Below are positions 1 to 64,000 of a stretch of DNA of 64,000 nucleotides, piece by piece. How positions within the stretch are numbered: position 1 is the first letter of the stretch; every line of letters starts with the position of its first letter. Source of the stretch: Microbacterium pumilum. GTDB taxonomy: Bacteria > Actinomycetota > Actinomycetes > Actinomycetales > Microbacteriaceae. Location of the stretch: contig NZ_BAAAOH010000001.1 in the NCBI RefSeq assembly GCF_039530225.1, forward strand, positions 1,736,001 to 1,800,000, given 5' to 3'. The notes below the pieces were generated by a model. The model did not search any database. It saw only the letters and a program-made list of their open reading frames with translations, and had not been told where the DNA came from. Position numbers and translations under genes: made by a program.

Positions 1-186
1 GTGATCTCCGAGGCGCTGCCCAACGCGATGTTCCGCGTTGAGCTGAGCAACGGACACAAGGTCCTCGCCACGATCTCGGGCAAGATGCGGCAGAACTACA
101 TCCGCATCATTCCGGAGGACCGCGTGGTCGTAGAGCTCAGCCCCTACGACCTGACCCGCGGCCGAATCGTCTACCGCTACCGCTAG
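1..186 (+). CDS. infA: Translation initiation factor IF-1, 5' end cut by the window
   Basis: IF-1 binds the ribosomal A site during initiation complex formation. The visible 61 residues match the family from the [10 protein letters not shown] segment to the conserved end G-R-I-V-Y-R-Y-R, and contain the OB-fold core with K-M-R-Q-N-Y-I-R. The family is normally about 72-73 residues, so roughly 12 N-terminal residues lie before base 1. The GTG at base 1 is read here as an internal valine codon (V-I-S-E-A-L-P), not a start. It is followed by rpmJ 97 bases downstream, the usual actinobacterial order. The identification is very secure; only the true start is unseen. Confidence 0.95.
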
Positions 187-283
187 ACCGGTCGAGAAGT
201 AACGCCCCATCCGTTGATCGGATGCCGCCCCAGGCGGTGTATCGAAATTCGGATGCCCGGCGAAGACAGCGAAACAGGAAATC

Positions 284-400
284 ATGAAGGTCAATCCCAG
301 CGTCAAGCCCATCTGCGACCACTGCAAGGTCATCCGCCGCCACGGCGTCGTGATGGTCATCTGCAAGTCGAACCCGCGCCACAAGCAGCGCCAGGGCTGA
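284..400 (+). CDS. rpmJ: 50S ribosomal protein L36 (bL36), zinc-ribbon form
   Basis: A 38-residue small basic protein of the large ribosomal subunit, too short for most ORF filters. It starts [11 protein letters not shown] and has the zinc-binding set Cys11, Cys14, Cys27 and His33, so it is the zinc-containing (C+) form. A purine-rich GAAACAGGAAATC precedes the ATG and includes an AGGA Shine-Dalgarno core. It lies between infA and rpsM as in most Actinobacteria. The stop codon (398-400) falls inside the first of three tandem copies of a 16-base repeat (397-444), so the repeat now supplies the gene's end. Confidence 0.95.
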
Positions 401-444
401 GCTCGTCGAAGCCTGAGCTCGTCGAAGCCTGAGCTCGTCGAAGC
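397..444 (+). repeat. Three tandem 16-base repeats at the rpmJ stop codon
   Basis: CTGAGCTCGTCGAAGC is repeated three times without interruption (397-412, 413-428, 429-444). It is a variant of the CTGAGCNNGTCGAAG family found again at 44639, 60979 and 62590-62754. The TGA of the first copy is the rpmJ stop codon. Confidence 0.9.
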
Positions 445-460
445 CTAGTCACAGATTCGA

Positions 461-491
461 TTCCGGATGCCGCGAGGCGCGGCATCCGGAA
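461..491 (+). repeat. 13-bp perfect hairpin between rpmJ and rpsM
   Basis: Arms 461-473 and 479-491 (TTCCGGATGCCGC and its complement) are perfectly paired around a five-base loop. No T-run follows, so it is more likely an mRNA-processing or stabilising hairpin, or a REP-like element, than a strong terminator. It shares the GGATGCCGC word with the palindromes at 1488-1510 and 44557-44572. Confidence 0.6.
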
Positions 492-609
492 CACCACAAC
501 TGAACACATAACAGGCAGTTTCAGATCCCGGGCAACCGGGGGACACCTCGGGCGGAGGCCCGGGCACCGATCCTGCTCCATACCTCCACAAACTCCCTAG
601 GAGAGCCGC

Positions 610-984
610 ATGGCACGTCTTGCCGGCGTTGACATCCCGCGCGACAAGCGCGTAGTGATCGCCCTTACCTACATCTACGGTGTTGGCCCGACCCGCTCGA
701 AAGAGATCCTGGCCGCGACCGAGATCAGCCCCGAGGTCCGCGTGAAGGACCTGTCCGACGATCAGCTGATCGCGCTCCGCGACACGATCGAGGGCAACTA
801 CAAGGTGGAGGGTGACCTTCGCCGTGAGGTCGCCGCCGACATCCGCCGCAAGGTCGAGATCGGCTCCTACGAGGGCATCCGTCACCGTCGCGGCCTGCCC
901 GTGCGCGGACAGCGCACCAAGACGAACGCCCGCACCCGCAAGGGACCCAAGCGCACCGTCGCCGGCAAGAAGAAGGCGCGCTAG
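610..984 (+). CDS. rpsM: 30S ribosomal protein S13 (uS13)
   Basis: S13 sits in the head of the small subunit and contacts P-site tRNA and 23S rRNA bridges. The 124-residue protein has the family start [10 protein letters not shown], the helix-two-turns-helix region (Y-I-Y-G-V-G) and the basic C-terminal tail with [19 protein letters not shown], all of usual length. AGGAG lies just upstream of the ATG (CTAGGAGAGCCGC). The gene heads the rpsM-rpsK-rpoA-rplQ string. rpsD, which in many Actinobacteria lies between rpsK and rpoA, is not here. Confidence 0.97.
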
Positions 985-1021
985 GCCGCCGCCTGCGCTC
1001 AGGATTCAGGAGAACAAGCAC

Positions 1022-1420
1022 ATGGCACAGGCCAAGACCGCCGCGCGCAAGCCGCGCCGCAAGGAGAAGAAGAACATCGCGCTGGGCCACGCCCACATCA
1101 AGTCGACGTTCAACAACACGATCGTGTCGATCACCGACCCGTCCGGCGCTGTCATCAGCTGGGCATCGTCGGGTGGCGTGGGCTTCAAGGGCTCGCGCAA
1201 GTCGACGCCGTATGCCGCCGGCATGGCCGCGGAGTCCGCTGCCCGCCAGGCGCAGGAGCACGGCGTCAAGAAGGTCGACGTCTTCGTGAAGGGCCCGGGC
1301 TCCGGTCGCGAGACCGCGATCCGCTCGCTGCAGGCTGCCGGCCTCGAGGTCGGCTCGATCAGCGACGTGACGCCCCAGGCTCACAACGGCTGCCGTCCGC
1401 CGAAGCGCCGCCGCGTCTGA
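1022..1420 (+). CDS. rpsK: 30S ribosomal protein S11 (uS11)
   Basis: S11 forms part of the platform of the 30S subunit near the mRNA exit. The 132-residue product begins [18 protein letters not shown] and carries the conserved block [12 protein letters not shown] and the terminal [21 protein letters not shown] at 1022 was chosen because it gives the family length; an in-frame upstream extension has no conserved sequence. AGGAG (CAGGAGAACAAGCAC) precedes it. It follows rpsM by 37 bases and is probably cotranscribed with it. Confidence 0.97.
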
Positions 1421-1487
1421 CTTCTTCGACGACGCTCGGGGACCGGGGACGCGTCCACGGTCCCTCGGGCGTCGCACTCTGATCGAC

Positions 1488-1510
1488 GGATGCCGCGGCC
1501 CGCGGCATCC
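1488..1510 (+). repeat. 10-bp perfect hairpin between rpsK and rpoA
   Basis: Arms 1488-1497 and 1501-1510 (GGATGCCGCG and its complement) enclose a three-base loop. It is the second intercistronic palindrome built on the GGATGCCGC word in this operon. A role in attenuation or mRNA processing between rpsK and rpoA is possible but not shown. Confidence 0.55.
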
Positions 1511-1541
1511 CTGAACACAACTCAACACACCTCACCCACTG

Positions 1542-1565
1542 CACGTGTCATATAGCGGACACGTG
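1542..1565 (+). promoter_or_regulatory. Inverted repeat CACGTGTC-N8-GACACGTG before rpoA
   Basis: Two perfect 8-base arms (1542-1549, 1558-1565) lie 17 bases before the rpoA start. The spacer ATATAGCG contains a TATAGC sequence that could be a -10 box. The element could be an operator over an internal promoter or an RNA hairpin in the rpoA leader; the sequence alone does not decide. Confidence 0.5.
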
Positions 1566-1582
1566 ATTGAAAGGAACCCATA

Positions 1583-2572
1583 GTGCTCATCGCACAGCGT
1601 CCCACTCTGACCGAGGAGAAGATCGGGGAGTTCCGCAGCCGCTTCATCATCGAGCCGCTGGAGCCTGGCTTCGGCTACACGATCGGCAACGCGCTGCGTC
1701 GCAGCCTCCTGTCTTCGATCCCCGGTGCGGCCGTCACGAGCATCCGCATCGACGGCGTCCTCCACGAGTTCAGCACCATTCCCGGTGTCAAGGAGGATGT
1801 CACCGAGATCATCCTGAACATCAAGCAGCTCGTCGTCTCGAGCGAGCGCGACGAGCCCATCACGGCGTACCTGCGCAAGACGGGTGCCGGTGAGGTCACG
1901 GCCGCCGACATCTCGGCTCCCGCCGGTGTCGAGGTCCACAACCCCGAGCTGGTCATCGCGACGCTCAACGACTCGGCCAAGTTCGAGCTCGAGCTCACGA
2001 TCGAGCGTGGCCGCGGCTACGTGTCGGCAACCCAGAACCGCAACGAGTACGCCGAGGCCGGTCAGATCCCGATCGACTCGATCTACTCGCCGGTGCTCAA
2101 GGTCAGCTACCGCGTCGATGCCACCCGTGCCGGTGAGCGCACCGACTTCGACAAGCTCGTGCTGGACGTGGAGTCCAAGTCGAGCATCGCTCCCCGCGAC
2201 GCCGTCGCGTCGGCCGGTCGCACCCTGACCGAGCTGTTCGGCCTCGCCCGTGAGCTCAATGTCGAGGCCGAGGGCATCGAGATCGGCCCCGCGCCGGTCG
2301 AGACCGTCCTGTCCAACGAGCTGTCGATGCCGATCGAAGACCTCGATCTGTCGGTGCGCTCGTACAACTGCCTCAAGCGTGAGGGCATCAACACCGTGAG
2401 CGAGCTCGTCGCGCTCTCGGAGACGCAGCTCATGAACATCCGCAACTTCGGTCAGAAGTCGGTCGACGAGGTGCGCGACAAGCTCATCTCGCTCGGACTG
2501 TCGCTGAAGGACTCGGTCCCCGGGTTCGACGGTGCGCACTTCTACGGCGGCTACGACGACGAGACCGTCTGA
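1583..2572 (+). CDS. rpoA: DNA-directed RNA polymerase alpha subunit
   Basis: The alpha subunit dimerises to assemble the core RNA polymerase, and its C-terminal domain contacts UP elements and activators. The 329-residue protein begins with GTG (M-L-I-A-Q-R-P-T-L) after the Shine-Dalgarno GAAAGGAA, and contains the dimerisation segment [11 protein letters not shown] near residues 30-40. The helix-hairpin-helix alpha-CTD follows ([14 protein letters not shown] and N-F-G-Q-K-S), with a short acidic tail ending D-D-E-T-V. The length is normal. An inverted repeat at 1542-1565 lies in its leader. rplQ follows after 43 bases. Confidence 0.98.
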
Positions 2573-2615
2573 GCCCGTCGTCCACGACCCGATTTCACAC
2601 TGGAGTAATTGAGAC

Positions 2616-3209
2616 ATGCCCAAGCCCACGAAGGGTCCCCGCCTCGGCGGCGGTCCCGCCCACGAGCGCCTGCTGCTTGCGAACCTCGCCGCTGCGCTGT
2701 TCACGCACAAGTCGATCAAGACGACCGAGACCAAGGCGAAGCGCCTGCGTCCGCTCGCCGAGCGTCTGGTCACGTTCGCCAAGCGCGGCGACCTGCACGC
2801 CCGTCGCCGCGTCCTGTCGGTGATCGGTGACAAGACCGTCGTGCACGAGCTCTTCACCGAGATCGCGCCGCTGGTCGCCGACCGTGAGGGCGGCTACACC
2901 CGCATCACCAAGGTCGGCAACCGCAAGGGCGACAACGCTCCGATGGCCGTCATCGAGCTCGTCCTCGAGCCCGTGACGAAGAAGCCGTCCGCCAAGAAGG
3001 CTGCGAAGGCGGATGCCGCACCCGCCGCCGAGGCACCGGCAGAAGACACCGTCGCTGACGAGGTCATCGCCGACGAGACCGTCGCCGACGAGACCGCTGC
3101 CGACGAGACGCCGGCAGACGCCGGCGCCGAGTCGCCGGAAGAGGGCGCGGCCGCCGAGGCTGCGGCCGAGGACGCCGTCGTGACCCCCGCCGAGGAGAAG
3201 TCCGAGTGA
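2616..3209 (+). CDS. rplQ: 50S ribosomal protein L17 (bL17) with long acidic/alanine-rich tail
   Basis: L17 lies near the peptide exit tunnel. Residues 1 to about 118 form the normal L17 core ([13 protein letters not shown], then [10 protein letters not shown] and the end V-I-E-L-V). About 80 further residues are Ala/Glu/Asp/Lys-rich and partly repetitive ([13 protein letters not shown]), which makes 197 residues against about 127 in E. coli. Such low-complexity tails are common in actinobacterial L17 and are probably disordered. It ends the rpsM operon; a strong hairpin follows at 3273-3310. Confidence 0.97.
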
Positions 3210-3272
3210 TCGGACGACCGGGCGAATGAGTCCGGTCGGCCGCGGCATCCGTGCCACGGCCACCTTGCACCC

Positions 3273-3310
3273 GTGAGACCCGCGAGCCCCCTGGGGCCTG
3301 CGGGTCTCAC
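3273..3310 (+). terminator. Hairpin terminator after rplQ
   Basis: An 11-bp perfect stem (GTGAGACCCGC at 3273-3283 with its complement at 3300-3310) encloses a GC-rich 16-base loop that can itself pair. It is followed by GCGTTTCC, a weak T-run typical of high-GC terminators. It closes the rpsM-rplQ transcription unit. Confidence 0.75.
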
Positions 3311-3357
3311 GCGTTTCCGGGCAACGGGGAGTGTCGCCCGGTCCCCCTAGGCTGAGC

Positions 3358-3745
3358 GCGTCACCGAGGCGACCCGTGCGGAGCGTATCGGCGCGACACC
3401 CGATCCCATCCTGCCGAGTCATCCGGATGTCCCACCCCGCATTCGCGACTCCCCGTGACGAGATCGAGGAGATCCTCGTGGCGTCCTTCTACCAGCCGGA
3501 CCGGGACACGCTGGTCGGGCTCGCGGCAGACGGTCCATCCGCGCCGATCGCGCTCGTCCCGTACGTCCCCGAGTTCACGGAGCTCACACGCACGGCGCGC
3601 AACGACGCGTTCCGAGATCACCGGGGGAGTCTCGAGACGTTGCCCGAGCGGTGGAGCCACTTCGTCGACGGGCCGCGCCTGCGTCCCGATCTGTCGGTGC
3701 TCGCCGTCGAGGACGGGCGGGTCGTCGCCTTCGCGCCGGTGACTA
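3358..3745 (+). pseudogene. Relic of a GNAT-family N-acetyltransferase
   Basis: From the ATG at 3427 the plus strand encodes about 105 residues. They include T-A-R-N-D-A-F-R-D-H-R-G-S and R-L-R-P-D-L-S-V-L-A-V-E-D-G-R-V-V-A-F, which resemble the start of the second domain of two-domain GNAT enzymes of the mycothiol-synthase type (A-R-N-E-A-F-x-D-H-W-G-S, then F-R-P-D-L-S). A TAGGCTGAGCGC sequence like other leaderless starts here lies at about 3349, but the frame behind it soon ends. The similarity stops abruptly at about 3745, where the antisense of the convergent acyltransferase begins, so the acetyl-CoA-binding core is missing. I read it as a truncated, frame-broken remnant. Confidence 0.5.
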
Positions 3746-5851
3746 ACGAACCTGCGGTGCCGGGTGGAGACGCAGGTTCTCGCGCACCCGCATCTCGAGC
3801 TCGTACTGACGCTGCGCCCGTTCCTTCTCGATCTGATCGATCGTCGTCGCCACGGTGTCGGCGAAGACGTGGCCGCCCGAGGCGCCGGGGTGGATCTGAT
3901 CGCCCGCCAGCAAGTCGGTGTGGGCGCTGATCGCGCCCGACCAGTCGGCGACGACGACGCCCGGGTGCGATGACGCGAAAGCGCTGAGGTCCGCGTTCAC
4001 CTCCGGGATCCAGTCGCGCGGGGCGAAGGCGTTCACCAGCACCACGCTGCGGTCGGGCCCGGCGATCGCCGTCATGCGCTCGAGCGCGTCGAGGCTGACA
4101 GGTCCGTTCGTGCCGAGTGCGACGACCACGAATTCGCGCAGCTCTCCGTTCGCGGCAAGGCTCTCGACGATGCCGGGGCCCGCCCATGTCGAGCGCGACA
4201 CCGCGGCGTCGATCTGGATTCCGGGAAAGCGCTCGAGCAAGGCGGGCGCCGACGCCAGCATGACCGAGTCGCCTACGGCGGAGATCTCGTCGCCGGTGAT
4301 CGGTGTCGGCGACGGTGTGGGCTCGGGGTCCGCGGATGGCGTGGACGGCGCGGCCTCAGCAGTCGCCGTCGGGGTCGCACTGGGAGCGGGCGTCGCGCTC
4401 GGAGTCGCCGACGCTGTCGCGGCCTGCTGGTTCGCCTGGTCGAGCGCGACCTGCCCCGCCGCGACGGCTGCCTCACCACCCGATGTCGCCGGTGCCGCGG
4501 CGATGCCGGCGGCCGTACCCCACACCACCACGACGGCCACCGCCGACAGCCCGAGGGCGCGCAGTCGCGACCGTGGACCGCGTTGCAGCTGCGAGACCAT
4601 CCGCGAGAAAGTGCCGCGGAAGCCGTACCGGCGCACGGGCGTCTCGACGAAGCGGTACGACAGCTCGGCGGCTGCGATGGTCAGACCCAGCACGCCGACA
4701 CCGATCCAGGTGGGCACACCGGACCGCGTGCCCGCGCCACGGATGCCGGCCATCGCGAGCACGAGCAGCGGCCAGTGCCACAGATAGATCCCGTACGAGC
4801 GCTCGCCGATCCAGCGCAGCGGCGGAGCATCCATCCCCCGCGCGTAGGCCGAACCCGGCCACGTGGCCGTGGCGATCACGATGACGCTCAGGATGCTGGC
4901 CGCCAGGAGGGTACCCGGAAAGGTGATGCCGCCGTCAGCGGGCACCATCATCGCGCTGGCGACGATGCCCGCCACGGCGACCACGCCCACGACCGATACG
5001 GCGACGCGCGTTCCGCTGCGGTCCATCCACGCGGGGCGGAACAGGGACGGTGCGGGCTTGGGGGTCGGCGCCGTCTTCGGCTGCACGATCGTCCAGCCCG
5101 GTGGCAGGGTGACGGAGGGAACCATGACCGGAAGTCGAGCCGCATCCTCGGAGGGTGCAGGCGCGGCGGACCGCCGAAGGATAGGCCCGAGCACGAATGC
5201 GAGCGCGATGCCCACGAGGATGCCGAACGAGTGTGTGTCGGTGCCGAAGTAGACGCGAGTCAGGTCGCCCCCCGCGCTGACCAGAGAGGCCATCCAGGCC
5301 GCGGAGGCCGCCGCGAGAGCGAGGGCAGCGGCCGCGCGACCCCACGCGCGCGGGATCAGGAGGAACAGCGGCAGGATGAGGGGCCACACCACGTAGAACT
5401 GCTCTTCGACCGCGAGGGACCAGAAGTTTCGGAAGAGCTCGGGTGCCCCACTGCTGAAATAGCCCGTGTCGCCCGAAATCGAGATCCAGTTGTAGCTGAA
5501 CGTGAACGCGCCGACCACCTGCGCGCCCAGGTTCAGGAGCACGTCACCGCCGATGATCCACGCCGCGCTCGCACAGACCGTCACGACGAGGGTGAGCGCC
5601 GGCAGCAGGCGCCGGGCGCGTCGTCGCCAGAAGTCTGCGAGTGCGATTCGGCCGGTCATGGCCTGCTCGCGAAGCAGGAGGCTGGTGATGAGGAAGCCGC
5701 TGATCACGAAGAACACATCGACGCCCAGGAAACCGCTCGGCAGAAGGGGCGGGAACAGGTGGTAGACGACCACCAGGATCACCGCGAGCGCGCGCAGGCC
5801 ATCGAGCCCCGCGTATCGGACGGGGCTGGTTTTCGGCGCGTTCGACGTCAT
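3743..5851 (-). CDS. Membrane O-acyltransferase with C-terminal SGNH domain (OatA/OafA-like)
   Basis: Probably transfers acetyl groups across the membrane to a surface glycan. Of 702 residues, about 13-380 are an acyltransferase-3 domain with some ten membrane helices and the conserved start R-Y-A-G-L-D-G-L-R-A-L-A-V with catalytic-type His31 (V-V-Y-H-L-F). A Pro/Ala/Thr-rich linker follows, then an extracytoplasmic SGNH-hydrolase-like domain with G-D-S at 527-529 (Ser529), G-T-N-G near 581 and D-x-x-H (Asp651, His654). This architecture is known for peptidoglycan or polysaccharide O-acetyltransferases. ATG 5851 was chosen because upstream sequence is unconserved and Arg/Pro-rich. It converges on a GNAT relic. 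The substrate is unknown. Confidence 0.88.
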   Translation of the reverse strand: MTSNAPKTSPVRYAGLDGLRALAVILVVVYHLFPPLLPSGFLGVDVFFVISGFLITSLLLREQAMTGRIALADFWRRRARRLLPALTLVVTVCASAAWIIGGDVLLNLGAQVVGAFTFSYNWISISGDTGYFSSGAPELFRNFWSLAVEEQFYVVWPLILPLFLLIPRAWGRAAAALALAAASAAWMASLVSAGGDLTRVYFGTDTHSFGILVGIALAFVLGPILRRSAAPAPSEDAARLPVMVPSVTLPPGWTIVQPKTAPTPKPAPSLFRPAWMDRSGTRVAVSVVGVVAVAGIVASAMMVPADGGITFPGTLLAASILSVIVIATATWPGSAYARGMDAPPLRWIGERSYGIYLWHWPLLVLAMAGIRGAGTRSGVPTWIGVGVLGLTIAAAELSYRFVETPVRRYGFRGTFSRMVSQLQRGPRSRLRALGLSAVAVVVVWGTAAGIAAAPATSGGEAAVAAGQVALDQANQQAATASATPSATPAPSATPTATAEAAPSTPSADPEPTPSPTPITGDEISAVGDSVMLASAPALLERFPGIQIDAAVSRSTWAGPGIVESLAANGELREFVVVALGTNGPVSLDALERMTAIAGPDRSVVLVNAFAPRDWIPEVNADLSAFASSHPGVVVADWSGAISAHTDLLAGDQIHPGASGGHVFADTVATTIDQIEKERAQRQYELEMRVRENLRLHPAPQVR

Positions 5852-5992
5852 GAGTTTCTCGGCTGAGGGGGGAGCCCTCATTCTACGGGGGGGCGTGATC
5901 CGCATCGATCCTGAACACGCGCGGCGAGGGCCGCGGTCGCATGCGGGGAATGTGACGCCGCGGCGCTCTATCTGCGGAGATGCCGCGGGCGC

Positions 5993-5998
5993 TAGTCT
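5993..5998 (+). promoter_or_regulatory. -10 box TAGTCT of the cyclase/channel operon
   Basis: TAGTCT matches the TANNNT boxes used repeatedly in this window. It touches the GTG at 5999, so transcription would begin near 6005. This argues that translation starts downstream, at the TTG at 6071 behind GAGGAG. Confidence 0.5.
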
Positions 5999-6070
5999 GT
6001 GCATACCTCGCCAGGCGAAGGTCCTGGGGCCCTTCTCATGCCATGGGCGAGTCCTTCGAGGAGCACAGAC

Positions 6071-8248
6071 TTGTCCGACCCGTCCGCAGCGACCGCGGCA
6101 CCGACGCCCTGGGTCGGCAAGCCGCGCCGGCGGCGGCGCGCCGGACTTTCGATCTACTCGATACTGCTCATCATGCTGCTGTCGGTCAGTGTGCTCTCGA
6201 GCATCGTGGTCGGAATCATCGGCTACATCAACGGCACCGAGGCGCTGCGGACGATCGCCTACGATCGGCTGGTCGAGATCCGAGAGAACCGCAGCCGAGA
6301 GGTCGCGCAGCTGTTCGCGACGATCGAGAACTCCGTGAGCTTGAGCGCGCTGAACGACACGAGCAAACAGGCGGCACGCGAGTTCGCCGACGGGTTCGCC
6401 GAGCTCGAGAAGCAGCAGCTCAGCGCCGGTGAATCCGCCGCGCTCAACGTCTACTACCGCGACACGTTCGCAACCGATCTCTCCGAGGCGACGGGTGAGG
6501 AGGTCGACGGGTCGGCCTTCGCTCCTCGCGGCGGCGCCGAGGCCTACCTGCAGTACAACTACGTCATCCCGTATGCGGACTGGGAAGAGGCGATCCAGAA
6601 CGAGGACGCGGGCGACGGCAGCGCCTGGTCGGCCGCCCACGCGAAATACCACGACTACTTCCGTACGATGACGCAGCTGCAGGACTTCGAGGACGTCCTC
6701 ATGCTCGACACTCAGGGCAATGTCGTCTATTCCGCCTACAAGGGCGTCGACCTCGGTACCAACCTCTTCGACGGGCCGTACCGGCTCTCGAATCTCTCGA
6801 CCGCCTACCGTCAGGCGATGGACCAGAACATCGTGGGCGATGTCGTGATCGCAGACTTCGCGCCCTACAGCCCGAGTCTCGGCGCGCCGGCAGGCTGGGC
6901 GGTGACTCCGATCGCCGACGACGGCGAGATCATCGGCGCCCTCGCGATCGAACTGCCGATCGACCGGATCAACGACGTCATGACGGTCGGCGGCGAGTGG
7001 AACGCGAACGGTCTCGGCGCCACCGGCGAGACCTACCTGGTCGGCCGCGACGATCTGATGCGGTCCATCTCGCGCCTGCTCATCGAGGATCCGGTCGCGT
7101 ATCAGGAGGACGCCGTCAAGGCCGGGCTCGCGCCTGCCGCGGCCGCGCTGAGCGCGCAGAACGGCGACACACTGCTGCAGCAGACGATCACGGGCGACGC
7201 CGTGACGCGCGCACTCTCGGGCGAGGACGGCACGCTCCTCGAGCGCGACTACCTCGGTCGCGACAGTCTCACGGCCTACGCTCCGCTTGCCGTCGACGGG
7301 CTGAACTGGGCGATCGTCGCACAGGAGACCTCGGCAGAAGCACTCGTGCCCGTCGAGGACTTCACGCGCAACCTCATCCTCTCCACCGCCGGCATGATCA
7401 TCTTCGTCTGCCTGCTCTCGCTCGTGCTAGCCCAGATCTTCGTGCGGCCGCTCCGCCGGCTCAAGTCCGCCGCGCAGCGGATCGCCGCGGGCGAGGAGGG
7501 TATCCAAGTCGATGCCGGATCCAGCGACGAACTCGCGGATGTCGCGACGGCGTTCAACGACATGAGCCGGAGCCTGGAGATCAAGTCCCACCTCATCGAC
7601 GAGCAGGAGCGAGCGAACGAGCGCCTCATCCTGTCGTTCATGCCGGAGGGGATCGCGAACCGCTACAAGCACGGCGACGAGGCGATCACCCAGGACAGCG
7701 ACGACGTCACGGTCGTCTTCGCCGACATCGTCGGGTTCGAAGAGCTCGCCCTCTCGATGTCGTCCGAAGATGCCGTGGCCCGCCTCAACGATCTGGTGCG
7801 CAGCTTCGACGAGGCCGCCGAGCGCCACGGCGTCGAGCGCGTGCGCACCACGCGCCAGAGCTACCTCGCCAGCTGCGGGCTCGCGACCCCCCGGGTCGAC
7901 AACGCGCGGCGCGCCGTGGAGTTCGCGATGGAGCTCGAGACCATCCTCGATCGCTATTCGACGCAGCAGGGCGTGCAGCTGGGGCTTCGCGCGGGCCTCG
8001 ACTCGGGCAAGGTCACGAGCGGTCTGATCGGTCGCGCGCGGGTCGTGTACGACATGTGGGGGGATGCCGTGAACCTGGCCTTCCGCGTGCAGGGCGACTC
8101 GAGCGAACCCGGCATCTACATCACGCAGCGCGTCGCCGACAGGCTCCCCGAATCGGTGTCCGTGCGTCCCGTCGGTGACGTCGAGACGCAGAACGGCACC
8201 CAGCGCGTCTGGAAGGTCGAGGCCGCCGTCCCCGTCGTGGAGGGCTGA
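6071..8248 (+). CDS. Membrane receptor with HAMP and class III adenylate/guanylate-cyclase-like domain
   Basis: A predicted transmembrane sensor of 725 residues. A basic N-terminus and first helix (L-S-I-Y-S-I-L-L-I-M-L-L-S-V) are followed by a large extracytoplasmic region like double-Cache sensors (about 60-430), a second helix, a HAMP linker (about 450-505) and a class III cyclase domain (about 545-715). First-metal Asp552 (V-F-A-D-I-V-G-F) and the transition-state Asn/Arg motif (W-G-D-A-V-N-L-A-F-R) are kept. The usual K-T-x-G-D segment reads R-T-T-R-Q, so the second metal Asp is Gln596 and the base-specifying Lys is Arg592. TTG 6071 is chosen for its GAGGAG site and upstream promoter; GTG 5999 is the alternative. 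It precedes the channel gene by 8 bases. Confidence 0.85.
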   Translation: MSDPSAATAAPTPWVGKPRRRRRAGLSIYSILLIMLLSVSVLSSIVVGIIGYINGTEALRTIAYDRLVEIRENRSREVAQLFATIENSVSLSALNDTSKQAAREFADGFAELEKQQLSAGESAALNVYYRDTFATDLSEATGEEVDGSAFAPRGGAEAYLQYNYVIPYADWEEAIQNEDAGDGSAWSAAHAKYHDYFRTMTQLQDFEDVLMLDTQGNVVYSAYKGVDLGTNLFDGPYRLSNLSTAYRQAMDQNIVGDVVIADFAPYSPSLGAPAGWAVTPIADDGEIIGALAIELPIDRINDVMTVGGEWNANGLGATGETYLVGRDDLMRSISRLLIEDPVAYQEDAVKAGLAPAAAALSAQNGDTLLQQTITGDAVTRALSGEDGTLLERDYLGRDSLTAYAPLAVDGLNWAIVAQETSAEALVPVEDFTRNLILSTAGMIIFVCLLSLVLAQIFVRPLRRLKSAAQRIAAGEEGIQVDAGSSDELADVATAFNDMSRSLEIKSHLIDEQERANERLILSFMPEGIANRYKHGDEAITQDSDDVTVVFADIVGFEELALSMSSEDAVARLNDLVRSFDEAAERHGVERVRTTRQSYLASCGLATPRVDNARRAVEFAMELETILDRYSTQQGVQLGLRAGLDSGKVTSGLIGRARVVYDMWGDAVNLAFRVQGDSSEPGIYITQRVADRLPESVSVRPVGDVETQNGTQRVWKVEAAVPVVEG

Positions 8249-8256
8249 GCACGCCG

Positions 8257-9702
8257 ATGGCCGACATCTTCTCGCAGCCGTGGTTCTGGCCCGCGGTCAT
8301 CGTGTCGGTGGGGCTGCCCGTGGCGCTCATCGGGCTCACCGAGCTGCACAATGCCCTCGCGCGCCGGGGCAGCCGGGCGGCCCCGATCATCCTGATGGTG
8401 CGCAACTACCTCGTGCCGGTGGCGGCGATCCTGGTGCTGATGGCGCAGCCGGGGGCGTGGCAGGGGCAGGGCACGTGGCCGAGGGTGGTGGCGACGGTCT
8501 TCGGACTGCTCGTCATCGTCGTCGTGATCAACGCGATCAACCACCTCGTGTTCCACCGCGGTGAGAAGGGGTCGTGGCGCGACAGGTTCCCGACGATCTT
8601 CAGCGACCTCATCCGCTTCGTCTTCATCATCGTGGGCATCGCGCTGCTGTTCTGGTGGGTGTGGGGGACGGATGTCGCGGGCGTCTTCGCCGCGCTCGGG
8701 GTGACGTCGATCATCGTCGGCCTGGCGCTGCAGAACGCCGTCGGCTCGATCGTGTCAGGACTCTTCCTCATCTTCGAAGCGCCGTTCGAGCTCGGCGACT
8801 GGATAGAGACCAGCGAGGACACCGGCTCCGCCCGCGGCCAGATCGTCGAGGTGAACTGGCGCGCCATCCACATCGACACCGGCAACGGGATCGTCATCAT
8901 GCCGACCGCTGAGCTCGCCGAGGGGTCGTTCACGAATCTCTCCCGCAGCCCCGATCCGTACGCCGCGACACCGGAGGTCACGTTCGGCACCGACGACCCG
9001 CCGGGGCGGGTGCGTGAGATCCTCGTCTCGGTCGCGCGAGACATCCCGTTGGCCTCGCCGGATCGCGAGCCGAACGCGAAGAGCCTCGCCGGTTCGCGGT
9101 TCGCCGTCGCGATCCCGCTGCAGAATCCCGGCGACCACGACGCCGTCATCGACACCTTCCTGACGCGGCTCTGGTATGCGGCGCGCCGCGCAGATCTGCA
9201 CCTCGACGGCGACATGACGGACGACTGGCGGACGCCGGCCCGGCTGCAGGACGCACTCCGACAGCTGGCCGCACCGCTCAGCCTCAAGCCCGGTGACACG
9301 GACGCGCTCGCGGCGCACACGCGCCTGGAGCGCTACTGCGCCGGGGAGTCGATCCTGCGGCCCGGTACGGTGCCGGTGGAGACCCGGTTCATCCTCAGCG
9401 GCACCGTCGTGCTCGGCATCCCGACCGAGGACCAGGGATTCGTGCAGGTCGCCCAGCTCGGCAAAGACGACGCGATCGGCATCACTGCGCTGTCGCGGAC
9501 GCAGACCATCTCTCGCGCTGTGGCGACAAGCGACGTGGATGTCGTCGTCTTCCCGATCGAGGTGCTCGACGACATCGTGCGAGCGCACCCGGTGGTCGCG
9601 CGAGAGCTCGTCCGCGAGAGCGAGAACCGCCTCCAACGCGCGCGGATCGCACTGAGTGCGGTCGGCGAGCCGCTGCCCTTCGGCCGCCAGACGCTCGGCT
9701 GA
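8257..9702 (+). CDS. MscS-type channel with C-terminal cyclic-nucleotide-binding domain (bCNG family)
   Basis: A 481-residue mechanosensitive-channel relative. Hydrophobic helices in the first 150 residues end in a Gly/Ala-rich pore helix (G-L-A-L-Q-N-A-V-G-S-I-V-S-G-L-F) and the MscS beta domain (F-E-L-G-D-W-I). Residues about 350-465 form a CRP/CNBD-like domain (R-F-I-L-S-G-T-V-V-L-G, then I-S-R-A-V-A-T). In the phosphate-binding cassette the usual G-E pair reads G-I-T, while the Arg is kept. MscS-CNBD proteins are known as the bacterial cyclic-nucleotide-gated channel family. The gene starts 8 bases after the cyclase-like receptor, so the two are very likely a signalling pair; which ligand binds is open. 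Confidence 0.87.
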   Translation: MADIFSQPWFWPAVIVSVGLPVALIGLTELHNALARRGSRAAPIILMVRNYLVPVAAILVLMAQPGAWQGQGTWPRVVATVFGLLVIVVVINAINHLVFHRGEKGSWRDRFPTIFSDLIRFVFIIVGIALLFWWVWGTDVAGVFAALGVTSIIVGLALQNAVGSIVSGLFLIFEAPFELGDWIETSEDTGSARGQIVEVNWRAIHIDTGNGIVIMPTAELAEGSFTNLSRSPDPYAATPEVTFGTDDPPGRVREILVSVARDIPLASPDREPNAKSLAGSRFAVAIPLQNPGDHDAVIDTFLTRLWYAARRADLHLDGDMTDDWRTPARLQDALRQLAAPLSLKPGDTDALAAHTRLERYCAGESILRPGTVPVETRFILSGTVVLGIPTEDQGFVQVAQLGKDDAIGITALSRTQTISRAVATSDVDVVVFPIEVLDDIVRAHPVVARELVRESENRLQRARIALSAVGEPLPFGRQTLG

Positions 9703-9747
9703 TCCATCCCGCGACCGCCGACCGACGGCCGATGGATGCCGCGGCAA

Positions 9748-9753
9748 TAGGCT
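9748..9753 (+). promoter_or_regulatory. -10 box of leaderless truA
   Basis: TAGGCT followed by six bases and the GTG start at 9760, so transcription probably begins at or next to the start codon. There is no Shine-Dalgarno sequence. Confidence 0.6.
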
Positions 9754-9759
9754 GAGGCC

Positions 9760-10629
9760 GTGCGCATCCGGCTCGACATCGCCTACGACGGCACGAACTT
9801 CCGCGGCTGGGCTCGCCAGCCGGGTTTGCGCACGGTGCAGGGCACCCTCGAGGACGCGCTCGCGCGAGTGCTCGGCGGCGCCCCGCGACTCGTGGTGGCA
9901 GGACGCACCGACTCGGGAGTGCACGCCACAGGCCAGGTGGCGCACATCGATCTGGACGACGGCCAGCAGGAACGGCTCGCCGCACGTCGCTCGCGCGCCG
10001 GCTCCGAGGCCGAAGGCGGCTCGGCGAGCGATCAGGCGATCGCCGTGCTCGCGGCGCGGATCTCGGGTGTCGTCGGCGCGTATCCCGACGTCGCGGTGCG
10101 CCGATCGTCGCTCGCACCGTCGGGCTTCGATGCGCGCTTCTCAGCCGTATGGCGCCGGTACGAGTACCGTGTCGCCGATCGGGCGTCGGGCTACGACCCC
10201 CTCGAGCGACATCGCACGACGAACGTCCGTGCGTCGCTGGACGAGACCGTGATGGATGCGGCGGCCCGCTCTCTCATCGGGCTGCACGATTTCGCGGCGT
10301 ACTGCAAGCCGCGCGACGAGGCGACGACGATCCGCACCCTGCTCGAGTTCGACTGGCATCGGGACGCCGATGGGGTGATCGTCGCGAACGTCAAGGCCGA
10401 CGCGTTCTGCCACAGCATGGTGCGCGCTCTCGTCGGTGCCTGCGTCGCGGTGGGCGACGGCAGGCTGGATGCGGCCGACCTCGTGGACATCCGCGACACG
10501 GGGGAGCGCGTCCCCGAAGTGAAGGTGCTCGCCGCGCGCGGCCTGACGCTCACCCAGGTCGGGTATCCGGCGGATGACCTGCTCGCCCAGCGCGCCGAGC
10601 AGACCCGCAACCGCCGCGACCGGGAGTGA
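9760..10629 (+). CDS. truA: tRNA pseudouridine(38-40) synthase TruA
   Basis: TruA converts uridines 38-40 of the anticodon stem to pseudouridine. The 289-residue protein has the family start R-I-R-L-D-I-A-Y-D-G-T-N-F-R-G-W and the catalytic aspartate in A-G-R-T-D-S-G-V-H-A-T-G-Q-V-A-H. Further family blocks are R-R-Y-E-Y-R-V and F-C-H-S-M-V-R-A-L-V-G. A low-similarity insert lies around residues 68-90. The GTG start is leaderless behind TAGGCT. In most Actinobacteria truA lies between rplQ and rplM; here both neighbours have been pushed away by inserted blocks of about 6.5 and 34 kb. Confidence 0.95.
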   Translation: MRIRLDIAYDGTNFRGWARQPGLRTVQGTLEDALARVLGGAPRLVVAGRTDSGVHATGQVAHIDLDDGQQERLAARRSRAGSEAEGGSASDQAIAVLAARISGVVGAYPDVAVRRSSLAPSGFDARFSAVWRRYEYRVADRASGYDPLERHRTTNVRASLDETVMDAAARSLIGLHDFAAYCKPRDEATTIRTLLEFDWHRDADGVIVANVKADAFCHSMVRALVGACVAVGDGRLDAADLVDIRDTGERVPEVKVLAARGLTLTQVGYPADDLLAQRAEQTRNRRDRE

Positions 10630-10698
10630 GCTGCGGTTGATCGCTAGGGAGTCGCTGTGCATCCGTCAACCGGATACCCACGCGAAACGTGCGCGCCC

Positions 10699-10704
10699 TA
10701 GGCT
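10699..10704 (+). promoter_or_regulatory. -10 box of a leaderless start at 10713
   Basis: TAGGCT, eight bases before the ATG at 10713. It supports that ATG over the in-frame upstream ATG at 10689, which would lie before the transcript start. Confidence 0.55.
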
Positions 10705-10712
10705 GGGGCGCC

Positions 10713-11405
10713 ATGAAGGTCATCTCGTACAACCTCCGCAAACACCGCGCCGCACGTGAGCTCGTCGATCTCGTGGAGCGCTACAGCGCGGATGTTCTGT
10801 GCGTGCAGGAGTGCGACACCACCGCGATCCCGGAGCACGTCGGGGGCCTCCGGCTAGCGGATTCCACCAACCGCAACCGCCTCGGCCTCGCGCTCTACTA
10901 CCGCGAGAACACCTACCGCCTGGTCGACGTGCGCGCGCTCGCACTGAAGAAGTCGCTGCATGATCGCGTACTCAAGCCGGCGGAGGAGAGGATGCTGGGC
11001 GTCCGGCTGCACGACATCGACGACCGCCGCGACATCATCGTCGCGTCGTTCCACGCCGCGCCCCTGACCGCGTTGAACTCGCTCCGTCGGCACCAGATCC
11101 GAACAGCGCTGACGGAACTCGGCGAGTTGGGCGAGGGGCTGCCGGCGCTCATGGTCGGCGACTTCAACTACCCCGTCTTCAAGGAGAACCTCGGTCAGAA
11201 GGTGCGCGAGCAGGGGTACGAACTCACCCTGAGCGACTCCCGAACCTACACGCGCTACCGGTTCTTCCGCGGCCACTACGACTTCGCGACCTCGGTCGGC
11301 TTCACCATCGACCGAGTCCGGACACTGCCGCAGGGACTGAGCGACCACCTGCCGATCCTTGTGACCGCGAGCCACCCCGCGGATGCCGCGCGCAACGTCG
11401 CCTGA
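10713..11405 (+). CDS. Endonuclease/exonuclease/phosphatase-family protein
   Basis: A 230-residue metal-dependent phosphoesterase of the EEP superfamily (relatives of DNase I, exonuclease III and inositol phosphatases). Visible motifs, in order: S-Y-N-L-R (metal-site Asn), C-V-Q-E-C (Glu), M-V-G-D-F-N-Y-P (Asp/Asn) and the terminal L-S-D-H-L-P-I (Asp-His). No signal peptide is evident, so it is probably cytoplasmic. The substrate cannot be told. It is followed with one intervening base by the VanZ-like gene (TGAcGTG), so the two are probably translationally coupled. Confidence 0.85.
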   Translation: MKVISYNLRKHRAARELVDLVERYSADVLCVQECDTTAIPEHVGGLRLADSTNRNRLGLALYYRENTYRLVDVRALALKKSLHDRVLKPAEERMLGVRLHDIDDRRDIIVASFHAAPLTALNSLRRHQIRTALTELGELGEGLPALMVGDFNYPVFKENLGQKVREQGYELTLSDSRTYTRYRFFRGHYDFATSVGFTIDRVRTLPQGLSDHLPILVTASHPADAARNVA

Positions 11406-11406
11406 C

Positions 11407-11883
11407 GTGGCGCCGTCGGATGCGACCCCGTCGCCGGCGATCGCAGCGACTGGACGGCACCGCCGGTGGATCTGGCGCACCCTCGCCGCCGGATACGGGC
11501 TCGCCCTCATTCTCATCGCGTTCTGGCCCACGCCCGTCGATCGGCCCGCCCGTGGCCTGCTGTGGTCGATCAGCGAGGCTGTTCCGTGGCTCACCTATGA
11601 CGTGATCGAGTTCGGCGCGAACGTGCTGCTGTTCGTGCCGCTCGGCATCCTGCTCGCACTGGCGTTACGGAGCCGACGCGGGTGGGTGATGCCGATCGCG
11701 TTGGCTGTGACCGTGCTGATCGAATCCGGGCAGGCTCTGTTCCTGGCGGAGCGGACGGCCAGCATCCGCGACGTCATCGCCAACTCGCTGGGTGCGGGGA
11801 TCGGACTCGCGCTGGTGCTCCTCGTCACCCGCCGGCGCATGCGGCGAGTGGACTCCCGTGAGAACGCTCAGCTCCCGGGCTGA
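11407..11883 (+). CDS. VanZ-family membrane protein
   Basis: About 158 residues with four predicted helices and the VanZ signature near the C-terminus (E-R-T-A-S-I-R-D-V-I-A-N-S-L-G-A-G-I-G). VanZ proteins are membrane proteins of unclear function, first linked to teicoplanin resistance and common next to envelope genes. The GTG at 11407, one base after the preceding stop, is preferred; an ATG at 11383 would overlap the upstream gene by 23 bases. A second VanZ protein lies at the other end of the polysaccharide locus (43083-43541). Confidence 0.8.
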   Translation: MAPSDATPSPAIAATGRHRRWIWRTLAAGYGLALILIAFWPTPVDRPARGLLWSISEAVPWLTYDVIEFGANVLLFVPLGILLALALRSRRGWVMPIALAVTVLIESGQALFLAERTASIRDVIANSLGAGIGLALVLLVTRRRMRRVDSRENAQLPG

Positions 11884-11885
11884 GC
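11866..11885 (+). terminator. Candidate hairpin terminator overlapping the VanZ stop
   Basis: GCTCAG (11866-11871) pairs with CTGAGC (11880-11885) around CTCCCGGG, followed by CTTTCTC. The stem is short but lies exactly at the end of the plus-strand unit, facing the convergent ugd-like gene. Confidence 0.35.
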
Positions 11886-11916
11886 CTTTCTCGTCGGCGT
11901 CTGGCGTAGGGCCTCG

Positions 11917-13272
11917 CTACGGGCGGCCCATTCCGTAGTATGTCCAGCCCGCCGCGCGCCAGGCCGCGGCATCCAGGCAATTGCGTCCGTCGATGACGAT
12001 CCGCCCCTCAGTGAGACTCGCGGCCTGCACCGGATCGAGGTCCTTGCGGTACTCGTCCCATTCGGTGACGACGATGACGGCGTCGGCTCCCGCGAGCGCC
12101 TCGTCGCGATCTTCGACGTACGTGAGCTGCGGGTGCGCGCGTGATGCGTTCTCGATCGCGGCGGGATCTGTGACCGTGACCGAGGCCCCGAGTCCGTGCA
12201 GCCGAACAGCCACATCGAGCGCCGGGGAGTCGCGGATGTCGTCGCTGTGCGGCTTGAAGGCTGCGCCGAGCACCGTGACCTTCTTGCCGTACACGGCTCC
12301 GTCGAGCGATTCGACGACCAGCTGCACCGCGCGCTCGCGGCGCCGGAGATTGATCGCGTCGACTTCGCGCAGGAATCCGACCGATTCGCCGCGTCCGAGC
12401 TCCTCGGCCCTGGCCGAGAATGCGCGGATGTCCTTGGGAAGACAGCCGCCGCCGAAGCCGATTCCCGCGCCGAGGAACCGTCGGCCGATGCGCGCATCGT
12501 GCCCGATCGCGTCGGCGAGCTGAGTCACGTCGGCCCCTGTGACCTCGGCGATCTCGGCCATCGCGTTGATGAAGGAGATCTTCGTCGCCAGGAAGGCGTT
12601 GGCGGCGACCTTGACCAGCTCGGCGGTCGGGCGGTCGGTGACGATGAAGGGCGTGTCCTTCGCGACCGCGGGGTGGTAGACCGCCCGAAGCACATCGGCA
12701 GCTCTGTCACCGTCCGCGCCGGGGGTCACTCCGACGACCAGTCGATCGGGATCGATGGTGTCCTGCACGGCCCAGCCTTCGCGGAGGAATTCGGGATTCC
12801 AGACGAGGGTGGCGCCCGTCGCCTCCACGCGGGGTGCGAGCTCCGCCGACGTGCCCACGGGGACCGTCGACTTGCCCGCGACGACATCGCCGGGGCTGAG
12901 GTAGGGAAGGAGGCCATCGATCGCGGCGTTCACATACGTCAGGTCAGCCGCATAGCCGTCCTTCTGCTGTGGGGTGCCCACGCCGACGAAATGCACGGCC
13001 GCACCCTGGGCGGCGGCCATGTCGGTGGTGAATCGGAGCCGCCCGGACTGGATTCCCGCGGTGAGGATCTCCTGCAGGCCGGGCTCGAAGAAGGGGGCGT
13101 GGCCCTGGGCCAAAGATTCGATCTTGCGCGCGTCGACGTCGATTCCGACGACGTCGTGGCCGATCGACGCCATGGCGGCCGCGTGCACGGCGCCGAGGTA
13201 GCCGCAGCCGATGACGGACAGCTTCATGGTGGTACTCGAACTCTCAGTCGGGTGCGCGATCTCCGAGGTCAT
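11917..13272 (-). CDS. UDP-glucose/GDP-mannose dehydrogenase family protein (UDP-glucose 6-dehydrogenase)
   Basis: Oxidises a nucleotide sugar twice to the uronic acid (UDP-glucose to UDP-glucuronate in the best-known case), giving an acidic building block for the polysaccharide. It has an N-terminal NAD-binding fold (V-I-G-C-G-Y-L-G), the substrate region with E-F-L-R-E-G, and the catalytic cysteine in G-I-G-F-G-G-G-C-L-P-K-D. The length (451, or 436 from the inner start) is typical. ATG 13272 overlaps the preceding stop as ATGA and has AGGA upstream; ATG 13227 matches the family start better and is possible. It is last in the operon 16481-11917. UDP-glucose is inferred, not certain. Confidence 0.9.
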   Translation of the reverse strand: MTSEIAHPTESSSTTMKLSVIGCGYLGAVHAAAMASIGHDVVGIDVDARKIESLAQGHAPFFEPGLQEILTAGIQSGRLRFTTDMAAAQGAAVHFVGVGTPQQKDGYAADLTYVNAAIDGLLPYLSPGDVVAGKSTVPVGTSAELAPRVEATGATLVWNPEFLREGWAVQDTIDPDRLVVGVTPGADGDRAADVLRAVYHPAVAKDTPFIVTDRPTAELVKVAANAFLATKISFINAMAEIAEVTGADVTQLADAIGHDARIGRRFLGAGIGFGGGCLPKDIRAFSARAEELGRGESVGFLREVDAINLRRRERAVQLVVESLDGAVYGKKVTVLGAAFKPHSDDIRDSPALDVAVRLHGLGASVTVTDPAAIENASRAHPQLTYVEDRDEALAGADAVIVVTEWDEYRKDLDPVQAASLTEGRIVIDGRNCLDAAAWRAAGWTYYGMGRP

Positions 13273-14342
13273 CGGAGATCCTGCGCGTGGGCTCGTGACG
13301 GTTCAGTGGGGTCAGTGGTCAGCCCCATGGCAGCGAGCCAGATGGATTCCACTTTAGGGAAAACCGCGTCGGCGGAGAACCGCTCCGAGAATCTGTCGAA
13401 ACCGGCGTTCGCGATCGCGAGGCGCTCGGCGTCGTCCGTGGTCGCCTGCCGCAACGCCGACGAGAGTTCGTCGACCGAGCCGGCGGACACCAGGATGCCG
13501 CATCCGTCCGACAGAACCGCGGGAATGCCGCCGACGGTGGTGGAGATCACGCAGGCGCGCCGCGCCATGGCTTCGAGGATGAACATCGGCATGGCTTCGT
13601 CCCTCGAGGGGAGAACCGCGACTTCGGCGTCGTCCAGGAGCGACATCAGCTCGCCGTGGCCGAGGCTGCCGACGAACTCGGCGCGCGGAAGCGAAGGGTC
13701 GACGAGGTGGCCGTCGCGGATGGGACCGGCGACCACGAGCCGCCACGGCTCCGGCGGTGCGGCGCGCCGCCAGGCCTCCTGCAGCACGTCGATTCCTTTT
13801 CGATGCGATACGACGCCGCCGAAGACGACGGTCTTCTCCTTCTCGGATGCCGCGCCGACGGGGATCGCGTTGGGCACGAGCTCGACGCGGTCGGCGCCGA
13901 TGTGCCGCGCGCAGATCTCGCTCGTCTCTTCGCTCAGACTGATCACACGGCTCGAGGCGGCGAGCACTTTTCCGACCAGGGCGCGGTTCTGGCGTTCGAA
14001 CGCGGCGAATTCGCTCCCGTGCATGTGGGCGATCACCGGCAGCCCACGATGGGCGGCATATCGGGCCACCCAGCCTTCCCGCACGAACGACCCGCGTTCG
14101 CTGAGGTGAACGACCACGACCGCCTGTTCACCGGAGCGCGCGATGGCGCGCACCTTTCGAAGAGCGCGCACGAAGCCTCGCGCCGCCGCCACATGGTCGC
14201 CGGGATCGCCGCGCGACTCGATCACTTGGACGTCGACGCGCGGAAACGGCCACGCGAGATAGGCGTTGATGACCTGGGTCATCCCGCCGGGAATGTCGCC
14301 AGAACGGCCGACGTGGTACACGCGGGGGTGGTGCTCAGCCAA
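13269..14342 (-). CDS. Glycosyltransferase family 4-like protein
   Basis: A GT-B fold sugar transferase of about 357 residues. The N-half includes R-V-Y-H-V-G-R-S-G-D-I-P-G-G-M-T-Q-V, a nucleotide-sugar enzyme glycine-rich loop. The C-half has G-G-V-V-S-H-R-K-G-I-D-V-L, V-L-P-S-R-D-E-A-M-P-M-F-I-L-E-A-M-A (the E-x7-E region of GT4 enzymes) and the G-G-I-P-A-V loop. The start is uncertain: TTG 14342 lies six bases behind GGAGG and overlaps the preceding stop, while ATG 14378 lacks a ribosome site. Its stop overlaps the ugd-like start. Probably cytoplasmic or peripheral at the membrane; donor and acceptor are unknown. Confidence 0.85.
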   Translation of the reverse strand: MAEHHPRVYHVGRSGDIPGGMTQVINAYLAWPFPRVDVQVIESRGDPGDHVAAARGFVRALRKVRAIARSGEQAVVVVHLSERGSFVREGWVARYAAHRGLPVIAHMHGSEFAAFERQNRALVGKVLAASSRVISLSEETSEICARHIGADRVELVPNAIPVGAASEKEKTVVFGGVVSHRKGIDVLQEAWRRAAPPEPWRLVVAGPIRDGHLVDPSLPRAEFVGSLGHGELMSLLDDAEVAVLPSRDEAMPMFILEAMARRACVISTTVGGIPAVLSDGCGILVSAGSVDELSSALRQATTDDAERLAIANAGFDRFSERFSADAVFPKVESIWLAAMGLTTDPTEPSRAHAQDLR

Positions 14343-15474
14343 CAACGACCTCCGCGGTGAGCGTGTCGGCCGGCTCATCGGAGAGCACGGCGATCAGCTC
14401 GCCGCGCACATCGGAGAGACGGCCGCGCGCGATCAGCAGCCGGCGCAGCATGTCGCCGCGCTTGGAGGTGATCCTCGCGAGGCTGTCGGCGAGTTCGGCC
14501 GCCGGCATCCCCGACGTGTTCACAGCCACGTCGTCGATTCCGATCGTGCCGAAATGGCGGACGACCTTCTGTTCCTTGTCCTCGCCGTACAGCTGAAGGC
14601 CGACGGGCGCCGCGCCCTCTGTGAACGCTGCGATGATCACATGGAGCCGATCGCTGGCGGCGACGCGCGTGCGACGGTAGAGCGCTCGGAGCCGCGCCTC
14701 CTGTGCCGCATGATCCGCGATCTCCGACCACTCGAGCAGGTTGGCGCCCAGATCCTTGACGAGGCGTCGTGACCGATCGTTGTCGACGGCGACCTGGGTC
14801 ACGACCCAGATCTCCAGCCCCTGGCTGCGGGCGAAGGAGGTGATTCCGGCGAACCATTCTTCATCCGGGTACGGGCGCGGCGCGACGTCGACGTCGTCGC
14901 GCAACGAGATCACCATCACGTCGCGGCTCGTGTCGTCGATCGCGGCAGCGAGATCGGCGTCGGAGAGTCCCTCGGCGTAGCCGAGGTCGGGCATCGCGCT
15001 CCCGAATCCGAGATACTCCGCTGTGCTGTCGTCGCGCCAGCGGGTGTAGGAGCTCAGCGCATTCGACGGCCACATGACCGCTCTCGGGAGGGGGGCGAAG
15101 TTGCGGGCACCGACGCCGATGCGGCTGACCGAGCCGCCACGGGCGCGGATCAATGCGGCTGCCGGCAGCATCACGAGATGCTCCTTCATGCCGACCAGGG
15201 TCAGCTGGATCTCACCCGGCTTGTAGATCGAACTCGCGGTGCCCTTCAGCGCGGACTTCAGCAGTGCCGAGTACCACTTCGGCAGGGAGCGATAGATGAC
15301 GTCGTCATCCCCCACTCCGAGCGCCTCGTCGTAGCCGTCAGGAGAGTTGCCGACATAGACGTGCAGCCGCCCCCCCTCGCGCGCCCAGTCCAGAAGGGGT
15401 CGCCGGAGGATGATGTCGCCGATGTTCTCGTACTGACCGCGTCCGACCGCGAAGACGTTCCGCTCCGCCGCCAT
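14335..15474 (-). CDS. Polysaccharide pyruvyl transferase family protein (copy 1)
   Basis: Expected to form pyruvate ketals on sugars from phosphoenolpyruvate, adding negative charge to the glycan. The 379-residue protein has the family N-terminus V-G-R-G-Q-Y-E-N-I-G-D-I-I-L-R-R, a central Rossmann-like region and the conserved A-S-D-R-L-H-V-I-I near the C-terminus. ATG 15474 shares its A with the preceding stop (TGATG), so it is translationally coupled to the Alg13/14-like gene. It closely resembles the copy at 21328-22404 (shared I-G/V-G-D, D-D-V-I-Y-R-S and S-D-R-L-H segments). One of four pyruvyl-transferase paralogues in this locus. Confidence 0.88.
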   Translation of the reverse strand: MAAERNVFAVGRGQYENIGDIILRRPLLDWAREGGRLHVYVGNSPDGYDEALGVGDDDVIYRSLPKWYSALLKSALKGTASSIYKPGEIQLTLVGMKEHLVMLPAAALIRARGGSVSRIGVGARNFAPLPRAVMWPSNALSSYTRWRDDSTAEYLGFGSAMPDLGYAEGLSDADLAAAIDDTSRDVMVISLRDDVDVAPRPYPDEEWFAGITSFARSQGLEIWVVTQVAVDNDRSRRLVKDLGANLLEWSEIADHAAQEARLRALYRRTRVAASDRLHVIIAAFTEGAAPVGLQLYGEDKEQKVVRHFGTIGIDDVAVNTSGMPAAELADSLARITSKRGDMLRRLLIARGRLSDVRGELIAVLSDEPADTLTAEVVVG

Positions 15475-16481
15475 CAGCTCTGAGCCCGCGCGAATCGGTC
15501 GTCGGCGACCTTCTGGCCGTCGATGATGCGCCGCGTGGCCGCATACCGGACGATCGCCTCGTTGAGCTGAGGGCCTTCGACGGCGATCCCGATTCCGTTC
15601 GCGTTCACCAGATCGGCGATCTCCAGCTGGTGATCGTCGACGTGCTCTCCGCGCGTCGCGCGTCGAACAGCCTGCACGGGGAAGATGCCGAGGTTGAGCA
15701 GCTCGAGCAGAGTCCCGACCCCGGCGTGAGTGATCACGACATCGGCTTCGGCGGCGCACCGCGAGAATTCATCGGGCGACAGGTAGTGGTGAACGGAGCC
15801 GGGGAGAACGTCGCCGCGGGGGGTGTCCCCGATCTGCCACGTGGTGTGCTCATTGGCGAGGCCCGTCTCCAGGAAGGCATCGATCACCGAGTCGAAGCGA
15901 TAGCCGCGGATCGTTCCGAGCGTCACGAACACCCGCAGCGGCTCGAGGGGCGTGGGTCGCTGCTCGCTGCGGAAGTCCGCCAGGATGCTGGGGTGGGTCT
16001 GCCAGCGGCCCCCCGCCCAGGAGGCGTGCTGGGTGCGCAGCTCGATGCCCGGCACGCGCTGCAGCAGCTTGCCTGTCGCGGACGGCCCGGCGAGACGGCA
16101 GACGCTCTCGATGTAGGTGCTCGGGATGCCGCGCATCCGCGCCATCGGCAAAGCCGCTGTGGCGATCGCCGCACCGGTGCTGAACGCCGCGTCGAAACGC
16201 TCGCGTGCAAGGATCCGACGGAACACGGGGACGGACGCCGCCGTGCCCTTGAGGTCACGCGGCCCCACGTATGGCAGATAGGCGACTCGGCGGCCGGCCA
16301 GCTGCATCCGGCTCTGGGGAGTGTCGAAGGTCACCCACAGCGATTCCGGGTTGACTCCCATGCGGGACTCGACCCGGAGCAGCTCCGTGAGGTGACCACC
16401 CGTCGAGCACACCATGAGGGACTTGGCCCCGGTGTCGGGTGTGTCGTCGGTGGCGATCTTCGTGCTGTCCTGTGCGTTCAC
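15474..16481 (-). CDS. Fused Alg14/Alg13-like glycosyltransferase (PssD-PssE type)
   Basis: A 335-residue fusion of the two halves of the membrane-associated Alg13-Alg14 type enzyme. Residues about 15-165 hold the Alg14/PssD part (V-C-S-T-G-G-H-L-T-E-L-L) and about 185-330 the Alg13/PssE part (V-F-V-T-L-G-T-I-R-G and I-T-H-A-G-V-G-T-L-L-E). Such enzymes add the second sugar to a lipid-linked first sugar, often GlcNAc or GlcA. GTG 16481 was chosen because the further upstream sequence is unconserved and lies at a probable -10 (TAGGGT near 16580). First gene of the four-gene minus operon ending at 11917. Confidence 0.85.
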   Translation of the reverse strand: MNAQDSTKIATDDTPDTGAKSLMVCSTGGHLTELLRVESRMGVNPESLWVTFDTPQSRMQLAGRRVAYLPYVGPRDLKGTAASVPVFRRILARERFDAAFSTGAAIATAALPMARMRGIPSTYIESVCRLAGPSATGKLLQRVPGIELRTQHASWAGGRWQTHPSILADFRSEQRPTPLEPLRVFVTLGTIRGYRFDSVIDAFLETGLANEHTTWQIGDTPRGDVLPGSVHHYLSPDEFSRCAAEADVVITHAGVGTLLELLNLGIFPVQAVRRATRGEHVDDHQLEIADLVNANGIGIAVEGPQLNEAIVRYAATRRIIDGQKVADDRFARAQS

Positions 16482-16824
16482 GTGAGAACTCCGGCGGATG
16501 CAGGAGAGCGGAGCCGCGGAACGGTCGCTCTCGATGGATACGGCTCCGGCACAACGCTGGCGATAGCCCGTCCATTGCACCCTATCCGCGGTCGGGCCGG
16601 TTCACCCCACTGAGAGCAGGACATTTACGGGCGCGTAACCACACGTCACCCCGCGTTCACAAAAGGGCCGGCTCGGCGTGAACAAGGGATTACGTCCGGT
16701 TACGTCTTGCGCATCTGGTGAACTTGCGCTGCTCGAGGCGGCATAGTGGGATCAATTCGAAGTCTCCGGCTGGGTATGCGGCGAGATCCGCATCCGGTGG
16801 CGTCCAACACAGAGAGTCGAGCAC
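16482..16824. other. Divergent intergenic region with promoters
   Basis: A 343-base gene-free stretch between a minus operon (from 16481) and the plus gene at 16825. It holds a TAGGGT -10 candidate for the minus operon (about 16580) and CATAGT (16742-16747) for the plus gene. It also holds a GTTCAC/GTGAAC pair around 16655-16686 and the sequence TAACCACACGTCAC (16636-16649), which is almost repeated upstream of 21328. Confidence 0.5.
16636..16649 (+). promoter_or_regulatory. Shared motif TAACC-N-CACGTCAC, copy A
   Basis: TAACCACACGTCAC here and TAACCCGCACGTCAC at 21244-21258 differ by only a one-base change and a one-base indel. Both lie in promoter regions of the polysaccharide locus. Possibly a binding site for a common regulator; only two copies are clear. 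Confidence 0.35.
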
Positions 16825-18456
16825 ATGCCAGACGCCATCCCAGTCACGAAGTCGAGCCGACGACGTTTCCTTCAGGCCCTTTCCATCAGCGGAGTGACCA
16901 CCGTCGCATCGGTCGCATCCGTCACATCCTTGGCCTCGCCCGCCGCGGCTGCCGACGCACCCGTGCTCGTCGGCGACGGCAAGACCGACGACGCCCCGGC
17001 GCTGCAGAGATTCTTCGACCTCAACCTTCAGCCCCCCTTCCAGACGGGCAAGACCTACCTGCTGAACTCGCCGGTCTTCCTCGACGACGCCGATCGCACC
17101 TCGATGTACGTCGTCGATCTCAACGGCGCCACGCTCCTCCTCGGCAAGTCCCTGCCCACGACCGATGCGTTCTACCGCGACCCCACGACCAAGTGGGCGA
17201 TCTTCCCCAACACGAAGCGCTCGGCGCTTGCGGGAGGCAAGGTGAATGTGTCGGTGGCTACGCGGGGGACAGGCGTGTACACCGGTGCGCTGATCAGCAT
17301 GGTGCTGCGCAACGGCACGGTGGACGGTGCGGGTGCGAACGTCGGGCTCTCCTTCGCGAACCGCACCGGATCGAAGTTCGAGAGCATCATCCTCAAAGCG
17401 GGGCGGACGCTGCTCTCGTGGTTCGACTACTCGGACGCGAGCGTCTTCATCCAGTGCCACAACCGCGCGGGGGGTCCGGCAGCCTCCACGCTCATCGAAC
17501 AGATCAACTCGGGCGACGGGCTGCTCATGCAGAGCTGCAAGGCCGACGCCACGGTCGGATTGGCCCGGCTGAAGTACTGCCGGGGTGCCGAGATCGTCTC
17601 GACGGTCACGGGACGCATCGAACTGGACCAGTGCTCCGCGATCATGATCCGCGGTGGGCATCAGGAGACGCCGCTCGCCAATGACACGATCGTCGATGTC
17701 CGCAGCTCCGATGTCGTCCTCGACACCACCGCGCTGTATCTGGCTCGCGGCCCGGTGGGCAGCGCACTGCCGCCGGCGATCCGGATCACCGACACCGGGA
17801 CCGCGCCGTCGTCGGTCGTCCTCCGCGACTGCACCGAGATGCGGGCGCTCCTGGACACCGACGACGAACTGGGTGCCCTGGTCTCGATCGACAAGACGAT
17901 CGCCGGCACGAAGTTCGAGGCGCGATCGCTGACATCCGCGGTGAGCGTGCGCAAGGTCGGCGGCGTGTGGAACCCGTCCATCGGACCCGACATCACCGGT
18001 GTCGGCACCATCGCGGCCGCCGTCGCAGCAAGCTCGGCGGTCATCGCCGGCGGGAGCTTCATCCTGCGCAATCCGGGGTCGGGATGGGCGGCGCGCACGA
18101 CGATCGAGAGCCAGAACACCGTCGCAACGGCTCCGGTGGTCGCCCTGGCGGTGTCCACCGACGCGTTCGTCGGCTCACTGGCCGGTTCGGGCACACGGTA
18201 TCGCTGCCGCGGCGTGCTGCCGGACGGCACCGAGACCCCGTGGACGACGTACACGCCCGTTGCGGCGGCCGTGACCGGCACGATCAAGCTCGTCATCTCG
18301 ACGGTCGGCGGCCCACAGGAACTGCAGATCCGTCGATACTCCGCAACGTCGACGACCGCGGAGGCGCACCTGTCGGTGCCGGCCGGTGCGGTCGCCCACA
18401 CCCTGTACGACACGGGTGGGGCGCTGAACGGATTCGCCTGGCTCCCCGGCACCTAG
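16825..18456 (+). CDS. Tat-exported right-handed beta-helix protein
   Basis: A 543-residue exported protein. The N-terminus carries a twin-arginine signal (S-R-R-R-F-L at 11-16, hydrophobic run, A-S-P-A-A-A-A near 38-44). The mature part begins G-D-G-K-T-D-D-A-P-A-L-Q-R-F-F, the start typical of pectate-lyase/tailspike-like beta-helix proteins, followed by many short beta-strand repeats to about residue 390. The C-terminal 130 residues look like a beta-sandwich. It may bind or cleave the polysaccharide made by its neighbours, but no catalytic set is certain. GAGAG precedes the ATG. It is a single-gene plus unit between two minus operons. Confidence 0.75.
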   Translation: MPDAIPVTKSSRRRFLQALSISGVTTVASVASVTSLASPAAAADAPVLVGDGKTDDAPALQRFFDLNLQPPFQTGKTYLLNSPVFLDDADRTSMYVVDLNGATLLLGKSLPTTDAFYRDPTTKWAIFPNTKRSALAGGKVNVSVATRGTGVYTGALISMVLRNGTVDGAGANVGLSFANRTGSKFESIILKAGRTLLSWFDYSDASVFIQCHNRAGGPAASTLIEQINSGDGLLMQSCKADATVGLARLKYCRGAEIVSTVTGRIELDQCSAIMIRGGHQETPLANDTIVDVRSSDVVLDTTALYLARGPVGSALPPAIRITDTGTAPSSVVLRDCTEMRALLDTDDELGALVSIDKTIAGTKFEARSLTSAVSVRKVGGVWNPSIGPDITGVGTIAAAVAASSAVIAGGSFILRNPGSGWAARTTIESQNTVATAPVVALAVSTDAFVGSLAGSGTRYRCRGVLPDGTETPWTTYTPVAAAVTGTIKLVISTVGGPQELQIRRYSATSTTAEAHLSVPAGAVAHTLYDTGGALNGFAWLPGT

Positions 18457-18469
18457 GGTTCTGCGGCGG

Positions 18470-19552
18470 CTATCCCGCACGGACGGGGGGCTCTTCGGCC
18501 CCCGTCCGTGACGCGGCCAGGTCCATCGCCCGGCGATAGGCGGCCAGATGCGCAGCGCCGATCGTCGACCAGTCGCGACCGCTGAGCTCCGGCGGGGCCG
18601 GCGGCGGTGAGCCGGAGACGGCCGCGAGGTGGGCGGCGAGTATGCCGGCTGTCAGAGGGCCGTCGTAGGTGCGCACCCATTCGCGACCCACTTCCGCCGC
18701 GATCGCGTCGTTGATCGGGGATGACGAGACCAGCGCAGGGGTTCCGAGCGACAGCGCGACCAGGAGGGCGCCGGAGTTCTTCATCTCGACATAGGGCAGC
18801 ACCACGAGACTCGCCTCGCTCACCTCTCGTACGAGTGCCTCGTCGTCGACGTACCGCAGATCGAGCGCGATGCGCGGGTCGGCGAGGGCGGATGCCTCCA
18901 GGGCTGCGCGCTGGCCGGGGTGCGGGTCTCCGACCACATGAAGCGAAAGACCTTGATCCGGGAGTTCGCGGAAGGCGGCAGTGAGTGCCTCGACGTTCTT
19001 GTAGGGGCGGATGATGCCGAAGTAGAGCACACGGCCCTCCACCCGCGGCGGCCGCGCATAGCGGCGGAACGCCTCGATGTAGTGACCGTGCGCGATCGTG
19101 GTCACCTCGACACGGCCGGCGGGCCGGACATGCCCGTCAAGCACGATGAAGAGCGTGGTGGCGCGGTCGAAACGATCGAGCGATCGAGTCTCGGCGGGGG
19201 TGCCCTTCTCGTGCGGCCGCGGATTGTGGAACGTCCGCACGACCGGAATCGACCTCATCCGCACTTTCACGAGCAGCAGATCGAGCAGCCGGCGCTTCAC
19301 GAAGGCGCGCAGGCGGGAGGCGCTGTCGCGGATCATGAGCTCCGGCCAGTGGACGTGCAGCACGTCATAGCGACCCAGCAGGGCCGACTTCCAGGAGAAG
19401 AAGCGATAGTCGACGGCCTCGGGTGCTCCCTCGAGGAGAAGGTCGACGAATTGGGTCGTGCCATCCGGCGGTCGCAGCGACAGCTGCACGACGATGGGAC
19501 GCTCTGGGACGAGATGCTCGGGGATGCCGGGAGCGGCGCGGGGGTCGGTCAT
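18470..19552 (-). CDS. Glycosyltransferase (GT-B, GumK-like), copy 1
   Basis: A 360-residue GT-B enzyme similar throughout to the product of 22414-23430: S-x-R/A-P-D-G-T-T near the start, V-L-H-V-H-W-P-E, R-T-F-H-N-P-R-P-H-E, H-G-H-Y, Y-F-G-I-I-R-P-Y-K-N and V-V-L-P-Y-V-E-M-K-N-S-G. This family includes enzymes acting on lipid-linked oligosaccharides in exopolysaccharide synthesis. ATG 19552 overlaps the flippase stop as ATGA, so it is coupled to it. Its C-terminal codons overlap a 12-bp hairpin (18478-18510) that can terminate the convergent beta-helix gene. The sugar transferred is unknown. Confidence 0.82.
   Translation of the reverse strand: MTDPRAAPGIPEHLVPERPIVVQLSLRPPDGTTQFVDLLLEGAPEAVDYRFFSWKSALLGRYDVLHVHWPELMIRDSASRLRAFVKRRLLDLLLVKVRMRSIPVVRTFHNPRPHEKGTPAETRSLDRFDRATTLFIVLDGHVRPAGRVEVTTIAHGHYIEAFRRYARPPRVEGRVLYFGIIRPYKNVEALTAAFRELPDQGLSLHVVGDPHPGQRAALEASALADPRIALDLRYVDDEALVREVSEASLVVLPYVEMKNSGALLVALSLGTPALVSSSPINDAIAAEVGREWVRTYDGPLTAGILAAHLAAVSGSPPPAPPELSGRDWSTIGAAHLAAYRRAMDLAASRTGAEEPPVRAG
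18478..18510 (+). terminator. 12-bp hairpin serving the convergent gene ends
   Basis: CACGGACGGGGG (18478-18489) pairs perfectly with 18499-18510 around GCTCTTCGG. It lies 22 bases after the beta-helix gene stop and inside the last codons of the minus-strand glycosyltransferase. No T-run follows, so efficiency is uncertain. Confidence 0.55.
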
Positions 19553-21084
19553 GCTGCCGGGTCTCGCGTCACATCGGCAGGCAGCGGAGCGTCCGCGAGC
19601 GGATCCGCTGTCGAGTCGGATGCCGCCGTCGACCGGCGGAAGTGGCGGCGCAGTTCGAGCAGTCCGACCATCTGCCGACGCACCGGCGGGAAGATGAGGG
19701 CGATCAGCGCGATCGTCGCAAGCGTGACGACGATTCCGACGGCGATGCGCACCAGCGAAAGACCCTCGGGGATGAGCAGCGAAGACCCCCAGGCGGCCGC
19801 GGTGGCCGCAGCCGTGATCGCGACGCCCCCCAGACCCGTGAGAAACATCTCTCGTGCGGGTGCGTCGCTGATGCGACTCAGCCAGATCAGACTGACCGGC
19901 CAGAACACGGCGAGTGACAGCGAGTACGCCCAGGCGACTCCTTCGACCCCCCACATCGAGCCGAGCAGGATGACCCCGATCATGATCGGGCGTGTCACGA
20001 GCGCGTAGTAGAAGTTCTGCTTCGTCAGCCCTTTCGCCAGGAACACCCAGTAGCTGGCGTAGCTGACGGCCTGGAAGATGCCGCCGACCGCGAGGATCTG
20101 GAAGAGGGGAGCGGCGTCGAGCCATTCCGGGCCGAGGAAGACCAGGATCACGGGGTATGCCTGCGAGATGCAGATCGCGGTGATGCTGCCGACCAGGAGA
20201 AGCGTGGCGAACTGGCCGAGGAGGATGAACTGCGCGAAGCGCTTGCGCTCGTCCTGCAGCCGGGACAGCACAGGCACCGCGACACGCGTGGCAGGGGCGT
20301 TGATCTGGCTCAGCGGAAGCATCATCAGCTGGAACGCACGGTTGTACAGACCGAGTGGGGTGGCACCGAATCGAGCGCCGATCACCACGGAGTCGACGTT
20401 CCTGCTCGCATAGCTGAGCAGCTGCGAACCCGCCACACCCACCCCGTAGCGGAGAAAGGGACGGATCGTCGCGTGTCGGTCGATCCAGCCGGGGAGCCAC
20501 TGCGCCAGCATGACCATGATCACGAGGGTGAAAGCGGCCTGCGCGACCTGCTGTGCGACGAGCGCCCAAGCGCCGAAGCCCATCAGCGCCATGACGATGG
20601 CGACGCCGAGGGCCACGAGCTGCCCCACCGTCTCGGCGGTCGACAGCCTGCCGAATCGCAGATTTCGGGCCATGTGCGCCATGAATTGGGTCGTCATGCC
20701 GCGCAGCAGGAACGTCGACGCGAGCACCACGGTGAGGGGCTGCAGGCCGGGAGTGCCGTAGAAGGCGGCGATCGCCCATGACAGCCCGATCGTCACGATG
20801 GTCAGGACGAGTCCCACACCGGTGTTCGTCCAGAACAGGTTGCTCTGCTGGCCGCGAGTGATCGTCCGGGCCTGGATCGAGGCCTGCGCCAGCCCGAAGT
20901 CGCGCAGCACTTCGCCGATCCCGATGATCGCGAGGATCATCGTGATCATGCCGTAGTCGTACGGCGTCACGAGCCGGGCGAGGATGACGATCCCGGCGAG
21001 CTGAATTCCGATTCGGAATATCTGCGCTCCCGCGGTGACTGCGGCACCCCGAGACGCGGATGCGCCGAGCGAGGGCTCAGTCAT
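19549..21084 (-). CDS. Oligosaccharide flippase, Wzx/MATE-like, copy 1
   Basis: A polytopic membrane protein of 511 residues with about 12-14 predicted helices. It shows the family features of lipid-linked oligosaccharide flippases (start G-A-A-V-T-A-G-A-Q-I-F-R, D-Y-G-M-I-T-M, R-D-F-G-L-A-Q-A-S-I-Q, later G-L-Y-N-R-A-F-Q-L-M-M-L-P). It would move undecaprenyl-linked repeat units to the outer leaflet. A hydrophilic tail of about 40 residues ends the protein. ATG 21084 begins M-T-E-P-S; ATG 21099 is a possible alternative. First gene of a two-gene operon with the GumK-like enzyme. A second, clearly related flippase is at 30659-32122. Confidence 0.88.
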   Translation of the reverse strand: MTEPSLGASASRGAAVTAGAQIFRIGIQLAGIVILARLVTPYDYGMITMILAIIGIGEVLRDFGLAQASIQARTITRGQQSNLFWTNTGVGLVLTIVTIGLSWAIAAFYGTPGLQPLTVVLASTFLLRGMTTQFMAHMARNLRFGRLSTAETVGQLVALGVAIVMALMGFGAWALVAQQVAQAAFTLVIMVMLAQWLPGWIDRHATIRPFLRYGVGVAGSQLLSYASRNVDSVVIGARFGATPLGLYNRAFQLMMLPLSQINAPATRVAVPVLSRLQDERKRFAQFILLGQFATLLLVGSITAICISQAYPVILVFLGPEWLDAAPLFQILAVGGIFQAVSYASYWVFLAKGLTKQNFYYALVTRPIMIGVILLGSMWGVEGVAWAYSLSLAVFWPVSLIWLSRISDAPAREMFLTGLGGVAITAAATAAAWGSSLLIPEGLSLVRIAVGIVVTLATIALIALIFPPVRRQMVGLLELRRHFRRSTAASDSTADPLADAPLPADVTRDPAA

Positions 21085-21243
21085 CGCCACCGGCCGCATC
21101 GGCTGCGAATTCGTGTGTCATGCCGTCCCCCAGGATTATCGATCGCATCGGAGCATCGCCATCGTGGGATCCGACGCTTCCCCTCGCGTCTTTCCCGATC
21201 ATAGCCAGCCACTTCGGGCAACCATGTCCGTTGTGGCAGAACT

Positions 21244-21258
21244 TAACCCGCACGTCAC
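21244..21258 (+). promoter_or_regulatory. Shared motif TAACC-N2-CACGTCAC, copy B
   Basis: TAACCCGCACGTCAC lies 23 bases before the TACTAT -10 box of the pyruvyltransferase gene, around or just upstream of the -35 position. Compare 16636-16649. Confidence 0.35.
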
Positions 21259-21281
21259 AAGCCGGTCTCACGGTCGTTCTT

Positions 21282-21287
21282 TACTAT
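21282..21287 (+). promoter_or_regulatory. -10 box TACTAT for the 21328 operon
   Basis: TACTAT places the transcript start near 21294, giving a leader of about 34 bases. The ATG at 21286 overlaps this box, so the start at 21328, preceded by ACGGAG, is preferred. Confidence 0.5.
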
Positions 21288-21327
21288 GAGGACGACGATC
21301 GGCCACACCAAACGGAGCATCCCACGT

Positions 21328-22404
21328 ATGAACGACCGAAATCTTCGTCCCGCAGTGTTCGTCCGGGTGACCGGGCAGGCCATGAATGTCGGTGACAGCG
21401 TGCTGCGGCGCGCGTACATCGACGCGCTGCGCGGCATGGGCCGAGCACATCTGCTGGTTCGGCAGATGCCGGAAGGGTACATCGACGGACTCGGCGTTAT
21501 CGAAGACGACGTCATCTACCGCTCCGACGCGGAGTGGCGCGCAGCCTTCAAGGCCAGTGCCCGTGCCGTGCCGACGACGTACGCCTTCAACGCCGGCGAG
21601 ATGCAGTTCTCGCGCTTCTACACCCAGGATCTGGCCGCCTCGCTGCCGATGCTGCGCGCGGCCGCCCGCTCGGGCGGCACGTCGCTCATGCTGGGCGTGA
21701 GCATGCGGTCGAAGGGGAGATGGTCGCCACTGCTCACCCCCCTGCTGCGAGCCGTGGGCCGGGTGAGCTGGCGTGACGCGCGGTCTCGTCAGTGGACCGG
21801 ACTCGGCGAGGTCGCTGCGGACTGGGCATTCCTCGAGGGGGACGTCTCCGCGTCTCCTGCGACAGACGCGGATCGGGGCTACCTCGCGGTCACTCTGCGC
21901 GGCGACCGGCCGATTCCCGGCGATGAGTGGTTCACCGCCGTGACCGCGCTCGCCGACGCGAAGGAACTCGAACTGCTCGCGGTGTCTCAGGTCGAGGTGG
22001 ACACTCCGCTCATGCGCGAGGTCGGCGAGCGACTCGGCGCGCAGCTGATCGAGATGCCGGCAGGAATCTCCCACACGGTGCAGGAGGAGGTCGTGCGCGA
22101 CGTGTACCGCCACTCCTCCATCGTCATCAGTGACCGGCTGCACGCCCTCGTGATGGGGGCGACGGAAGGGGCGATCCCGCTCGGTCTCGCGGATGACGGC
22201 GCAGACAAGGCAGCGCGCCACTTCGACGTCGTCGGCCTCACCGGCGTCTCCGTGCGAACGGCCGATGCGGACCCTGCCCTGGTCGATACCACGGATGAGG
22301 CGCGCGGCCGTGTCCGCGTCGCCGTCGAGATGGGTCGAGAACAGCTCCGAGCACTGCGAGCGGGTCTCGGCGCCACGCCCGTTCCGCAGCCGGCGAAGGC
22401 CTGA
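21328..22404 (+). CDS. Polysaccharide pyruvyl transferase family protein (copy 2)
   Basis: A 358-residue relative of the copy at 14335-15474. N-terminal V-R-V-T-G-Q-A-M-N-V-G-D-S-V-L-R-R, then D-D-V-I-Y-R-S, and C-terminal I-S-D-R-L-H-A-L-V-M-G. Expected activity is transfer of pyruvate from phosphoenolpyruvate to a sugar in the repeat unit, in the cytoplasm. ACGGAG lies 11 bases before the ATG. The GumK-like gene follows after nine bases, so this pair (pyruvyltransferase plus GT) forms an operon facing away from the flippase/GT operon. Confidence 0.88.
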   Translation: MNDRNLRPAVFVRVTGQAMNVGDSVLRRAYIDALRGMGRAHLLVRQMPEGYIDGLGVIEDDVIYRSDAEWRAAFKASARAVPTTYAFNAGEMQFSRFYTQDLAASLPMLRAAARSGGTSLMLGVSMRSKGRWSPLLTPLLRAVGRVSWRDARSRQWTGLGEVAADWAFLEGDVSASPATDADRGYLAVTLRGDRPIPGDEWFTAVTALADAKELELLAVSQVEVDTPLMREVGERLGAQLIEMPAGISHTVQEEVVRDVYRHSSIVISDRLHALVMGATEGAIPLGLADDGADKAARHFDVVGLTGVSVRTADADPALVDTTDEARGRVRVAVEMGREQLRALRAGLGATPVPQPAKA

Positions 22405-22413
22405 GGTCGATCC

Positions 22414-23430
22414 ATGATCACCGTCATGCAGTCCACGTCCGCCCCCGATGGCACGACGAAGTACGTCGATCAGCTGCTCCACGAGCAGCCCTCCGACCTC
22501 CGTTTTCTCTTCTTCTCCTGGGATGCCGCGCTGAAGGCCGACTACGACGTCTTCCACGTCCACTGGCCCGACGCCCTGCTCACGGGCTCGTCCGCCCCTC
22601 GGCGGTGGCTCAACCGCATCCGCTTCGCCCGTCTGCTGCGACGCCTGAAGGCACACGGCATCCCGATCGTGCGCACCCTGCACAATGTCCATCCGCACGA
22701 GGGTGCGTCCGCGATCGATCGACGGCTGTTGCAGCGACTCGACGCTCAGACCGCCTTCTTCGTGCGAATCAACCGGGTGACCGAGCTGCCTGCCGGACGC
22801 CCCGGAGCGACGATCCTGCACGGGCACTACGTGGACCGGTTCGGCGCACATCCGCGGGCCGAGATGCTCAGCAGCCGTGTGCTCAACTTCGGGCTGATGC
22901 GCCGCTACAAGGGCGTCGATCGACTGATCGACGTCTTCGAGGAGTGGAACGACTCCGCGGCGAGCCTTCGGCTCGTCGGACGCGTCGTCGAAGCCGACCT
23001 CGGCCGCACGATCCTCGAAGCGGTCGACCGTGACCCGCGGATCACCGCGATCCTCCGGTTCGTGGACGATGACGAGCTCGTGCAGGAGGTCACCGCGGCG
23101 GAGATCGTCGTGCTGCCGTACTCCGAGATGCACAACTCGGGCACGCTGCTGGTGACGCTGTCGCTGGGTCGGCCCGCGCTCGTGCCGCGCTCAGAGGTCA
23201 ACGAGGCCATCGCACAGGAGGTCGGCCCCGGCTGGGTGCTGCAGTACGACGGATCCCTCGAGCTCGAGCACATCCAGGCGGCCCTGCTGGCCGCGCGCGC
23301 GCGCTCAGCCGGTGCGCCGGACCTTGCCGAGCGTGATTGGAAGCGGGTGACGGACGCCTACTCCGACGTATTCCGCGATGTCGTGTCAGCGGACCGGCGA
23401 TTGGCCGATTCCGCTCATCGTGCGGGCTGA
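22414..23430 (+). CDS. Glycosyltransferase (GT-B, GumK-like), copy 2
   Basis: A 338-residue GT-B enzyme paralogous to the product of 18470-19552. Shared landmarks are S-A-P-D-G-T-T-K-Y-V-D, V-F-H-V-H-W-P-D, R-T-L-H-N-V-H-P-H-E, L-H-G-H-Y, F-G-L-M-R-R-Y-K-G and V-V-L-P-Y-S-E-M-H-N-S-G-T. It lies nine bases after the pyruvyltransferase gene and is almost certainly cotranscribed. It would add one sugar of the repeat unit at the cytoplasmic face. Its substrate cannot be derived from the sequence; being a paralogue rather than a duplicate copy, it may use a different acceptor. Confidence 0.82.
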   Translation: MITVMQSTSAPDGTTKYVDQLLHEQPSDLRFLFFSWDAALKADYDVFHVHWPDALLTGSSAPRRWLNRIRFARLLRRLKAHGIPIVRTLHNVHPHEGASAIDRRLLQRLDAQTAFFVRINRVTELPAGRPGATILHGHYVDRFGAHPRAEMLSSRVLNFGLMRRYKGVDRLIDVFEEWNDSAASLRLVGRVVEADLGRTILEAVDRDPRITAILRFVDDDELVQEVTAAEIVVLPYSEMHNSGTLLVTLSLGRPALVPRSEVNEAIAQEVGPGWVLQYDGSLELEHIQAALLAARARSAGAPDLAERDWKRVTDAYSDVFRDVVSADRRLADSAHRAG

Positions 23431-23487
23431 CGCGGGCGCCCCTACATCCGTCGTAAACACTTCGTTACGAACGTTCGAACTGGCGGA

Positions 23488-23512
23488 TGCGGCTTATGCA
23501 GCCGCATAGTCT
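23488..23512 (+). promoter_or_regulatory. Promoter with 7-bp inverted repeat before 23576
   Basis: TGCGGCT (23488-23494) and AGCCGCA (23500-23506) form an inverted repeat abutting a TAGTCT -10 box (23507-23512). Further upstream lies TTCGTTACGAACGTTCGAAC, nearly palindromic. This suggests regulated transcription of the Tat-exported hydrolase operon. Confidence 0.45.
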
Positions 23513-23575
23513 GGATGGGCAGGCAGCGTCGCCTGGGGAGACGCTCTTAACCTCAACTGTGGAAGGCCCCGAAAC

Positions 23576-24502
23576 ATGAGCAGTACCGACGACGTCAACG
23601 CGGCAGCATTCGGATCCGTGACGGGTCCGCGGCTCAGCCGCAGGACGTTGCTGCTGGGCTCGGCGCTGGGCGCCGCGGCGGCCGTGATGCCGTTGAGTTC
23701 TGCGTTCGCGGCGCCCAGCTACACCGCTGTGCCGCTGCTGCCGTACGAGACCAGCAGGCTCGACACGCAGACCACGACCGTCGGCAAGAAGAAGTACGAA
23801 GAGATCGACGTCGTCTACAAGGGCGACACCATCCGACTGTTCGTGCCGCACACCGCGAAGCCCTTCAAGTCCAGTCCGGCCGTGACGATGGTCTGGTACT
23901 ACCACTCCAACGGGAGCACTCACACGTCGCTGTCGAACGTCTACAAGTACAGCGCGATGCTCGCCGTCGACAAGGGCTGGGTGTGCGTGTGCCCGCTGTA
24001 CGGCGGCAGCCTGTGGACGAACAATGCGGCGGCGGCTTACCAGAAGAGCGCCGTCACCTACCTGAACAGCTACTTCAACATCGGCACCAGCTTCCTGCGC
24101 GCCAACTCCGGTGGGGGATCGCTCTTGACGGGCGCGTACGGCACGGGCATGGTTCCCAAGGCCAAGGGCATCTACCTGGCCAATGGGACCTACGACATGG
24201 AGGATCTGTACGCACGCGATCCCGGCCGCATCGGCCCGGTGTACGACAACGACCCCGCCCTCGTGGCCGCGAGCAATCCCGCCCGTCTGCCGCAGTCCGC
24301 ATGGACCGGCAGCCGCATCCGTGCGGTCGTCTCGCAGGCCGACTTCATCGTCCCACCCGCCCAGCACGGTCAGGCGCTCGTCGAGAAGGCCGACCCCGTC
24401 GCGGCCGAGACCAGTCTCATGTGGCACAACCAAGGGCATGTCGTGCCCGACGTCGTCAGCACCGACATGATCAAGACGTTCGCGCGCTGGCTCACGGTCT
24501 AG
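23576..24502 (+). CDS. Tat-exported alpha/beta-hydrolase-like protein
   Basis: A 308-residue exported protein. The Tat signal has S-R-R-T-L-L-L at 21-27, followed by an Ala-rich helix and a possible cleavage after A-F-A-A (residue 46). The mature part has an alpha/beta-hydrolase layout: oxyanion-type segment V-W-Y-Y-H-S-N-G, a nucleophile elbow F-L-R-A-N-S-G-G-G-S, Asp in V-S-Q-A-D-F-I-V-P and His in H-N-Q-G-H-V-V-P. The elbow lacks the classic first Gly of G-x-S-x-G. It may be an esterase acting on glycan acyl groups. Its ATG follows GGAAGG with a spacing of about nine bases. The stop is five bases before the next pyruvyltransferase gene. Confidence 0.72.
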   Translation: MSSTDDVNAAAFGSVTGPRLSRRTLLLGSALGAAAAVMPLSSAFAAPSYTAVPLLPYETSRLDTQTTTVGKKKYEEIDVVYKGDTIRLFVPHTAKPFKSSPAVTMVWYYHSNGSTHTSLSNVYKYSAMLAVDKGWVCVCPLYGGSLWTNNAAAAYQKSAVTYLNSYFNIGTSFLRANSGGGSLLTGAYGTGMVPKAKGIYLANGTYDMEDLYARDPGRIGPVYDNDPALVAASNPARLPQSAWTGSRIRAVVSQADFIVPPAQHGQALVEKADPVAAETSLMWHNQGHVVPDVVSTDMIKTFARWLTV

Positions 24503-24507
24503 GCGGA

Positions 24508-25746
24508 ATGGCTTCCATCAAGCAGACGCTCCGTCGATCCCTGCTCGCCACGGGGATCGAGGTCAGCCGTGACACCCGTCTCCTCGCTGCACAGATCGGC
24601 GTGGTCACCGAGCCGCGCCATCATGTTCTGATCGCACCGCCAGGCGGCGGCAACATCGGCGACCAGGCCATGGTCGAGGCGTTCCTCGAGAACACCGACG
24701 GCGATGTCGTCATCGTGACTTCGGGCGAGGGGTCCATCGACATCCCCGACATCCACGCTGCGCGCGCGACCACCCGCGCGATGCCCGGCGTCCTGTACCG
24801 CTCACGCCGTGCGCACCGCGCGGCGCTGGTGGAGCTCGCCGGCGTGCTCCGGCACGCGCGCAGCATCTCGGTCGTCGGCGCTGACATCATGGACGGTGCG
24901 TACGTCCCGCGCGCATCCGTGTCCCGGGCGATGGTCGCGAGTGCGGCGGCCCTGTGCGGGATCGACTCGCGCGTGCTGGGCTTCAGCTGGCCGGATGCAC
25001 CATTCGGTGCTGCGCGCAGCGCGCTGGCGCGCGCGGCCCGGAACGGAGCGGCGATCCTTCCCCGCGATCCGGTGAGCTTCGAGCGGCTCGCCCGCGACGG
25101 GATTTCTCCCGATCGGCAGGTGACGGATCTCGTTTTCTCAGCGACGACGGTCGACTCCGCTCTGGTCGAGGAACTCGCCCTCTCCGGACCGTTCGCGATC
25201 GTGAACATCAGCGGGCACATCGGCCGCCGCGTGGATCTCGTCCCCGACTACGTGCGCGTCGTGCGGTTCCTGCGTGACCGCGGCCTCGCTGTGGTCATCC
25301 TCCCGCACGTCGTGACGCCATCAGCCGACGACCGTATCCCCAGTGCACGACTTCGCGCGGAGTTCGGCAGCGATGACGTGCATCTCGTAGACCGGGTTCC
25401 GACGCCCGCCGAGGTGCGCGGGCTCACTGCTCGCGCCGTGGTGACGGTGACCGGCCGGATGCATCTGGCCATCATGACGCTGCTGCACGGCACTCCCGCC
25501 GTCACCCTGGCCACCCAGGGGAAGGTCGAAGGCCTGATGGCCATGCTCGGCACGCCCGAACTGTGCGTGAGCCCGGTCGCCGGCGTGAGCACGCTGATCG
25601 TGGACGTGCTCGACTCCGTGCTGCCGGACGCATCTCCCACCCGGAAGGCGATCGCGGCTGCGCTTCCCGTCGTCGTCGAGCGCTCCGCGGGGAACTTCGT
25701 CGGGTTGCGAGACCGGGTCGTCTCTCCGGCAAAGGTCGGCGGGTGA
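24508..25746 (+). CDS. Polysaccharide pyruvyl transferase family protein (copy 3)
   Basis: A 412-residue member of a different subgroup from copies 1 and 2: N-terminal P-P-G-G-G-N-I-G-D-Q-A-M-V-E-A-F and C-terminal V-T-G-R-M-H-L-A-I-M, in place of S-D-R-L-H. It resembles the CsaB/WcaK-type proteins that pyruvylate wall polymers or colanic-acid-like glycans. The start is five bases after the upstream gene stop, with GGCGGA as a weak ribosome site. The stop overlaps the next start (GTGA). Activity is inferred from the family only. Confidence 0.84.
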   Translation: MASIKQTLRRSLLATGIEVSRDTRLLAAQIGVVTEPRHHVLIAPPGGGNIGDQAMVEAFLENTDGDVVIVTSGEGSIDIPDIHAARATTRAMPGVLYRSRRAHRAALVELAGVLRHARSISVVGADIMDGAYVPRASVSRAMVASAAALCGIDSRVLGFSWPDAPFGAARSALARAARNGAAILPRDPVSFERLARDGISPDRQVTDLVFSATTVDSALVEELALSGPFAIVNISGHIGRRVDLVPDYVRVVRFLRDRGLAVVILPHVVTPSADDRIPSARLRAEFGSDDVHLVDRVPTPAEVRGLTARAVVTVTGRMHLAIMTLLHGTPAVTLATQGKVEGLMAMLGTPELCVSPVAGVSTLIVDVLDSVLPDASPTRKAIAAALPVVVERSAGNFVGLRDRVVSPAKVGG

Positions 25747-26243
25747 GTCTGGTCACACGTCAGATCGCACGTCTGGCTGCCGCGGGCGTCTGGACACCGC
25801 AGCAGCGCAGCAGACTGCTGCGAGCCGCAGGAGCCAGGATCGGCCGGGCGCGCGTCTACGCCGGTATCCGGTTCATCGCGGAGCCGTCGTGGCTCACGGT
25901 CGGCGACGGGACGTTCATCAATGCGGAGCTGCTCGTCGGCGCGAATGCCGACGTCACCATCGGCGCGAATGCCTCCCTCGGCCCCCGATGCGCTTTGCTT
26001 CCGAGCACGCACGAGGCCGGCACCGCCGACAAGCGCGCCGGGGCGACCAGTGCGTCGCCGATCATGATCGGCGACGGCTGCTGGCTGGGAGCCGGTGTCA
26101 CCGTGCTGTCGGGGGTGTCCATCGGAGCCGGATGCGTTGTCGCGGCGGGCGCCGTCGTCACCTCGGACTGCGAACCCAACTCGCTGTACGGAGGAGTTCC
26201 CGCGCGGAAGATCCGCGACTTCGACGAGACTGCGGGCGGCTGA
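25743..26243 (+). CDS. Left-handed beta-helix O-acetyltransferase (LacA/Maa-like)
   Basis: A 166-residue hexapeptide-repeat acyltransferase, likely a trimer using acetyl-CoA. Hexapeptide turns are visible (V-G-D-G-T-F-I-N, I-G-D-G-C-W-L-G, I-G-A-G-C-V-V-A, Y-G-G-V-P-A-R-K-I), with the His of L-P-S-T-H-E in the catalytic position of maltose acetyltransferases. GTG 25743 overlaps the preceding stop as GTGA. It would acetylate a sugar precursor or the lipid-linked oligosaccharide in the cytoplasm. A gap of 222 bases with a promoter follows. Confidence 0.86.
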   Translation: MSLVTRQIARLAAAGVWTPQQRSRLLRAAGARIGRARVYAGIRFIAEPSWLTVGDGTFINAELLVGANADVTIGANASLGPRCALLPSTHEAGTADKRAGATSASPIMIGDGCWLGAGVTVLSGVSIGAGCVVAAGAVVTSDCEPNSLYGGVPARKIRDFDETAGG

Positions 26244-26406
26244 CGCCGACGGGCATGCACGCTCTCGCGTGCCGGAAGCATGAAGGGTGCGTTAAGTGTC
26301 TGTAAATAGGTCGTCGTTCGCCTCAGGCCTTGCCTATCCTGAGAGTTGGGCCGCTGCTGTCTCCTATTCATCACAACGAGCACGCATCGAGAAAGGTGCA
26401 GCAGCC

Positions 26407-26469
26407 ATGGCACTCGCAGTCAGTCGGTCGGGCATTGCGCCCCGGCGACGCAGGAGCCCTTCGTGGTGA
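26407..26469 (+). CDS. Short leader ORF upstream of the acyltransferase gene
   Basis: An ATG behind AAAGG opens a 20-codon frame (M-A-L-A-V-S-R-S-G-I-A-P-R-R-R-R-S-P-S-W) whose TGA overlaps the GTG at 26466 as GTGA. This is the geometry of a translationally coupling leader peptide, and it is Arg/Ser-rich at the end. It could instead be chance; no homologue is known to me. Confidence 0.3.
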   Translation: MALAVSRSGIAPRRRRSPSW

Positions 26470-27611
26470 CCTCTTCGCTGACCCGGCAGGTGAGCCGCAA
26501 AGCATGGGTGGATGTCGCCAAGGGCATCGCCATCCTGCTCGTCGTGACCTACCATGCCAGCCTCTACCTGGCCAAGTCAGGCGGGCTCCTCGGGATGCCG
26601 TGGATCATGAAGGCACCCTTGGAGCTCTTCCCCATGCCGGCCTTCTTCGTTCTGGCGGGAATGCTGTCGGCGCGCACCCTCGGGTTCACCTTCTCGGATC
26701 TCTGGCGCCGCCGGGTGCTGCCGATGCTGTATCTCTATGCGGTGTGGTCGGTGATTCGGTTCATCTTCTACATCGTGATCCCCGGTGCGAACGCCGAAGT
26801 GGGGGATCTACCGGCCAACAGCCCGATCACGCTCGCCCTGATCTTCCTCTGGCCGTCGAGCAGCTACTGGTTCCTCTATGCGCTGGCCCTGTTCACCGTC
26901 GCGGCGTGGGCGATTCGACGCGTCCCCGTGGCTGTGCAGGTCGCCGTGACCGCAGTGCTCTGTGCCGTGACGACCTCTGGGCTTCTCGACACGCAGAATG
27001 TCGGGTGGAACCGCGTCATCGGCCTCTTCATCTTCTACGTCGTCGGGGTGCATTTCGCCAAGCAGATCTTCGAGGGTGTCGCGCGCGTGCGAGTCTGGTT
27101 CCTGCCCATCGCCCTCGTCGTCTTCGGCGGCTATGTCGGAGCGCTGATCTTCCTCGGCCTCCGCGACGTGCCGGGTGCCGCCCTGATCGGACAGCTGCTG
27201 GCGGTCGTGGTGGGGTTCAGCTTCGCCCAGCTGATCGCGCCCCTGCGAGTGACCGCGTTCCTTGCTCGCTGGGGCTCCCTGAGTCTCTACATCTACCTCT
27301 ACCACCTGTTCCTCATCGTCCCTGTGGCGACGATCGTGGGATTGATCGGATGGACCGGGCCTCGCTGGGCCGGATTCCTCGTCCAAGCCGCCCTCACGCT
27401 CGCCGCGATCGAATTCGCGGTGTTGATGATGAAGCTGACCGGGCGATTCAAGTGGCTGTACCTTCCTCCGCGTTCCTGGGTCCGCTCACCGGTGCGTCCC
27501 GCCGCCGCCGCGGAACCGGCATCCGCCCCGCGTGACGAGTCGGCTCCTTCGGCCGTTCCGGCGCCTGAGACCGCCCCGGCAGTCCCGCAGACGAGGAAGG
27601 ATCGATCGTGA
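26466..27611 (+). CDS. Acyltransferase family 3 membrane protein (OafA-like), copy 1
   Basis: A 381-residue integral membrane protein with about ten helices and the acyltransferase-3 start V-D-V-A-K-G-I-A-I-L-L-V-V-T-Y-H, which carries the family His. The last 50 residues are hydrophilic and Pro/Ala-rich. GTG 26466 has AGGAG nine bases upstream and overlaps the stop of a short leader ORF; GTG 26463 is an alternative. Transcription probably begins at CCTATCCT near 26334-26341. It would O-acetylate the polysaccharide or a precursor. The stop overlaps the next acyltransferase start (GTGA). Confidence 0.85.
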   Translation: MTSSLTRQVSRKAWVDVAKGIAILLVVTYHASLYLAKSGGLLGMPWIMKAPLELFPMPAFFVLAGMLSARTLGFTFSDLWRRRVLPMLYLYAVWSVIRFIFYIVIPGANAEVGDLPANSPITLALIFLWPSSSYWFLYALALFTVAAWAIRRVPVAVQVAVTAVLCAVTTSGLLDTQNVGWNRVIGLFIFYVVGVHFAKQIFEGVARVRVWFLPIALVVFGGYVGALIFLGLRDVPGAALIGQLLAVVVGFSFAQLIAPLRVTAFLARWGSLSLYIYLYHLFLIVPVATIVGLIGWTGPRWAGFLVQAALTLAAIEFAVLMMKLTGRFKWLYLPPRSWVRSPVRPAAAAEPASAPRDESAPSAVPAPETAPAVPQTRKDRS

Positions 27612-28699
27612 GGAAGAACCTCTCCATCGAGTCGCTCCGCGGTCTCGCCGCCATCTTGATGGCCGCCGGGCACGTGATCGGCAGCGACGCCACCCGCGGG
27701 ATGACCGTGGGTGACGACAGCGGATGGCGCCTGTTCTACCTCCTGCTCGAAGACGTCCGTATGCCGCTGTTCGCCGCGCTGTCAGGATTCGTGTATGCGT
27801 ACCGCCCGATCGACGACGGGGGCGACTACGGGCGCATGGTCTGGGGCAAGGTGCGCCGGCTGCTCGTGCCGCTGATCACGGTGGGCACCCTTTTCGTCGC
27901 CGTGCAGTCGATCATCCCTGATACGAATGCGGCATCGACGGGCGACTTCCTCCGCCTCTACGTGTTCGGTGTGGGTCACTTCTGGTTCCTGCAGGCGATC
28001 TTCCTGGTCTTTCTGCTCGTCGGCGTGCTCGACCTTCTCGGCGTGCTGGACCGGCCGCGATACTGGATGGTGATCACTGCGGCCGCGGTGCTGCTGGCGA
28101 TCTTCGTCCGAGTGCCCGAGCCGGTCGACTTCTTCAGCATCAGCGGTGCCATCGCCCTCCTGCCCTTCTTCCTGTTGGGGTACGGCGCCCATCGATTCAT
28201 CTCGAATCCACCGCGAGTGCGGCTCGTGGCGGTGGTGGCCGTCGCGTTCGTCGTCTTCTACGCCGTGCGTGCCCTGGAGATCGTCGGAGTCGTCGACATC
28301 TCCTTGCAGGCCCTGCTCGCCGACCGGGTTCTGGTGGGATTCGCCGCCGTTTCCCTGCTTCTGCTGCTCCGGGATCGCATCCGGCTGAAACCGCTCGCGT
28401 GGCTGGGCCAGTTCGCGTTCGCGATCTACCTGCTGCACGTGTTCGGCTCCGCTGCCGCCCGCATCGTCCTCTCGCGTCTGGGAATCGACAACGACTTCGT
28501 CGTCTTCGCCGTCTGCATGCTGTTCGCTCTCGCGATTCCCACCGTGTTCGAGATGACGCTCGGGCGCATCGGGTGGATCAGCTGGGCGTTCCTCGGGCAG
28601 AAGCCATATCGTCCTCGCCCTCGTCAACCCCTTCCGGCACCCGACCCGGATACCGAAAGTCCGTCATCCGCAATTCGACCAGTCAGGAGCCGCAGATGA
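27608..28699 (+). CDS. Acyltransferase family 3 membrane protein (OafA-like), copy 2
   Basis: A second acyltransferase-3 protein, 363 residues and about ten helices, starting R-K-N-L-S-I-E-S-L-R-G-L-A-A-I-L-M-A-A-G-H with His in the family position. Other features are F-A-A-L-S-G-F-V-Y and G-H-F-W-F-L-Q-A. It is only distantly similar to its upstream neighbour, so the two probably modify different positions. GTG 27608 overlaps the preceding stop. The C-terminal 35 residues are Pro/Arg-rich and cytoplasmic. The stop overlaps the start of the phosphoglycosyltransferase gene (ATGA). Confidence 0.85.
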   Translation: MRKNLSIESLRGLAAILMAAGHVIGSDATRGMTVGDDSGWRLFYLLLEDVRMPLFAALSGFVYAYRPIDDGGDYGRMVWGKVRRLLVPLITVGTLFVAVQSIIPDTNAASTGDFLRLYVFGVGHFWFLQAIFLVFLLVGVLDLLGVLDRPRYWMVITAAAVLLAIFVRVPEPVDFFSISGAIALLPFFLLGYGAHRFISNPPRVRLVAVVAVAFVVFYAVRALEIVGVVDISLQALLADRVLVGFAAVSLLLLLRDRIRLKPLAWLGQFAFAIYLLHVFGSAAARIVLSRLGIDNDFVVFAVCMLFALAIPTVFEMTLGRIGWISWAFLGQKPYRPRPRQPLPAPDPDTESPSSAIRPVRSRR

Positions 28700-30177
28700 C
28701 CCACGTGGTCCAACGCACCACTGCATCCATGGATTCGCCGGCCCGCACGGCCGTGCCATGGACCACGGCATTCGCGGGTCTGCAGATCGCGGTCGACACG
28801 ATCGCTGTTCTCGCCTCGGTCACCATCGCCGCTACCGCGGCGGGCATGACCCTCCCGTGGATGCCGCGATGGGACGCGGGGACTCACGTTCCCGCGCTCG
28901 CGGTCTGGGGGGTGACGACCGCACTCTGGCTGCTTCTGCTTGCGGCGAACGGGAGCAGATCCCCTCGCGTTGTGGGCACGGGCGCGACCGAGTACCGACG
29001 CGTCGTGCACGCGACGTTCATCGTGTTCGCGATGATCGCCCTGGTGGCGTACATCTTCCGGGTACCCGGCCTGCAGCTCTACATCGCCTTCGGGTTCAGC
29101 ACGGGCGTCGTCCTGCTGCTCGGTGCCCGGTGGGGCGCCCGACGCTGGCTGATCGCCCAGCGCCGCGAAGGCCGGATGTCGCGGAGCGTGCTTCTGGTGG
29201 GCTCACTCGGTTCGATCGCGACGGTGGCCGCCGACGTCCAGCGGACGCCGGCCGCCGGCTTCAACGTCGTAGGGGCATGCACTCCGAGCGGGCTCGTCGC
29301 CGGAGTCGTCCCTGGGACCGACATCCCGCTCTCAGGAAGCGTCGCCAACCTCACCCAGGCACTGGAGGTGACCGGCGCCGACACCGTGATCATCACGAGC
29401 GCGAACGAATTCAGCTCCGCCGAGGTGCGAGAGCTCAGCTGGAAGCTCGAGCCCGGGCGCCAGCATCTTGTCGTCGCACCCAGCCTCACCGACATCGGCG
29501 GGCCGCGTCTGCACACTCGGCCGGTCAACGGACTCCCGCTCATCCATGTGGAGACGCCCCGGTACGACGGAGGCAAGCTCTACGCCAAGCGCGCCTTCGA
29601 CATCGTGATGTCGGGGCTCCTCATCATCGTGCTGTCGCCCGTGCTGCTGGGGATCGCGATCATGGTGCGCCTCAGCACCCCCGGGGACGTCCTCTTCCGG
29701 CAGCAGCGCGTCGGCCTGCGCGGCGAGCACTTCCAGATGCTCAAGTTCCGGTCGATGTACGACGACGCCGAAGAGCGACTGAAAGAACTCGAGACCACCG
29801 GTCGCGATGAGGGCAATGCCATCATGTTCAAGATGCGCGACGACCCGCGTGTGACGCCGATCGGCAGAATCATGCGGCGCTACAGTCTCGACGAGCTTCC
29901 GCAGCTGTTCAACGTGTTCTTCGGATCGATGGCTCTCGTGGGCCCGCGCCCGCCGCTGGAGCGCGAGGTCGTCCAGTACTCCGACCACGTGCACCGTCGA
30001 TTCCTCGTCAAGCCCGGCATCACGGGGCTGTGGCAGGTCAGCGGCCGCTCGGATCTCGATTGGGACGAGACGGTCCGCCTGGATCTGTTCTACGTCGAGA
30101 ACTGGACGATCACCGGCGACCTTCTCATCCTCTGGAAGACGGCCCGTGCCGTCCTCCTCGGCGACGGCGCGTACTGA
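28696..30177 (+). CDS. Undecaprenyl-phosphate sugar phosphotransferase (initiating enzyme, WbaP/CpsE-like)
   Basis: Starts repeat-unit synthesis by moving a sugar-1-phosphate onto undecaprenyl phosphate. The 493-residue protein has four to five N-terminal helices, a CoA-binding-like Rossmann part (about 150-270), and the C-terminal bacterial sugar transferase domain from about 295. That domain carries K-R-A-F-D-I-V, R-Q-Q-R-V-G, K-F-R-S-M, R-R-Y-S-L-D-E-L-P-Q-L-F-N-V and G-P-R-P-P. It contains the catalytic Asp-Glu pair (D-E-L-P). ATG 28696 overlaps the acyltransferase stop as ATGA; AGGAG lies just before. It is the last plus-strand gene before the inverted segment and the only initiating enzyme seen in the locus. 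Confidence 0.92.
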   Translation: MTHVVQRTTASMDSPARTAVPWTTAFAGLQIAVDTIAVLASVTIAATAAGMTLPWMPRWDAGTHVPALAVWGVTTALWLLLLAANGSRSPRVVGTGATEYRRVVHATFIVFAMIALVAYIFRVPGLQLYIAFGFSTGVVLLLGARWGARRWLIAQRREGRMSRSVLLVGSLGSIATVAADVQRTPAAGFNVVGACTPSGLVAGVVPGTDIPLSGSVANLTQALEVTGADTVIITSANEFSSAEVRELSWKLEPGRQHLVVAPSLTDIGGPRLHTRPVNGLPLIHVETPRYDGGKLYAKRAFDIVMSGLLIIVLSPVLLGIAIMVRLSTPGDVLFRQQRVGLRGEHFQMLKFRSMYDDAEERLKELETTGRDEGNAIMFKMRDDPRVTPIGRIMRRYSLDELPQLFNVFFGSMALVGPRPPLEREVVQYSDHVHRRFLVKPGITGLWQVSGRSDLDWDETVRLDLFYVENWTITGDLLILWKTARAVLLGDGAY

Positions 30178-30183
30178 CCTGGC

Positions 30184-30216
30184 TCGACGCTGACGTCGGC
30201 GAGCGTTCAGCGTCGA
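30184..30216 (+). terminator. Candidate hairpin after the plus-strand polysaccharide operon
   Basis: TCGACGCTGA (30184-30193) pairs perfectly with TCAGCGTCGA (30207-30216) around a 13-base loop, starting seven bases after the stop at 30177. No T-run follows. Confidence 0.45.
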
Positions 30217-30658
30217 AGGTCGAGCAGCGAGCTGGTGCCATTGCAGTCGACCCCTCGCCAGCCGTTGAAGGGCAGGTCGGAGCGAGGGTGAGCGAGGCGA
30301 GCTCGTAGAGAGATGACACGAGCTGAACGGCCGCTCCACTGCTGTGGGGTACCCGCCGAAGGCGAATCGAGCCTGGCGTGCGACTGTCCGGTCGCTGCGA
30401 CGATCCCGAACGCATTTTACTTGAGGTTGTTGCAGCAGCGCTCGACGACGTTGCATCCCCGGTAGCGAAGCTTCTGCTGGTCGCCGAAGCGATCGGCCGT
30501 CCCGCTTCTTGCGACGGTGTGCGATCTGATCAATGGAGCGGGGTCGCGATGAGATCAGACAATCTCGCCCGGAACCACCACACCGGCCTCTGCCTCGTCG
30601 CGACAGCCCACCGGCTCACCGGCAGCTTGAGCGACACGGTCTGGCAAGCTCACCGCCA
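30217..30658. other. Gene-free junction between oppositely oriented polysaccharide operons
   Basis: A gap of about 440 bases with no intact gene. It holds the two opposed fragments of an IS5-like transposase (30420-30498 minus, 30531-30621 plus). I see nothing else identifiable. Confidence 0.5.
30420..30621. pseudogene. Rearranged remnant of an IS5-family transposase
   Basis: The minus strand (30498 to 30420) encodes Y-R-G-C-N-V-V-E-R-C-C-N-N-L-K and then a stop. The plus strand (30531 to about 30621) encodes Q-W-S-G-V-A-M-R-S-D-N-L-A-R-N-H-H-T-G-L-C-L-V-A. Put together they match the C-terminal block of IS5-type transposases (N-V-V-E-R-C-F-N-x-L-K, then Q/N-W-R-G-I-A-T-R-Y-D-K-L-A-R-N-Y-R-A-G-L-C-L). 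The two halves should be adjacent on one strand but now face each other, so an inversion broke the relic. No DDE core or terminal inverted repeats remain. Confidence 0.6.
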
Positions 30659-32122
30659 TCAACCCTTGCCGCGTCGACGTCTCTCGCGAATCACGCCGAA
30701 GATGTGGGTGATCGCCCCGCGGTCCAGTATCCACAGGACACCGAGGTAGACCGCGGCACCGGCAGGCACGCAAACGGCAAGTTGCAGAACATTCGGCCAA
30801 TCTGCCACAGCTCGCTCGAGGAGCCAGACGACGGCGAACATGACCGCGCCACCTGTCAACGCAACGTACGAAGCGCGAAGAATCAGCAGCGGCTTCACTC
30901 CGGCCACGCGGTAAAGCACCACCAGCCAGATCGGCGTGGAGATGAACAGAGCGACGATCACCTGCACCAGGGCGAACACAACGAGGTCCTCGAACTGCAG
31001 AGCATAGACGTAGCCGGCAATGGTGATCGGGACGGTGATGAGTCTGATGCTGAGACCCACCTTCGGCCGGCCCATTGCGATCAGCAGCGCGGCGTCGTAG
31101 TAGCGAACAGATTGGATCACCCCGAGCACTGCGAGCATCTGCAGTACCGGCACGGCCGCTGTCCATTGGGGGCCGAACAGCACTTCGACGAACGGATAGC
31201 CGACCGCGGCGATACCCACAAAGCCAGGAATGGCCACGAGGGAGGTGGCGCGAATCGAGCGGTAGTACGCGCGCCGCAGCCTCTCGTGGTCGCCTTGCAA
31301 CCTCGCGAACGCGGCAGACAGGACTTGGTTGCTTGCGCCGAGGAGAAGTTCTGTCAGGATCCTGAACGCCTGATAAGCGACCGAATAGAGACCCAGCGAG
31401 GCTGCTCCGAGGAATCGCCCGATGAGAAGGTCGTCAGATCGCGTCTGCAGCGTTTCCAGTGCCCGCGCCCCGGCCACGGGCAGCCCGAATCGCAGGAAGA
31501 TCCACAAGGATGCGAAGGAGAAGAACCACTTGGGTCGGAACGGGGAAGCCGCCCACAGGAGGATGACGCCCAGAACGTTGTCGATGAGCACCCGACCGAC
31601 CATGGCGAACGCACCCGCACCCAGCAGTGCGAGCGTGACCCCGACTATTCCCCCCGCTATCGCGCCGATCGCGCGCCGAGTTGCCATCGGCTTGAATTTC
31701 ATCTCGCGTTGGAATACGGCTGTGGGCACGAGTATGAGCGCTTGAAGGAAGAGAATCGGTGACATTGCGGCAACAACGCCCACGAGTGCCTGATTCTGGA
31801 ACAGCGCTCCGAAAGCGGGGGACGCTGCGAACATGCCGAGGCTGAGGATGAGGCCGATTGACGAAACGCCCCAGAAGAGCGAGGAGAGCTCGCCGCTCGT
31901 CACCTCCTTACGCTGGATCGCTGCCTGCATCAGCCCCAGATCCTGGAAGAGCTGAACGATCGCGAGCAGGGAGGTCGCCAACGCCACCAGTCCGAACGCC
32001 GTGGGGTCAAGCACGCGGGCAAGGACCAACAGCACGATCGTGTCGACGATTCGGCCGAACAACCGCGCACCGGATGTCCACGCGAAGCCAGCACCCGCCT
32101 TACGCCCGACAGACGCGGTCAT
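30659..32122 (-). CDS. Oligosaccharide flippase, Wzx-like, copy 2
   Basis: A 487-residue polytopic membrane protein with about 12-14 helices, homologous to the flippase at 19549-21084. Shared segments include F-Q-D-L-G-L-M-Q-A-A-I-Q-R, L-F-W-G-V-S-S-I-G-L, R-S-D-D-L-L-I-G-R-F-L-G and G-L-Y-S-V-A-Y-Q-A-F-R. It would export lipid-linked repeat units. ATG 32122 overlaps the stop of the preceding GT2 gene (ATGA). It ends the minus operon 34243-30659. Two flippases in one locus suggest two repeat-unit pathways or a fusion of two clusters. Confidence 0.88.
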   Translation of the reverse strand: MTASVGRKAGAGFAWTSGARLFGRIVDTIVLLVLARVLDPTAFGLVALATSLLAIVQLFQDLGLMQAAIQRKEVTSGELSSLFWGVSSIGLILSLGMFAASPAFGALFQNQALVGVVAAMSPILFLQALILVPTAVFQREMKFKPMATRRAIGAIAGGIVGVTLALLGAGAFAMVGRVLIDNVLGVILLWAASPFRPKWFFSFASLWIFLRFGLPVAGARALETLQTRSDDLLIGRFLGAASLGLYSVAYQAFRILTELLLGASNQVLSAAFARLQGDHERLRRAYYRSIRATSLVAIPGFVGIAAVGYPFVEVLFGPQWTAAVPVLQMLAVLGVIQSVRYYDAALLIAMGRPKVGLSIRLITVPITIAGYVYALQFEDLVVFALVQVIVALFISTPIWLVVLYRVAGVKPLLILRASYVALTGGAVMFAVVWLLERAVADWPNVLQLAVCVPAGAAVYLGVLWILDRGAITHIFGVIRERRRRGKG

Positions 32123-33105
32123 CGGATGGCCCCTTGCGGCGCTGGCGAGGCGGGACGGAGACGGCGCCTGGCAGTCGTCTTCATTGCGGTATTGAGGGTG
32201 CGGGCTCTGATCGACCAACGGACCCGCGGGCGCAACCCCAGTGCGCGTAGTCGATCACCGGAAACATAGGCGAACGCCTGACCGCCAATGCCTTCGTCGA
32301 TCGCTCTGCCGAGGATCAGCGGCACGTAGTACTCGAGGTACTTGGGCATGTACGCCTCCCAGGTTCCCACCGTTGCGGCGCGAAGTGCCTCGGGGTCGGT
32401 CATGATCGGCGGCAGGGGATAGGGCGTCGTGCGCCCGGTGCTGAGCGAACTCGCGTCGATGTGAAACCGCAACAGCGGCTCACCGGATCGAAATACGGGC
32501 TTTGTCAGGGCCACTGCGGTCCACAGGTACGAATCTTCGCCGAACATCGCACGCTTCTCATAGAAACCACCCAGCGCTTCGAAGACATCGCGTTGCACGA
32601 TGGTCGCCGAACTGTGCAGCGAATCGACGCGCATCTTGAATTCGCGGGCGGGCGCCGCGGGATCCAATTCCCATCGCCCCTCGTGGACGCCTCGCGCTGC
32701 GAACTTCGCGTTGACGTCATCCGTCTCGCTGCCGCGGAACCACGAGGATGATGCGGCCGCGAGTGAGCTATCTGCCTCAAGCACACCTACGAGGTGTTCG
32801 AGATAGTTCGGAAGCCACTCGTCATCGGCATCCAGAAAAGCGATATACCGACCATCGTGCCGTGCCGCGCCGGTATTGCGCGCCGCGCCGGGACCGGCAT
32901 TCTGCTGATGAACGACGACGATTCGCGGGTCGACGACGTCGACCGCCCAGTCGTCGGTTGAGCCGTCATCGACGATGACCAGTGTCCAGTGAGGGTAGGT
33001 CTGTGCAAGGACGGACTGCACGGCGCGATTGATCACACCCGCCTTGTTGAACAGGGGGATCACGACATCGACCTGCACGTCGCGGGTGCCCGAGTCAGCT
33101 GTCAT
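32119..33105 (-). CDS. Family 2 glycosyltransferase (operon 34243-30659)
   Basis: A 328-residue GT-A enzyme. The N-terminal nucleotide-binding part has V-D-V-V-I-P-L-F-N-K, V-D-D-G-S-T-D-D and N-A-G-P-G-A-A-R-N-T-G; the metal-binding Asp motif is F-L-D-A-D-D-E-W. The C-terminal third (R-F-H-I-D-A-S-S-L and after) is the acceptor region. ATG 33105 lies inside the overlap with the pyruvyltransferase end (11 bases); GTG 33117 is an alternative. Cytoplasmic; sugar and linkage unknown. Confidence 0.87.
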   Translation of the reverse strand: MTADSGTRDVQVDVVIPLFNKAGVINRAVQSVLAQTYPHWTLVIVDDGSTDDWAVDVVDPRIVVVHQQNAGPGAARNTGAARHDGRYIAFLDADDEWLPNYLEHLVGVLEADSSLAAASSSWFRGSETDDVNAKFAARGVHEGRWELDPAAPAREFKMRVDSLHSSATIVQRDVFEALGGFYEKRAMFGEDSYLWTAVALTKPVFRSGEPLLRFHIDASSLSTGRTTPYPLPPIMTDPEALRAATVGTWEAYMPKYLEYYVPLILGRAIDEGIGGQAFAYVSGDRLRALGLRPRVRWSIRARTLNTAMKTTARRRLRPASPAPQGAIR

Positions 33106-34243
33106 GACGCTCAGCACCGGCGACGTGAGCTTTCGCTCTGTCTGATTGTGAGCGAACCAGGCGTTCGTCGAGGACCTGAAACTGCACTGCAGCGGCGCGA
33201 CTGAGTCGTTCGCGTTCGCTGGAGGGCATCGTCCACGCGAGGTCCTCCACCCGGTCCCACCCGAGGGCAGAGTCGTTCAAGTCGACAATCGTTCCGCCGT
33301 ACCCGATGTCTGTCAAAGTGTCGACCGTCTTCTTGCTGTACGCGATCGGCAAGACCGCCTTGCCGAACGCGAGCCCCAGAACAACCGCGTGGAATCGTGC
33401 CCCTATCACCGTCTGCGAGCAGGCGATGATCGCGAGGGCCTCTTCGAGATCGCCCACATAGTCATGCCGGAAGACATGCGCGGCGACATCGGGCGATAGT
33501 CGCGCCCGGATACGTTCCGCAGCCTGGTCATCGCCCTGGTAGCTGCAGAAGGACATCAGGCATACTCGCGATCCTGATCGCACCGTGCGTTCGGCGATCC
33601 CAGCCATCGCGGCTTCATAAGCGTCTGCGGCGGCGGCATCGAATCGTTCGCGGGTGTCGATCATCGAGATCACGACGTCTGCGTGCTCGGCCGGACTGCG
33701 GGTCGGGACAGGTGTGAGGAATCCGACGTCGATTGCGCTTCGGACCGCCGGCACATCGGCGAACACATCCCGAGAGTACGAATCACGAAAGCAGACATCG
33801 TCAGCGCCGCTGAGGATGTCCCGCACGATCTCCGGGTATTCATCCGACAGATAAGGCCCGAAGTTCGCGTCGATGATGAAATACGGAATGCCAAGGGCGC
33901 GGTAATGATCACGCTCGCGTTTCCACGTGTCGAGCTTTCCCGGATGCTCGATGAAGATCGAACCCCCGATGTAGACGAGAACGTCGTTGCTGCGACTCGC
34001 TCGCTCGAGATCCGCATGAAGCCTCGGTCCTCGTCCGGTCAACCGACGCTTGAGCCTCGAGAGGACCGAGCGCCGCGCCGAATCGGCTCGTCGAACCACC
34101 ACGTTGTCAAGGTCCTCCAGGGCCTTGCACGGTTCTCGTAGGAGCACCGTGAACGTGTTCGCGAAGCGGGACGCGAGAAGATAGACGAGAAGGTCGTCGC
34201 CGAGGTTGGCGCGGTCGTAGAACCTGATGAGTACGCGATCCAT
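33095..34243 (-). CDS. Polysaccharide pyruvyl transferase family protein (copy 4)
   Basis: A 382-residue member of the pyruvyltransferase family, the most divergent of the four here. The N-terminus reads R-F-Y-D-R-A-N-L-G-D-D-L-L-V-Y-L-L, and the C-terminal motif is V-I-G-A-R-F-H-A-V-V-L-G. A central S-F-C-S-Y-Q-G-D-D-Q segment fits the family's second Rossmann-like half. It is first in the minus operon 34243-30659 and overlaps the GT2 start by 11 bases. The family call is good; pyruvyl transfer itself is inferred. Confidence 0.83.
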   Translation of the reverse strand: MDRVLIRFYDRANLGDDLLVYLLASRFANTFTVLLREPCKALEDLDNVVVRRADSARRSVLSRLKRRLTGRGPRLHADLERASRSNDVLVYIGGSIFIEHPGKLDTWKRERDHYRALGIPYFIIDANFGPYLSDEYPEIVRDILSGADDVCFRDSYSRDVFADVPAVRSAIDVGFLTPVPTRSPAEHADVVISMIDTRERFDAAAADAYEAAMAGIAERTVRSGSRVCLMSFCSYQGDDQAAERIRARLSPDVAAHVFRHDYVGDLEEALAIIACSQTVIGARFHAVVLGLAFGKAVLPIAYSKKTVDTLTDIGYGGTIVDLNDSALGWDRVEDLAWTMPSSERERLSRAAAVQFQVLDERLVRSQSDRAKAHVAGAERHDS

Positions 34244-34510
34244 GCCGTCCCGTCAGGCAGCCATGCGAGTGCGTGGGGATCTATTGCGATCGGTGAGTCT
34301 GGTGGCCATGATGGTGCTCCTTCTGGCTCGCATCGAGCGAGGAAGACGCCAATGGCCCCCGTCTACTACAGACGATGGTATGCCAGGTTCATGCTCAAAG
34401 CGGGTCGCGTTACACAGAGGTAACGAGACATTCACGTCCGCAGTTGTGCCGGGACGGTCAACACCCTGCGGATGAAGACGAACGTTGATTTCGCGGAAAC
34501 ATGCTGCGTG

Positions 34511-34516
34511 TAGCGT
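34511..34516 (+). promoter_or_regulatory. -10 box TAGCGT of the leaderless acetyltransferase gene
   Basis: TAGCGT is followed by six bases and the ATG at 34523. A TTGATT at 34485-34490 may be the -35, with a long 20-base spacer. The 279-base region 34244-34522 holds no gene. Confidence 0.5.
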
Positions 34517-34522
34517 GCGAGG

Positions 34523-35050
34523 ATGCGACTCAAGGAAGTCCTCATTGCGGACTACGCCAGGAACGACGATCGCTGGTCGAAGATCAGCGTCGCCGTGTTC
34601 CGAGTGAATCAATGGGCATATCGGCGGGGGTTCGTGCTGCGCAGCGCAGCCGCTGTCGCCGACCTGATCTGGCTGCGGCTGCTCGTTGGAGCTGAGCTTC
34701 CGCCCGACATCGTGTGCGGTCCGGGTCTCCGCCTCGCACACATGGGTCGTGGCGTGATCGTGAATCGACGAGTCCGGATAGGGAGCAATGTCACTCTCTA
34801 CCACCGCGTCACGCTCGGGGTGATCGGTTCCGACAAAGGCAACGTGCCTACGCTCGAGGATGGCGTCTACGTCGGAACCGGTGCGACCGTGATCGGAAGG
34901 GTTCTCGTTGGCGAGGGTGCGCGGATTGGTGCTGGGGCCGTCGTGACCAAGGACGTCCCGGCTTTCGCAACGGCGGTAGGCGTGCCGGCCACCAACCGAT
35001 TGCGGGCAGCGCCGACAGCCGGTGAGCCCGCTCTCAGCAGTCGCTCCTAG
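34523..35050 (+). CDS. Serine O-acetyltransferase-like hexapeptide protein
   Basis: A 175-residue left-handed beta-helix acetyltransferase of the CysE/WcaB-like group: G-P-G-L-R-L-A-H-M-G-R-G-V-I-V-N, I-G-S-N-V-T-L-Y-H-R-V-T-L-G and I-G-A-G-A-V-V-T-K-D-V-P. It lacks the long N-terminal helical domain of true CysE, which together with the polysaccharide neighbours points to a sugar acetyltransferase. The ATG is leaderless behind TAGCGT. It is transcribed alone on the plus strand and its stop lies four bases from the stop of the convergent polymerase-like gene. Confidence 0.83.
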   Translation: MRLKEVLIADYARNDDRWSKISVAVFRVNQWAYRRGFVLRSAAAVADLIWLRLLVGAELPPDIVCGPGLRLAHMGRGVIVNRRVRIGSNVTLYHRVTLGVIGSDKGNVPTLEDGVYVGTGATVIGRVLVGEGARIGAGAVVTKDVPAFATAVGVPATNRLRAAPTAGEPALSSRS

Positions 35051-35054
35051 GTGC

Positions 35055-36530
35055 TCAGTACTCATCGAGTGGTATGAGCCCGCGCCGCTTGTACTGGTAT
35101 CGCAGGGCGGCGACGATACCGGCGCCGATGAACGTGAACGGATACGACGGCGGTGATGTGAACACCGGGGCGCCGATCGACTCGATCGTGATGAGCAGCA
35201 CCCACCCGATCCCGCTCCAGCGGATCCAGGTGTACGACTTCGGCTCGCTCGCGGAGATCGGTCGCACCATCGAGGCGACCATCGCCACGAGGCCGCCCGC
35301 GAACAGCACGGTTCCGAGCCAGCCGGTCTCTCCGAGCAGGGCGGGCCACTGGGTGTCGGTCAGGTATTTGCCCCAGTCGAGGCCCTCACCGAGCCCGTAG
35401 TAACGGGTCCACCCACGGATCACGTACTCCGGCGAGTAGTTGATCGCGGCCATGTAGCTGCCATACCGGCCGAAGCCGGCGCCGAAGGGGAAGCTGTCGA
35501 TGCCGATCTGCCATGCGCCGCCGATGAGCAGCCCTCGCGCGGACTCCTCCTCGCCGAAGAAGTAGGACGTGAGGTCGGCGGAGACGAGCAGATAGAGCGT
35601 CGGGATGATCGTGAGAGCCGCGACGGGCAACAGGGCCACCACCAGCACGACGAGCCAGGTGGACCGCGAGCGCAGGGCGAAGAGCGCGTACACGATGATC
35701 ATGCTGGTGATCGTCTTCACGCGCACGGTGAGGAATCCGATGGACGTCACCGCGATCAAGGTGAGGGCGGGCAGCCACCGCGCGCCGTACATGAGCAGGT
35801 AGACGACGCACGAGATCCCGATCACCGCGCAGATCCGCCCCAGGGCCGCAGGGTGCGCGTAGGGACCGCTGAGGTACGGGACGCCCAGGGGCGAGAGACC
35901 GATGTCGGCGCCGGTGAAGTCGAGCCATGCCCTCGGCGCCAGGAAATTGATCGCCGAGGTGAGGATGAGCACGCCGGCCAGAACGAAACCGCCGACGACC
36001 AGACCGCGGAGGCGACGTTTCGACCAGTCGAGCTGAGCGAACGCGAAGGCGAGCAGCACACCCTTGACGGAGAGGAACGCCTGCTGCAGCCAGATCTCGG
36101 TCGGCACGTCGGCGATCAAAGATGAGATCGCACCGACGATGAGGAAGCCCGCGAACCAGAGCGTGCCACCAGGCACTACGATCGCTCGGTCGATCCAGAC
36201 GCGGCGAAGCGTGAACGCGATCACGCAGAGCAGCGTCAGCGCTTCGTCGACCTGACCGGCCGCGGCGCCGCCGGCGGCCTCGATGATCGACGAGCCGACG
36301 ATCGAGGCGAGGGCTGCGAACGCGATCACGAAGGGCCAGCGGAACGCGGCGTAGAGACCCACGGTTCCGCCGACGGCCACGACGGCGACCTCCGGCGCGA
36401 GGATCGCGAGTGGCACGATCGCGGCGACGAGCACCAGCGCGGCCACGATCCACGGCATCCCGCCGCGTCCGCCACGCCGCCGTGTGGGCTCCGGCGCCGC
36501 GGGCGCCGACTTCGTGGTCTCGATCGTCAT
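35055..36530 (-). CDS. O-antigen polymerase/ligase-like membrane protein (Wzy candidate)
   Basis: A 491-residue membrane protein with about 11-12 helices and a large outside loop around residues 340-410 (F-G-A-G-F-G-R-Y-G-S-Y and Y-L-T-D-T-Q-W-P), the layout of Wzy polymerases and O-antigen ligases (Wzy_C-like). It is the only polymerase candidate in the locus and would join repeat units on the outer face. ATG 36530 overlaps the upstream GT2 stop as ATGA. It is the last gene of the long minus operon 40907-35055. The family is poorly conserved, so the role rests on topology and context. Confidence 0.8.
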   Translation of the reverse strand: MTIETTKSAPAAPEPTRRRGGRGGMPWIVAALVLVAAIVPLAILAPEVAVVAVGGTVGLYAAFRWPFVIAFAALASIVGSSIIEAAGGAAAGQVDEALTLLCVIAFTLRRVWIDRAIVVPGGTLWFAGFLIVGAISSLIADVPTEIWLQQAFLSVKGVLLAFAFAQLDWSKRRLRGLVVGGFVLAGVLILTSAINFLAPRAWLDFTGADIGLSPLGVPYLSGPYAHPAALGRICAVIGISCVVYLLMYGARWLPALTLIAVTSIGFLTVRVKTITSMIIVYALFALRSRSTWLVVLVVALLPVAALTIIPTLYLLVSADLTSYFFGEEESARGLLIGGAWQIGIDSFPFGAGFGRYGSYMAAINYSPEYVIRGWTRYYGLGEGLDWGKYLTDTQWPALLGETGWLGTVLFAGGLVAMVASMVRPISASEPKSYTWIRWSGIGWVLLITIESIGAPVFTSPPSYPFTFIGAGIVAALRYQYKRRGLIPLDEY

Positions 36531-37603
36531 CCGGTCACTTCGCTTCCTGCGGCAGTGGCGGCCGCGGATCCCCGGAGGGCCGGCGAGCCGGAGCCGCCGA
36601 TCGGGACGTCTGTGGAATCCCGCCCCCGCGAGAGCACCGAGCCGTGCGCCGTGAGCGACACCTTCGCGCTCAGGATCATCGCGGCTCTGCGCAGGTCGCG
36701 CCGTCGCACGGTCAGCGCGAAGTCCTCCCAGCCCAGTCGGCGCCGCGCGGTGCGCGCGAGCCGGCGCGACTCGCCGGGGCTGTAGGGCCCGACGAGGGCG
36801 TCCTTCACCCGTGAGAGCGAGATGAACCGCGCCACGAAGTAGCGATAGTCCTCCGTCACGAGCAGACGAGGGTCGACCTCGCTCGCCGAAGTGCTGACGG
36901 ATGCTTCGACCCGGTCGAGCGAGAGAAGCCGGCTGCGCCCGCTCTTCAGGATCGAGCCGGCATTCGCGTGATAGCGATAGACGATGTGGTCGGTGAACGT
37001 CACCCGGTCGGCCTTCGCCAGCGTGCGAGCGGTGAGCGCGAGGTCGGAATGGACGTCGCTCGTCGGGAAGGGAAGGCTGGCCTCCAGCAACGGCCGACGG
37101 ATCAGCTTGTTCCACAGATGGCCGGTGATCACACCGCGCAGGAGCAGGCGGAACGCGAACAGCCGTGACACGGTCCTGAACTCCCGCGGCCCGCGCAGTA
37201 CGAAGTCGATGTCGCCGGACGGACGCAGCACCTCCGCGCTGCCGATGACGACATCCGCTCCCGTTGACATCGCCTCATCGACGAGCCTCGCGATCGCGTC
37301 CGAGGGCATGCTGTCATCGGCGTCGGCGAACAAGACGAAGTCGCCGACGGCGGCCCGGACGCCCGCCTCGCGGGCACGGGCGACGCCGACGTTCTCGGGC
37401 AGGATGACCGCGCGCACCCGAGAGTGGGCGGCGTCGAGCCGGACGGCGATCTCCGGGGTCTCGTCGACCGCGCCGTCCGCGACGATGATCACCTCGAGGA
37501 CCTCCTCGTCCTGCCGGAGCAGGTACAGGACCATCTGCTCGATCTGTTTGGCCGCGCGGTACGCGGGAACGATGACGGAGACCGTCGGCCGAGACGCGTT
37601 CAT
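36527..37603 (-). CDS. Family 2 glycosyltransferase (operon 40907-35055, second GT2)
   Basis: A 358-residue GT-A enzyme: start V-S-V-I-V-P-A-Y-R-A-A-K, then E-N-V-G-V-A-R-A-R-E-A-G, and the metal motif L-F-A-D-A-D-D-S. An acceptor region with H-L-W-N-K-L-I-R-R and a basic helical tail follow. The last 40 residues are low-complexity Ser/Gly/Ala. ATG 37603 overlaps the upstream GT2 stop (ATGA), and its own stop overlaps the polymerase start. It probably adds one sugar of the repeat unit. Its sequence differs clearly from the neighbouring GT2, so it should have its own specificity. Confidence 0.88.
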   Translation of the reverse strand: MNASRPTVSVIVPAYRAAKQIEQMVLYLLRQDEEVLEVIIVADGAVDETPEIAVRLDAAHSRVRAVILPENVGVARAREAGVRAAVGDFVLFADADDSMPSDAIARLVDEAMSTGADVVIGSAEVLRPSGDIDFVLRGPREFRTVSRLFAFRLLLRGVITGHLWNKLIRRPLLEASLPFPTSDVHSDLALTARTLAKADRVTFTDHIVYRYHANAGSILKSGRSRLLSLDRVEASVSTSASEVDPRLLVTEDYRYFVARFISLSRVKDALVGPYSPGESRRLARTARRRLGWEDFALTVRRRDLRRAAMILSAKVSLTAHGSVLSRGRDSTDVPIGGSGSPALRGSAAATAAGSEVTG

Positions 37604-38610
37604 GTCCGCCCCGCCCGTTCGGTCGTGGCGATTCCGGCGCGGGTGGGCTCGCCGGCGACATCATCCGACGCCGCGGCGTCCGCTCCTGCGGTATCGCCCG
37701 ACCGCTCCTCGCGGCGTGGTGCCGCGAGACGGCGCAGGCGCCACGCGCCATAGGTCAGAGTCGCGTGGATACGCGCCGCCAGTCCGGGACGATGATCCTG
37801 GACGAGGCGGAAGATGGCACGCGCTCCCGCAAGGTCGTCCTTGCGGAGCGCCTTCGGGAGCACCATGATGAGCAGGAAATCGCCGAGCAGCCGATCATCG
37901 ACGATGTTGCCGAGCGCCCATTCCGCGCTCTGATCCCACGAGATCCGGCCCCCGACCGAGCCGGATCCGGTGATCTCCCGGTACGCGAGCGGCTGGGCGA
38001 CCTGAGTGAACGTCGCTCCTGCCTTCTCTGCCGCGATGAGCCAGCTCCAGTCCTGGTGGTAGGTCAGCGCGGGGTCGAACGGCGCTGCCTCGCCGAGCGC
38101 CTTCGGGAACACCAGTGTGGACGTCTGCAGCTGAGGGAGGTTGCCGACGATCCTGTCGCGCCGGAACAGATAGGCGCGCACCTCGCCGACCGCGCCGGGG
38201 ACGCGGGGACTGACGCGGATGGCGGTGCCGTCAGGATTGCGCTCCTCGAGCGAGCATCCGACCACGAGCATCGTGCCCGCCGGCGCTTTCCTCAGCACGC
38301 TCAGCTGGCGTCGGAGCTTGTGAGGATGCCAGTAGTCGTCGTCATCGAGAAGTGCGATGTACGGGGCCCTGGCCGCCGCGATTCCCGCCGTGCGCGCACC
38401 GTTGCCCCGGTCGTCGGGATCGGACGAGAGCACTCGCACCCGGTCGTCCGCCGATTCGAAGGGGCGCAGGGCTCCGTTGAGCACGACGATCACCTCCACG
38501 TCGACGTCGGACTGATCGAGTGCGGACTGCACCGCCCGTTCCAACGTCTGCCCGCCCCTGGACGGGATGACCACGGATACTTCGGGAACTGCTGTCGCCG
38601 ACATCGTCAC
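37600..38610 (-). CDS. Family 2 glycosyltransferase (operon 40907-35055, first GT2)
   Basis: A 336-residue GT-A enzyme with E-V-S-V-V-I-P-S-R-G-G, G-N-G-A-R-T-A-G-I-A-A-A-R and A-L-L-D-D-D-D-Y-W-H (metal-binding Asp cluster), followed by T-Y-H-Q-D-W-S-W-L. The C-terminus is Arg/Ala-rich. GTG 38610 overlaps the stop of the Wzz-like gene (GTGA), so the two are coupled. It probably works at the cytoplasmic membrane face on the lipid-linked glycan. Confidence 0.87.
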   Translation of the reverse strand: MTMSATAVPEVSVVIPSRGGQTLERAVQSALDQSDVDVEVIVVLNGALRPFESADDRVRVLSSDPDDRGNGARTAGIAAARAPYIALLDDDDYWHPHKLRRQLSVLRKAPAGTMLVVGCSLEERNPDGTAIRVSPRVPGAVGEVRAYLFRRDRIVGNLPQLQTSTLVFPKALGEAAPFDPALTYHQDWSWLIAAEKAGATFTQVAQPLAYREITGSGSVGGRISWDQSAEWALGNIVDDRLLGDFLLIMVLPKALRKDDLAGARAIFRLVQDHRPGLAARIHATLTYGAWRLRRLAAPRREERSGDTAGADAAASDDVAGEPTRAGIATTERAGRT

Positions 38611-39944
38611 CGCCAGTGGGCGTCGGGTCCGCGTCGGGGCACGTCCGCCAGGAGCACCCCCGTGACGGGAGCGCCGCTCGACTCGAGGAGCGCGTACGCC
38701 TCCCGCAGATCCTTCTTGCGCGAGCGACCGCTGTCGACGACGAGAACGGATTCGTCCGCATTCGAGGCGAGCAGCAGCGTCTCGGCGTGATCGAGCAGGG
38801 CGGGCGCGACGATCACGACCACGTCGACCGTCTTCTTCAGCTCCTCGACGAGGGTGCCCATCGTGGGTGAGGCGAAGAGAGGATAGGGGCTGTCCGTCGG
38901 TGTTCCGGCGGTCGCCGTCCGCAGCTGCGGGACGGCGGTCTCCACGAGGGCCGCCTTCAGCTCGCTGCGACGTCCGAGCACATCGCTGACGCCGACCGGC
39001 GACGTCACATCGACGAACTGCGCGACGAGACCGTTGCGGATGTCGGCATCGACCAGAGCCACCCGCACATCCTCTTCCGCGATCACCGCGGCAAGGTTCG
39101 CCGCCGCGCCCACCACAGCCGGTTCACGCGTCGGCGAAGTCACCACGATCGTCCGTGCGGCCTGCGTCTCGGGGTTCGTCCGGAGCTGCGCACGGAATTG
39201 ACGGTATGCCTCGGCCAATCCGCCGGTGGGTGCGGCCGCCACGACGAACGTCCGCGTCGCGGCCTTGTCGAGACCGCCCACGATCGTGGCGGCATCGGTC
39301 GCGGCGTGGATGTCCTGCCTGGTCCGGATGCGGGAATCCGTGTATGCCCGGATCGCCGCGATCACGACGCCGATCGCGAAGCCGATCGCGAGCCCGATCG
39401 CCAGCATCAGACCGATGTCAGGAGCGGAGGGCGCTGACGGAGCTGCGGCAGGCTCGACGAGTGTCGCGACGAGCGTCGGGCCGGTGGCTTCAGCGTCCGG
39501 CGAGGTCTCCGTCGCAGTGACCTGGGTCGCGAGGCTTTCGGCGACGGCGTTCGCGAGAGCTGCCGCCGATGCGGGATCCGAAGACGAGGCGGTCACCGCC
39601 ACGATGTTGGGCGCACCGGCGGTGGCGGCGGCGACCGAGGAGCTGAGCTGCCCGGCTGTCGCATCGAGCCCGAGGCTCTGGATCACCGGATCAAGGATCA
39701 GCGGCGAGTTGACGAGGGTCATGTACGTCGTGATGCGGCTGCCGAGAACTGTGTTCGCAGCGACCAATTCGCCGGTGCTCGATGCGGCGGCCGTTGAGGG
39801 GCTGAAGAGCATCTTTCCTGTGGCCGCGTAGACGGGGCGCTGATTCACTGCCAGCAGCAGTGCGATCGCGCCGCCGACCAGGGTGGTGAGGATGATCAGC
39901 CAGAGGCTCCGGCGGAAGATCCGCCCGAGATTGGTGAGCTGCAT
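38607..39944 (-). CDS. Wzz-type chain-length protein fused to a degenerate BY-kinase domain
   Basis: A 445-residue fusion of the CapA/CapB or CpsC/CpsD kind. Helix one (about 14-34), an extracytoplasmic Wzz domain with P-V-Y-A-A-T-G-K-M-L-F, and helix two (about 177-198) precede a cytoplasmic P-loop-kinase-like domain (about 230-445). Walker A' is kept (A-L-V-D-A-D at 296-301). The Walker A site, normally G-E-G-K-S/T, reads T-S-P-T-R-E-P-A-V (269-277), Walker B lacks its Asp (V-V-I-V-A-P-A), and there is no terminal tyrosine cluster. It likely controls chain length without ATP-dependent phosphorylation. The gene follows the lipoprotein hydrolase by 24 bases. Confidence 0.88.
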   Translation of the reverse strand: MQLTNLGRIFRRSLWLIILTTLVGGAIALLLAVNQRPVYAATGKMLFSPSTAAASSTGELVAANTVLGSRITTYMTLVNSPLILDPVIQSLGLDATAGQLSSSVAAATAGAPNIVAVTASSSDPASAAALANAVAESLATQVTATETSPDAEATGPTLVATLVEPAAAPSAPSAPDIGLMLAIGLAIGFAIGVVIAAIRAYTDSRIRTRQDIHAATDAATIVGGLDKAATRTFVVAAAPTGGLAEAYRQFRAQLRTNPETQAARTIVVTSPTREPAVVGAAANLAAVIAEEDVRVALVDADIRNGLVAQFVDVTSPVGVSDVLGRRSELKAALVETAVPQLRTATAGTPTDSPYPLFASPTMGTLVEELKKTVDVVVIVAPALLDHAETLLLASNADESVLVVDSGRSRKKDLREAYALLESSGAPVTGVLLADVPRRGPDAHWR

Positions 39945-39968
39945 ATTGTGGGGCTTCCTGCTCGAGGG

Positions 39969-40907
39969 TCAGAGGTTCGTCGCCAGGAACGCGACGATCG
40001 CATCGCGCACGTCCTGGTTCATCAGCTGCGCTCCGTGGCCGGCGCCTTCGACGACGACAAGGTCGTTGACGACTCCGGCAGCGGTGAGCGCATCGGCCAT
40101 GCTCTCGGCCTGCTCGATCGGAACGAGGTCCTTCTCCGACCCCACCAGCAAGGTCGGCGGGTCGGTCGCGTCGATGTGAGTGATGGGCGATGCGTCGGTT
40201 CCGTCGCACGTCGCTATCGAGGCGCAGTTGAGGTAGTTGAGGATGATCGACGCCGCTTCGGGTGCGGGTGTGCCCAGCTTGGCCGCCGCGGGCGTCATGT
40301 CCGCCACGCCCGACATCGACACGGCTGCCTTGATCCGCGAACCGACGTCGGTGGCACCCTCGCCCGCTGTCGCGACCTCGAGGGTGAGGATGGCTCCGGC
40401 TGATGAGCCGACCGCCCCGATGCGTGCGGGGTCGATGTTGAAACGGGTCGCCTGAGCCGGATCGCGGAGCCACTGGACGGCGGTCGCGACATCCTGAGTC
40501 TGACTCGGAAAGATGTAGTCCGGTGCGAGCCGGTAGCTCACGGGGAAGGCGGCATAGCCCTTCTCGGCGAACCACGTGCACATACTCTGCATGCTCTCGT
40601 CCGACCGCGATCCTTGAGTGAACCCGCCGCCGTGGAGCAGGATGACCGCCGCTGTGGGCGTGCCGTCGCTCTTCGGAAGGCAGGCGTCCATCGCGAGCGA
40701 CTGGCCGTCGATCTCGCTGTAGACGAGGTTCATCTCGGTCGTGATGCCGGACCCTGCAGCTGCGGCCAGGGTCGGGACGACGGTGGGATCACGGCGCTCG
40801 GAACAGCCCGCTGTGGCGACGAGGGCGGTCACAGCGAGCAATGCGCACGCGGATCGGACCAGGCCCTCCGCGAAGCGACGACGACGGTGGGTCTTCGGAT
40901 GGTGCAC
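39969..40907 (-). CDS. Alpha/beta-hydrolase lipoprotein (esterase/lipase family)
   Basis: A 312-residue secreted hydrolase, probably lipid-anchored: basic start, hydrophobic helix and lipobox V-A-T-A-G-C with Cys35. The catalytic domain has the oxyanion motif H-G-G-G (92-95), the nucleophile elbow G-S-S-A-G with Ser169, an Asp near G-S-E-K-D-L-V-P, and the His of G-A-G-H-G-A. This is the hormone-sensitive-lipase/BD-FAE type, typical of acetyl- or feruloyl-esterases. It is the first gene of the large minus operon. The GTG start is leaderless behind TACGAT, so a trimming or deacetylating role on the product is a fair guess. Confidence 0.83.
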   Translation of the reverse strand: MHHPKTHRRRRFAEGLVRSACALLAVTALVATAGCSERRDPTVVPTLAAAAGSGITTEMNLVYSEIDGQSLAMDACLPKSDGTPTAAVILLHGGGFTQGSRSDESMQSMCTWFAEKGYAAFPVSYRLAPDYIFPSQTQDVATAVQWLRDPAQATRFNIDPARIGAVGSSAGAILTLEVATAGEGATDVGSRIKAAVSMSGVADMTPAAAKLGTPAPEAASIILNYLNCASIATCDGTDASPITHIDATDPPTLLVGSEKDLVPIEQAESMADALTAAGVVNDLVVVEGAGHGAQLMNQDVRDAIVAFLATNL

Positions 40908-40913
40908 GCCTCG

Positions 40914-40919
40914 ATCGTA
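40914..40919 (-). promoter_or_regulatory. -10 box TACGAT of the minus operon 40907-35055
   Basis: On the minus strand TACGAT is followed by six bases and the GTG at 40907, a leaderless start driving the hydrolase, Wzz, GT2 and polymerase genes. Confidence 0.55.
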
Positions 40920-40987
40920 GGAGGCTCGCTTCTCGGGAGAGTGTCCGGCATGTTAACGGCGTGTTCTCCTGCCACACGATTCCCTGT

Positions 40988-41011
40988 GAATCCGCGACTT
41001 TCCGCGGATTC
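40988..41011. repeat. 9-bp inverted repeat GAATCCGCG-N6-CGCGGATTC
   Basis: Perfect arms 40988-40996 and 41003-41011, about 70 bases upstream of the minus promoter. Possible operator or hairpin. Confidence 0.45.
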
Positions 41012-41060
41012 CGGGGCGCCTCGGCACAGGAATCCAATCCGCTCGCCGAACCGATCTTTC

Positions 41061-41090
41061 CGATTTGTCCCCCGAATGGTGGACAAATCG
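41061..41090. promoter_or_regulatory. Operator-like 10-bp inverted repeat CGATTTGTCC-N10-GGACAAATCG
   Basis: Perfect arms 41061-41070 and 41081-41090. The right arm contains GGACA at the place expected for the -35 of the TACGAT box at 41102, with a 16-base spacer. A protein bound here would block the promoter. Confidence 0.6.
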
Positions 41091-41101
41091 CGATTCACCG
41101 G

Positions 41102-41107
41102 TACGAT
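41102..41107 (+). promoter_or_regulatory. -10 box TACGAT reading into the structured leader
   Basis: TACGAT with a TGGACA-like -35 at 41080-41085. The transcript would begin near 41114 and run about 640 bases before the first credible gene (41750). Confidence 0.55.
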
Positions 41108-41113
41108 CTAGTT

Positions 41114-41315
41114 CTGTGTCCGGAAGCCACGAGGCTGGGAAACTCGTTGGCGGAACGGTCCAGCAACTGGGGGCGCAGACGTGCGTGAGGGAAAAGCGCG
41201 GCCCCCTTCAAGAGGGCCATTGGATCAGCGCCAGCCTTGAAGGGGGCCACTTCCCGTCAGTCCTGACTTCGATGCTGGGGACATCGATACGCAGCCCTGG
41301 GAAGCCGGGTCAGGA
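41114..41315 (+). ncRNA. Candidate structured leader or small RNA
   Basis: Four stems can form in order: GCCACGAG (41126-41133) with CTCGTTGGC (41143-41151, one bulge); a 13-bp perfect stem 41200-41212 with 41236-41248; TCGATG (41269-41274) with CATCGA (41282-41287); and TCCTGAC (41261-41267) with GTCAGGA (41309-41315). The left arm of the 13-bp stem can alternatively pair with the adjacent GGGCC, as in attenuators. I recognise no known riboswitch family. Confidence 0.35.
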
Positions 41316-41749
41316 AAACGAACAGGCATGGCTATCGTAAGCGTCGTTTTCGAAGCTCGCCGAAGCCGATCACCCGACTGATCGACTCAGAGTCCCGGAT
41401 GTGAAACCGCAGCCGATGCTCTCGAACGTCGTGTCGCGGTGCGTCGGCAGCGGACGAATACCGCTTTCCCGACACCGTCGACGCCTTGTCTCCACTGAGA
41501 TCGCGCGGGGTCGGGCCGCGGCCGGCGATCCGGCCGCGCTGCGGATCGAAGACCGGCGGACTCTCCATCGGTGTGTGCTCGCCCGTAACAGGAAAGTCGC
41601 CAGACTGTCACGCAGCGTGGTCTGCGCCGGCGATACCGTCGTGCATAGTTGGACAACAGGGCGACGGTGCTTGCCGCACCGTCACCTTGGTCGGCGAGAC
41701 GGCGTCCCCTGCCAGCATCCGGATATCCAATCCCGTGGGGGGGAATCTC

Positions 41750-42445
41750 ATGTCAATCAATCGCGCTCGAAAATCCAGTCTGTTCACCGTGGGCATCGCC
41801 GCAGTCGCATTCGCATCGGCAATCGCGGTGGCATCGCCAGCGGCCGCCGCAGACGGCGACATCGTCGGTTCGGCGACCGTGACGCTCGACTTCACGACCG
41901 TCGGGCAGGTCGATGTCAGCGTCTTCACCACCAATGTGTCGACCGTGCCGGCCTTCGGCTATGCGGTCATCACCGCTCCCGACGGAACGGTGTACGACTT
42001 CGGTGTCGAGGCATACGACGTCGGTGAGAACTGGACGTACACCAAGACGCTCGACGGCTACACGTGCGCCGACCTGAGTGGCGTTTCCGCGGCGGCGTTC
42101 GGAAGCCGGGTGTCAGGCGGTGCTCCCGAATGGACGTCGGGAGCGGTGAGCTATCCCGACTCGCGAGTGACGGTCATCGGCTGCGATACCGTGACGCCCG
42201 TCACACCGGTCACGCCCGTCACACCCGTCGAGCCCGTCGTGCCGGAGGACCCGGCGCCTGCAGCAGTGATCACGCCGGTGACACCCACCGCGGTGACGCC
42301 GACGACGAACGCGCTCCCGGCGAGCAAGACCGATGGCGCACTCCTCGCCTCAACCGGCAGCGACACCAGCTCGCTCGTCGTAATGCTGGGTGCGCTTCTC
42401 CTTCTCATCGGAGGCGGCGCCACAGTCGCCCTCAGGCGTCGATGA
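41750..42445 (+). CDS. LAxTG-anchored surface protein
   Basis: A 231-residue exported protein. The signal peptide (basic start, A-A-V-A-F-A-S-A-I-A-V-A-S, cleavage near A-A-A-A-D) is followed by a small beta-rich domain of about 100 residues with two cysteines. A Thr/Pro/Val stalk with V-T-P repeats comes next, then a C-terminal sorting signal: L-A-S-T-G at 199-203, a hydrophobic helix and R-R-R. L-A-x-T-G is the signal known for class E sortases. The gene overlaps the sortase gene (ATGA), so the sortase probably serves it. The ATG follows a G-rich ribosome site. Function of the surface domain is unknown. Confidence 0.82.
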   Translation: MSINRARKSSLFTVGIAAVAFASAIAVASPAAAADGDIVGSATVTLDFTTVGQVDVSVFTTNVSTVPAFGYAVITAPDGTVYDFGVEAYDVGENWTYTKTLDGYTCADLSGVSAAAFGSRVSGGAPEWTSGAVSYPDSRVTVIGCDTVTPVTPVTPVTPVEPVVPEDPAPAAVITPVTPTAVTPTTNALPASKTDGALLASTGSDTSSLVVMLGALLLLIGGGATVALRRR

Positions 42446-43092
42446 CGCGGGCAGCGCGTGCTCGGCACGCGCGAGTGGTCGCTGTGCTCACAGCGACCAC
42501 TCTGCTCCTGGCGGGGTGCGCCACGGCCGGAGCAGACGTCACCATCGGGTCGTCCGCAGCTGCGACGGTCCCGACGTCGTCCCCGACCGCCACTACGGTG
42601 GCGGCCGGGGACGACGTCCCGGTGGCCCGGCCGACCCATCTCTCGTTCCCCGCAGCCGGGATCGACGGACCGGTCGACGAGTACACCGCTGCTGACGCGC
42701 AGGCCGAGGGCGGCATCAACCCGAGCACGCTGGATACGATCTCCTGGTATTCCGGGATCGCCGACGCGCTCCCGGGAACCGCAGCGACCAACACCGTCTA
42801 CCTGTTCGGCCACTCCTGGGTGCAACCGGCGGTGTTCAACGGACTCGCGGACGTGGTCGTCGGTGACAGGGCGACCGTGACCACGGCGAACGGCATACTC
42901 ACCTACGCCGTCGACGAGGTCATCACGATGGCCAAGGCCGACTTCACCTCGGACCCGCGCGTCATCGCGGTCGTTCCGGGTCGACTCGCGCTGGTCACCT
43001 GCCGCCGACCCGACGGGTGGGATCCCAGCGCAGCCGCTCCCGACAACCGGGTGGTCTTCCTCCACCTCGTCGACGCGCAGGCTCAGCGGTAG
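42442..43092 (+). CDS. Sortase (class E/F-like) with lipoprotein-type signal
   Basis: A 216-residue transpeptidase expected to join the L-A-S-T-G protein to the cell wall. The N-terminus has a hydrophobic helix ending in a lipobox-like L-L-L-A-G-C. A Thr/Ser/Ala-rich linker leads to a catalytic domain with His124 (F-G-H-S-W), Cys187 (L-V-T-C-R-R) and Arg203 (D-N-R-V-V-F). The context and L-A-x-T-G partner favour class E; the compact domain also resembles class F. ATG 42442 overlaps the substrate gene stop. Its 3' end overlaps the convergent VanZ gene by ten bases. Confidence 0.83.
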   Translation: MTRAARARHARVVAVLTATTLLLAGCATAGADVTIGSSAAATVPTSSPTATTVAAGDDVPVARPTHLSFPAAGIDGPVDEYTAADAQAEGGINPSTLDTISWYSGIADALPGTAATNTVYLFGHSWVQPAVFNGLADVVVGDRATVTTANGILTYAVDEVITMAKADFTSDPRVIAVVPGRLALVTCRRPDGWDPSAAAPDNRVVFLHLVDAQAQR

Positions 43093-43541
43093 CGCAGCGC
43101 CTCGCGATCCCGTGGCGCCACGGCGTACCAGATCAGTGCGCCGAGGAGTCCGCCGAACGAATTGGCCACCCAGTCCACGACGCTGGGCACGCGTGCCGGG
43201 ATGAACAGCTGGGTCACTTCCACACCGAGGAAGGCGAGGCTGCAGATCAGCGCCGCCACCCACCACCGCTCACGGCGGAAGAGCATCGCCAGGAAGAATC
43301 CGAGCGGCAGCGCGAGCAGTGCGTTCGCCGTGGATTGGACGACGTCGTAGGTGATCCATCGCGGCCACCCCGCCGCGTACATGTCGATGAGCACCCGGTA
43401 GACGCCTCTGGAATCGCCGTCGATCCGCTCCGGCGACAGCACGACGTACACGGTCACCACCAGGTAGAGCGCCAGGAGGCTCGCACCGACGACGATGCTG
43501 ACGCGTCGCGCTCGGGTGAGGCGCGGCTCGGAGCGGCTCAC
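43083..43541 (-). CDS. VanZ-family membrane protein (second copy)
   Basis: About 152 residues and four to five helices with the VanZ signature (I-P-A-R-V-P-S-V-V-D-W-V-A-N-S-F-G-G-L-L-G) and D-V-V-Q-S-T-A-N-A-L-L-A-L-P. GTG 43541 was chosen because the upstream frame is Arg/Pro-rich and unconserved. It converges on the sortase gene with a ten-base overlap. Role unclear; VanZ proteins recur beside envelope glycan genes. Confidence 0.78.
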   Translation of the reverse strand: MSRSEPRLTRARRVSIVVGASLLALYLVVTVYVVLSPERIDGDSRGVYRVLIDMYAAGWPRWITYDVVQSTANALLALPLGFFLAMLFRRERWWVAALICSLAFLGVEVTQLFIPARVPSVVDWVANSFGGLLGALIWYAVAPRDREALRYR

Positions 43542-43608
43542 GGTGCACCCACGCAAGTGACGGTGCTCGGTGCGCTGAGGATGTCGGATCGCCGAGGACC
43601 GAGGACCA

Positions 43609-43728
43609 CTACCTGTGGGCGGGCGAACTCCTGCGCTCGTCGGCCAGCACAATGGCTCTGCCGACGACAGGTGCGAGGAGGAGTGCGATAAAGGTCCATG
43701 TTGTCAAGATGAGGCTGGCGACGATCAT
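43609..43728 (-). CDS. Small hydrophobic protein, 39 residues
   Basis: A single membrane helix (I-V-A-S-L-I-L-T-T-W-T-F-I-A-L-L-L-A-P) followed by a basic tail ending R-R-S-S-P-A-H-R. The ATG at 43728 has GGAG seven bases upstream, and a TAAGGT -10 candidate lies near 43806-43811. Good ribosome site and topology support a real small gene, but no family is known to me. Confidence 0.45.
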   Translation of the reverse strand: MIVASLILTTWTFIALLLAPVVGRAIVLADERRSSPAHR

Positions 43729-43891
43729 GTGCACTCTCCATCGAGCAATCCGGCGATCTGGCGGTCCGGGAATCCCGAGTGGGCGCTGATCCTCCGTACC
43801 GGTCACCTTAGCGCACTCGCCATCGGCGGATGCGAGCGCTCCTCGCGTGAGCATGGTGAGGTGAGGGACCCGGGATCGAGGTCGTCCCTGG

Positions 43892-44482
43892 TCAGCTGAG
43901 CGCGAAGTGCAGCGCGCGGACGACCTCATCGACCGCCGGCTCGAGCTGTGCGGCCGAATGCTGATATGCCGCCCATCCTTGGCCGAAGGGGTCTGCGACG
44001 TCGTCGTCGAGATCGGCCGCCGGCGGAACTTCTTCCCTTCGCGATGCGATCGCTGCCACGACGCCGCGGCCGCGAACCGCGGCATCCGCGCCCGCGCTCC
44101 GTGCGGCATCCTGCAGCTCGTCGTCGGTCAACGTGGCCGAGAGCCGGGCGAACTCGCGAACCGGGAAGGTCGATCGTGCGATGGACGGCGCGAGGGCGGC
44201 GACGTCGCGCTGGTGCCCGCGCGTCATGGTGAGGACGAGGTCGGGCGATACCAGGTCCTGCTCGGTGAGATGGTGGGATCGATGCGCGGCGGAGTCCTCC
44301 GCAGGCACGCCGAAGCCGGCGGCCAGTCGGACGGCCTCGGGCGTCATCGGCTCGTTCTCCAGCCAATAGGTGCCTGCACTGCGCACCCGCACCGGCAGCG
44401 GTGCGAGGCGCATCCGGATGAGCTGCTCGGCCAGCGGAGAGCGGCAGATGTTGCCTGTGCACACCGTGAGGATCTCGAACAA
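43892..44482 (-). CDS. Low-molecular-weight protein tyrosine phosphatase (Wzb-like)
   Basis: A 196-residue phosphatase that would remove phosphate from protein tyrosines, often on polysaccharide co-polymerase kinases. The P-loop Cys8-T-G-N-I-C-Arg14-Ser15 lies at the N-terminus as in the family, and D-P-F-G-Q-G near the C-terminus holds the general acid Asp (family D-P). The TTG start (44482) has GGAGG seven bases upstream and begins M-F-E-I-L-T-V-C-T-G-N. It is about 40 residues longer than Wzb. It lies at the end of the polysaccharide locus, although the only BY-kinase-like domain there looks inactive. Confidence 0.88.
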   Translation of the reverse strand: MFEILTVCTGNICRSPLAEQLIRMRLAPLPVRVRSAGTYWLENEPMTPEAVRLAAGFGVPAEDSAAHRSHHLTEQDLVSPDLVLTMTRGHQRDVAALAPSIARSTFPVREFARLSATLTDDELQDAARSAGADAAVRGRGVVAAIASRREEVPPAADLDDDVADPFGQGWAAYQHSAAQLEPAVDEVVRALHFALS

Positions 44483-44556
44483 GATGGAGCCTCCGAACCT
44501 CGGCGTGTGCCCGACCACTGTAACCGCGCCGGCAACGGCCCGACGCGGTTTGGCTG

Positions 44557-44578
44557 CGGCATCCGGATGCCGTAAGAT
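44557..44578 (+). promoter_or_regulatory. rplM promoter with 16-base palindrome
   Basis: CGGCATCCGGATGCCG (44557-44572) is a perfect palindrome directly followed by TAAGAT (44573-44578), a good -10 box for rplM-rpsI-glmM. The palindrome fills part of the -35/-10 spacer and may be an operator, or a copy of the frequent GGATGCC word. Confidence 0.5.
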
Positions 44579-44638
44579 CGATCCTTGGTGCCCACGGCTC
44601 TGCTGGCCGGCACCGCGAACGTGAGCCCTCCACTGGCG

Positions 44639-44657
44639 CCCTTCGACAGGCTCAGGG
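44639..44657 (+). repeat. CTTCGACAGGCTCAG repeat in the rplM leader
   Basis: CCCTTCGACAGGCTCAGGG lies between the rplM promoter and start codon, a single copy of the repeat family also found at 397, 60979 and 62590-62754. Confidence 0.8.
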
Positions 44658-44742
44658 ACCGGATACCGGATCCTTCCTGACGGAAACACCCCGGAGTGGG
44701 ATTCACGAACATCTCCGTTCGATTCAAGAAAGCAGCACTATT

Positions 44743-45189
44743 GTGACGCGCACGTACACCCCCAAGGCTGGCGAAGCTCAGCGTGAGTGGCTGGTCATCG
44801 ACGCCACCGACGTCGTTCTCGGTCGGCTCGCAAGCCACGCCGCGGCCCTGCTCCGCGGTAAGCACAAGGCGACGTTCTCCCCCCACATGGACATGGGCGA
44901 CTTCGTCATCATCATCAACGCCGGCAAGGTCGCACTCACCGGTCAGAAGCTCCAGAAGAAGAAGGCCTACCGCCACTCGGGCTACCCGGGCGGTCTGTCC
45001 TCGGTCACGTACGAGGAGCTCCTCGCGAAGAACCCCGAGCGGGCAGTCGAGAAGGCCGTCCGCGGCATGCTCCCCAAGAACAGCCTGGGTGCGCAGCAGC
45101 TCACCAAGCTCAAGGTCTACCGCGGCGCCGAGCACCCCCACGGTGCGCAGCAGCCCAAGGCCTTCACCCTCGACCAGGTCGCCCAGTAA
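44743..45189 (+). CDS. rplM: 50S ribosomal protein L13 (uL13)
   Basis: An early-assembling protein of the large subunit. The 148-residue protein has [23 protein letters not shown] and G-M-L-P-K-N-S-L-G, all family hallmarks, and normal length. The GTG start (M-T-R-T-Y-T-P-K) follows GAAAGCAG. The leader of about 160 bases contains a palindrome and one CTTCGACAGGCTCAG repeat. rpsI follows after 29 bases. In related genomes rplM directly follows truA; here the polysaccharide locus lies between. Confidence 0.97.
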
Positions 45190-45218
45190 GCGCCGCTTCC
45201 AGATTTAAGGACACACTC

Positions 45219-45698
45219 GTGGCGAACATCGAAGAATCCACCGAAACGAACTTCTCGACCGAAACCCCCGTCGACCAGACGGCCGTCGCCGTTGAGCGCC
45301 CCGTGCTCAGCGTGCCCGGCGCAGCGGTCGGCCGTCGCAAGCAGGCCATCGCCCGCGTGCGCCTGGTCCCGGGTTCCGGCACCATCACCATCAACGGCCG
45401 CACGTTCGAGGACTACTTCCCGAACAAGCTGCATCAGCAGCTCGTGACCGACCCCTTCACGGTGCTCAACCTCACCGACGCGTATGACGTCATCGCGCGG
45501 ATCTCCGGCGGTGGCCCCTCGGGCCAGGCCGGTGCGCTTCGACTCGGCATCGCCCGTTCGCTGAACGGAATCGACGAGGAGAACAACCGCGCCACCCTGA
45601 AGAAGGCCGGCTTCCTTTCGCGTGACGCACGCGTCAAGGAGCGCAAGAAGGCTGGTCTCAAGAAGGCCCGCAAGGCTCCTCAGTACTCGAAGCGCTAA
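45219..45698 (+). CDS. rpsI: 30S ribosomal protein S9 (uS9)
   Basis: S9's C-terminal tail contacts P-site tRNA. The product has 159 residues: a variable acidic N-terminal extension of about 35, then [11 protein letters not shown] and [17 protein letters not shown], and the end K-A-P-Q-Y-S-K-R. The GTG start follows TTTAAGGACAC. Actinobacterial S9 proteins usually have such extensions. Cotranscribed with rplM and probably glmM (15-base gap). Confidence 0.97.
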
Positions 45699-45713
45699 GG
45701 CGAGTCCGCTCCG

Positions 45714-47072
45714 ATGCCGCTCTTCGGCACGGACGGTGTGCGGGGGCTGGCCAACGGCTCCCTCACCGCCGATCTCGCTCTCTCCCTGGCCCAGGCGACC
45801 GCCGTCGTCCTGGGCCAGGGCCGTACGGCGGACGCGAGGCGCGCAGCAGGCAAGCGCATCACCGCGGTCGTCGCTCGCGATCCCCGCGTGTCGGGTGAGT
45901 TCCTCTCGGCCGCCGTCGAGGCGGGTCTCGCGTCGTCGGGTGTCGACGTGTTGGATGCCGGCGTCCTGCCGACCCCTGCCGCGGCATTCCTGATCGCCGA
46001 CATGGACGCCGACTTCGGCGTCATGGTGTCTGCATCCCACAACCCGGCTCCCGACAACGGCATCAAGATCTTCGCGCGCGGCGGGGTCAAGCTGCCGGAT
46101 GTCGTCGAAGAACGCATCGAGCACGCGATGGCGGGCGCCAAGCTGCAGCCCACGGGCGCCGGCGTCGGTCGCATCCGCCGGTTCGCCGACGCCGAGGACC
46201 GCTACGTCGTGCATCTGCTGGCGTCGCTGCCGAACCGCCTCGACGGGATCCATGTCGTGCTCGACTGCGCGCACGGTGCGGCCGCTGGCGTCTCGCCCGA
46301 AACGTTCCGCGACGCGGGTGCCCGGGTCACGGTGATCGGCGCAGACCCGGACGGGCTCAACATCAACGACGGCGTCGGCTCGACGCATCTCGCATCCCTC
46401 GCCGAGCAGGTCGTGCGAGCCGGGGCAGACGTCGGGATCGCGCATGACGGCGACGCCGATCGGTGCCTCGCGGTCGATGCCGAGGGCAACATCGTCGACG
46501 GCGACCAGATCATGGCGATCATCGCGGTTGCCATGAAGTCCCGCGGTCGCCTCGTCGGCGACACCCTCGTCGCCACCGTGATGAGCAATCTCGGCCTGCA
46601 TCGTGCGATGGCCGATCACGGCATCCGGGTCGAGCAGACCGCAGTGGGCGACCGCTACGTCCTCGAGCGGATGAACGAGGGCGGCTTCTCTCTCGGCGGC
46701 GAGCAGTCCGGCCACGTCATCATGAGCGACTACGCCACCACGGGCGACGGGCTGCTCACCGGCCTGCACCTCCTGGCAGAGATGGCGGGCCAGGGCAAGA
46801 CCCTGGCCGAGCTCGCGTCCATCATGACGGTGTACCCGCAGGTGCTCGTCAACGTGAAGGACGTCGATCGGTCACGCGCCGGCACCGACCCCGGCGTCGC
46901 TGCGGCGGTCGCCGCCGTGGCGGCCGAACTCGGCGACTCCGGTCGTGTGCTCCTGCGGCCTTCGGGCACCGAGCAGCTCGTGCGCGTCATGGTCGAGGCG
47001 GAGTCCGCCGAGGTCGCTCAGGCCCACGCCGAGACGCTCGCCGGCGTCGTGCGGGAGCGCCTCGCGCTGTAG
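45714..47072 (+). CDS. glmM: Phosphoglucosamine mutase
   Basis: Converts glucosamine-6-phosphate to glucosamine-1-phosphate for UDP-GlcNAc and thus for peptidoglycan and the surface polysaccharide. The 452-residue protein starts [10 protein letters not shown] and has the active-site phosphoserine loop S-A-S-H-N-P near residue 108, the metal loop D-G-D-A-D-R and the phosphate-binding end R-P-S-G-T-E. Fifteen bases separate it from rpsI. It is the step after GlmS (encoded at 54594). Confidence 0.97.
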
Positions 47073-47094
47073 CACCGAACGATCGCGGGGTCGC

Positions 47095-47952
47095 TCACCC
47101 CGCCGGCACCCAGGACGCGAACCGACGCAGCCGCAGCTCGCACATCAGGGTGAACGCCGCGTACGTGACGAGCGCGACTCCGACGAGACCGACGAAGGCG
47201 GGCGTCATCGGCCGATCCCACAGCAGATCCTCGCGCGCGACGACGAGCGACAGCGCGATCGCCGCGAGACTCACGAGCTGGGCCTGAAACAGGATGCGGA
47301 ACGCGCTCCAGCGGTCATCCCACAGGAGTCCTGCGTTGACGACGCCCGTCAGGCTCAGCACCGCACCGGTGACCTGGGCGGTGAGTGGAGTGAGCTCCCA
47401 CGCCCACACCGATGCGGCAGTCGAGGGCGCGAGATAGACCATCGCGCCCGCGATGAACGCGCACGCCCCGACCGCGGCGAGTCCCACGCGGGCGAAGCGG
47501 GGGATGACGACATCCGGACGATCGGGAGTGCCGGGGTCACGCGGCCGCTGCACCACGGCGAGCACCGCGATGATGAACGGAGTGGTGGCGTACAGCACCA
47601 TCCACGCGGCGAACGGCAGATTGGTCGAGAAGCGGTCGAGATGCAGGAGCGTCGCGATGAGCAGTGCCCCAGCGAAGACGACGACAGCGGGGAAGCCCCG
47701 GCGGACGTGATGCCACGCGCGTGCGAAGACGATGCCGATGAAGAACCGGATGCCCCCGACGTACGCCGATGCCAATACGAACGCCGACAGCGGCGGGTCG
47801 ATCGGCCAGGCGAAGAGCTCGCCGGTGCGGGCCGGGAAGATGTAGAGGAGGAAAGCCGCGATGACGAGGAACGGGATGACGGCGGCCGCGACCCATCGAG
47901 TCGCCGGCAGGACTCGGTCATCGGCCGCGGCCCGGGGTTCAGCTGCGGACAT
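47095..47952 (-). CDS. Multi-spanning membrane protein of unknown function
   Basis: A 285-residue protein with about eight predicted helices and no soluble domain. Notable segments are V-A-A-A-V-I-P-F-L-V-I-A-A-F and H-L-D-R-F-S-T-N-L-P-F-A-A-W. I recognise no characterised family. ATG 47952 lies inside the end of the STAND ATPase gene (14-base overlap), so the two are translationally linked and may act together; ATG 47964 is an alternative. Its stop faces glmM, 22 bases away. Confidence 0.65.
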   Translation of the reverse strand: MSAAEPRAAADDRVLPATRWVAAAVIPFLVIAAFLLYIFPARTGELFAWPIDPPLSAFVLASAYVGGIRFFIGIVFARAWHHVRRGFPAVVVFAGALLIATLLHLDRFSTNLPFAAWMVLYATTPFIIAVLAVVQRPRDPGTPDRPDVVIPRFARVGLAAVGACAFIAGAMVYLAPSTAASVWAWELTPLTAQVTGAVLSLTGVVNAGLLWDDRWSAFRILFQAQLVSLAAIALSLVVAREDLLWDRPMTPAFVGLVGVALVTYAAFTLMCELRLRRFASWVPAG

Positions 47953-50512
47953 ACTCGAGCACATCCGAGACTGTCAGGTCGTGTCCTTCCTCGATCGCGC
48001 GGTCGAGTTCATCGCCCCGTCCGCCGGTCCGCAGCGACCCGAGCGGGATCATGTAGAACTCGAACGACCCGAGGTTGACGAGTCCCTTGCGTCGTCGCAG
48101 GGTCTGCGCCGAGCCCAGCAGTCGTCCCGCGGCGACGGCGTCGCCCTGCAGCGCGCGCAGTCCGACGAACGCCTCGAGTCCGTATGCGATGCCTTCGTCG
48201 TGGTGCAATGCGAGCGACAGGTCCAGTGACTGGGCGAAGTCATCCTGCCCGCCGGCGACGTCGCCGGTGAGCAGCCGCGTCCATCCGCGCGAGTTCATCG
48301 CGATGACGATGCCGAGACGCTCGCCCTGGGATGTCGCAAGACGAAGACTGGTCTCGAAGCGACCGCGCGCTGCGGCCATGTCACCACCTGCCATGTCGAT
48401 GCGTCCCAGCACGTTGAGCGCCATCGCCTGGCCCCACGCGTCGCCGGTCTCGGTGAAGCCCGCGAGACTCGTCTCGAGCTCGCTGACCGCGCCCGCGACG
48501 TCCGGCGTCGGGCGGGACAGCAGGGCGAGGCCCAGTGAGATGCCCGCGAGCGAGGCGCCGAACCGATCACCCGCCTCGCGGAACAGGTCGCGGCTCAGCG
48601 TGATTCCCGGAAGGACATCGAACCCAGGCTCCTGCCAGAAGCGCGGGGCGTTCGCGTAGTACTCGCCGATCGCACGCGCCTGCGGGCCGACCGCACCCTT
48701 CTCGCGCGCCAACAGGTCGAGCAGTTCTTCGCCCCAGGTGCGAACGACGCCCAGGTACCCGCCGATCCAGAAGTAGAGGTAGAGCGACCACAGGTAGACA
48801 GCGGCCGTCTCGAGGTCGCGGCGCTCGAACAGCAGGCGGACCACGGCCGCGAGGTTCTCTGTCTCGCGCTCGAGCGTCTCGAGCCAGTTCAGCTGGTCGG
48901 GGCCCCGAAGCCCGGGCTGCGCCTGCTTCGCCAGGGCGCGGTAGTTGCTCAGCCACGCGTCCGTCGCCGCGGCCGCCTCCTCCGGTGCGAGGAGTTCGGC
49001 TGCATACGCACGCACCAGCGAGAGCAGCCGGAACATCGTCACGCCGTGCCGGTCCGTCGTGCCCATCAGGCTCGCATCCACGAGCGATTCGAGGGCTCCC
49101 AATGGATCGGAGATGCCGGTGGCCACGAGCACCGATTCGGCCGATCCGAGGGTGAAGCTTCCCGTGAACACCGAGAGGCGCGCGAGCGCGGCCCGGGTGT
49201 CGGCATCCAGCAGGTCGACGCTCCAGCGAATGGTGCTGCGCAGCGCGCGCTGGCGTTCGGGCAGGTCCCTCGCCCCGCCGACGAGCAGGGTGAGCGCCGA
49301 GTCGAGTCGCTCGAGGATCTGGCTCACCGACAGCGAGCGCACCCGCGCGGCGGCGAGCTCGATCGCGAGCGGCACTCCGTCGACTGCCCGGCAGATCGCA
49401 ATGACGGTGGCCGAGTTCTCGGGCGTGAGCTCGAATCCTGGTCGCACGGACGCCGCGCGTGCCACGAACAGCGCGACGGCCGACGCACCGGACGCTTCTG
49501 TTCCGGCGGCGGACTCGGACGGCAGGTCGAGCGGCCCGACCTCGTAGATGTGCTCGGCGCGGACGCGCAGGGCCGTGCGGCTCGTGACCAGCATGGTCAG
49601 CCGTGGACTCTCGGTGATGAGCTCGACGAGCACTCCGCTGGCGTCCAGCAGATGCTCCATGTTGTCGACGACGAGCAGCACATCACGTCCGGCGAGGGCG
49701 GCGATCACCTTCTCCATGAGGGTGCCAGTGCCCTCGGCATTGCGCACGCCGAGGGCGCGTGCGATCGCGACGAGTGCGCCGCTGGGCACTGAGACGGCTT
49801 CGAGGAGCGCGAAAGCGACGTCACGACCGGATGCCGCGACATCCAGCGCGATCTCGATGGCAAGTCGGGACTTGCCGATTCCACCGGGCCCGACCAGCGT
49901 CACGAGCCGCACGCCGTCCTGCTTCAACAGCTCTGCCACTTCGGCGCGCTCGCGCTCGCGGCCGACGATGGGGGTGTACGGCGCCGGGATCTCAGGTGCC
50001 GGTGTGGTCGACGCGAGCGAGTCCTCGGTTCGCGCCGCATCGAAGCGCTCGGCGAGGAGCGTCGCGAGGTCGCCGCTGACGAGCCGGGCGAGCTCGTCGG
50101 GCGTCGAGAACGTCTTCCACGAGCTCCGGTCGTCGGTGCGGATGCGGTCGAGCAGCCCGGTCAGTCTCTCGTTGCGATCGGGCGCGGGCTCCTTGATGTA
50201 GATCAGGCTGGGAAGATCCGCCGACAGGCGGTATTCGTCCTCCAGGCCGGACAGCTCCTCGTCGGGCGCGACCCAGCCGTAGCTCTCGCCGTAGATGCCG
50301 ACGAAGACATCGCTCTGCGCGAGATATGACCGATAGAGGTCGCGCGGCGGATGCGGCCGCGCACCGAGCTCGAACATGACCGGCGCCAGCCGCAGCTGCT
50401 CGATCGCGGCGCGCACGGCCGCCCGCTCCGGCTCGAGCTCCTTGAGCGTGGAGCTGACGAAGACTCGGATGCGCTGGTCGGGAGTGCGGATACTCGGGGG
50501 CCGTTCGGCCAT
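47939..50512 (-). CDS. DUF4062-STAND (NB-ARC) ATPase with TPR repeats
   Basis: An 857-residue signalling ATPase. Residues about 15-105 form a DUF4062 domain (I-R-V-F-V-S-S-T-L-K-E-L-x-x-E-R, V-F-V-G-I-Y-G-E-S-Y-G-W). An NB-ARC/STAND module follows, with Walker A G-P-G-G-I-G-K-S near 208, Walker B V-L-L-V-V-D-N near 277, a sensor R-T-A-L and the G-V-P-L-A-I-E-L-A-A-A-R motif. About 300 C-terminal residues of TPR-like helices complete it. There is no LuxR DNA-binding domain, unlike many actinobacterial relatives. STAND proteins switch on when the sensor repeats bind a ligand; some are phage-defence proteins. A membrane protein gene overlaps its 3' end. Confidence 0.85.
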   Translation of the reverse strand: MAERPPSIRTPDQRIRVFVSSTLKELEPERAAVRAAIEQLRLAPVMFELGARPHPPRDLYRSYLAQSDVFVGIYGESYGWVAPDEELSGLEDEYRLSADLPSLIYIKEPAPDRNERLTGLLDRIRTDDRSSWKTFSTPDELARLVSGDLATLLAERFDAARTEDSLASTTPAPEIPAPYTPIVGRERERAEVAELLKQDGVRLVTLVGPGGIGKSRLAIEIALDVAASGRDVAFALLEAVSVPSGALVAIARALGVRNAEGTGTLMEKVIAALAGRDVLLVVDNMEHLLDASGVLVELITESPRLTMLVTSRTALRVRAEHIYEVGPLDLPSESAAGTEASGASAVALFVARAASVRPGFELTPENSATVIAICRAVDGVPLAIELAAARVRSLSVSQILERLDSALTLLVGGARDLPERQRALRSTIRWSVDLLDADTRAALARLSVFTGSFTLGSAESVLVATGISDPLGALESLVDASLMGTTDRHGVTMFRLLSLVRAYAAELLAPEEAAAATDAWLSNYRALAKQAQPGLRGPDQLNWLETLERETENLAAVVRLLFERRDLETAAVYLWSLYLYFWIGGYLGVVRTWGEELLDLLAREKGAVGPQARAIGEYYANAPRFWQEPGFDVLPGITLSRDLFREAGDRFGASLAGISLGLALLSRPTPDVAGAVSELETSLAGFTETGDAWGQAMALNVLGRIDMAGGDMAAARGRFETSLRLATSQGERLGIVIAMNSRGWTRLLTGDVAGGQDDFAQSLDLSLALHHDEGIAYGLEAFVGLRALQGDAVAAGRLLGSAQTLRRRKGLVNLGSFEFYMIPLGSLRTGGRGDELDRAIEEGHDLTVSDVLEYVRS

Positions 50513-50645
50513 GAGGGAATCATCCCACGGAAGTGCCTGCCGTTCAGCATGCCCCGTCTCGTATACGGGTGGGCGTACTCTGGGCCTAGCGATCGGCACA
50601 TGCCTTTGGCTCCGCACGGCCCCTCCGGGGCTGCCGATCGAGTGG

Positions 50646-51758
50646 GTGCTCATCTCTTCCACAATCGCCGTCGCAACCACAGGTCCGATCCGCACCACCT
50701 ACGCCCGCACCGGCGACTTTCCACCGATCACGAAGGCGTACACCGAGGTGTCGCAGGTCGTGAAGGAGACGGGACTCCTCGCGCGCACGCCATGGTTCTA
50801 CTCCATCCTCGGAACCGTGCTCGCTCTCGCCCTCGGCGGAGCCATCACCGGGTTCATCCTGCTGGGAGACAGCTGGTTCCAGCTCCTCATCGCGGGTGCG
50901 CTCGGCATCATCCTGACCCAGGTCGCCTTCATCACGCACGAAGCGTCGCACCGCACGATCCTCACCTCAGGCACAGCGAACGACCGCCTCGGTCGAATCC
51001 TCGCGGCCGGCGTCGTCGGCATCAGCCACTCGTGGTGGGTGAGCAAGCACTCGCGTCACCACGCCAACCCGAACCGCATCGGCAAGGACCCCGACATCGA
51101 GATCGACACGGTCTCGTTCATCGAGGAGGATGCCGCCAAGGCCAAGGGTCTGCACGCATTCATCACCCGCCGGCAGGGCTGGCTGTTCTTCCCGCTGCTC
51201 ACGCTCGAGGGCCTGAACCTGCACGCGCTGGGCATCAAGCATCTGGTCGGGCGCGGCGACGTGAAGGCACGCTGGACCGAGCTCGCGCTCGTCGCCGTCC
51301 ACTTCACGATCTACCTCGGGGCTCTGTTCTGGCTGCTGCCGCTCGGCATGGCCTTCGCGTTCCTCGGTGTGCAGCTCGCCGTGTTCGGCGTGTACATGGG
51401 CGCCAGCTTCGCCCCGAACCACAAAGGGATGCCGATCATCGACCGTGATGCGAAGCTCGACTTCTTCACCAAGCAGGTCCGTACCTCGCGCAACATCTCG
51501 GGCGGCTGGTGGGCGACGGGGCTCATGGGCGGCCTCAACTACCAGATCGAGCATCACCTGTTCCCGAGCATGCCGCGCCCGCACCTCGCGAAGGCCCGCG
51601 AGATCGTGCGTGAGCACTGTGCCGCGCTCGGAGTGCCCTATACCGAGACGACGCTCATCCGCTCGTACGGCATCGTCATCGAGTATCTGAACCGCGTCGG
51701 CCTCGCTGCGCGCGACCCGTTCGACTGTCCCATGGTCGGACAGTTCCGGCGCGTCTGA
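50646..51758 (+). CDS. Membrane fatty-acid desaturase (acyl-CoA or acyl-lipid type)
   Basis: A di-iron membrane desaturase of about 370 residues. The three His boxes are H-E-A-S-H (about 98-102), H-S-R-H-H (about 135-139) and Q-I-E-H-H (about 300-304), with four or more helices. It introduces a double bond into fatty acyl chains, with a likely role in membrane fluidity. GTG 50646 gives V-L-I-S-S-T-I; the start is not certain as the ribosome site is weak. It is transcribed away from the STAND gene, and a tandem terminator and a cold-shock gene lie at its end, which fits a low-temperature response. Confidence 0.9.
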   Translation: MLISSTIAVATTGPIRTTYARTGDFPPITKAYTEVSQVVKETGLLARTPWFYSILGTVLALALGGAITGFILLGDSWFQLLIAGALGIILTQVAFITHEASHRTILTSGTANDRLGRILAAGVVGISHSWWVSKHSRHHANPNRIGKDPDIEIDTVSFIEEDAAKAKGLHAFITRRQGWLFFPLLTLEGLNLHALGIKHLVGRGDVKARWTELALVAVHFTIYLGALFWLLPLGMAFAFLGVQLAVFGVYMGASFAPNHKGMPIIDRDAKLDFFTKQVRTSRNISGGWWATGLMGGLNYQIEHHLFPSMPRPHLAKAREIVREHCAALGVPYTETTLIRSYGIVIEYLNRVGLAARDPFDCPMVGQFRRV

Positions 51759-51782
51759 CCTCGACGCCCGCCCGGCAAAGAC

Positions 51783-51815
51783 GAAGGCCGCCCCGCGTGA
51801 TGCGGAGCGGCCTTC
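51783..51815. terminator. Bidirectional hairpin terminator, copy 1
   Basis: GAAGGCCGC...GCGGCCTTC stem with inner CGC/GCG pairs, located between the convergent desaturase and cold-shock genes. The same hairpin is repeated at 51832-51864. Confidence 0.8.
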
Positions 51816-51831
51816 TCCGTGTGCCGACGAC

Positions 51832-51864
51832 GAAGGCCGCCCCGCGTGATGCGGAGCGGCCTTC
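51832..51864. terminator. Bidirectional hairpin terminator, copy 2
   Basis: Identical 33-base hairpin to copy 1, 49 bases further on and eight bases beyond the cold-shock gene stop. On the minus strand it ends in a CTTC run. Confidence 0.8.
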
Positions 51865-51872
51865 GTGGTGAA

Positions 51873-52079
51873 TCAGACGGGGCGGATGTTCTCGGCCTGC
51901 GGACCCTTGGGGCCACGGGCGACATCGAACTCGACGCGCTGGTTCTCTTCGAGGGTGCGGTAGCCACCCGTCTCGACGATGGCGCTGAAGTGCGCGAACA
52001 CGTCGGGCGACGAGTCATCGGGAGCGATGAAGCCATAGCCCTTTTCAGCGTTGAACCACTTGACGATTCCAGTTGCCAT
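51873..52079 (-). CDS. Cold-shock protein (CspA family)
   Basis: A 68-residue single-domain RNA chaperone: [18 protein letters not shown] (RNP1) and D-V-F-A-H-F (RNP2). It is the usual length. The gap to the next gene upstream (52080-52243) is long enough for the structured leader typical of csp genes, and a GAAAGTAGATAG stretch precedes the ATG. The gene converges on the desaturase across two copies of a terminator. Confidence 0.96.
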
Positions 52080-52243
52080 TTCTATCTACTTTCGTTCGAG
52101 GGATGCTCGACCCGGAACTCGGGACGAACGGTGTGATGGGCAGCAGCTGGTGCCGCCGGGAGGGACGCGGGGCCGGGAGTTGACGCCGGCGCGAACACGC
52201 GGAAACGATCAAAACGAGCGGATCTTACTTCCGAGCATACAGG

Positions 52244-53188
52244 TCAGGCGCCGGCCGCGCTCCACGAGAGCGATTCGATGTAACGAAGGAGCACCCCTTC
52301 GCGCAGCGCCCAGGGCGAAACTTCGAGCTCGTCGGCATCCATCGCCTTCATCGCCTCGTGCAGCACGACGGCCGCGGCCACGATCTGGAACGTGCGATCC
52401 GCGGTGATTCCGGGCAGTTCCGCGCGGGCGGATGCGGGGATGCGGGCAAGCCGCGGGATCCACGAACCGAGCGAGGCGCGGGGGAGCAGCATCCGCTCGA
52501 TGCCCGACCAGCCCGGCACCGGGTAGCCCACGAGCTTCGCCAGGGAGCGGATGGCCTTCGATGAGCCGACGACGTGGTCGGGGCGCTCGAGCGCGCGGAA
52601 TGACCCGGCGACCGGCGCGAGGGTCGCCCTGGCGTGGGCGCGCAAGAGGTCCACGGCCGCCTCGCCCGGCGGGTCGTCGGGCAGATGCGAGATCGTCATA
52701 CGGCCGGCACCCAGTGGGACGGATGCCGCGGCCTCCGGCAGTTCGTCGGCTCCGGCGGCGATCTCGAGGGATCCGCCGCCGATGTCGAACAGCAGGATCT
52801 GGCCGGCGGACCAGCCGAACCAGCGCCGGACGGCGAGGAAGGTGTAGCGGGCCTCCGTCTCGCCGCCGAGCACCTGCAGTGGCTGGCCGAGCGCCGCCTC
52901 GATGCGCGCGATCACGTCCGGCCCGTTCGCAGCCTCGCGCACCGCCGAGGTGGCGGTCGCGAGCAGCTCGTCGACGTTCTCGTCGGCTGCGGTGCGGCGC
53001 GCCTCGTCTACCGCGAGCTCGAGCGCGCTGACGCCCTCTTCCGAGATCGCCCCATCCGGCCCGAGGTAGCGCATCAGGCGCAGCACCGTGCGCCGGCTGG
53101 TCGTCGCGAGGGGGCGGCCGCCCGGCCGCACATCCGCGATGAGCAGATGGACGGTGTTCGAGCCGATGTCGAGGACTCCGAGGCGCAC
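52244..53188 (-). CDS. Ppx/GppA-family exopolyphosphatase/pppGpp phosphatase-like protein
   Basis: A 314-residue ASKHA-fold phosphatase acting on polyphosphate or (p)ppGpp. Motifs: V-L-D-I-G-S-N-T-V-H-L-L (phosphate 1), A-T-S-A-V-R-E-A, L-L-F-D-I-G-G-G-S-L-E and V-G-S-S-K-A. The length fits the short actinobacterial Ppx1-type proteins without the C-terminal HD domain. The GTG start is leaderless behind TACTCT. Divergent from coaA. Confidence 0.9.
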   Translation of the reverse strand: MRLGVLDIGSNTVHLLIADVRPGGRPLATTSRRTVLRLMRYLGPDGAISEEGVSALELAVDEARRTAADENVDELLATATSAVREAANGPDVIARIEAALGQPLQVLGGETEARYTFLAVRRWFGWSAGQILLFDIGGGSLEIAAGADELPEAAASVPLGAGRMTISHLPDDPPGEAAVDLLRAHARATLAPVAGSFRALERPDHVVGSSKAIRSLAKLVGYPVPGWSGIERMLLPRASLGSWIPRLARIPASARAELPGITADRTFQIVAAAVVLHEAMKAMDADELEVSPWALREGVLLRYIESLSWSAAGA

Positions 53189-53194
53189 GGGTCG

Positions 53195-53200
53195 AGAGTA
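53195..53200 (-). promoter_or_regulatory. -10 box TACTCT of the leaderless Ppx/GppA gene
   Basis: Minus-strand TACTCT, six bases before the GTG at 53188. Confidence 0.5.
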
Positions 53201-53250
53201 CAGCGGTCGACTCCCGGTACGGAGGCAGGCCGACGATGGAGCGGGGGCGC

Positions 53251-53256
53251 TAGCAT
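53251..53256 (+). promoter_or_regulatory. -10 box TAGCAT of leaderless coaA
   Basis: TAGCAT is followed by seven bases and the ATG at 53264. Confidence 0.55.
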
Positions 53257-53263
53257 GTTCGGG

Positions 53264-54220
53264 ATGACTGCCGAGCCTGCGCCCGCCGTCTCGCCGGCAC
53301 TCTCGCTCTATCGCGAGATCGACCGCGCCGAGTGGTCGCGGCTCGCGGCCGGTATGGCCCAGCCGCTCTCCGAGACCGAGGTCGTGCAGATCCGAGGGCT
53401 CGGCGATCGGCTCGACATCGCCGAGGTGTCCGAGGTCTATCTGCCTCTTTCGCGGCTGCTCTCGCTGTACGCCGAGACTACGAAGCGACTCGGCGCCGAC
53501 ACCGCGGCGTTCCTCTCGGATGCCGACTCGACGACGACGCCGTTCGTCGTGGCCGTCGCCGGCTCGGTCGCGGTGGGCAAATCCACGATCGCGCGTCTCC
53601 TGCGAGAGCTCATGAGCCGCTGGCCGGGCACGCCTCGCGTGGAGCTCGTCACGACAGACGGCTTCCTCTATCCGAACGCCGAGCTCGAGCGCCGGGGGCT
53701 CATGAGCCGCAAGGGCTTCCCCGAGTCGTACGACCGTCGCGCACTGCTGTCGTTCCTCACCGAGGTCAAGAGCGGAGCGCCCGAGGTGCGCGCACCGTTC
53801 TACTCGCACATGCGGTACGACATCGTGCCCGATGCGCACGTCACGCTGCGACGACCGGATGTCGTGATCGTCGAGGGCCTGAATGTGCTGCAGCCGCCAC
53901 CGAGCCCGAACGACGTCGCGGTGAGCGAGCTGTTCGACTTCTCGATCTACGTCGATGCCGACAGCGACCACATCACCCAGTGGTTCGTCGACCGGTTCCT
54001 GGCGCTCCGGCGCGGAGCGTTCAGCAATCCGAACTCGTTCTTCAACGTCTTCGCCCACCTCACCGACGAGGAGGCGATCACGATGGCGCTCGGATTCTGG
54101 AACGACATCAATCTGCCGAACCTGGAAGAGAACGTGCTGCCGACCAAGCATCGCGCGACCCTCGTGCTGGAGAAGTCGGCTGATCACGTCGTCGAGCGGG
54201 TTCTGCTGCGCAAGCTCTGA
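53264..54220 (+). CDS. coaA: Type I pantothenate kinase
   Basis: Phosphorylates pantothenate, the first step of coenzyme A synthesis. The 318-residue protein has the P-loop A-G-S-V-A-V-G-K-S-T, T-D-G-F-L-Y-P-N, the Y-D-I-V-P segment, V-I-V-E-G-L-N-V-L-Q and the terminal N-I-N-L-P-N-L-E-type stretch (D-I-N-L-P-N-L), all hallmarks of bacterial CoaA. The ATG start is leaderless. coaA beside glmS is common in Micrococcales. The N-terminus reads L-Y-R-E-I-D-R-A-E-W-S-R-L-A. Confidence 0.96.
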   Translation: MTAEPAPAVSPALSLYREIDRAEWSRLAAGMAQPLSETEVVQIRGLGDRLDIAEVSEVYLPLSRLLSLYAETTKRLGADTAAFLSDADSTTTPFVVAVAGSVAVGKSTIARLLRELMSRWPGTPRVELVTTDGFLYPNAELERRGLMSRKGFPESYDRRALLSFLTEVKSGAPEVRAPFYSHMRYDIVPDAHVTLRRPDVVIVEGLNVLQPPPSPNDVAVSELFDFSIYVDADSDHITQWFVDRFLALRRGAFSNPNSFFNVFAHLTDEEAITMALGFWNDINLPNLEENVLPTKHRATLVLEKSADHVVERVLLRKL

Positions 54221-54323
54221 GTCGTCGAGTGTCCGGCGCCTGCGTCAGGGGTGGGATCGGCGTCCCGGCCGGAACGTGGACGCGGGCGATTCTGGTGGCG
54301 CAACTGTTCTCTGTGTTCCTCAT

Positions 54324-54445
54324 TGAACTTCGCGCTCACACTGGCCGGAGAAGAATTCGGCCTCACATGACGCCGGGGCGTGAGCGCGAGGTTCGGGGGG
54401 AGTGTGAGTGCAAAGCTCCATAGGGGCGTGTGAGCGCGAAGTTCA
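54324..54445. repeat. GTGAGCGCGAAGTTC repeat cluster
   Basis: TGAACTTCGCGCTCACA (54324-54340) and its exact complement (54429-54445) form a 17-bp inverted repeat about 90 bases apart. Between them two decayed copies in the right arm's orientation lie at about 54379 (GTGAGCGCGAGGTTC) and 54402 (GTGTGAGTGCAAAGCTC). Confidence 0.75.
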
Positions 54446-54581
54446 TCAGCGCACAGAGAAGGTCTCGAAGTCGCCTATGCCGGACACGTGCCAAAGCTGA
54501 CAGCGCGGCCGGCGCTGCCGCATCCGCTCGTCGGCTCTCTGCCGACTCCGTTTGTACAGGCGCCTCGCATATCGCTCCGCC

Positions 54582-54587
54582 TACCAT
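54582..54587 (+). promoter_or_regulatory. -10 box TACCAT of leaderless glmS
   Basis: TACCAT is followed by six bases and the ATG at 54594. It rules out the upstream in-frame start at 54552. Confidence 0.55.
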
Positions 54588-54593
54588 GGGGGC

Positions 54594-56447
<1,854 letters not shown>

Positions 56448-56476
56448 CGATCTGACGGGCCGCGATAGTCTGGCGG

Positions 56477-56497
56477 ATGCCGGAGGCCCGGCGGTGA
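56477..56497 (+). CDS. Seven-codon (six-residue) leaderless mini-ORF before acpS
   Basis: TAGTCT (56466-56471) is followed by five bases and an ATG opening M-P-E-A-R-R-stop. If transcripts start here, ribosomes would first translate this peptide; acpS then uses its own AGGAGG site at 56508. It may be a chance consequence of promoter spacing. Confidence 0.25.
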   Translation: MPEARR

Positions 56498-56519
56498 GCC
56501 GCATGCGAGGAGGTGGCGG

Positions 56520-56939
56520 GTGATCGTGGGGATCGGCGTCGACATCGTCGACATCGCACGATTCGAACGCACGGTCGAGCGCACTCCTCGTCTGCTCGAC
56601 CGCATGTTCGGCCCGTCCGAACAGGCACTGCCGCTGCGCTCTCTCGCGGCGCGCTACGCGGCGCGCGAGGCCCTCATCAAGGCGCTCGGCGGGTCTGACG
56701 GACTGCAGTTCAAAGACGTGGAGATCACGCCTGACGCGTCGGGACAGCCGTGGTTCACCATCACCGGCTCGACCGCCGTATTCGTCGCCGACCGCGGCAT
56801 CACGACGATCCATCTCTCCATGTCGCACGACGCGGGCCTCGCGATCGCCTACGTCGTCGCTGAAGCCGAGGATGCGGCTCAGGCCGCCGGTTCCCGGGGC
56901 CCTGGGATCGAGGCGGCGACCACCGAGGCGGCGGGATGA
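56520..56939 (+). CDS. acpS: Holo-[acyl-carrier-protein] synthase
   Basis: Transfers 4'-phosphopantetheine from CoA to acyl carrier protein. The 139-residue protein starts M-I-V-G-I-G-V-D-I-V-D-I-A-R-F (metal Asp) and has R-Y-A-A-R-E-A-L-I-K-A-L-G-G (the E-x3-K motif) and I-H-L-S-M-S-H-D. About 20 extra Ala-rich residues end it. The GTG start has AGGAGG seven bases upstream. Its stop overlaps alr (ATGA). Confidence 0.95.
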   Translation: MIVGIGVDIVDIARFERTVERTPRLLDRMFGPSEQALPLRSLAARYAAREALIKALGGSDGLQFKDVEITPDASGQPWFTITGSTAVFVADRGITTIHLSMSHDAGLAIAYVVAEAEDAAQAAGSRGPGIEAATTEAAG

Positions 56940-58060
56940 GCAGTCTCCCCGCCGGCGTGATGCGCGAGGCCATCATCGACGTCGGCGCGATCACGGCCAA
57001 TGTGCGCCACCTCCGCCGGCTGACCGCCTCCGAGGTGATCGCCGTCGTGAAGGCCGACGGGTACGGCCACGGTGCCGCGCGGGCCGCAATCGCGGCACTT
57101 GCGGGTGGCGCGAGCCGACTCGGCGTCGCCGACATCGGCGAGGCGCTCGAACTGCGGCGCGCCGGCATCGTGGCGCCGATCCTCGCGTGGCTCCACGCGC
57201 CTGGCGTTTCGTTCACCGAGGCAGCCGCAGCGGGGATCGAGCTCGGCATCTCGAGCTTCGATCAGCTGCTCCAGGCAGCGGCTGCGGCAGCGGCTGATCG
57301 CCCCGTCGGTGTGCACCTCAAGATCGAGACCGGGCTCGCGCGCAACGGCATCGCCCCCGAAGAGACCGGACGCGTGTTCGCCGAAGCCGCACGCCTCGAG
57401 CGGATCGGCAAGCTGCGCGTCGTCGCCCTGTTCAGCCACCTGTCCAACACCTCGGCCGACGACGATCGAGCGGCGCTCGCCGCATTCCACGATGCGGTCG
57501 GGGTCGCGGCATCCCTCGGCGTCGCCCCGCCCCTTCGCCATATCGCCGCCACTCACGCCGCCATCGAGCTGCCCGAGGCCCGGCTCGGCTGCGTGCGCGT
57601 GGGCATCGGGATGTACGGGCTGTCACCGTTCGCCGGCCGCACGTCGGCCGAGCTGGGACTGCAGCCCGCCATGACACTGCGCGCCTCCGTTGCCGCGGTC
57701 CGCCGGGTGCCCGCCGGTCACGGCGTCTCGTACGGGTACGACTACCGCACCGATCGCGAGACCACCCTCGCCCTCGTCCCGCTGGGGTACGCCGACGGAG
57801 TCCCGCGGCAGGCGTCGGGGGCCGGTCCGGTCATGATCGGCGGGAGTCGGTTCCGGGTCGCTGGGCGCATTGCAATGGACCAGTTCGTCGTCGACGTGGG
57901 CGACCATCCGGTCGCGGTCGGCGACGAGGCGGTGCTCTTCGGCGATCCCACACTCGGTGCCCCGCCGGCGGACGAGTGGGCGGATGCCGCGGGCACGATC
58001 AACTACGAGATCGTCACGCGCATCGGGCCACGAGTGCGGCGCCGGCAGGTCTCGGCATGA
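56936..58060 (+). CDS. alr: Alanine racemase
   Basis: PLP enzyme giving D-alanine for peptidoglycan. Of 374 residues, Lys39 in A-V-V-K-A-D-G-Y-G-H-G binds PLP. Other hallmarks are H-L-K-I-E-T-G-L-A-R-N-G, R-V-G-I-G-M-Y-G and the second catalytic Tyr region (V-S-Y-G-Y-D-Y-R). ATG overlaps the acpS stop; its own stop overlaps tsaE (ATGA). The acpS-alr-tsaE chain is standard for the phylum. Confidence 0.96.
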   Translation: MSSLPAGVMREAIIDVGAITANVRHLRRLTASEVIAVVKADGYGHGAARAAIAALAGGASRLGVADIGEALELRRAGIVAPILAWLHAPGVSFTEAAAAGIELGISSFDQLLQAAAAAAADRPVGVHLKIETGLARNGIAPEETGRVFAEAARLERIGKLRVVALFSHLSNTSADDDRAALAAFHDAVGVAASLGVAPPLRHIAATHAAIELPEARLGCVRVGIGMYGLSPFAGRTSAELGLQPAMTLRASVAAVRRVPAGHGVSYGYDYRTDRETTLALVPLGYADGVPRQASGAGPVMIGGSRFRVAGRIAMDQFVVDVGDHPVAVGDEAVLFGDPTLGAPPADEWADAAGTINYEIVTRIGPRVRRRQVSA

Positions 58061-58560
58061 GCGGACTCGACCGCCTCGTCGGGCGGCATGAGATCGCAAC
58101 GCCGGACGACATGGAGGCGCTCGGCGCGCAGATGGGCGGGATGCTGCGCCCCGGCGACCTCGTCGTGCTGACCGGTCCGCTCGGGGCCGGCAAGACGACA
58201 CTCACACGGGGCATCGCCGGCGGACTCGGCGTGCGCGGGCCGGTGCAGAGCCCGACGTTCGTGATCGCGCGGACGCATCCGTCTCTCGTCGGCGGCGCAC
58301 CTCTCGTGCACGTCGATGCGTACCGCCTCGGTTCGGCGGTCGAGCTCGACGACATCGACATCGACCTCGACAACTCGGTGGTGGTCGTGGAGTGGGGACG
58401 CGGGATGGTGGATGGGCTCCGCGACGCGTGGTGGGAGGTCGACCTCGAGCGCCCCACCGGGGGCCGAGGAGCCGACACGATGTGCGGCGACCGGTCGCGC
58501 GTCTCCATCGAACTCGACGCCGACGCTCCCCGCATCGCGACGATCACGCGCCGCCCGTAG
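58057..58560 (+). CDS. tsaE: tRNA threonylcarbamoyladenosine biosynthesis ATPase TsaE
   Basis: ATPase that works with TsaB and TsaD to make t6A37 in ANN-decoding tRNAs. The 167-residue protein has Walker A G-P-L-G-A-G-K-T-T (40-48), S-P-T-F-V-I and H-V-D-A-Y-R-L, then V-V-V-E-W-G. ATG overlaps the alr stop as ATGA. tsaB, rimI and tsaD follow after one convergent gene, as often seen in Micrococcales. Confidence 0.95.
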   Translation: MSGLDRLVGRHEIATPDDMEALGAQMGGMLRPGDLVVLTGPLGAGKTTLTRGIAGGLGVRGPVQSPTFVIARTHPSLVGGAPLVHVDAYRLGSAVELDDIDIDLDNSVVVVEWGRGMVDGLRDAWWEVDLERPTGGRGADTMCGDRSRVSIELDADAPRIATITRRP

Positions 58561-58664
58561 CCTCACCCACGAGAGACCACCCCTCCTCGCCCGGTCCACC
58601 CGCTCTGGCGCGGAGTGGATTGGACGACGTGCCCCTGTCGTCCGGTCGCTGCGGGGAATGCCGG

Positions 58665-59690
58665 TCACGCGGCGACGAGCGGGCGGGCGGCCGGAACAGT
58701 CTCCGCCCCACCGCGGACGGTGGCGGGGACTCCGCGACGCGCGGCCTCCTGCCGCTTCACCAGGGCAATCGCCGCCAGCACCGCGTCCGGCCGCTCGATG
58801 TGGGCGAAATGGCCGGCATCCGGTACGCGCAACTCCGCGAACCTGCCGATCAGCGAGCCGAAGGCGGCGGCATCCCCCGCGCCGGCGAAGACGTCCTGGA
58901 CGCCGCGAATCCCCCAGACGGGGCATTCGATCCGCCGCCAACTCTCGGTGTCGTGCGCAGCCGCGATGCGTGCCGCCCGCGTGAAGGCGGCTGGACGGAT
59001 CTCGACCGCCAGAGCGTCGATCACCGAGCGGTGGATACGGCGGGGCTGCGCGAAGAGCGGGGCAGCGAGCGTGGCGAGCACGCCGATCCGGTGGAGACCC
59101 CGCACGAGCGCCCTGCCGGCCGCGCCCAGCAGCCGCACAACGCGCATCGTCGCGAGCATTCCGGCGAATGCGAGGAGCTTCGCGCCGCCTCGGACCGGCC
59201 GTCGGATCGCGTCGAGTACGCCGACGCCGGTGCCCGACACGAGCACGATGCCCGTCGTCGTCGACGGCTCGCGCGACGCGAGGTCGAGTGCGATGAATCC
59301 TCCCAATGAGTGGCCGATGACGCGCCACGAGCTGTAGCCGAGTGTGCGGGCAACCGTTGCGACGGCCCGCGATACGTCTGCCGCGCTCGCGTCGCCGCTC
59401 AGCGTCCCGCTCTCTCCCCACCCGGGCAGATCGAGGACGATGAGGTCGGCGAGTGGTTTGGAGGAGCGATCGGATGCCACGATCAACGGCGTCCACGTGC
59501 TCCAGGAACCCGCCGCGCCGTGGAGCAGGATCGTGGCAGTCGCGTTCTTGTCGGGATCCGCGGTTCGTCGGCCGGCTCGAACGACGATCCGGCCGAGCTC
59601 TGTGGCGACGCCGCTCCGGCGCAGGCCGAGCGCACGCTCGTTGAGCACGAGGGCGGGGGATCGTCGGGCTTCGGGGGTGAGGGCGTCCAC
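58665..59690 (-). CDS. Alpha/beta-hydrolase fold protein
   Basis: About 341 residues with a classic alpha/beta-hydrolase layout: L-L-H-G-A-A-G-S-W (oxyanion), D-L-P-G-W-G-E-S, nucleophile elbow G-H-S-L-G-G, acid region W-G-I-R-G-V-Q-D-V-F and catalytic His in D-A-G-H-F-A-H-I-E-R-P. The start is uncertain; GTG 59690 is the first reasonable one, since upstream sequence is Arg/Pro-rich. No signal peptide. The specific substrate is unknown. It is inserted on the opposite strand between tsaE and tsaB. Confidence 0.85.
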   Translation of the reverse strand: MDALTPEARRSPALVLNERALGLRRSGVATELGRIVVRAGRRTADPDKNATATILLHGAAGSWSTWTPLIVASDRSSKPLADLIVLDLPGWGESGTLSGDASAADVSRAVATVARTLGYSSWRVIGHSLGGFIALDLASREPSTTTGIVLVSGTGVGVLDAIRRPVRGGAKLLAFAGMLATMRVVRLLGAAGRALVRGLHRIGVLATLAAPLFAQPRRIHRSVIDALAVEIRPAAFTRAARIAAAHDTESWRRIECPVWGIRGVQDVFAGAGDAAAFGSLIGRFAELRVPDAGHFAHIERPDAVLAAIALVKRQEAARRGVPATVRGGAETVPAARPLVAA

Positions 59691-59785
59691 ATCGGTTGTT
59701 CGACGCCGAGGCCCGGTCGGTTTCGCTGAACCGCACCTTGGTGCCCACGGACCCCTGGCCCCGAAGCCGCAGCAGCCACGACGAC

Positions 59786-59791
59786 TAACCT
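59786..59791 (+). promoter_or_regulatory. -10 box TAACCT of leaderless tsaB
   Basis: TAACCT is followed by six bases and the GTG at 59798. Confidence 0.55.
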
Positions 59792-59797
59792 GGAACG

Positions 59798-60457
59798 GTG
59801 ATCCTCGGCATCGACACCTCGCTCGGCACCGCCGTCGCGGTGGTCGAGGCGGACGGCATGGTGCGGTCGCAGGTCGAGAGCACCGACCCGCGCGGCCACG
59901 CCGAGCTGATCGGGTCTCTCCTCGAACAGGCCCTCGCCGAGGCATCGGTCCGGCCGGCCGACATCACGCATGTCGCGGCGGGAATGGGTCCGGGGCCCTT
60001 CACCGGCCTTCGCGTCGGTATCGCTGCGGCTCGCACTTTCGCGCTCGGCCGCGGGATCCCGGTCATTCCCGTGGTCAGCCACGACGCGGTCGCGCTCGAA
60101 CTGGTGCTGCACGCCGCGCTGACCGGTGGATTCGACAACGCAGCGGATGAGGCCTTCGCGGTCGTGACCGACGCCCGCCGGCGCGAGTTCGCGTACTCCG
60201 TCTACCGCGGAACCGACGACGACGGGCTGCCCGTGCGCGTGGTCGAATCCGCGCTCGCGCCCCGCGAGTCGCTCGACGGCATCCTTGCGGCGATGGGAGT
60301 CGTACGCCGCGACGCCGATCGCATCCCCGCCGCCATGCTCGCGCTGGCAGCCGGCCGCGCACTGGCCGCCGGACGCGTGATCGGGCCGGCAGACGCTCTC
60401 TACCTGCGCTCGCCCGACGTCACCCTCTCGACCGGACCGAAGCGGGTGACCGCATGA
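59798..60457 (+). CDS. tsaB: tRNA threonylcarbamoyladenosine biosynthesis protein TsaB
   Basis: Non-catalytic ASKHA partner of TsaD in t6A synthesis. The 219-residue protein begins I-L-G-I-D-T-S-L-G-T-A-V-A-V-V and has the family block G-M-G-P-G-P-F-T-G-L-R-V-G-I-A-A-A. It ends with Y-L-R-S-P-D. It starts a four-gene operon with rimI, tsaD and a membrane protein gene, each overlapping the next by four bases. Confidence 0.94.
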   Translation: MILGIDTSLGTAVAVVEADGMVRSQVESTDPRGHAELIGSLLEQALAEASVRPADITHVAAGMGPGPFTGLRVGIAAARTFALGRGIPVIPVVSHDAVALELVLHAALTGGFDNAADEAFAVVTDARRREFAYSVYRGTDDDGLPVRVVESALAPRESLDGILAAMGVVRRDADRIPAAMLALAAGRALAAGRVIGPADALYLRSPDVTLSTGPKRVTA

Positions 60458-60978
60458 CCGCTCGGCGGGCCACGCTCGACGACCTGGAATCGATCATGGT
60501 GCTCGAGCGGGCGTCCTTTCCGACCGACGCATGGTCGGACGCCATGATGCGCGAAGAGCTCGCCTCGCCGCACAGCTGGTACGTCGTCGTCGAAGAGGCC
60601 GGGAATCTCGTCGGCTATGCGGGGCTGCGCGCACCCCTCGGGGCATCGGATGCCGACATCCAGACGATCGCCATCGCCGAGGGATCCCGTGGCCGGGGTC
60701 GCGGGCGTGCACTCCTCGCGACCCTGCTGGCCGAGGCGGCACGGCGCGGTGCGGCCGTCGTGTTCCTCGAGGTCCGCGCCGACAACCCGGCCGCTCAGGC
60801 CCTCTACGCGTCGGAGGGATTCGTCGAACTCGGTCGACGACCGCGGTACTACCAGCCCGATGACGTCGACGCCATCGTGATGCGCCTCGACCTGCCGGCT
60901 TGGGTGGCGCGCCCGCGCGCCGACGGCGGAGCCTCCGCTGCCGACGCCGGCGCTGTGGATGCGGGGGCTTGCACGTGA
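60454..60978 (+). CDS. rimI: Ribosomal-protein-alanine N-acetyltransferase RimI-like
   Basis: GNAT enzyme predicted to acetylate the N-terminal alanine of S18 or other proteins. The 174-residue protein has [10 protein letters not shown] (acetyl-CoA loop), [16 protein letters not shown] and [12 protein letters not shown]. About 20 extra Ala/Asp-rich residues precede the stop. ATG overlaps the tsaB stop. The stop lies directly before a CTTCGACAGGCTCAG repeat that begins the tsaD coding region. Confidence 0.92.
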
Positions 60979-62072
60979 CCCTTCGACAGGCTCAGGGGCC
61001 GACTGAACCACTCGTCCTGGGCATCGAGACCAGCTGCGACGAGACCGGAATCGGCATCGTCCGCGGCCGGACTCTGCTTTCCAACACGATCGCGAGTTCG
61101 ATGGATGAGCATGCCCGCTACGGCGGGGTCGTGCCCGAAGTCGCCGCGCGCGCCCACCTCGAGGCGCTGCAGCCGTCGATCGAGGCGGCGCTCGCGGAGT
61201 CTCACGTGGGGCTGACCGACATCGACGCGATCGCCGTGACATCGGGCCCCGGACTCGCCGGAGCCCTCATGGTCGGCGTCGGCGCTGCCAAGGCGCTCGC
61301 GGTGTCACTCGAGCGCCCGCTGTACGCCGTCAATCACCTCGTCGGCCACATCGCGGCCGACATCCTGGACGCCGATGCGCCGCCGCTCGAGTACCCGACC
61401 GTCGCTCTGCTCGTGAGCGGCGGCCACACGTCGCTGCTTCTGGTGCGCGATCTGACAACGGATGTCGAGCTCCTCGGCGAGACGATGGACGACGCCGCGG
61501 GCGAGGCGTTCGACAAGGTGGCCCGGCTGCTCGGTCTGCCGTATCCGGGAGGCCCCGAGATCGATCGGGCTGCGGCCGCGGGCGATGCCGACGCGATCCG
61601 CTTTCCCCGCGGACTGTCACGCGCATCGGACCTCGCGGCCCACCGGTACGACTTCTCGTTCTCGGGGCTCAAGACCGCCGTCGCCCGATGGGTTGAACAG
61701 ACCCAGGCTGCCGGCGAAGAGGTCCCCGTCGCGGATGTCGCGGCCTCATTCCGCGAAGCGGTGGTCGACGTGCTCGTGACCAAGGCGCTCGCCGCCTGCG
61801 CCGATCACGGAGTGCCGCGACTCCTCCTCGGCGGAGGCGTGATCGCCAACAAGCGGCTGCGCGACGTCGCGATCGAGCGAGCGGATGCGGCGGGTGTGAC
61901 GGTCCGGATACCCCCGCTGTCGCTGTGCACCGACAACGGAGCGATGATCGCGGCGCTCGCGGCGGAGCTCATCATGGCCGGCCGACCGCCGTCGACGCTC
62001 GCCTTCGGGGCGGACTCGACATTGCCGGTCACCGAGATCCAGGTAGCTCCATCACGCGAGGCCGCAGCGTGA
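60975..62072 (+). CDS. tsaD: tRNA N6-adenosine threonylcarbamoyltransferase TsaD
   Basis: Catalytic subunit of t6A37 synthesis. The 365-residue protein has [11 protein letters not shown], the metal-site H-L-E-A-L and N-H-L-V-G-H, L-V-S-G-G-H-T, and G-G-G-V-I-A-N. GTG 60975 overlaps the rimI stop as GTGA. Residues 2-8 (T-L-R-Q-A-Q-G) are encoded by a copy of the intergenic CTTCGACAGGCTCAG repeat, and the normal family start resumes at [10 protein letters not shown]. No other credible start lies between, so the repeat appears to be translated. Confidence 0.95.
60979..60998 (+). repeat. CTTCGACAGGCTCAG repeat inside the tsaD start
   Basis: CCCTTCGACAGGCTCAGGGG overlaps codons 2-8 of tsaD. Confidence 0.85.
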
Positions 62073-62584
62073 CCGACCGGTCCGAGGCTCCGGATGCGGC
62101 GGCCCCGCATCACGGGGCGACAAGTCCCCGGCCGCCGGCCGTGACCCCCGCGGTCGAGCCGCCGTCGCCGGACATCGCGCTCGCCGACGAAGCATCGCCG
62201 CTCCCAGGGGCACACCGAGGGGGCTTCCAGCGACTGCCGACTGCCCCGGTCGATGTGACGACCGTCTCCGCTCCGGCGGAGCCCGGCGCGGAGGGCGCGC
62301 CGGAACCAGAGCTGCGGTGGCTCATGCCCGAACCGGTCGGCCCCTACCGCGGACTCGCCGGGTGGGCGCTGGCGTTCTCGATCGCCGGACTTGTCGTCTC
62401 GCTGTTCGTGGGATGGGGATTCCCCATCGGTCTGGTCGGCGTCATCTCGGCGATTCTGGCCCTCCGGCGCCCCCTCGAGAATCGCGCCGTGGCCATCTGG
62501 GCGCTCGTGCTCGGCGCCGTCTCGGTGATCTACAGCGCCGGCTGGCTGCTGTACGCGGCGAGCCGCGCGAACCTCTTCGGCTGA
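62069..62584 (+). CDS. Small membrane protein with Pro/Ala-rich N-terminus (DUF4190-like)
   Basis: A 171-residue protein. The first 95 residues are low-complexity Pro/Ala/Glu and likely disordered. Two or three helices follow ([16 protein letters not shown] and [14 protein letters not shown]), which is the DUF4190-type arrangement. GTG 62069 overlaps the tsaD stop as GTGA. No function is known; it is last in the tsaB operon. Confidence 0.75.
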
Positions 62585-62590
62585 CCGGGG

Positions 62591-62686
62591 AGCGTCGGTC
62601 CCTGAGCTTGTCGAAGGGTCCGACGCGGTGGCGACCCGAGAGCGTCGGTCCCTGAGCTTGTCGAAGGGTCCGACGCGGTGGCGACC
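62591..62686 (+). repeat. Tandem 46-base repeat, two copies
   Basis: 62591-62636 and 62641-62686 are identical, with a period of 50. Each contains CCTGAGCTTGTCGAAGG, a member of the CTTCGACAGGCTCAG family, flanked by short GTCGG and CCGAC arms. Confidence 0.9.
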
Positions 62687-62693
62687 GCGGACG

Positions 62694-62754
62694 CTTCGAC
62701 AGGCTCAGCGACCGCTGGGTCTCGGGGCCACCGCGGCCGCTTCGACACGCTCAG
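62694..62754 (-). repeat. Two further CTTCGACAGGCTCAG copies
   Basis: 62694-62708 is an exact copy, and 62740-62754 (CTTCGACACGCTCAG) has one change. Both are oriented opposite to the tandem pair. The second copy supplies the TGA stop of the methyltransferase gene (62751-62753). Confidence 0.85.
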
Positions 62755-63980
62755 CCTTCCCCGGCCCAGACCCGTTCCGCCAGGATCGCCACCCGCTTCG
62801 CGCCGATGCGCGTGACGAACAGCGTTGCCGACTCGTCTCCGCGCAGCTTGAGCTTCGTGCGCAGTGCGGCGGGATCGACGTCCACTCCCCTCTTCTTGAT
62901 CTCGAGGCGACCGACGCCGCGGTCCCGGAGCGCCTTCGCGAGCGCTCGCGGCTCGGCGGGGAGCACCTCGTGCACCCGGAACGACGAGACGAACGGGCTC
63001 GTGACCGCGGCATCCGAGGTCAGGTAGGCGATGTGCTCGTCGAGCATTCCGGCGTCGAGGCTGCGCGCGACCTCTCCGATGAGGCGCGCCCGGATCACGG
63101 CGCCATCGGGTTCGTGCAGATAGGCGCCGAGCGGGCGAGCCGGTTCATCTGCGGCATCCGCCGGCGCGGTGAGCTCGTGAGCGGTGTCGCCCCGGATGAC
63201 GAGCGCCGCCCGCCGAACGCCCTCGCGGGCGAGTGCCCGAGACCAGAGGACGAGCTCGATCGTCGATCCATCGGCGCTCACCCACTGCGCTTCCACATCG
63301 TCGGGGATGAGCTCGCGGTCGAGGCCGGGTCCGAGCTTCACACCCACCGGGACCTGCTCCGCGAGCGCGAACACCCAGTCCAGCGATGGCGACCAGTCTT
63401 CGGGGCGTGTGCGCGACGTCTCGGTGTGCCCGGCCGTGCGGCGTGCGGGGTCGAGCCACACCGCGTCGACCGGAAAGGCTCCGGATGCCGCATCCGTCGC
63501 AGTCCGCACATACTCCTCCGCTGTGCCGCTGCGGATCGTGACCGCGTCGGAGAACGGTGCGAGGTTGTAGGCGGCGATGGCAGCCGTCACCTCGTCGGCG
63601 TCGACCGCCTCGACACGCAGCCCCAGTGCGGCCAGACCGAGAGCATCACCGCCGATCCCGCAACCGAGGTCGGCGACAGAGACGATGCCGGCATCCCGGA
63701 AGCGCGCGGCGTGGCGAGCGGCGACGGAGAGTCTCGTCGCCTGCTCGAGCCCTGCGCGGGTGAACAGCATGCGATCGGCGAAGTCGCCGAACTTCGTGTG
63801 CGCCTTCATCCGCAGCCGCGTCTGGGTGACGACCGCCGAGACCAGGTCGGGGGAGTGCCCCTGCTTGCGCAGCCGCGAGACGGCGGCCGCGACATCCGCC
63901 GTGGACTGCAGCGGATCCTGCTCGTCGAGCAGTCGAAGACCGTCCGGGGTCAGCAGGGCGGTGAGTTCGGCCATGTCCAT
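62751..63980 (-). CDS. Class I SAM-dependent methyltransferase with THUMP-like C-terminal domain
   Basis: A 409-residue protein. N-terminal helices (A-E-L-T-A-L-L-T-P-D-G-L-R-L-L) are followed by a Rossmann methyltransferase core with V-A-D-L-G-C-G-I-G-G-D-A-L-G-L and V-W-L-D-P-A-R-R. A C-terminal THUMP-like domain (F-R-V-H-E-V-L-P, L-E-I-K-K-R-G-V-D-V-D-P, L-K-L-R-G) is associated with RNA binding, so an rRNA or tRNA target is likely. ATG 63980 is leaderless behind TAGGCT. Its stop codon lies in a CTTCGACAGGCTCAG-family repeat. Confidence 0.87.
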   Translation of the reverse strand: MDMAELTALLTPDGLRLLDEQDPLQSTADVAAAVSRLRKQGHSPDLVSAVVTQTRLRMKAHTKFGDFADRMLFTRAGLEQATRLSVAARHAARFRDAGIVSVADLGCGIGGDALGLAALGLRVEAVDADEVTAAIAAYNLAPFSDAVTIRSGTAEEYVRTATDAASGAFPVDAVWLDPARRTAGHTETSRTRPEDWSPSLDWVFALAEQVPVGVKLGPGLDRELIPDDVEAQWVSADGSTIELVLWSRALAREGVRRAALVIRGDTAHELTAPADAADEPARPLGAYLHEPDGAVIRARLIGEVARSLDAGMLDEHIAYLTSDAAVTSPFVSSFRVHEVLPAEPRALAKALRDRGVGRLEIKKRGVDVDPAALRTKLKLRGDESATLFVTRIGAKRVAILAERVWAGEG

Positions 63981-63986
63981 TCGGCA

Positions 63987-63992
63987 AGCCTA
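63987..63992 (-). promoter_or_regulatory. -10 box TAGGCT of the leaderless methyltransferase gene
   Basis: Minus-strand TAGGCT, six bases before the ATG at 63980. Confidence 0.55.
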
Positions 63993-64000
63993 GGGTCGCC

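What the first reader, a model, noticed from the sequence alone, without database searches (positions are those of the whole stretch)
6071..9702. Cyclase-like receptor paired with a cyclic-nucleotide-type MscS channel, both with altered key residues
The genes are eight bases apart. The receptor keeps the first metal Asp and the Asn/Arg catalytic motif but has R-Q in place of G-D and Arg in place of the base-selecting Lys. The channel's CNBD lacks the usual Glu of the phosphate-binding cassette. Paired changes suggest a co-evolved, non-standard nucleotide signal or a direct protein-protein gating system. MscS-CNBD channels are known (bCNG family), but a receptor-cyclase partner with this degenerate site is, to my knowledge, not described.
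Basis: partly seen in the sequence, partly recalled or inferred. Interest (0 to 1): 0.72.

Follow-up and report, generated by a model that had tools for sequence, protein, structure and literature searches.

The report
Dead-cyclase receptor tied to ion channel
A bacterial membrane sensor whose signal-making enzyme part has lost its active site sits, in every relative checked, right beside an ion channel whose signal-binding part has also lost its key residue, which suggests that the sensor works the channel by touch rather than through a small messenger molecule.

Summary
Window 6071-8248 encodes a dCache-HAMP receptor with a class III cyclase-fold domain; 8257-9702 encodes an MscS channel with a cyclic-nucleotide-binding-fold domain (CNBD). 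The receptor has Arg for the base-selecting Lys and R-Q for G-D; the CNBD lacks its cassette Glu. Relatives show that this is a family trait. Of 304 channel loci examined, all 302 with upstream sequence carry the receptor directly upstream. Among 269 distinct pairs, 0 keep the Lys, 7 the second metal Asp, 0 the full catalytic set, and 1 channel has the Glu. Of 17 other cyclase domains from the phylum, 16 have the whole set. The degenerate cyclase domain is under strong purifying selection (dN/dS about 0.11). A distant branch encodes receptor A - channel - receptor B, with other catalytic residues lost and again no Glu. So the letters R-Q and G-I-T matter little; missing chemistry is the constant. 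Best reading: a receptor-operated channel in which a catalytically dead cyclase dimer acts on a ligand-free CNBD by contact. Contact is inferred; a coevolution test was inconclusive. The gene pair itself is not new: it is common in Mycobacterium (probably Rv2435c/Rv2434c).

The parts
6071..8248 (+). Receptor gene: dCache - TM - HAMP - class III cyclase-fold domain; TTG start at 6071 (725 aa), longer GTG ORF from 5999
6191..7348 (+). Extracellular dCache sensor region (residues about 65-450 of the 749-aa ORF)
   Evidence: PF02743 E 2.7e-8 over residues 222-441, under its curated cut-off; AlphaFold2 model with pLDDT mostly about 90 there
7427..7579 (+). HAMP domain (residues 477-527)
   Evidence: dN/dS 0.052
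7691..8218 (+). Cyclase-fold domain, catalytically incomplete (residues 565-740)
   Evidence: Foldseek to Rv1625c 7yz9, TM 0.85 normalised by the target
7724..7726 (+). D576, equivalent of the first metal Asp (kept)
7844..7846 (+). R616 in place of the base-selecting Lys
7853..7858 (+). R619-Q620 in place of Gly-Asp (second metal Asp lost)
8051..8086 (+). D685 (base Asp), N692 and R696 (transition-state Asn/Arg), all kept here
8257..9702 (+). Channel gene: extra N-terminal helices - MscS pore and beta domain - alpha/beta domain - CNBD
8737..8946 (+). MscS beta domain (residues 161-230), preceded by a conserved MscS-type pore helix (G-L-A-L-Q stretch)
9289..9621 (+). CNBD (residues 345-455)
   Evidence: PF00027 32.9 bits, cut-off 27.5; Foldseek to CRP/GlxR
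9478..9486 (+). G408-I409-T410: phosphate-binding cassette position where Glu is missing

Best explanation
The two genes encode one receptor-operated channel. A signal binds the extracellular dCache domain; HAMP passes the movement to a cyclase-fold dimer that no longer makes a cyclic nucleotide; this dimer contacts the CNBD-fold domain of the neighbouring MscS-type channel and shifts its opening. Shown here: gene linkage, family-wide loss of the catalytic set and of the cassette Glu, intact folds by prediction, and purifying selection on the degenerate domains. Inferred: lack of activity, signal direction, physical contact and gating.
For: Linkage: 302 of 302 channel loci with upstream sequence (304 examined, 2 at contig ends) have the receptor directly upstream; distance from receptor stop to the start of the channel alignment -8 to +39 nt, median 3, in 269 distinct pairs. 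Chemistry lost: of 269 distinct pairs, Lys 0, second metal Asp 7, full Asp/Asp/Asn/Arg set 0, cassette Glu 1; 16 of 17 other cyclase domains of the phylum have the whole set and the 17th differs only at the Lys. No half-site is kept throughout either: metal-A Asp 193, Asn 153, Arg 143 of 269. Not decay: median dN/dS 0.106 for the cyclase domain and 0.151 for the CNBD over 138 close pairs; 10 positions of the cyclase domain are at 93% or more in pairs and rare in the 17 others. In a separate branch, receptor A - channel - receptor B (4 loci with both receptors in view), all 4 A receptors lost the first metal Asp, Asn and Arg, and the Glu is present in 0 of 124 such channels. Tree: pair, A and B receptors together stand apart from the 17 others, SH-aLRT 96. 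Of 13 full-length receptor matches in 246 phylum genomes, 12 lie next to a channel and 1 runs off a contig end. In the window's genome this channel is the only PF00027 match at E 0.001, and the three best of ten HTH_Crp_2 matches are IclR/MarR-like.
Against: No direct evidence of contact: a coevolution test on 270 pairs (effective number 114 at 80% identity, 604 columns) gave no usable signal, within or between the proteins. The base Asp is kept in 266 of 269 and the first metal Asp in 193 of 269, so nucleotide binding is possible. In the window's own clade Arg is kept in 120 of 120 and Asn in 114 of 120. Loss of the cassette Glu alone is not special: 3 of 8 MscS-CNBD channels read from plasmids have Ala there (8 of the 60 records listed of 296). 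Two of three B receptors have an Asp in the second-metal column. MscS channels are heptamers and class III cyclases dimers (recalled), a symmetry mismatch. The one Glu-bearing channel (L278) sits beside one of the 7 receptors with the second Asp.
Confidence: 0.6

Rival explanations
1. The receptor still makes a nucleotide, slowly or of a non-standard kind, and the altered CNBD senses it.
For: The window's clade keeps metal-A Asp, base Asp, Arg and mostly Asn, and R-Q is invariant in the 120 listed proteins. The nearest fold is an active class IIIa cyclase.
Against: No replacement is constant: position 620 takes eleven different residues in 269 pairs, and Asn and Arg are lost in 43% and 47%. 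A receptors of the distant branch lost the first metal Asp instead. A new chemistry would need a conserved new site.
Confidence: 0.13
2. The receptor is dead but senses a nucleotide made by other cyclases, or modulates another cyclase by forming mixed dimers; the channel responds to cAMP through an atypical pocket.
For: Base Asp kept in 266 of 269. The window's genome holds two other cyclase genes: a response-regulator-linked one in whose alignment both metal Asp and the Asn/Arg are present, and a 1280-residue frame with two cyclase matches. Some CNBD folds bind ligands without the Glu (recalled).
Against: The Lys is never kept, and neither the metal half-site nor the Asn/Arg half-site is conserved, so a mixed active site would often not be built. 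The CNBD is the most variable of the segments measured (mean entropy 2.01 bits; the dCache region was not in that measure).
Confidence: 0.17
3. The CNBD fold has been kept for an unrelated small ligand (as in FNR-like regulators), and the receptor regulates the channel only through expression or localisation.
For: The CNBD matches FNR-type regulators weakly (E 0.0026 to 0.009), and Glu-free CNBD folds are common among regulators (recalled).
Against: In the cassette stretch 404-423 only Gly408, Leu412, Arg414 and Ala423 exceed 95%, which is no clear ligand motif; the constant thing is the neighbouring receptor.
Confidence: 0.1

Closest known systems
Rv2435c - Rv2434c of Mycobacterium tuberculosis and relatives across Mycobacterium
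   Same: Same gene order and domain make-up in the genus: 202 of 248 genomes of genus g95 carry the channel. g95 is taken as Mycobacterium because two of its contigs have the lengths of a named Mycobacterium and a named Mycobacteriaceae record. Rv2435c is called an adenylate cyclase with a double Cache domain (PMC4822843, one passage) and grouped with Rv1625c (PMC3961136, two passages). Adjacency of the two is taken from their consecutive locus numbers.
   Different: The tuberculosis genes themselves were not identified among the loci here. The passages seen treat Rv2435c as an adenylate cyclase and Rv2434c as a membrane protein, possibly nucleotide-binding, in cAMP signalling (PMC11205783, four passages); none treats the two as a receptor and its channel.
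bCNG channels (MscS pore plus CNBD; Caldwell and others 2010, seen only as a reference in PMC4560390)
   Same: Same channel architecture.
   Different: By its title that work describes cyclic-nucleotide-gated channels; this family lacks the cassette Glu in 268 of 269 and comes with a receptor gene attached.
Class IIIa adenylyl cyclases such as Rv1625c/Cya
   Same: Closest bacterial solved sequence and fold of the cyclase domain.
   Different: Rv1625c has a six-helix membrane part (recalled) and the complete catalytic set; this receptor has dCache-HAMP and an incomplete set.
KCNH-type eukaryotic channels with a CNBD fold that does not bind cyclic nucleotides (recalled)
   Same: A CNBD fold kept as a protein-interaction or intrinsic-ligand module.
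   Different: Unrelated pore and no cyclase-fold partner.

Membership tests
Class III nucleotidyl cyclase (as a fold) | Guanylate_cyc domain and cyclase fold | tested here: met
   PF00211 8.5e-34; Foldseek to Rv1625c on a predicted model
Class III nucleotidyl cyclase (as an enzyme) | Both metal Asp, plus transition-state Asn and Arg | tested here: not met
   Second metal Asp is Gln here; 0 of 269 pairs have the full set
Class III nucleotidyl cyclase (as an enzyme) | Base-selecting Lys/Asp pair of adenylyl cyclases | tested here: not met
   Lys 0 of 269, Asp 266 of 269
Class III nucleotidyl cyclase (as an enzyme) | Measured cyclase activity | not testable with these tools
   Needs purified protein
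bCNG channels | MscS pore and beta domain joined to a CNBD | tested here: met
bCNG channels | Gated by cyclic nucleotide | not testable with these tools
   Needs electrophysiology
Cyclic-nucleotide-binding CNBD (CRP/PKA type) | Glu of the phosphate-binding cassette | tested here: not met
   Not in the window; 1 of 269 pairs, 0 of 124 A/B-type channels
Cyclic-nucleotide-binding CNBD (CRP/PKA type) | Arg of the phosphate-binding cassette | tested here: inconclusive
   Arg at 420 here, 44 of 269 in that column; the register of this loop is unsure
Rv2435c-Rv2434c pair | Same two genes in the same order in Mycobacterium | tested here: met
   exact locus identity not shown, two primers of PMC3961136 matched none of 381 loci

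The most novel reading that the evidence does not exclude
A bacterial ligand-operated channel complex in which a whole second-messenger pathway (cyclase plus cyclic-nucleotide sensor) has been turned into a mechanical one: a dead cyclase dimer gates a ligand-free CNBD by contact. It exists in a one-receptor form (Microbacteriaceae, Mycobacterium, Rhodococcus) and a two-receptor form (A - channel - B, perhaps a mixed dimer).
Probability: 0.5. Interest if true: 0.82.

Novelty: new variant of a known kind. Interest (0 to 1): 0.63.

Why it matters
If right, proteins annotated as adenylate cyclases in many actinobacterial genomes, Mycobacterium among them, do not make cAMP, and their real output is an ion or osmolyte flux. 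It would give bacteria a receptor-gated channel outside the known ligand-gated families, show how a diffusible messenger can be dropped in favour of direct contact, and give the question of what gates bCNG-type channels a natural case in which the nucleotide is unlikely. It also warns against counting cyclases by Pfam match.

Tried and rejected
Coevolution between receptor and channel by mean-field DCA: a first script was killed for memory; the second ran, but 270 pairs are worth 114 independent ones for 604 columns, and the top pairs within each protein did not look like contacts either, so nothing is claimed.

Gene fusion as proof of contact: one locus (L111, Leifsonia aquatica) reads receptor and channel as one 1234-residue ORF. 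The cyclase end before the join is unlike that of relatives, so a frameshift or assembly error is likely; not used as evidence.

Exact co-variation of R-Q with G-I-T: rejected, because both sites are lost nearly everywhere and the letters vary.

Glu loss as a mark of the family: weakened by my own control, in which 3 of 8 plasmid MscS-CNBD channels also lack it.

Promoter/terminator scan of 5700-10700: one promoter-like match inside the channel gene (shuffles mean 0.2) and one terminator-like match (mean 0.8); not informative. No tRNA in the window.

Papers: 'pseudocyclase' is in no held paper. Searches joining MscS, mechanosensitive, bCNG or Rv2434c/Rv2435c with cyclase and CNBD terms listed no title about this pair as a channel system; most listed papers were not opened. 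The 2004 survey PMC2447327 is held as abstract and references only, but the search index counts Rv2435c 10 times, Rv2434c 3 times and 'inactive' 4 times in it, so it may already note the degenerate site. McCue 2000 is not held. This limits any claim of novelty.
Full report
WHAT IS THERE. The window lies in a 4.45-Mb genome in one contig whose receptor is closest to Microbacterium proteins. At 6071-8248 (+) lies a receptor gene and eight bases later, at 8257-9702 (+), a channel gene. Residues are numbered from the GTG ORF at 5999; subtract 24 for the likely TTG start at 6071. The receptor has a dCache region, HAMP and a Guanylate_cyc domain; the channel has the MscS beta domain and a cNMP_binding domain. 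truA follows at 9760; of 80 named relatives 13, all Microbacterium by title, have truA within the 4-kb flank, so truA is a local neighbour, not part of the pair.

ACTIVE SITES. Against solved Rv1625c the receptor keeps metal-A Asp (D576), base Asp (D685), Asn (N692) and Arg (R696), but has R616 for the base-selecting Lys and R619-Q620 for Gly-Asp, so the second metal ligand is gone. Names and roles of these positions are recalled from the cyclase literature. Predicted models keep the folds: receptor mean pLDDT 82.5, Foldseek to Rv1625c 7yz9 with TM 0.85 normalised by the target; channel 79.0, matches to MscS and, over the CNBD, to CRP and GlxR. The channel keeps the MscS pore stretch.

HOW CONSTANT. 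The 120 receptor proteins listed (of 1822 hits, the window's own copy included) are at least 72% identical and all keep R616, R619 and Q620. To go wider I searched whole genomes with the channel: 22 of 149 in the family, 32 of 393 in the class, 66 of 247 in the own genus and, with a g95 channel, 202 of 248 in a second genus, g95. Named relatives include Microbacterium, Leifsonia, Agromyces, Frigoribacterium, Plantibacter, Curtobacterium, Herbiconiux, Agreia, Subtercola, Rhodococcus, Mycolicibacterium and Mycobacterium (best 80 of 505). Two contigs of g95 have the lengths of named records, 86,938 bases (Mycobacterium sp. NS-7484) and 10,282 bases (a Mycobacteriaceae MAG), so g95 is taken as Mycobacterium. 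I did not fetch every match, and the list was itself cut.

LINKAGE. In 304 channel loci a script found the receptor directly upstream on the same strand in 300. Of the other four, L104 has it too (a domain-order artefact of the script), L111 reads both in one ORF, and L130 and L214 start at a contig end. So 302 of 302 with sequence to look at. From receptor stop to the start of the channel alignment the distance is -8 to +39 nt, median 3, in the 269 distinct pairs: the genes overlap or nearly touch. Some genomes entered by more than one search; the 269 are distinct in aligned sequence.

RESIDUES IN 269 PAIRS. Lys equivalent: R 257, H 9, Q 2, N 1, K 0. Gly equivalent: R 158, H 92, others 19. 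Second metal Asp: N 127, G 50, Q 37, E 19, S 16, D 7, A 5, R 4, K 2, T 1, H 1. First metal Asp: D 193, E 70, G 4, N 1, Q 1. Base Asp: D 266, E 3. Asn: N 153, S 66, D 37, others 13. Arg: R 143, Q 107, others 19. Full Asp/Asp/Asn/Arg: 0. Cassette Glu: 1 (L278). As a check on the reading, 17 other cyclase domains from 16 loci (non-pair matches that were given a locus; four further matches were not read) gave D-K-G-D-D-N-R in 16 and D-R-G-D-D-N-R in one. L278, the one channel with Glu, pairs with one of the seven receptors with the Asp; by chance that is 7 in 269, and that receptor still lacks the first metal Asp and the Lys.

NOT DECAY. Nei-Gojobori dN/dS over 138 close receptor pairs (80-97% identical, among 190 full receptors), medians: cyclase domain 0.106, HAMP 0.052, dCache 0.149, channel beta domain 0.038, channel helices 0.104, channel alpha/beta domain 0.165, CNBD 0.151. 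Ten positions of the cyclase domain are at 93% or more in pairs and in under 15% of the 17 others: L532, Q536, M548, Y556, A606, R616, L623, S674, L676, G705. They are candidates for a new contact surface.

A DISTANT SECOND FORM. A receptor search over 246 genomes of the phylum (only 4 candidates per genome scored, so orphans could be missed) gave 13 full-length matches: 12 lie next to a channel gene and one runs off a contig end. Six of the 13 belong to three genomes with receptor A - channel - receptor B, one of them split over two contigs. Further searches added two more such loci; the form was found in 2 of 66 and 3 of 198 genomes of the two classes, the starting ones included. Both receptors are in view in four loci. 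The 4 A receptors read keep the Lys, the Gly (Asp in 3, Ser in 1) and the base Asp but have lost the first metal Asp, Asn and Arg; the 3 B receptors read have lost the first metal Asp, Lys, base Asp, Asn and Arg, though two of them have an Asp in the second-metal column. Their channels lack the cassette Glu: 0 of 124 (120 proteins listed of 816 hits plus the 4 query sequences, so a few are counted twice; whether those 120 have receptor neighbours was not tested). Source names among the 120 point to Euzebyales, Ilumatobacter and Acidimicrobiia. In a quick tree the pair, A and B receptors form three clades that together stand apart from the 17 others (SH-aLRT 96-99; the order among the three is unresolved and two B branches are long). 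Different residues lost on different branches with the same gene pairing is what selection for a non-catalytic role would leave.

CONTROL FOR THE CHANNEL. From 296 plasmid records with a match (60 listed) I read eight MscS-CNBD channels of Rhizobiaceae, Azospirillum and Caballeronia: five keep Gly-Glu, three have Ala, and none has a cyclase-like ORF within about 3 kb. So Glu loss alone is not remarkable; near-total loss together with an obligate dead-cyclase neighbour is.

THE HOST. The genome has three cyclase genes: this one, a response-regulator cyclase whose alignment shows both metal Asp and Asn/Arg, and a frame with two cyclase matches. Its only PF00027 match is this channel; the three best of ten HTH_Crp_2 matches are IclR or MarR regulators, the other seven were not examined. 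M. tuberculosis does have a CRP (PMC3938503, passage), so absence of CRP is not a family rule.

MECHANISM. Step 1, signal to dCache: inferred from domain type. Step 2, through HAMP to the cyclase fold: inferred; HAMP is strongly conserved. Step 3, no cyclic nucleotide made: strongly indicated by residues, untested. Step 4, contact with the CNBD fold: inferred from linkage, joint loss and selection. Step 5, channel gating: inferred; the pore stretch is intact. I put 0.6 on the whole chain, higher (about 0.9) on the receptor being without useful cyclase activity and on the two genes acting together.

AGAINST. The coevolution test was uninformative. The base Asp and often the first metal Asp persist, so the fold may still bind a nucleotide, and the window's own clade keeps Asn and Arg as well. 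Glu loss occurs in unrelated MscS-CNBD channels. A dimer against a heptamer (recalled) needs explaining.

LITERATURE. PMC4822843 (one passage) calls Rv2435c an adenylate cyclase with a double Cache domain; PMC3961136 (two passages) groups it with Rv1625c; PMC11205783 (four passages) calls Rv2434c a membrane protein possibly in cAMP signalling; PMC3938503 (three passages) lists Rv2435c among cyclases by expression; PMC1592074 and PMC4886424 (passages) do not mention the pair. PMC2447327: abstract and references only. bCNG papers: seen only as references in PMC4560390.

VERDICT. A real, conserved, two-gene system whose chemistry appears to have been removed on both sides. The parts are known kinds; the arrangement as an obligate pair without catalysis is the new variant.

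Noticed in passing
L365 3872-9833; L366 4034-10004; L370; L372: Receptor A - channel - receptor B operons in two other actinobacterial classes, with two differently degenerate cyclase domains; possibly a mixed dimer that recalls the two halves of mammalian adenylyl cyclases.
   Followed up: partly
L111 1718-5422: Leifsonia aquatica record in which receptor and channel read as one ORF; the cyclase end before the join is unlike its relatives, so a frameshift or assembly error is likely.
   Followed up: partly
whole genome G000: No CRP-type regulator seen (only the three best HTH_Crp_2 matches examined) although a cyclase with its catalytic residues is encoded; the only recognised CNBD is this channel.
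   Followed up: partly
Several genomes carry two to four channel matches (G574 has 4; own-genus genomes G502, G766, G799, G889, G941 and G966 have one close and one about 43% identical copy).
   Followed up: no
L381 700-4206: Azospirillum sp. B510 plasmid protein annotated as an ABC transporter substrate-binding protein also holds an MscS pore and a CNBD with Gly-Glu: perhaps a sensor fused to a channel.
   Followed up: no
L278 (channel and receptor): The only pair of 269 whose channel has the cassette Glu also has the second metal Asp, but not the first metal Asp or the Lys.
   Followed up: partly
window 3743-6652 (-): Acyltransferase_3 gene on the other strand; its long ORF runs into the receptor start, so its true start probably lies lower, near 5850, making the two genes divergent.
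   Followed up: no
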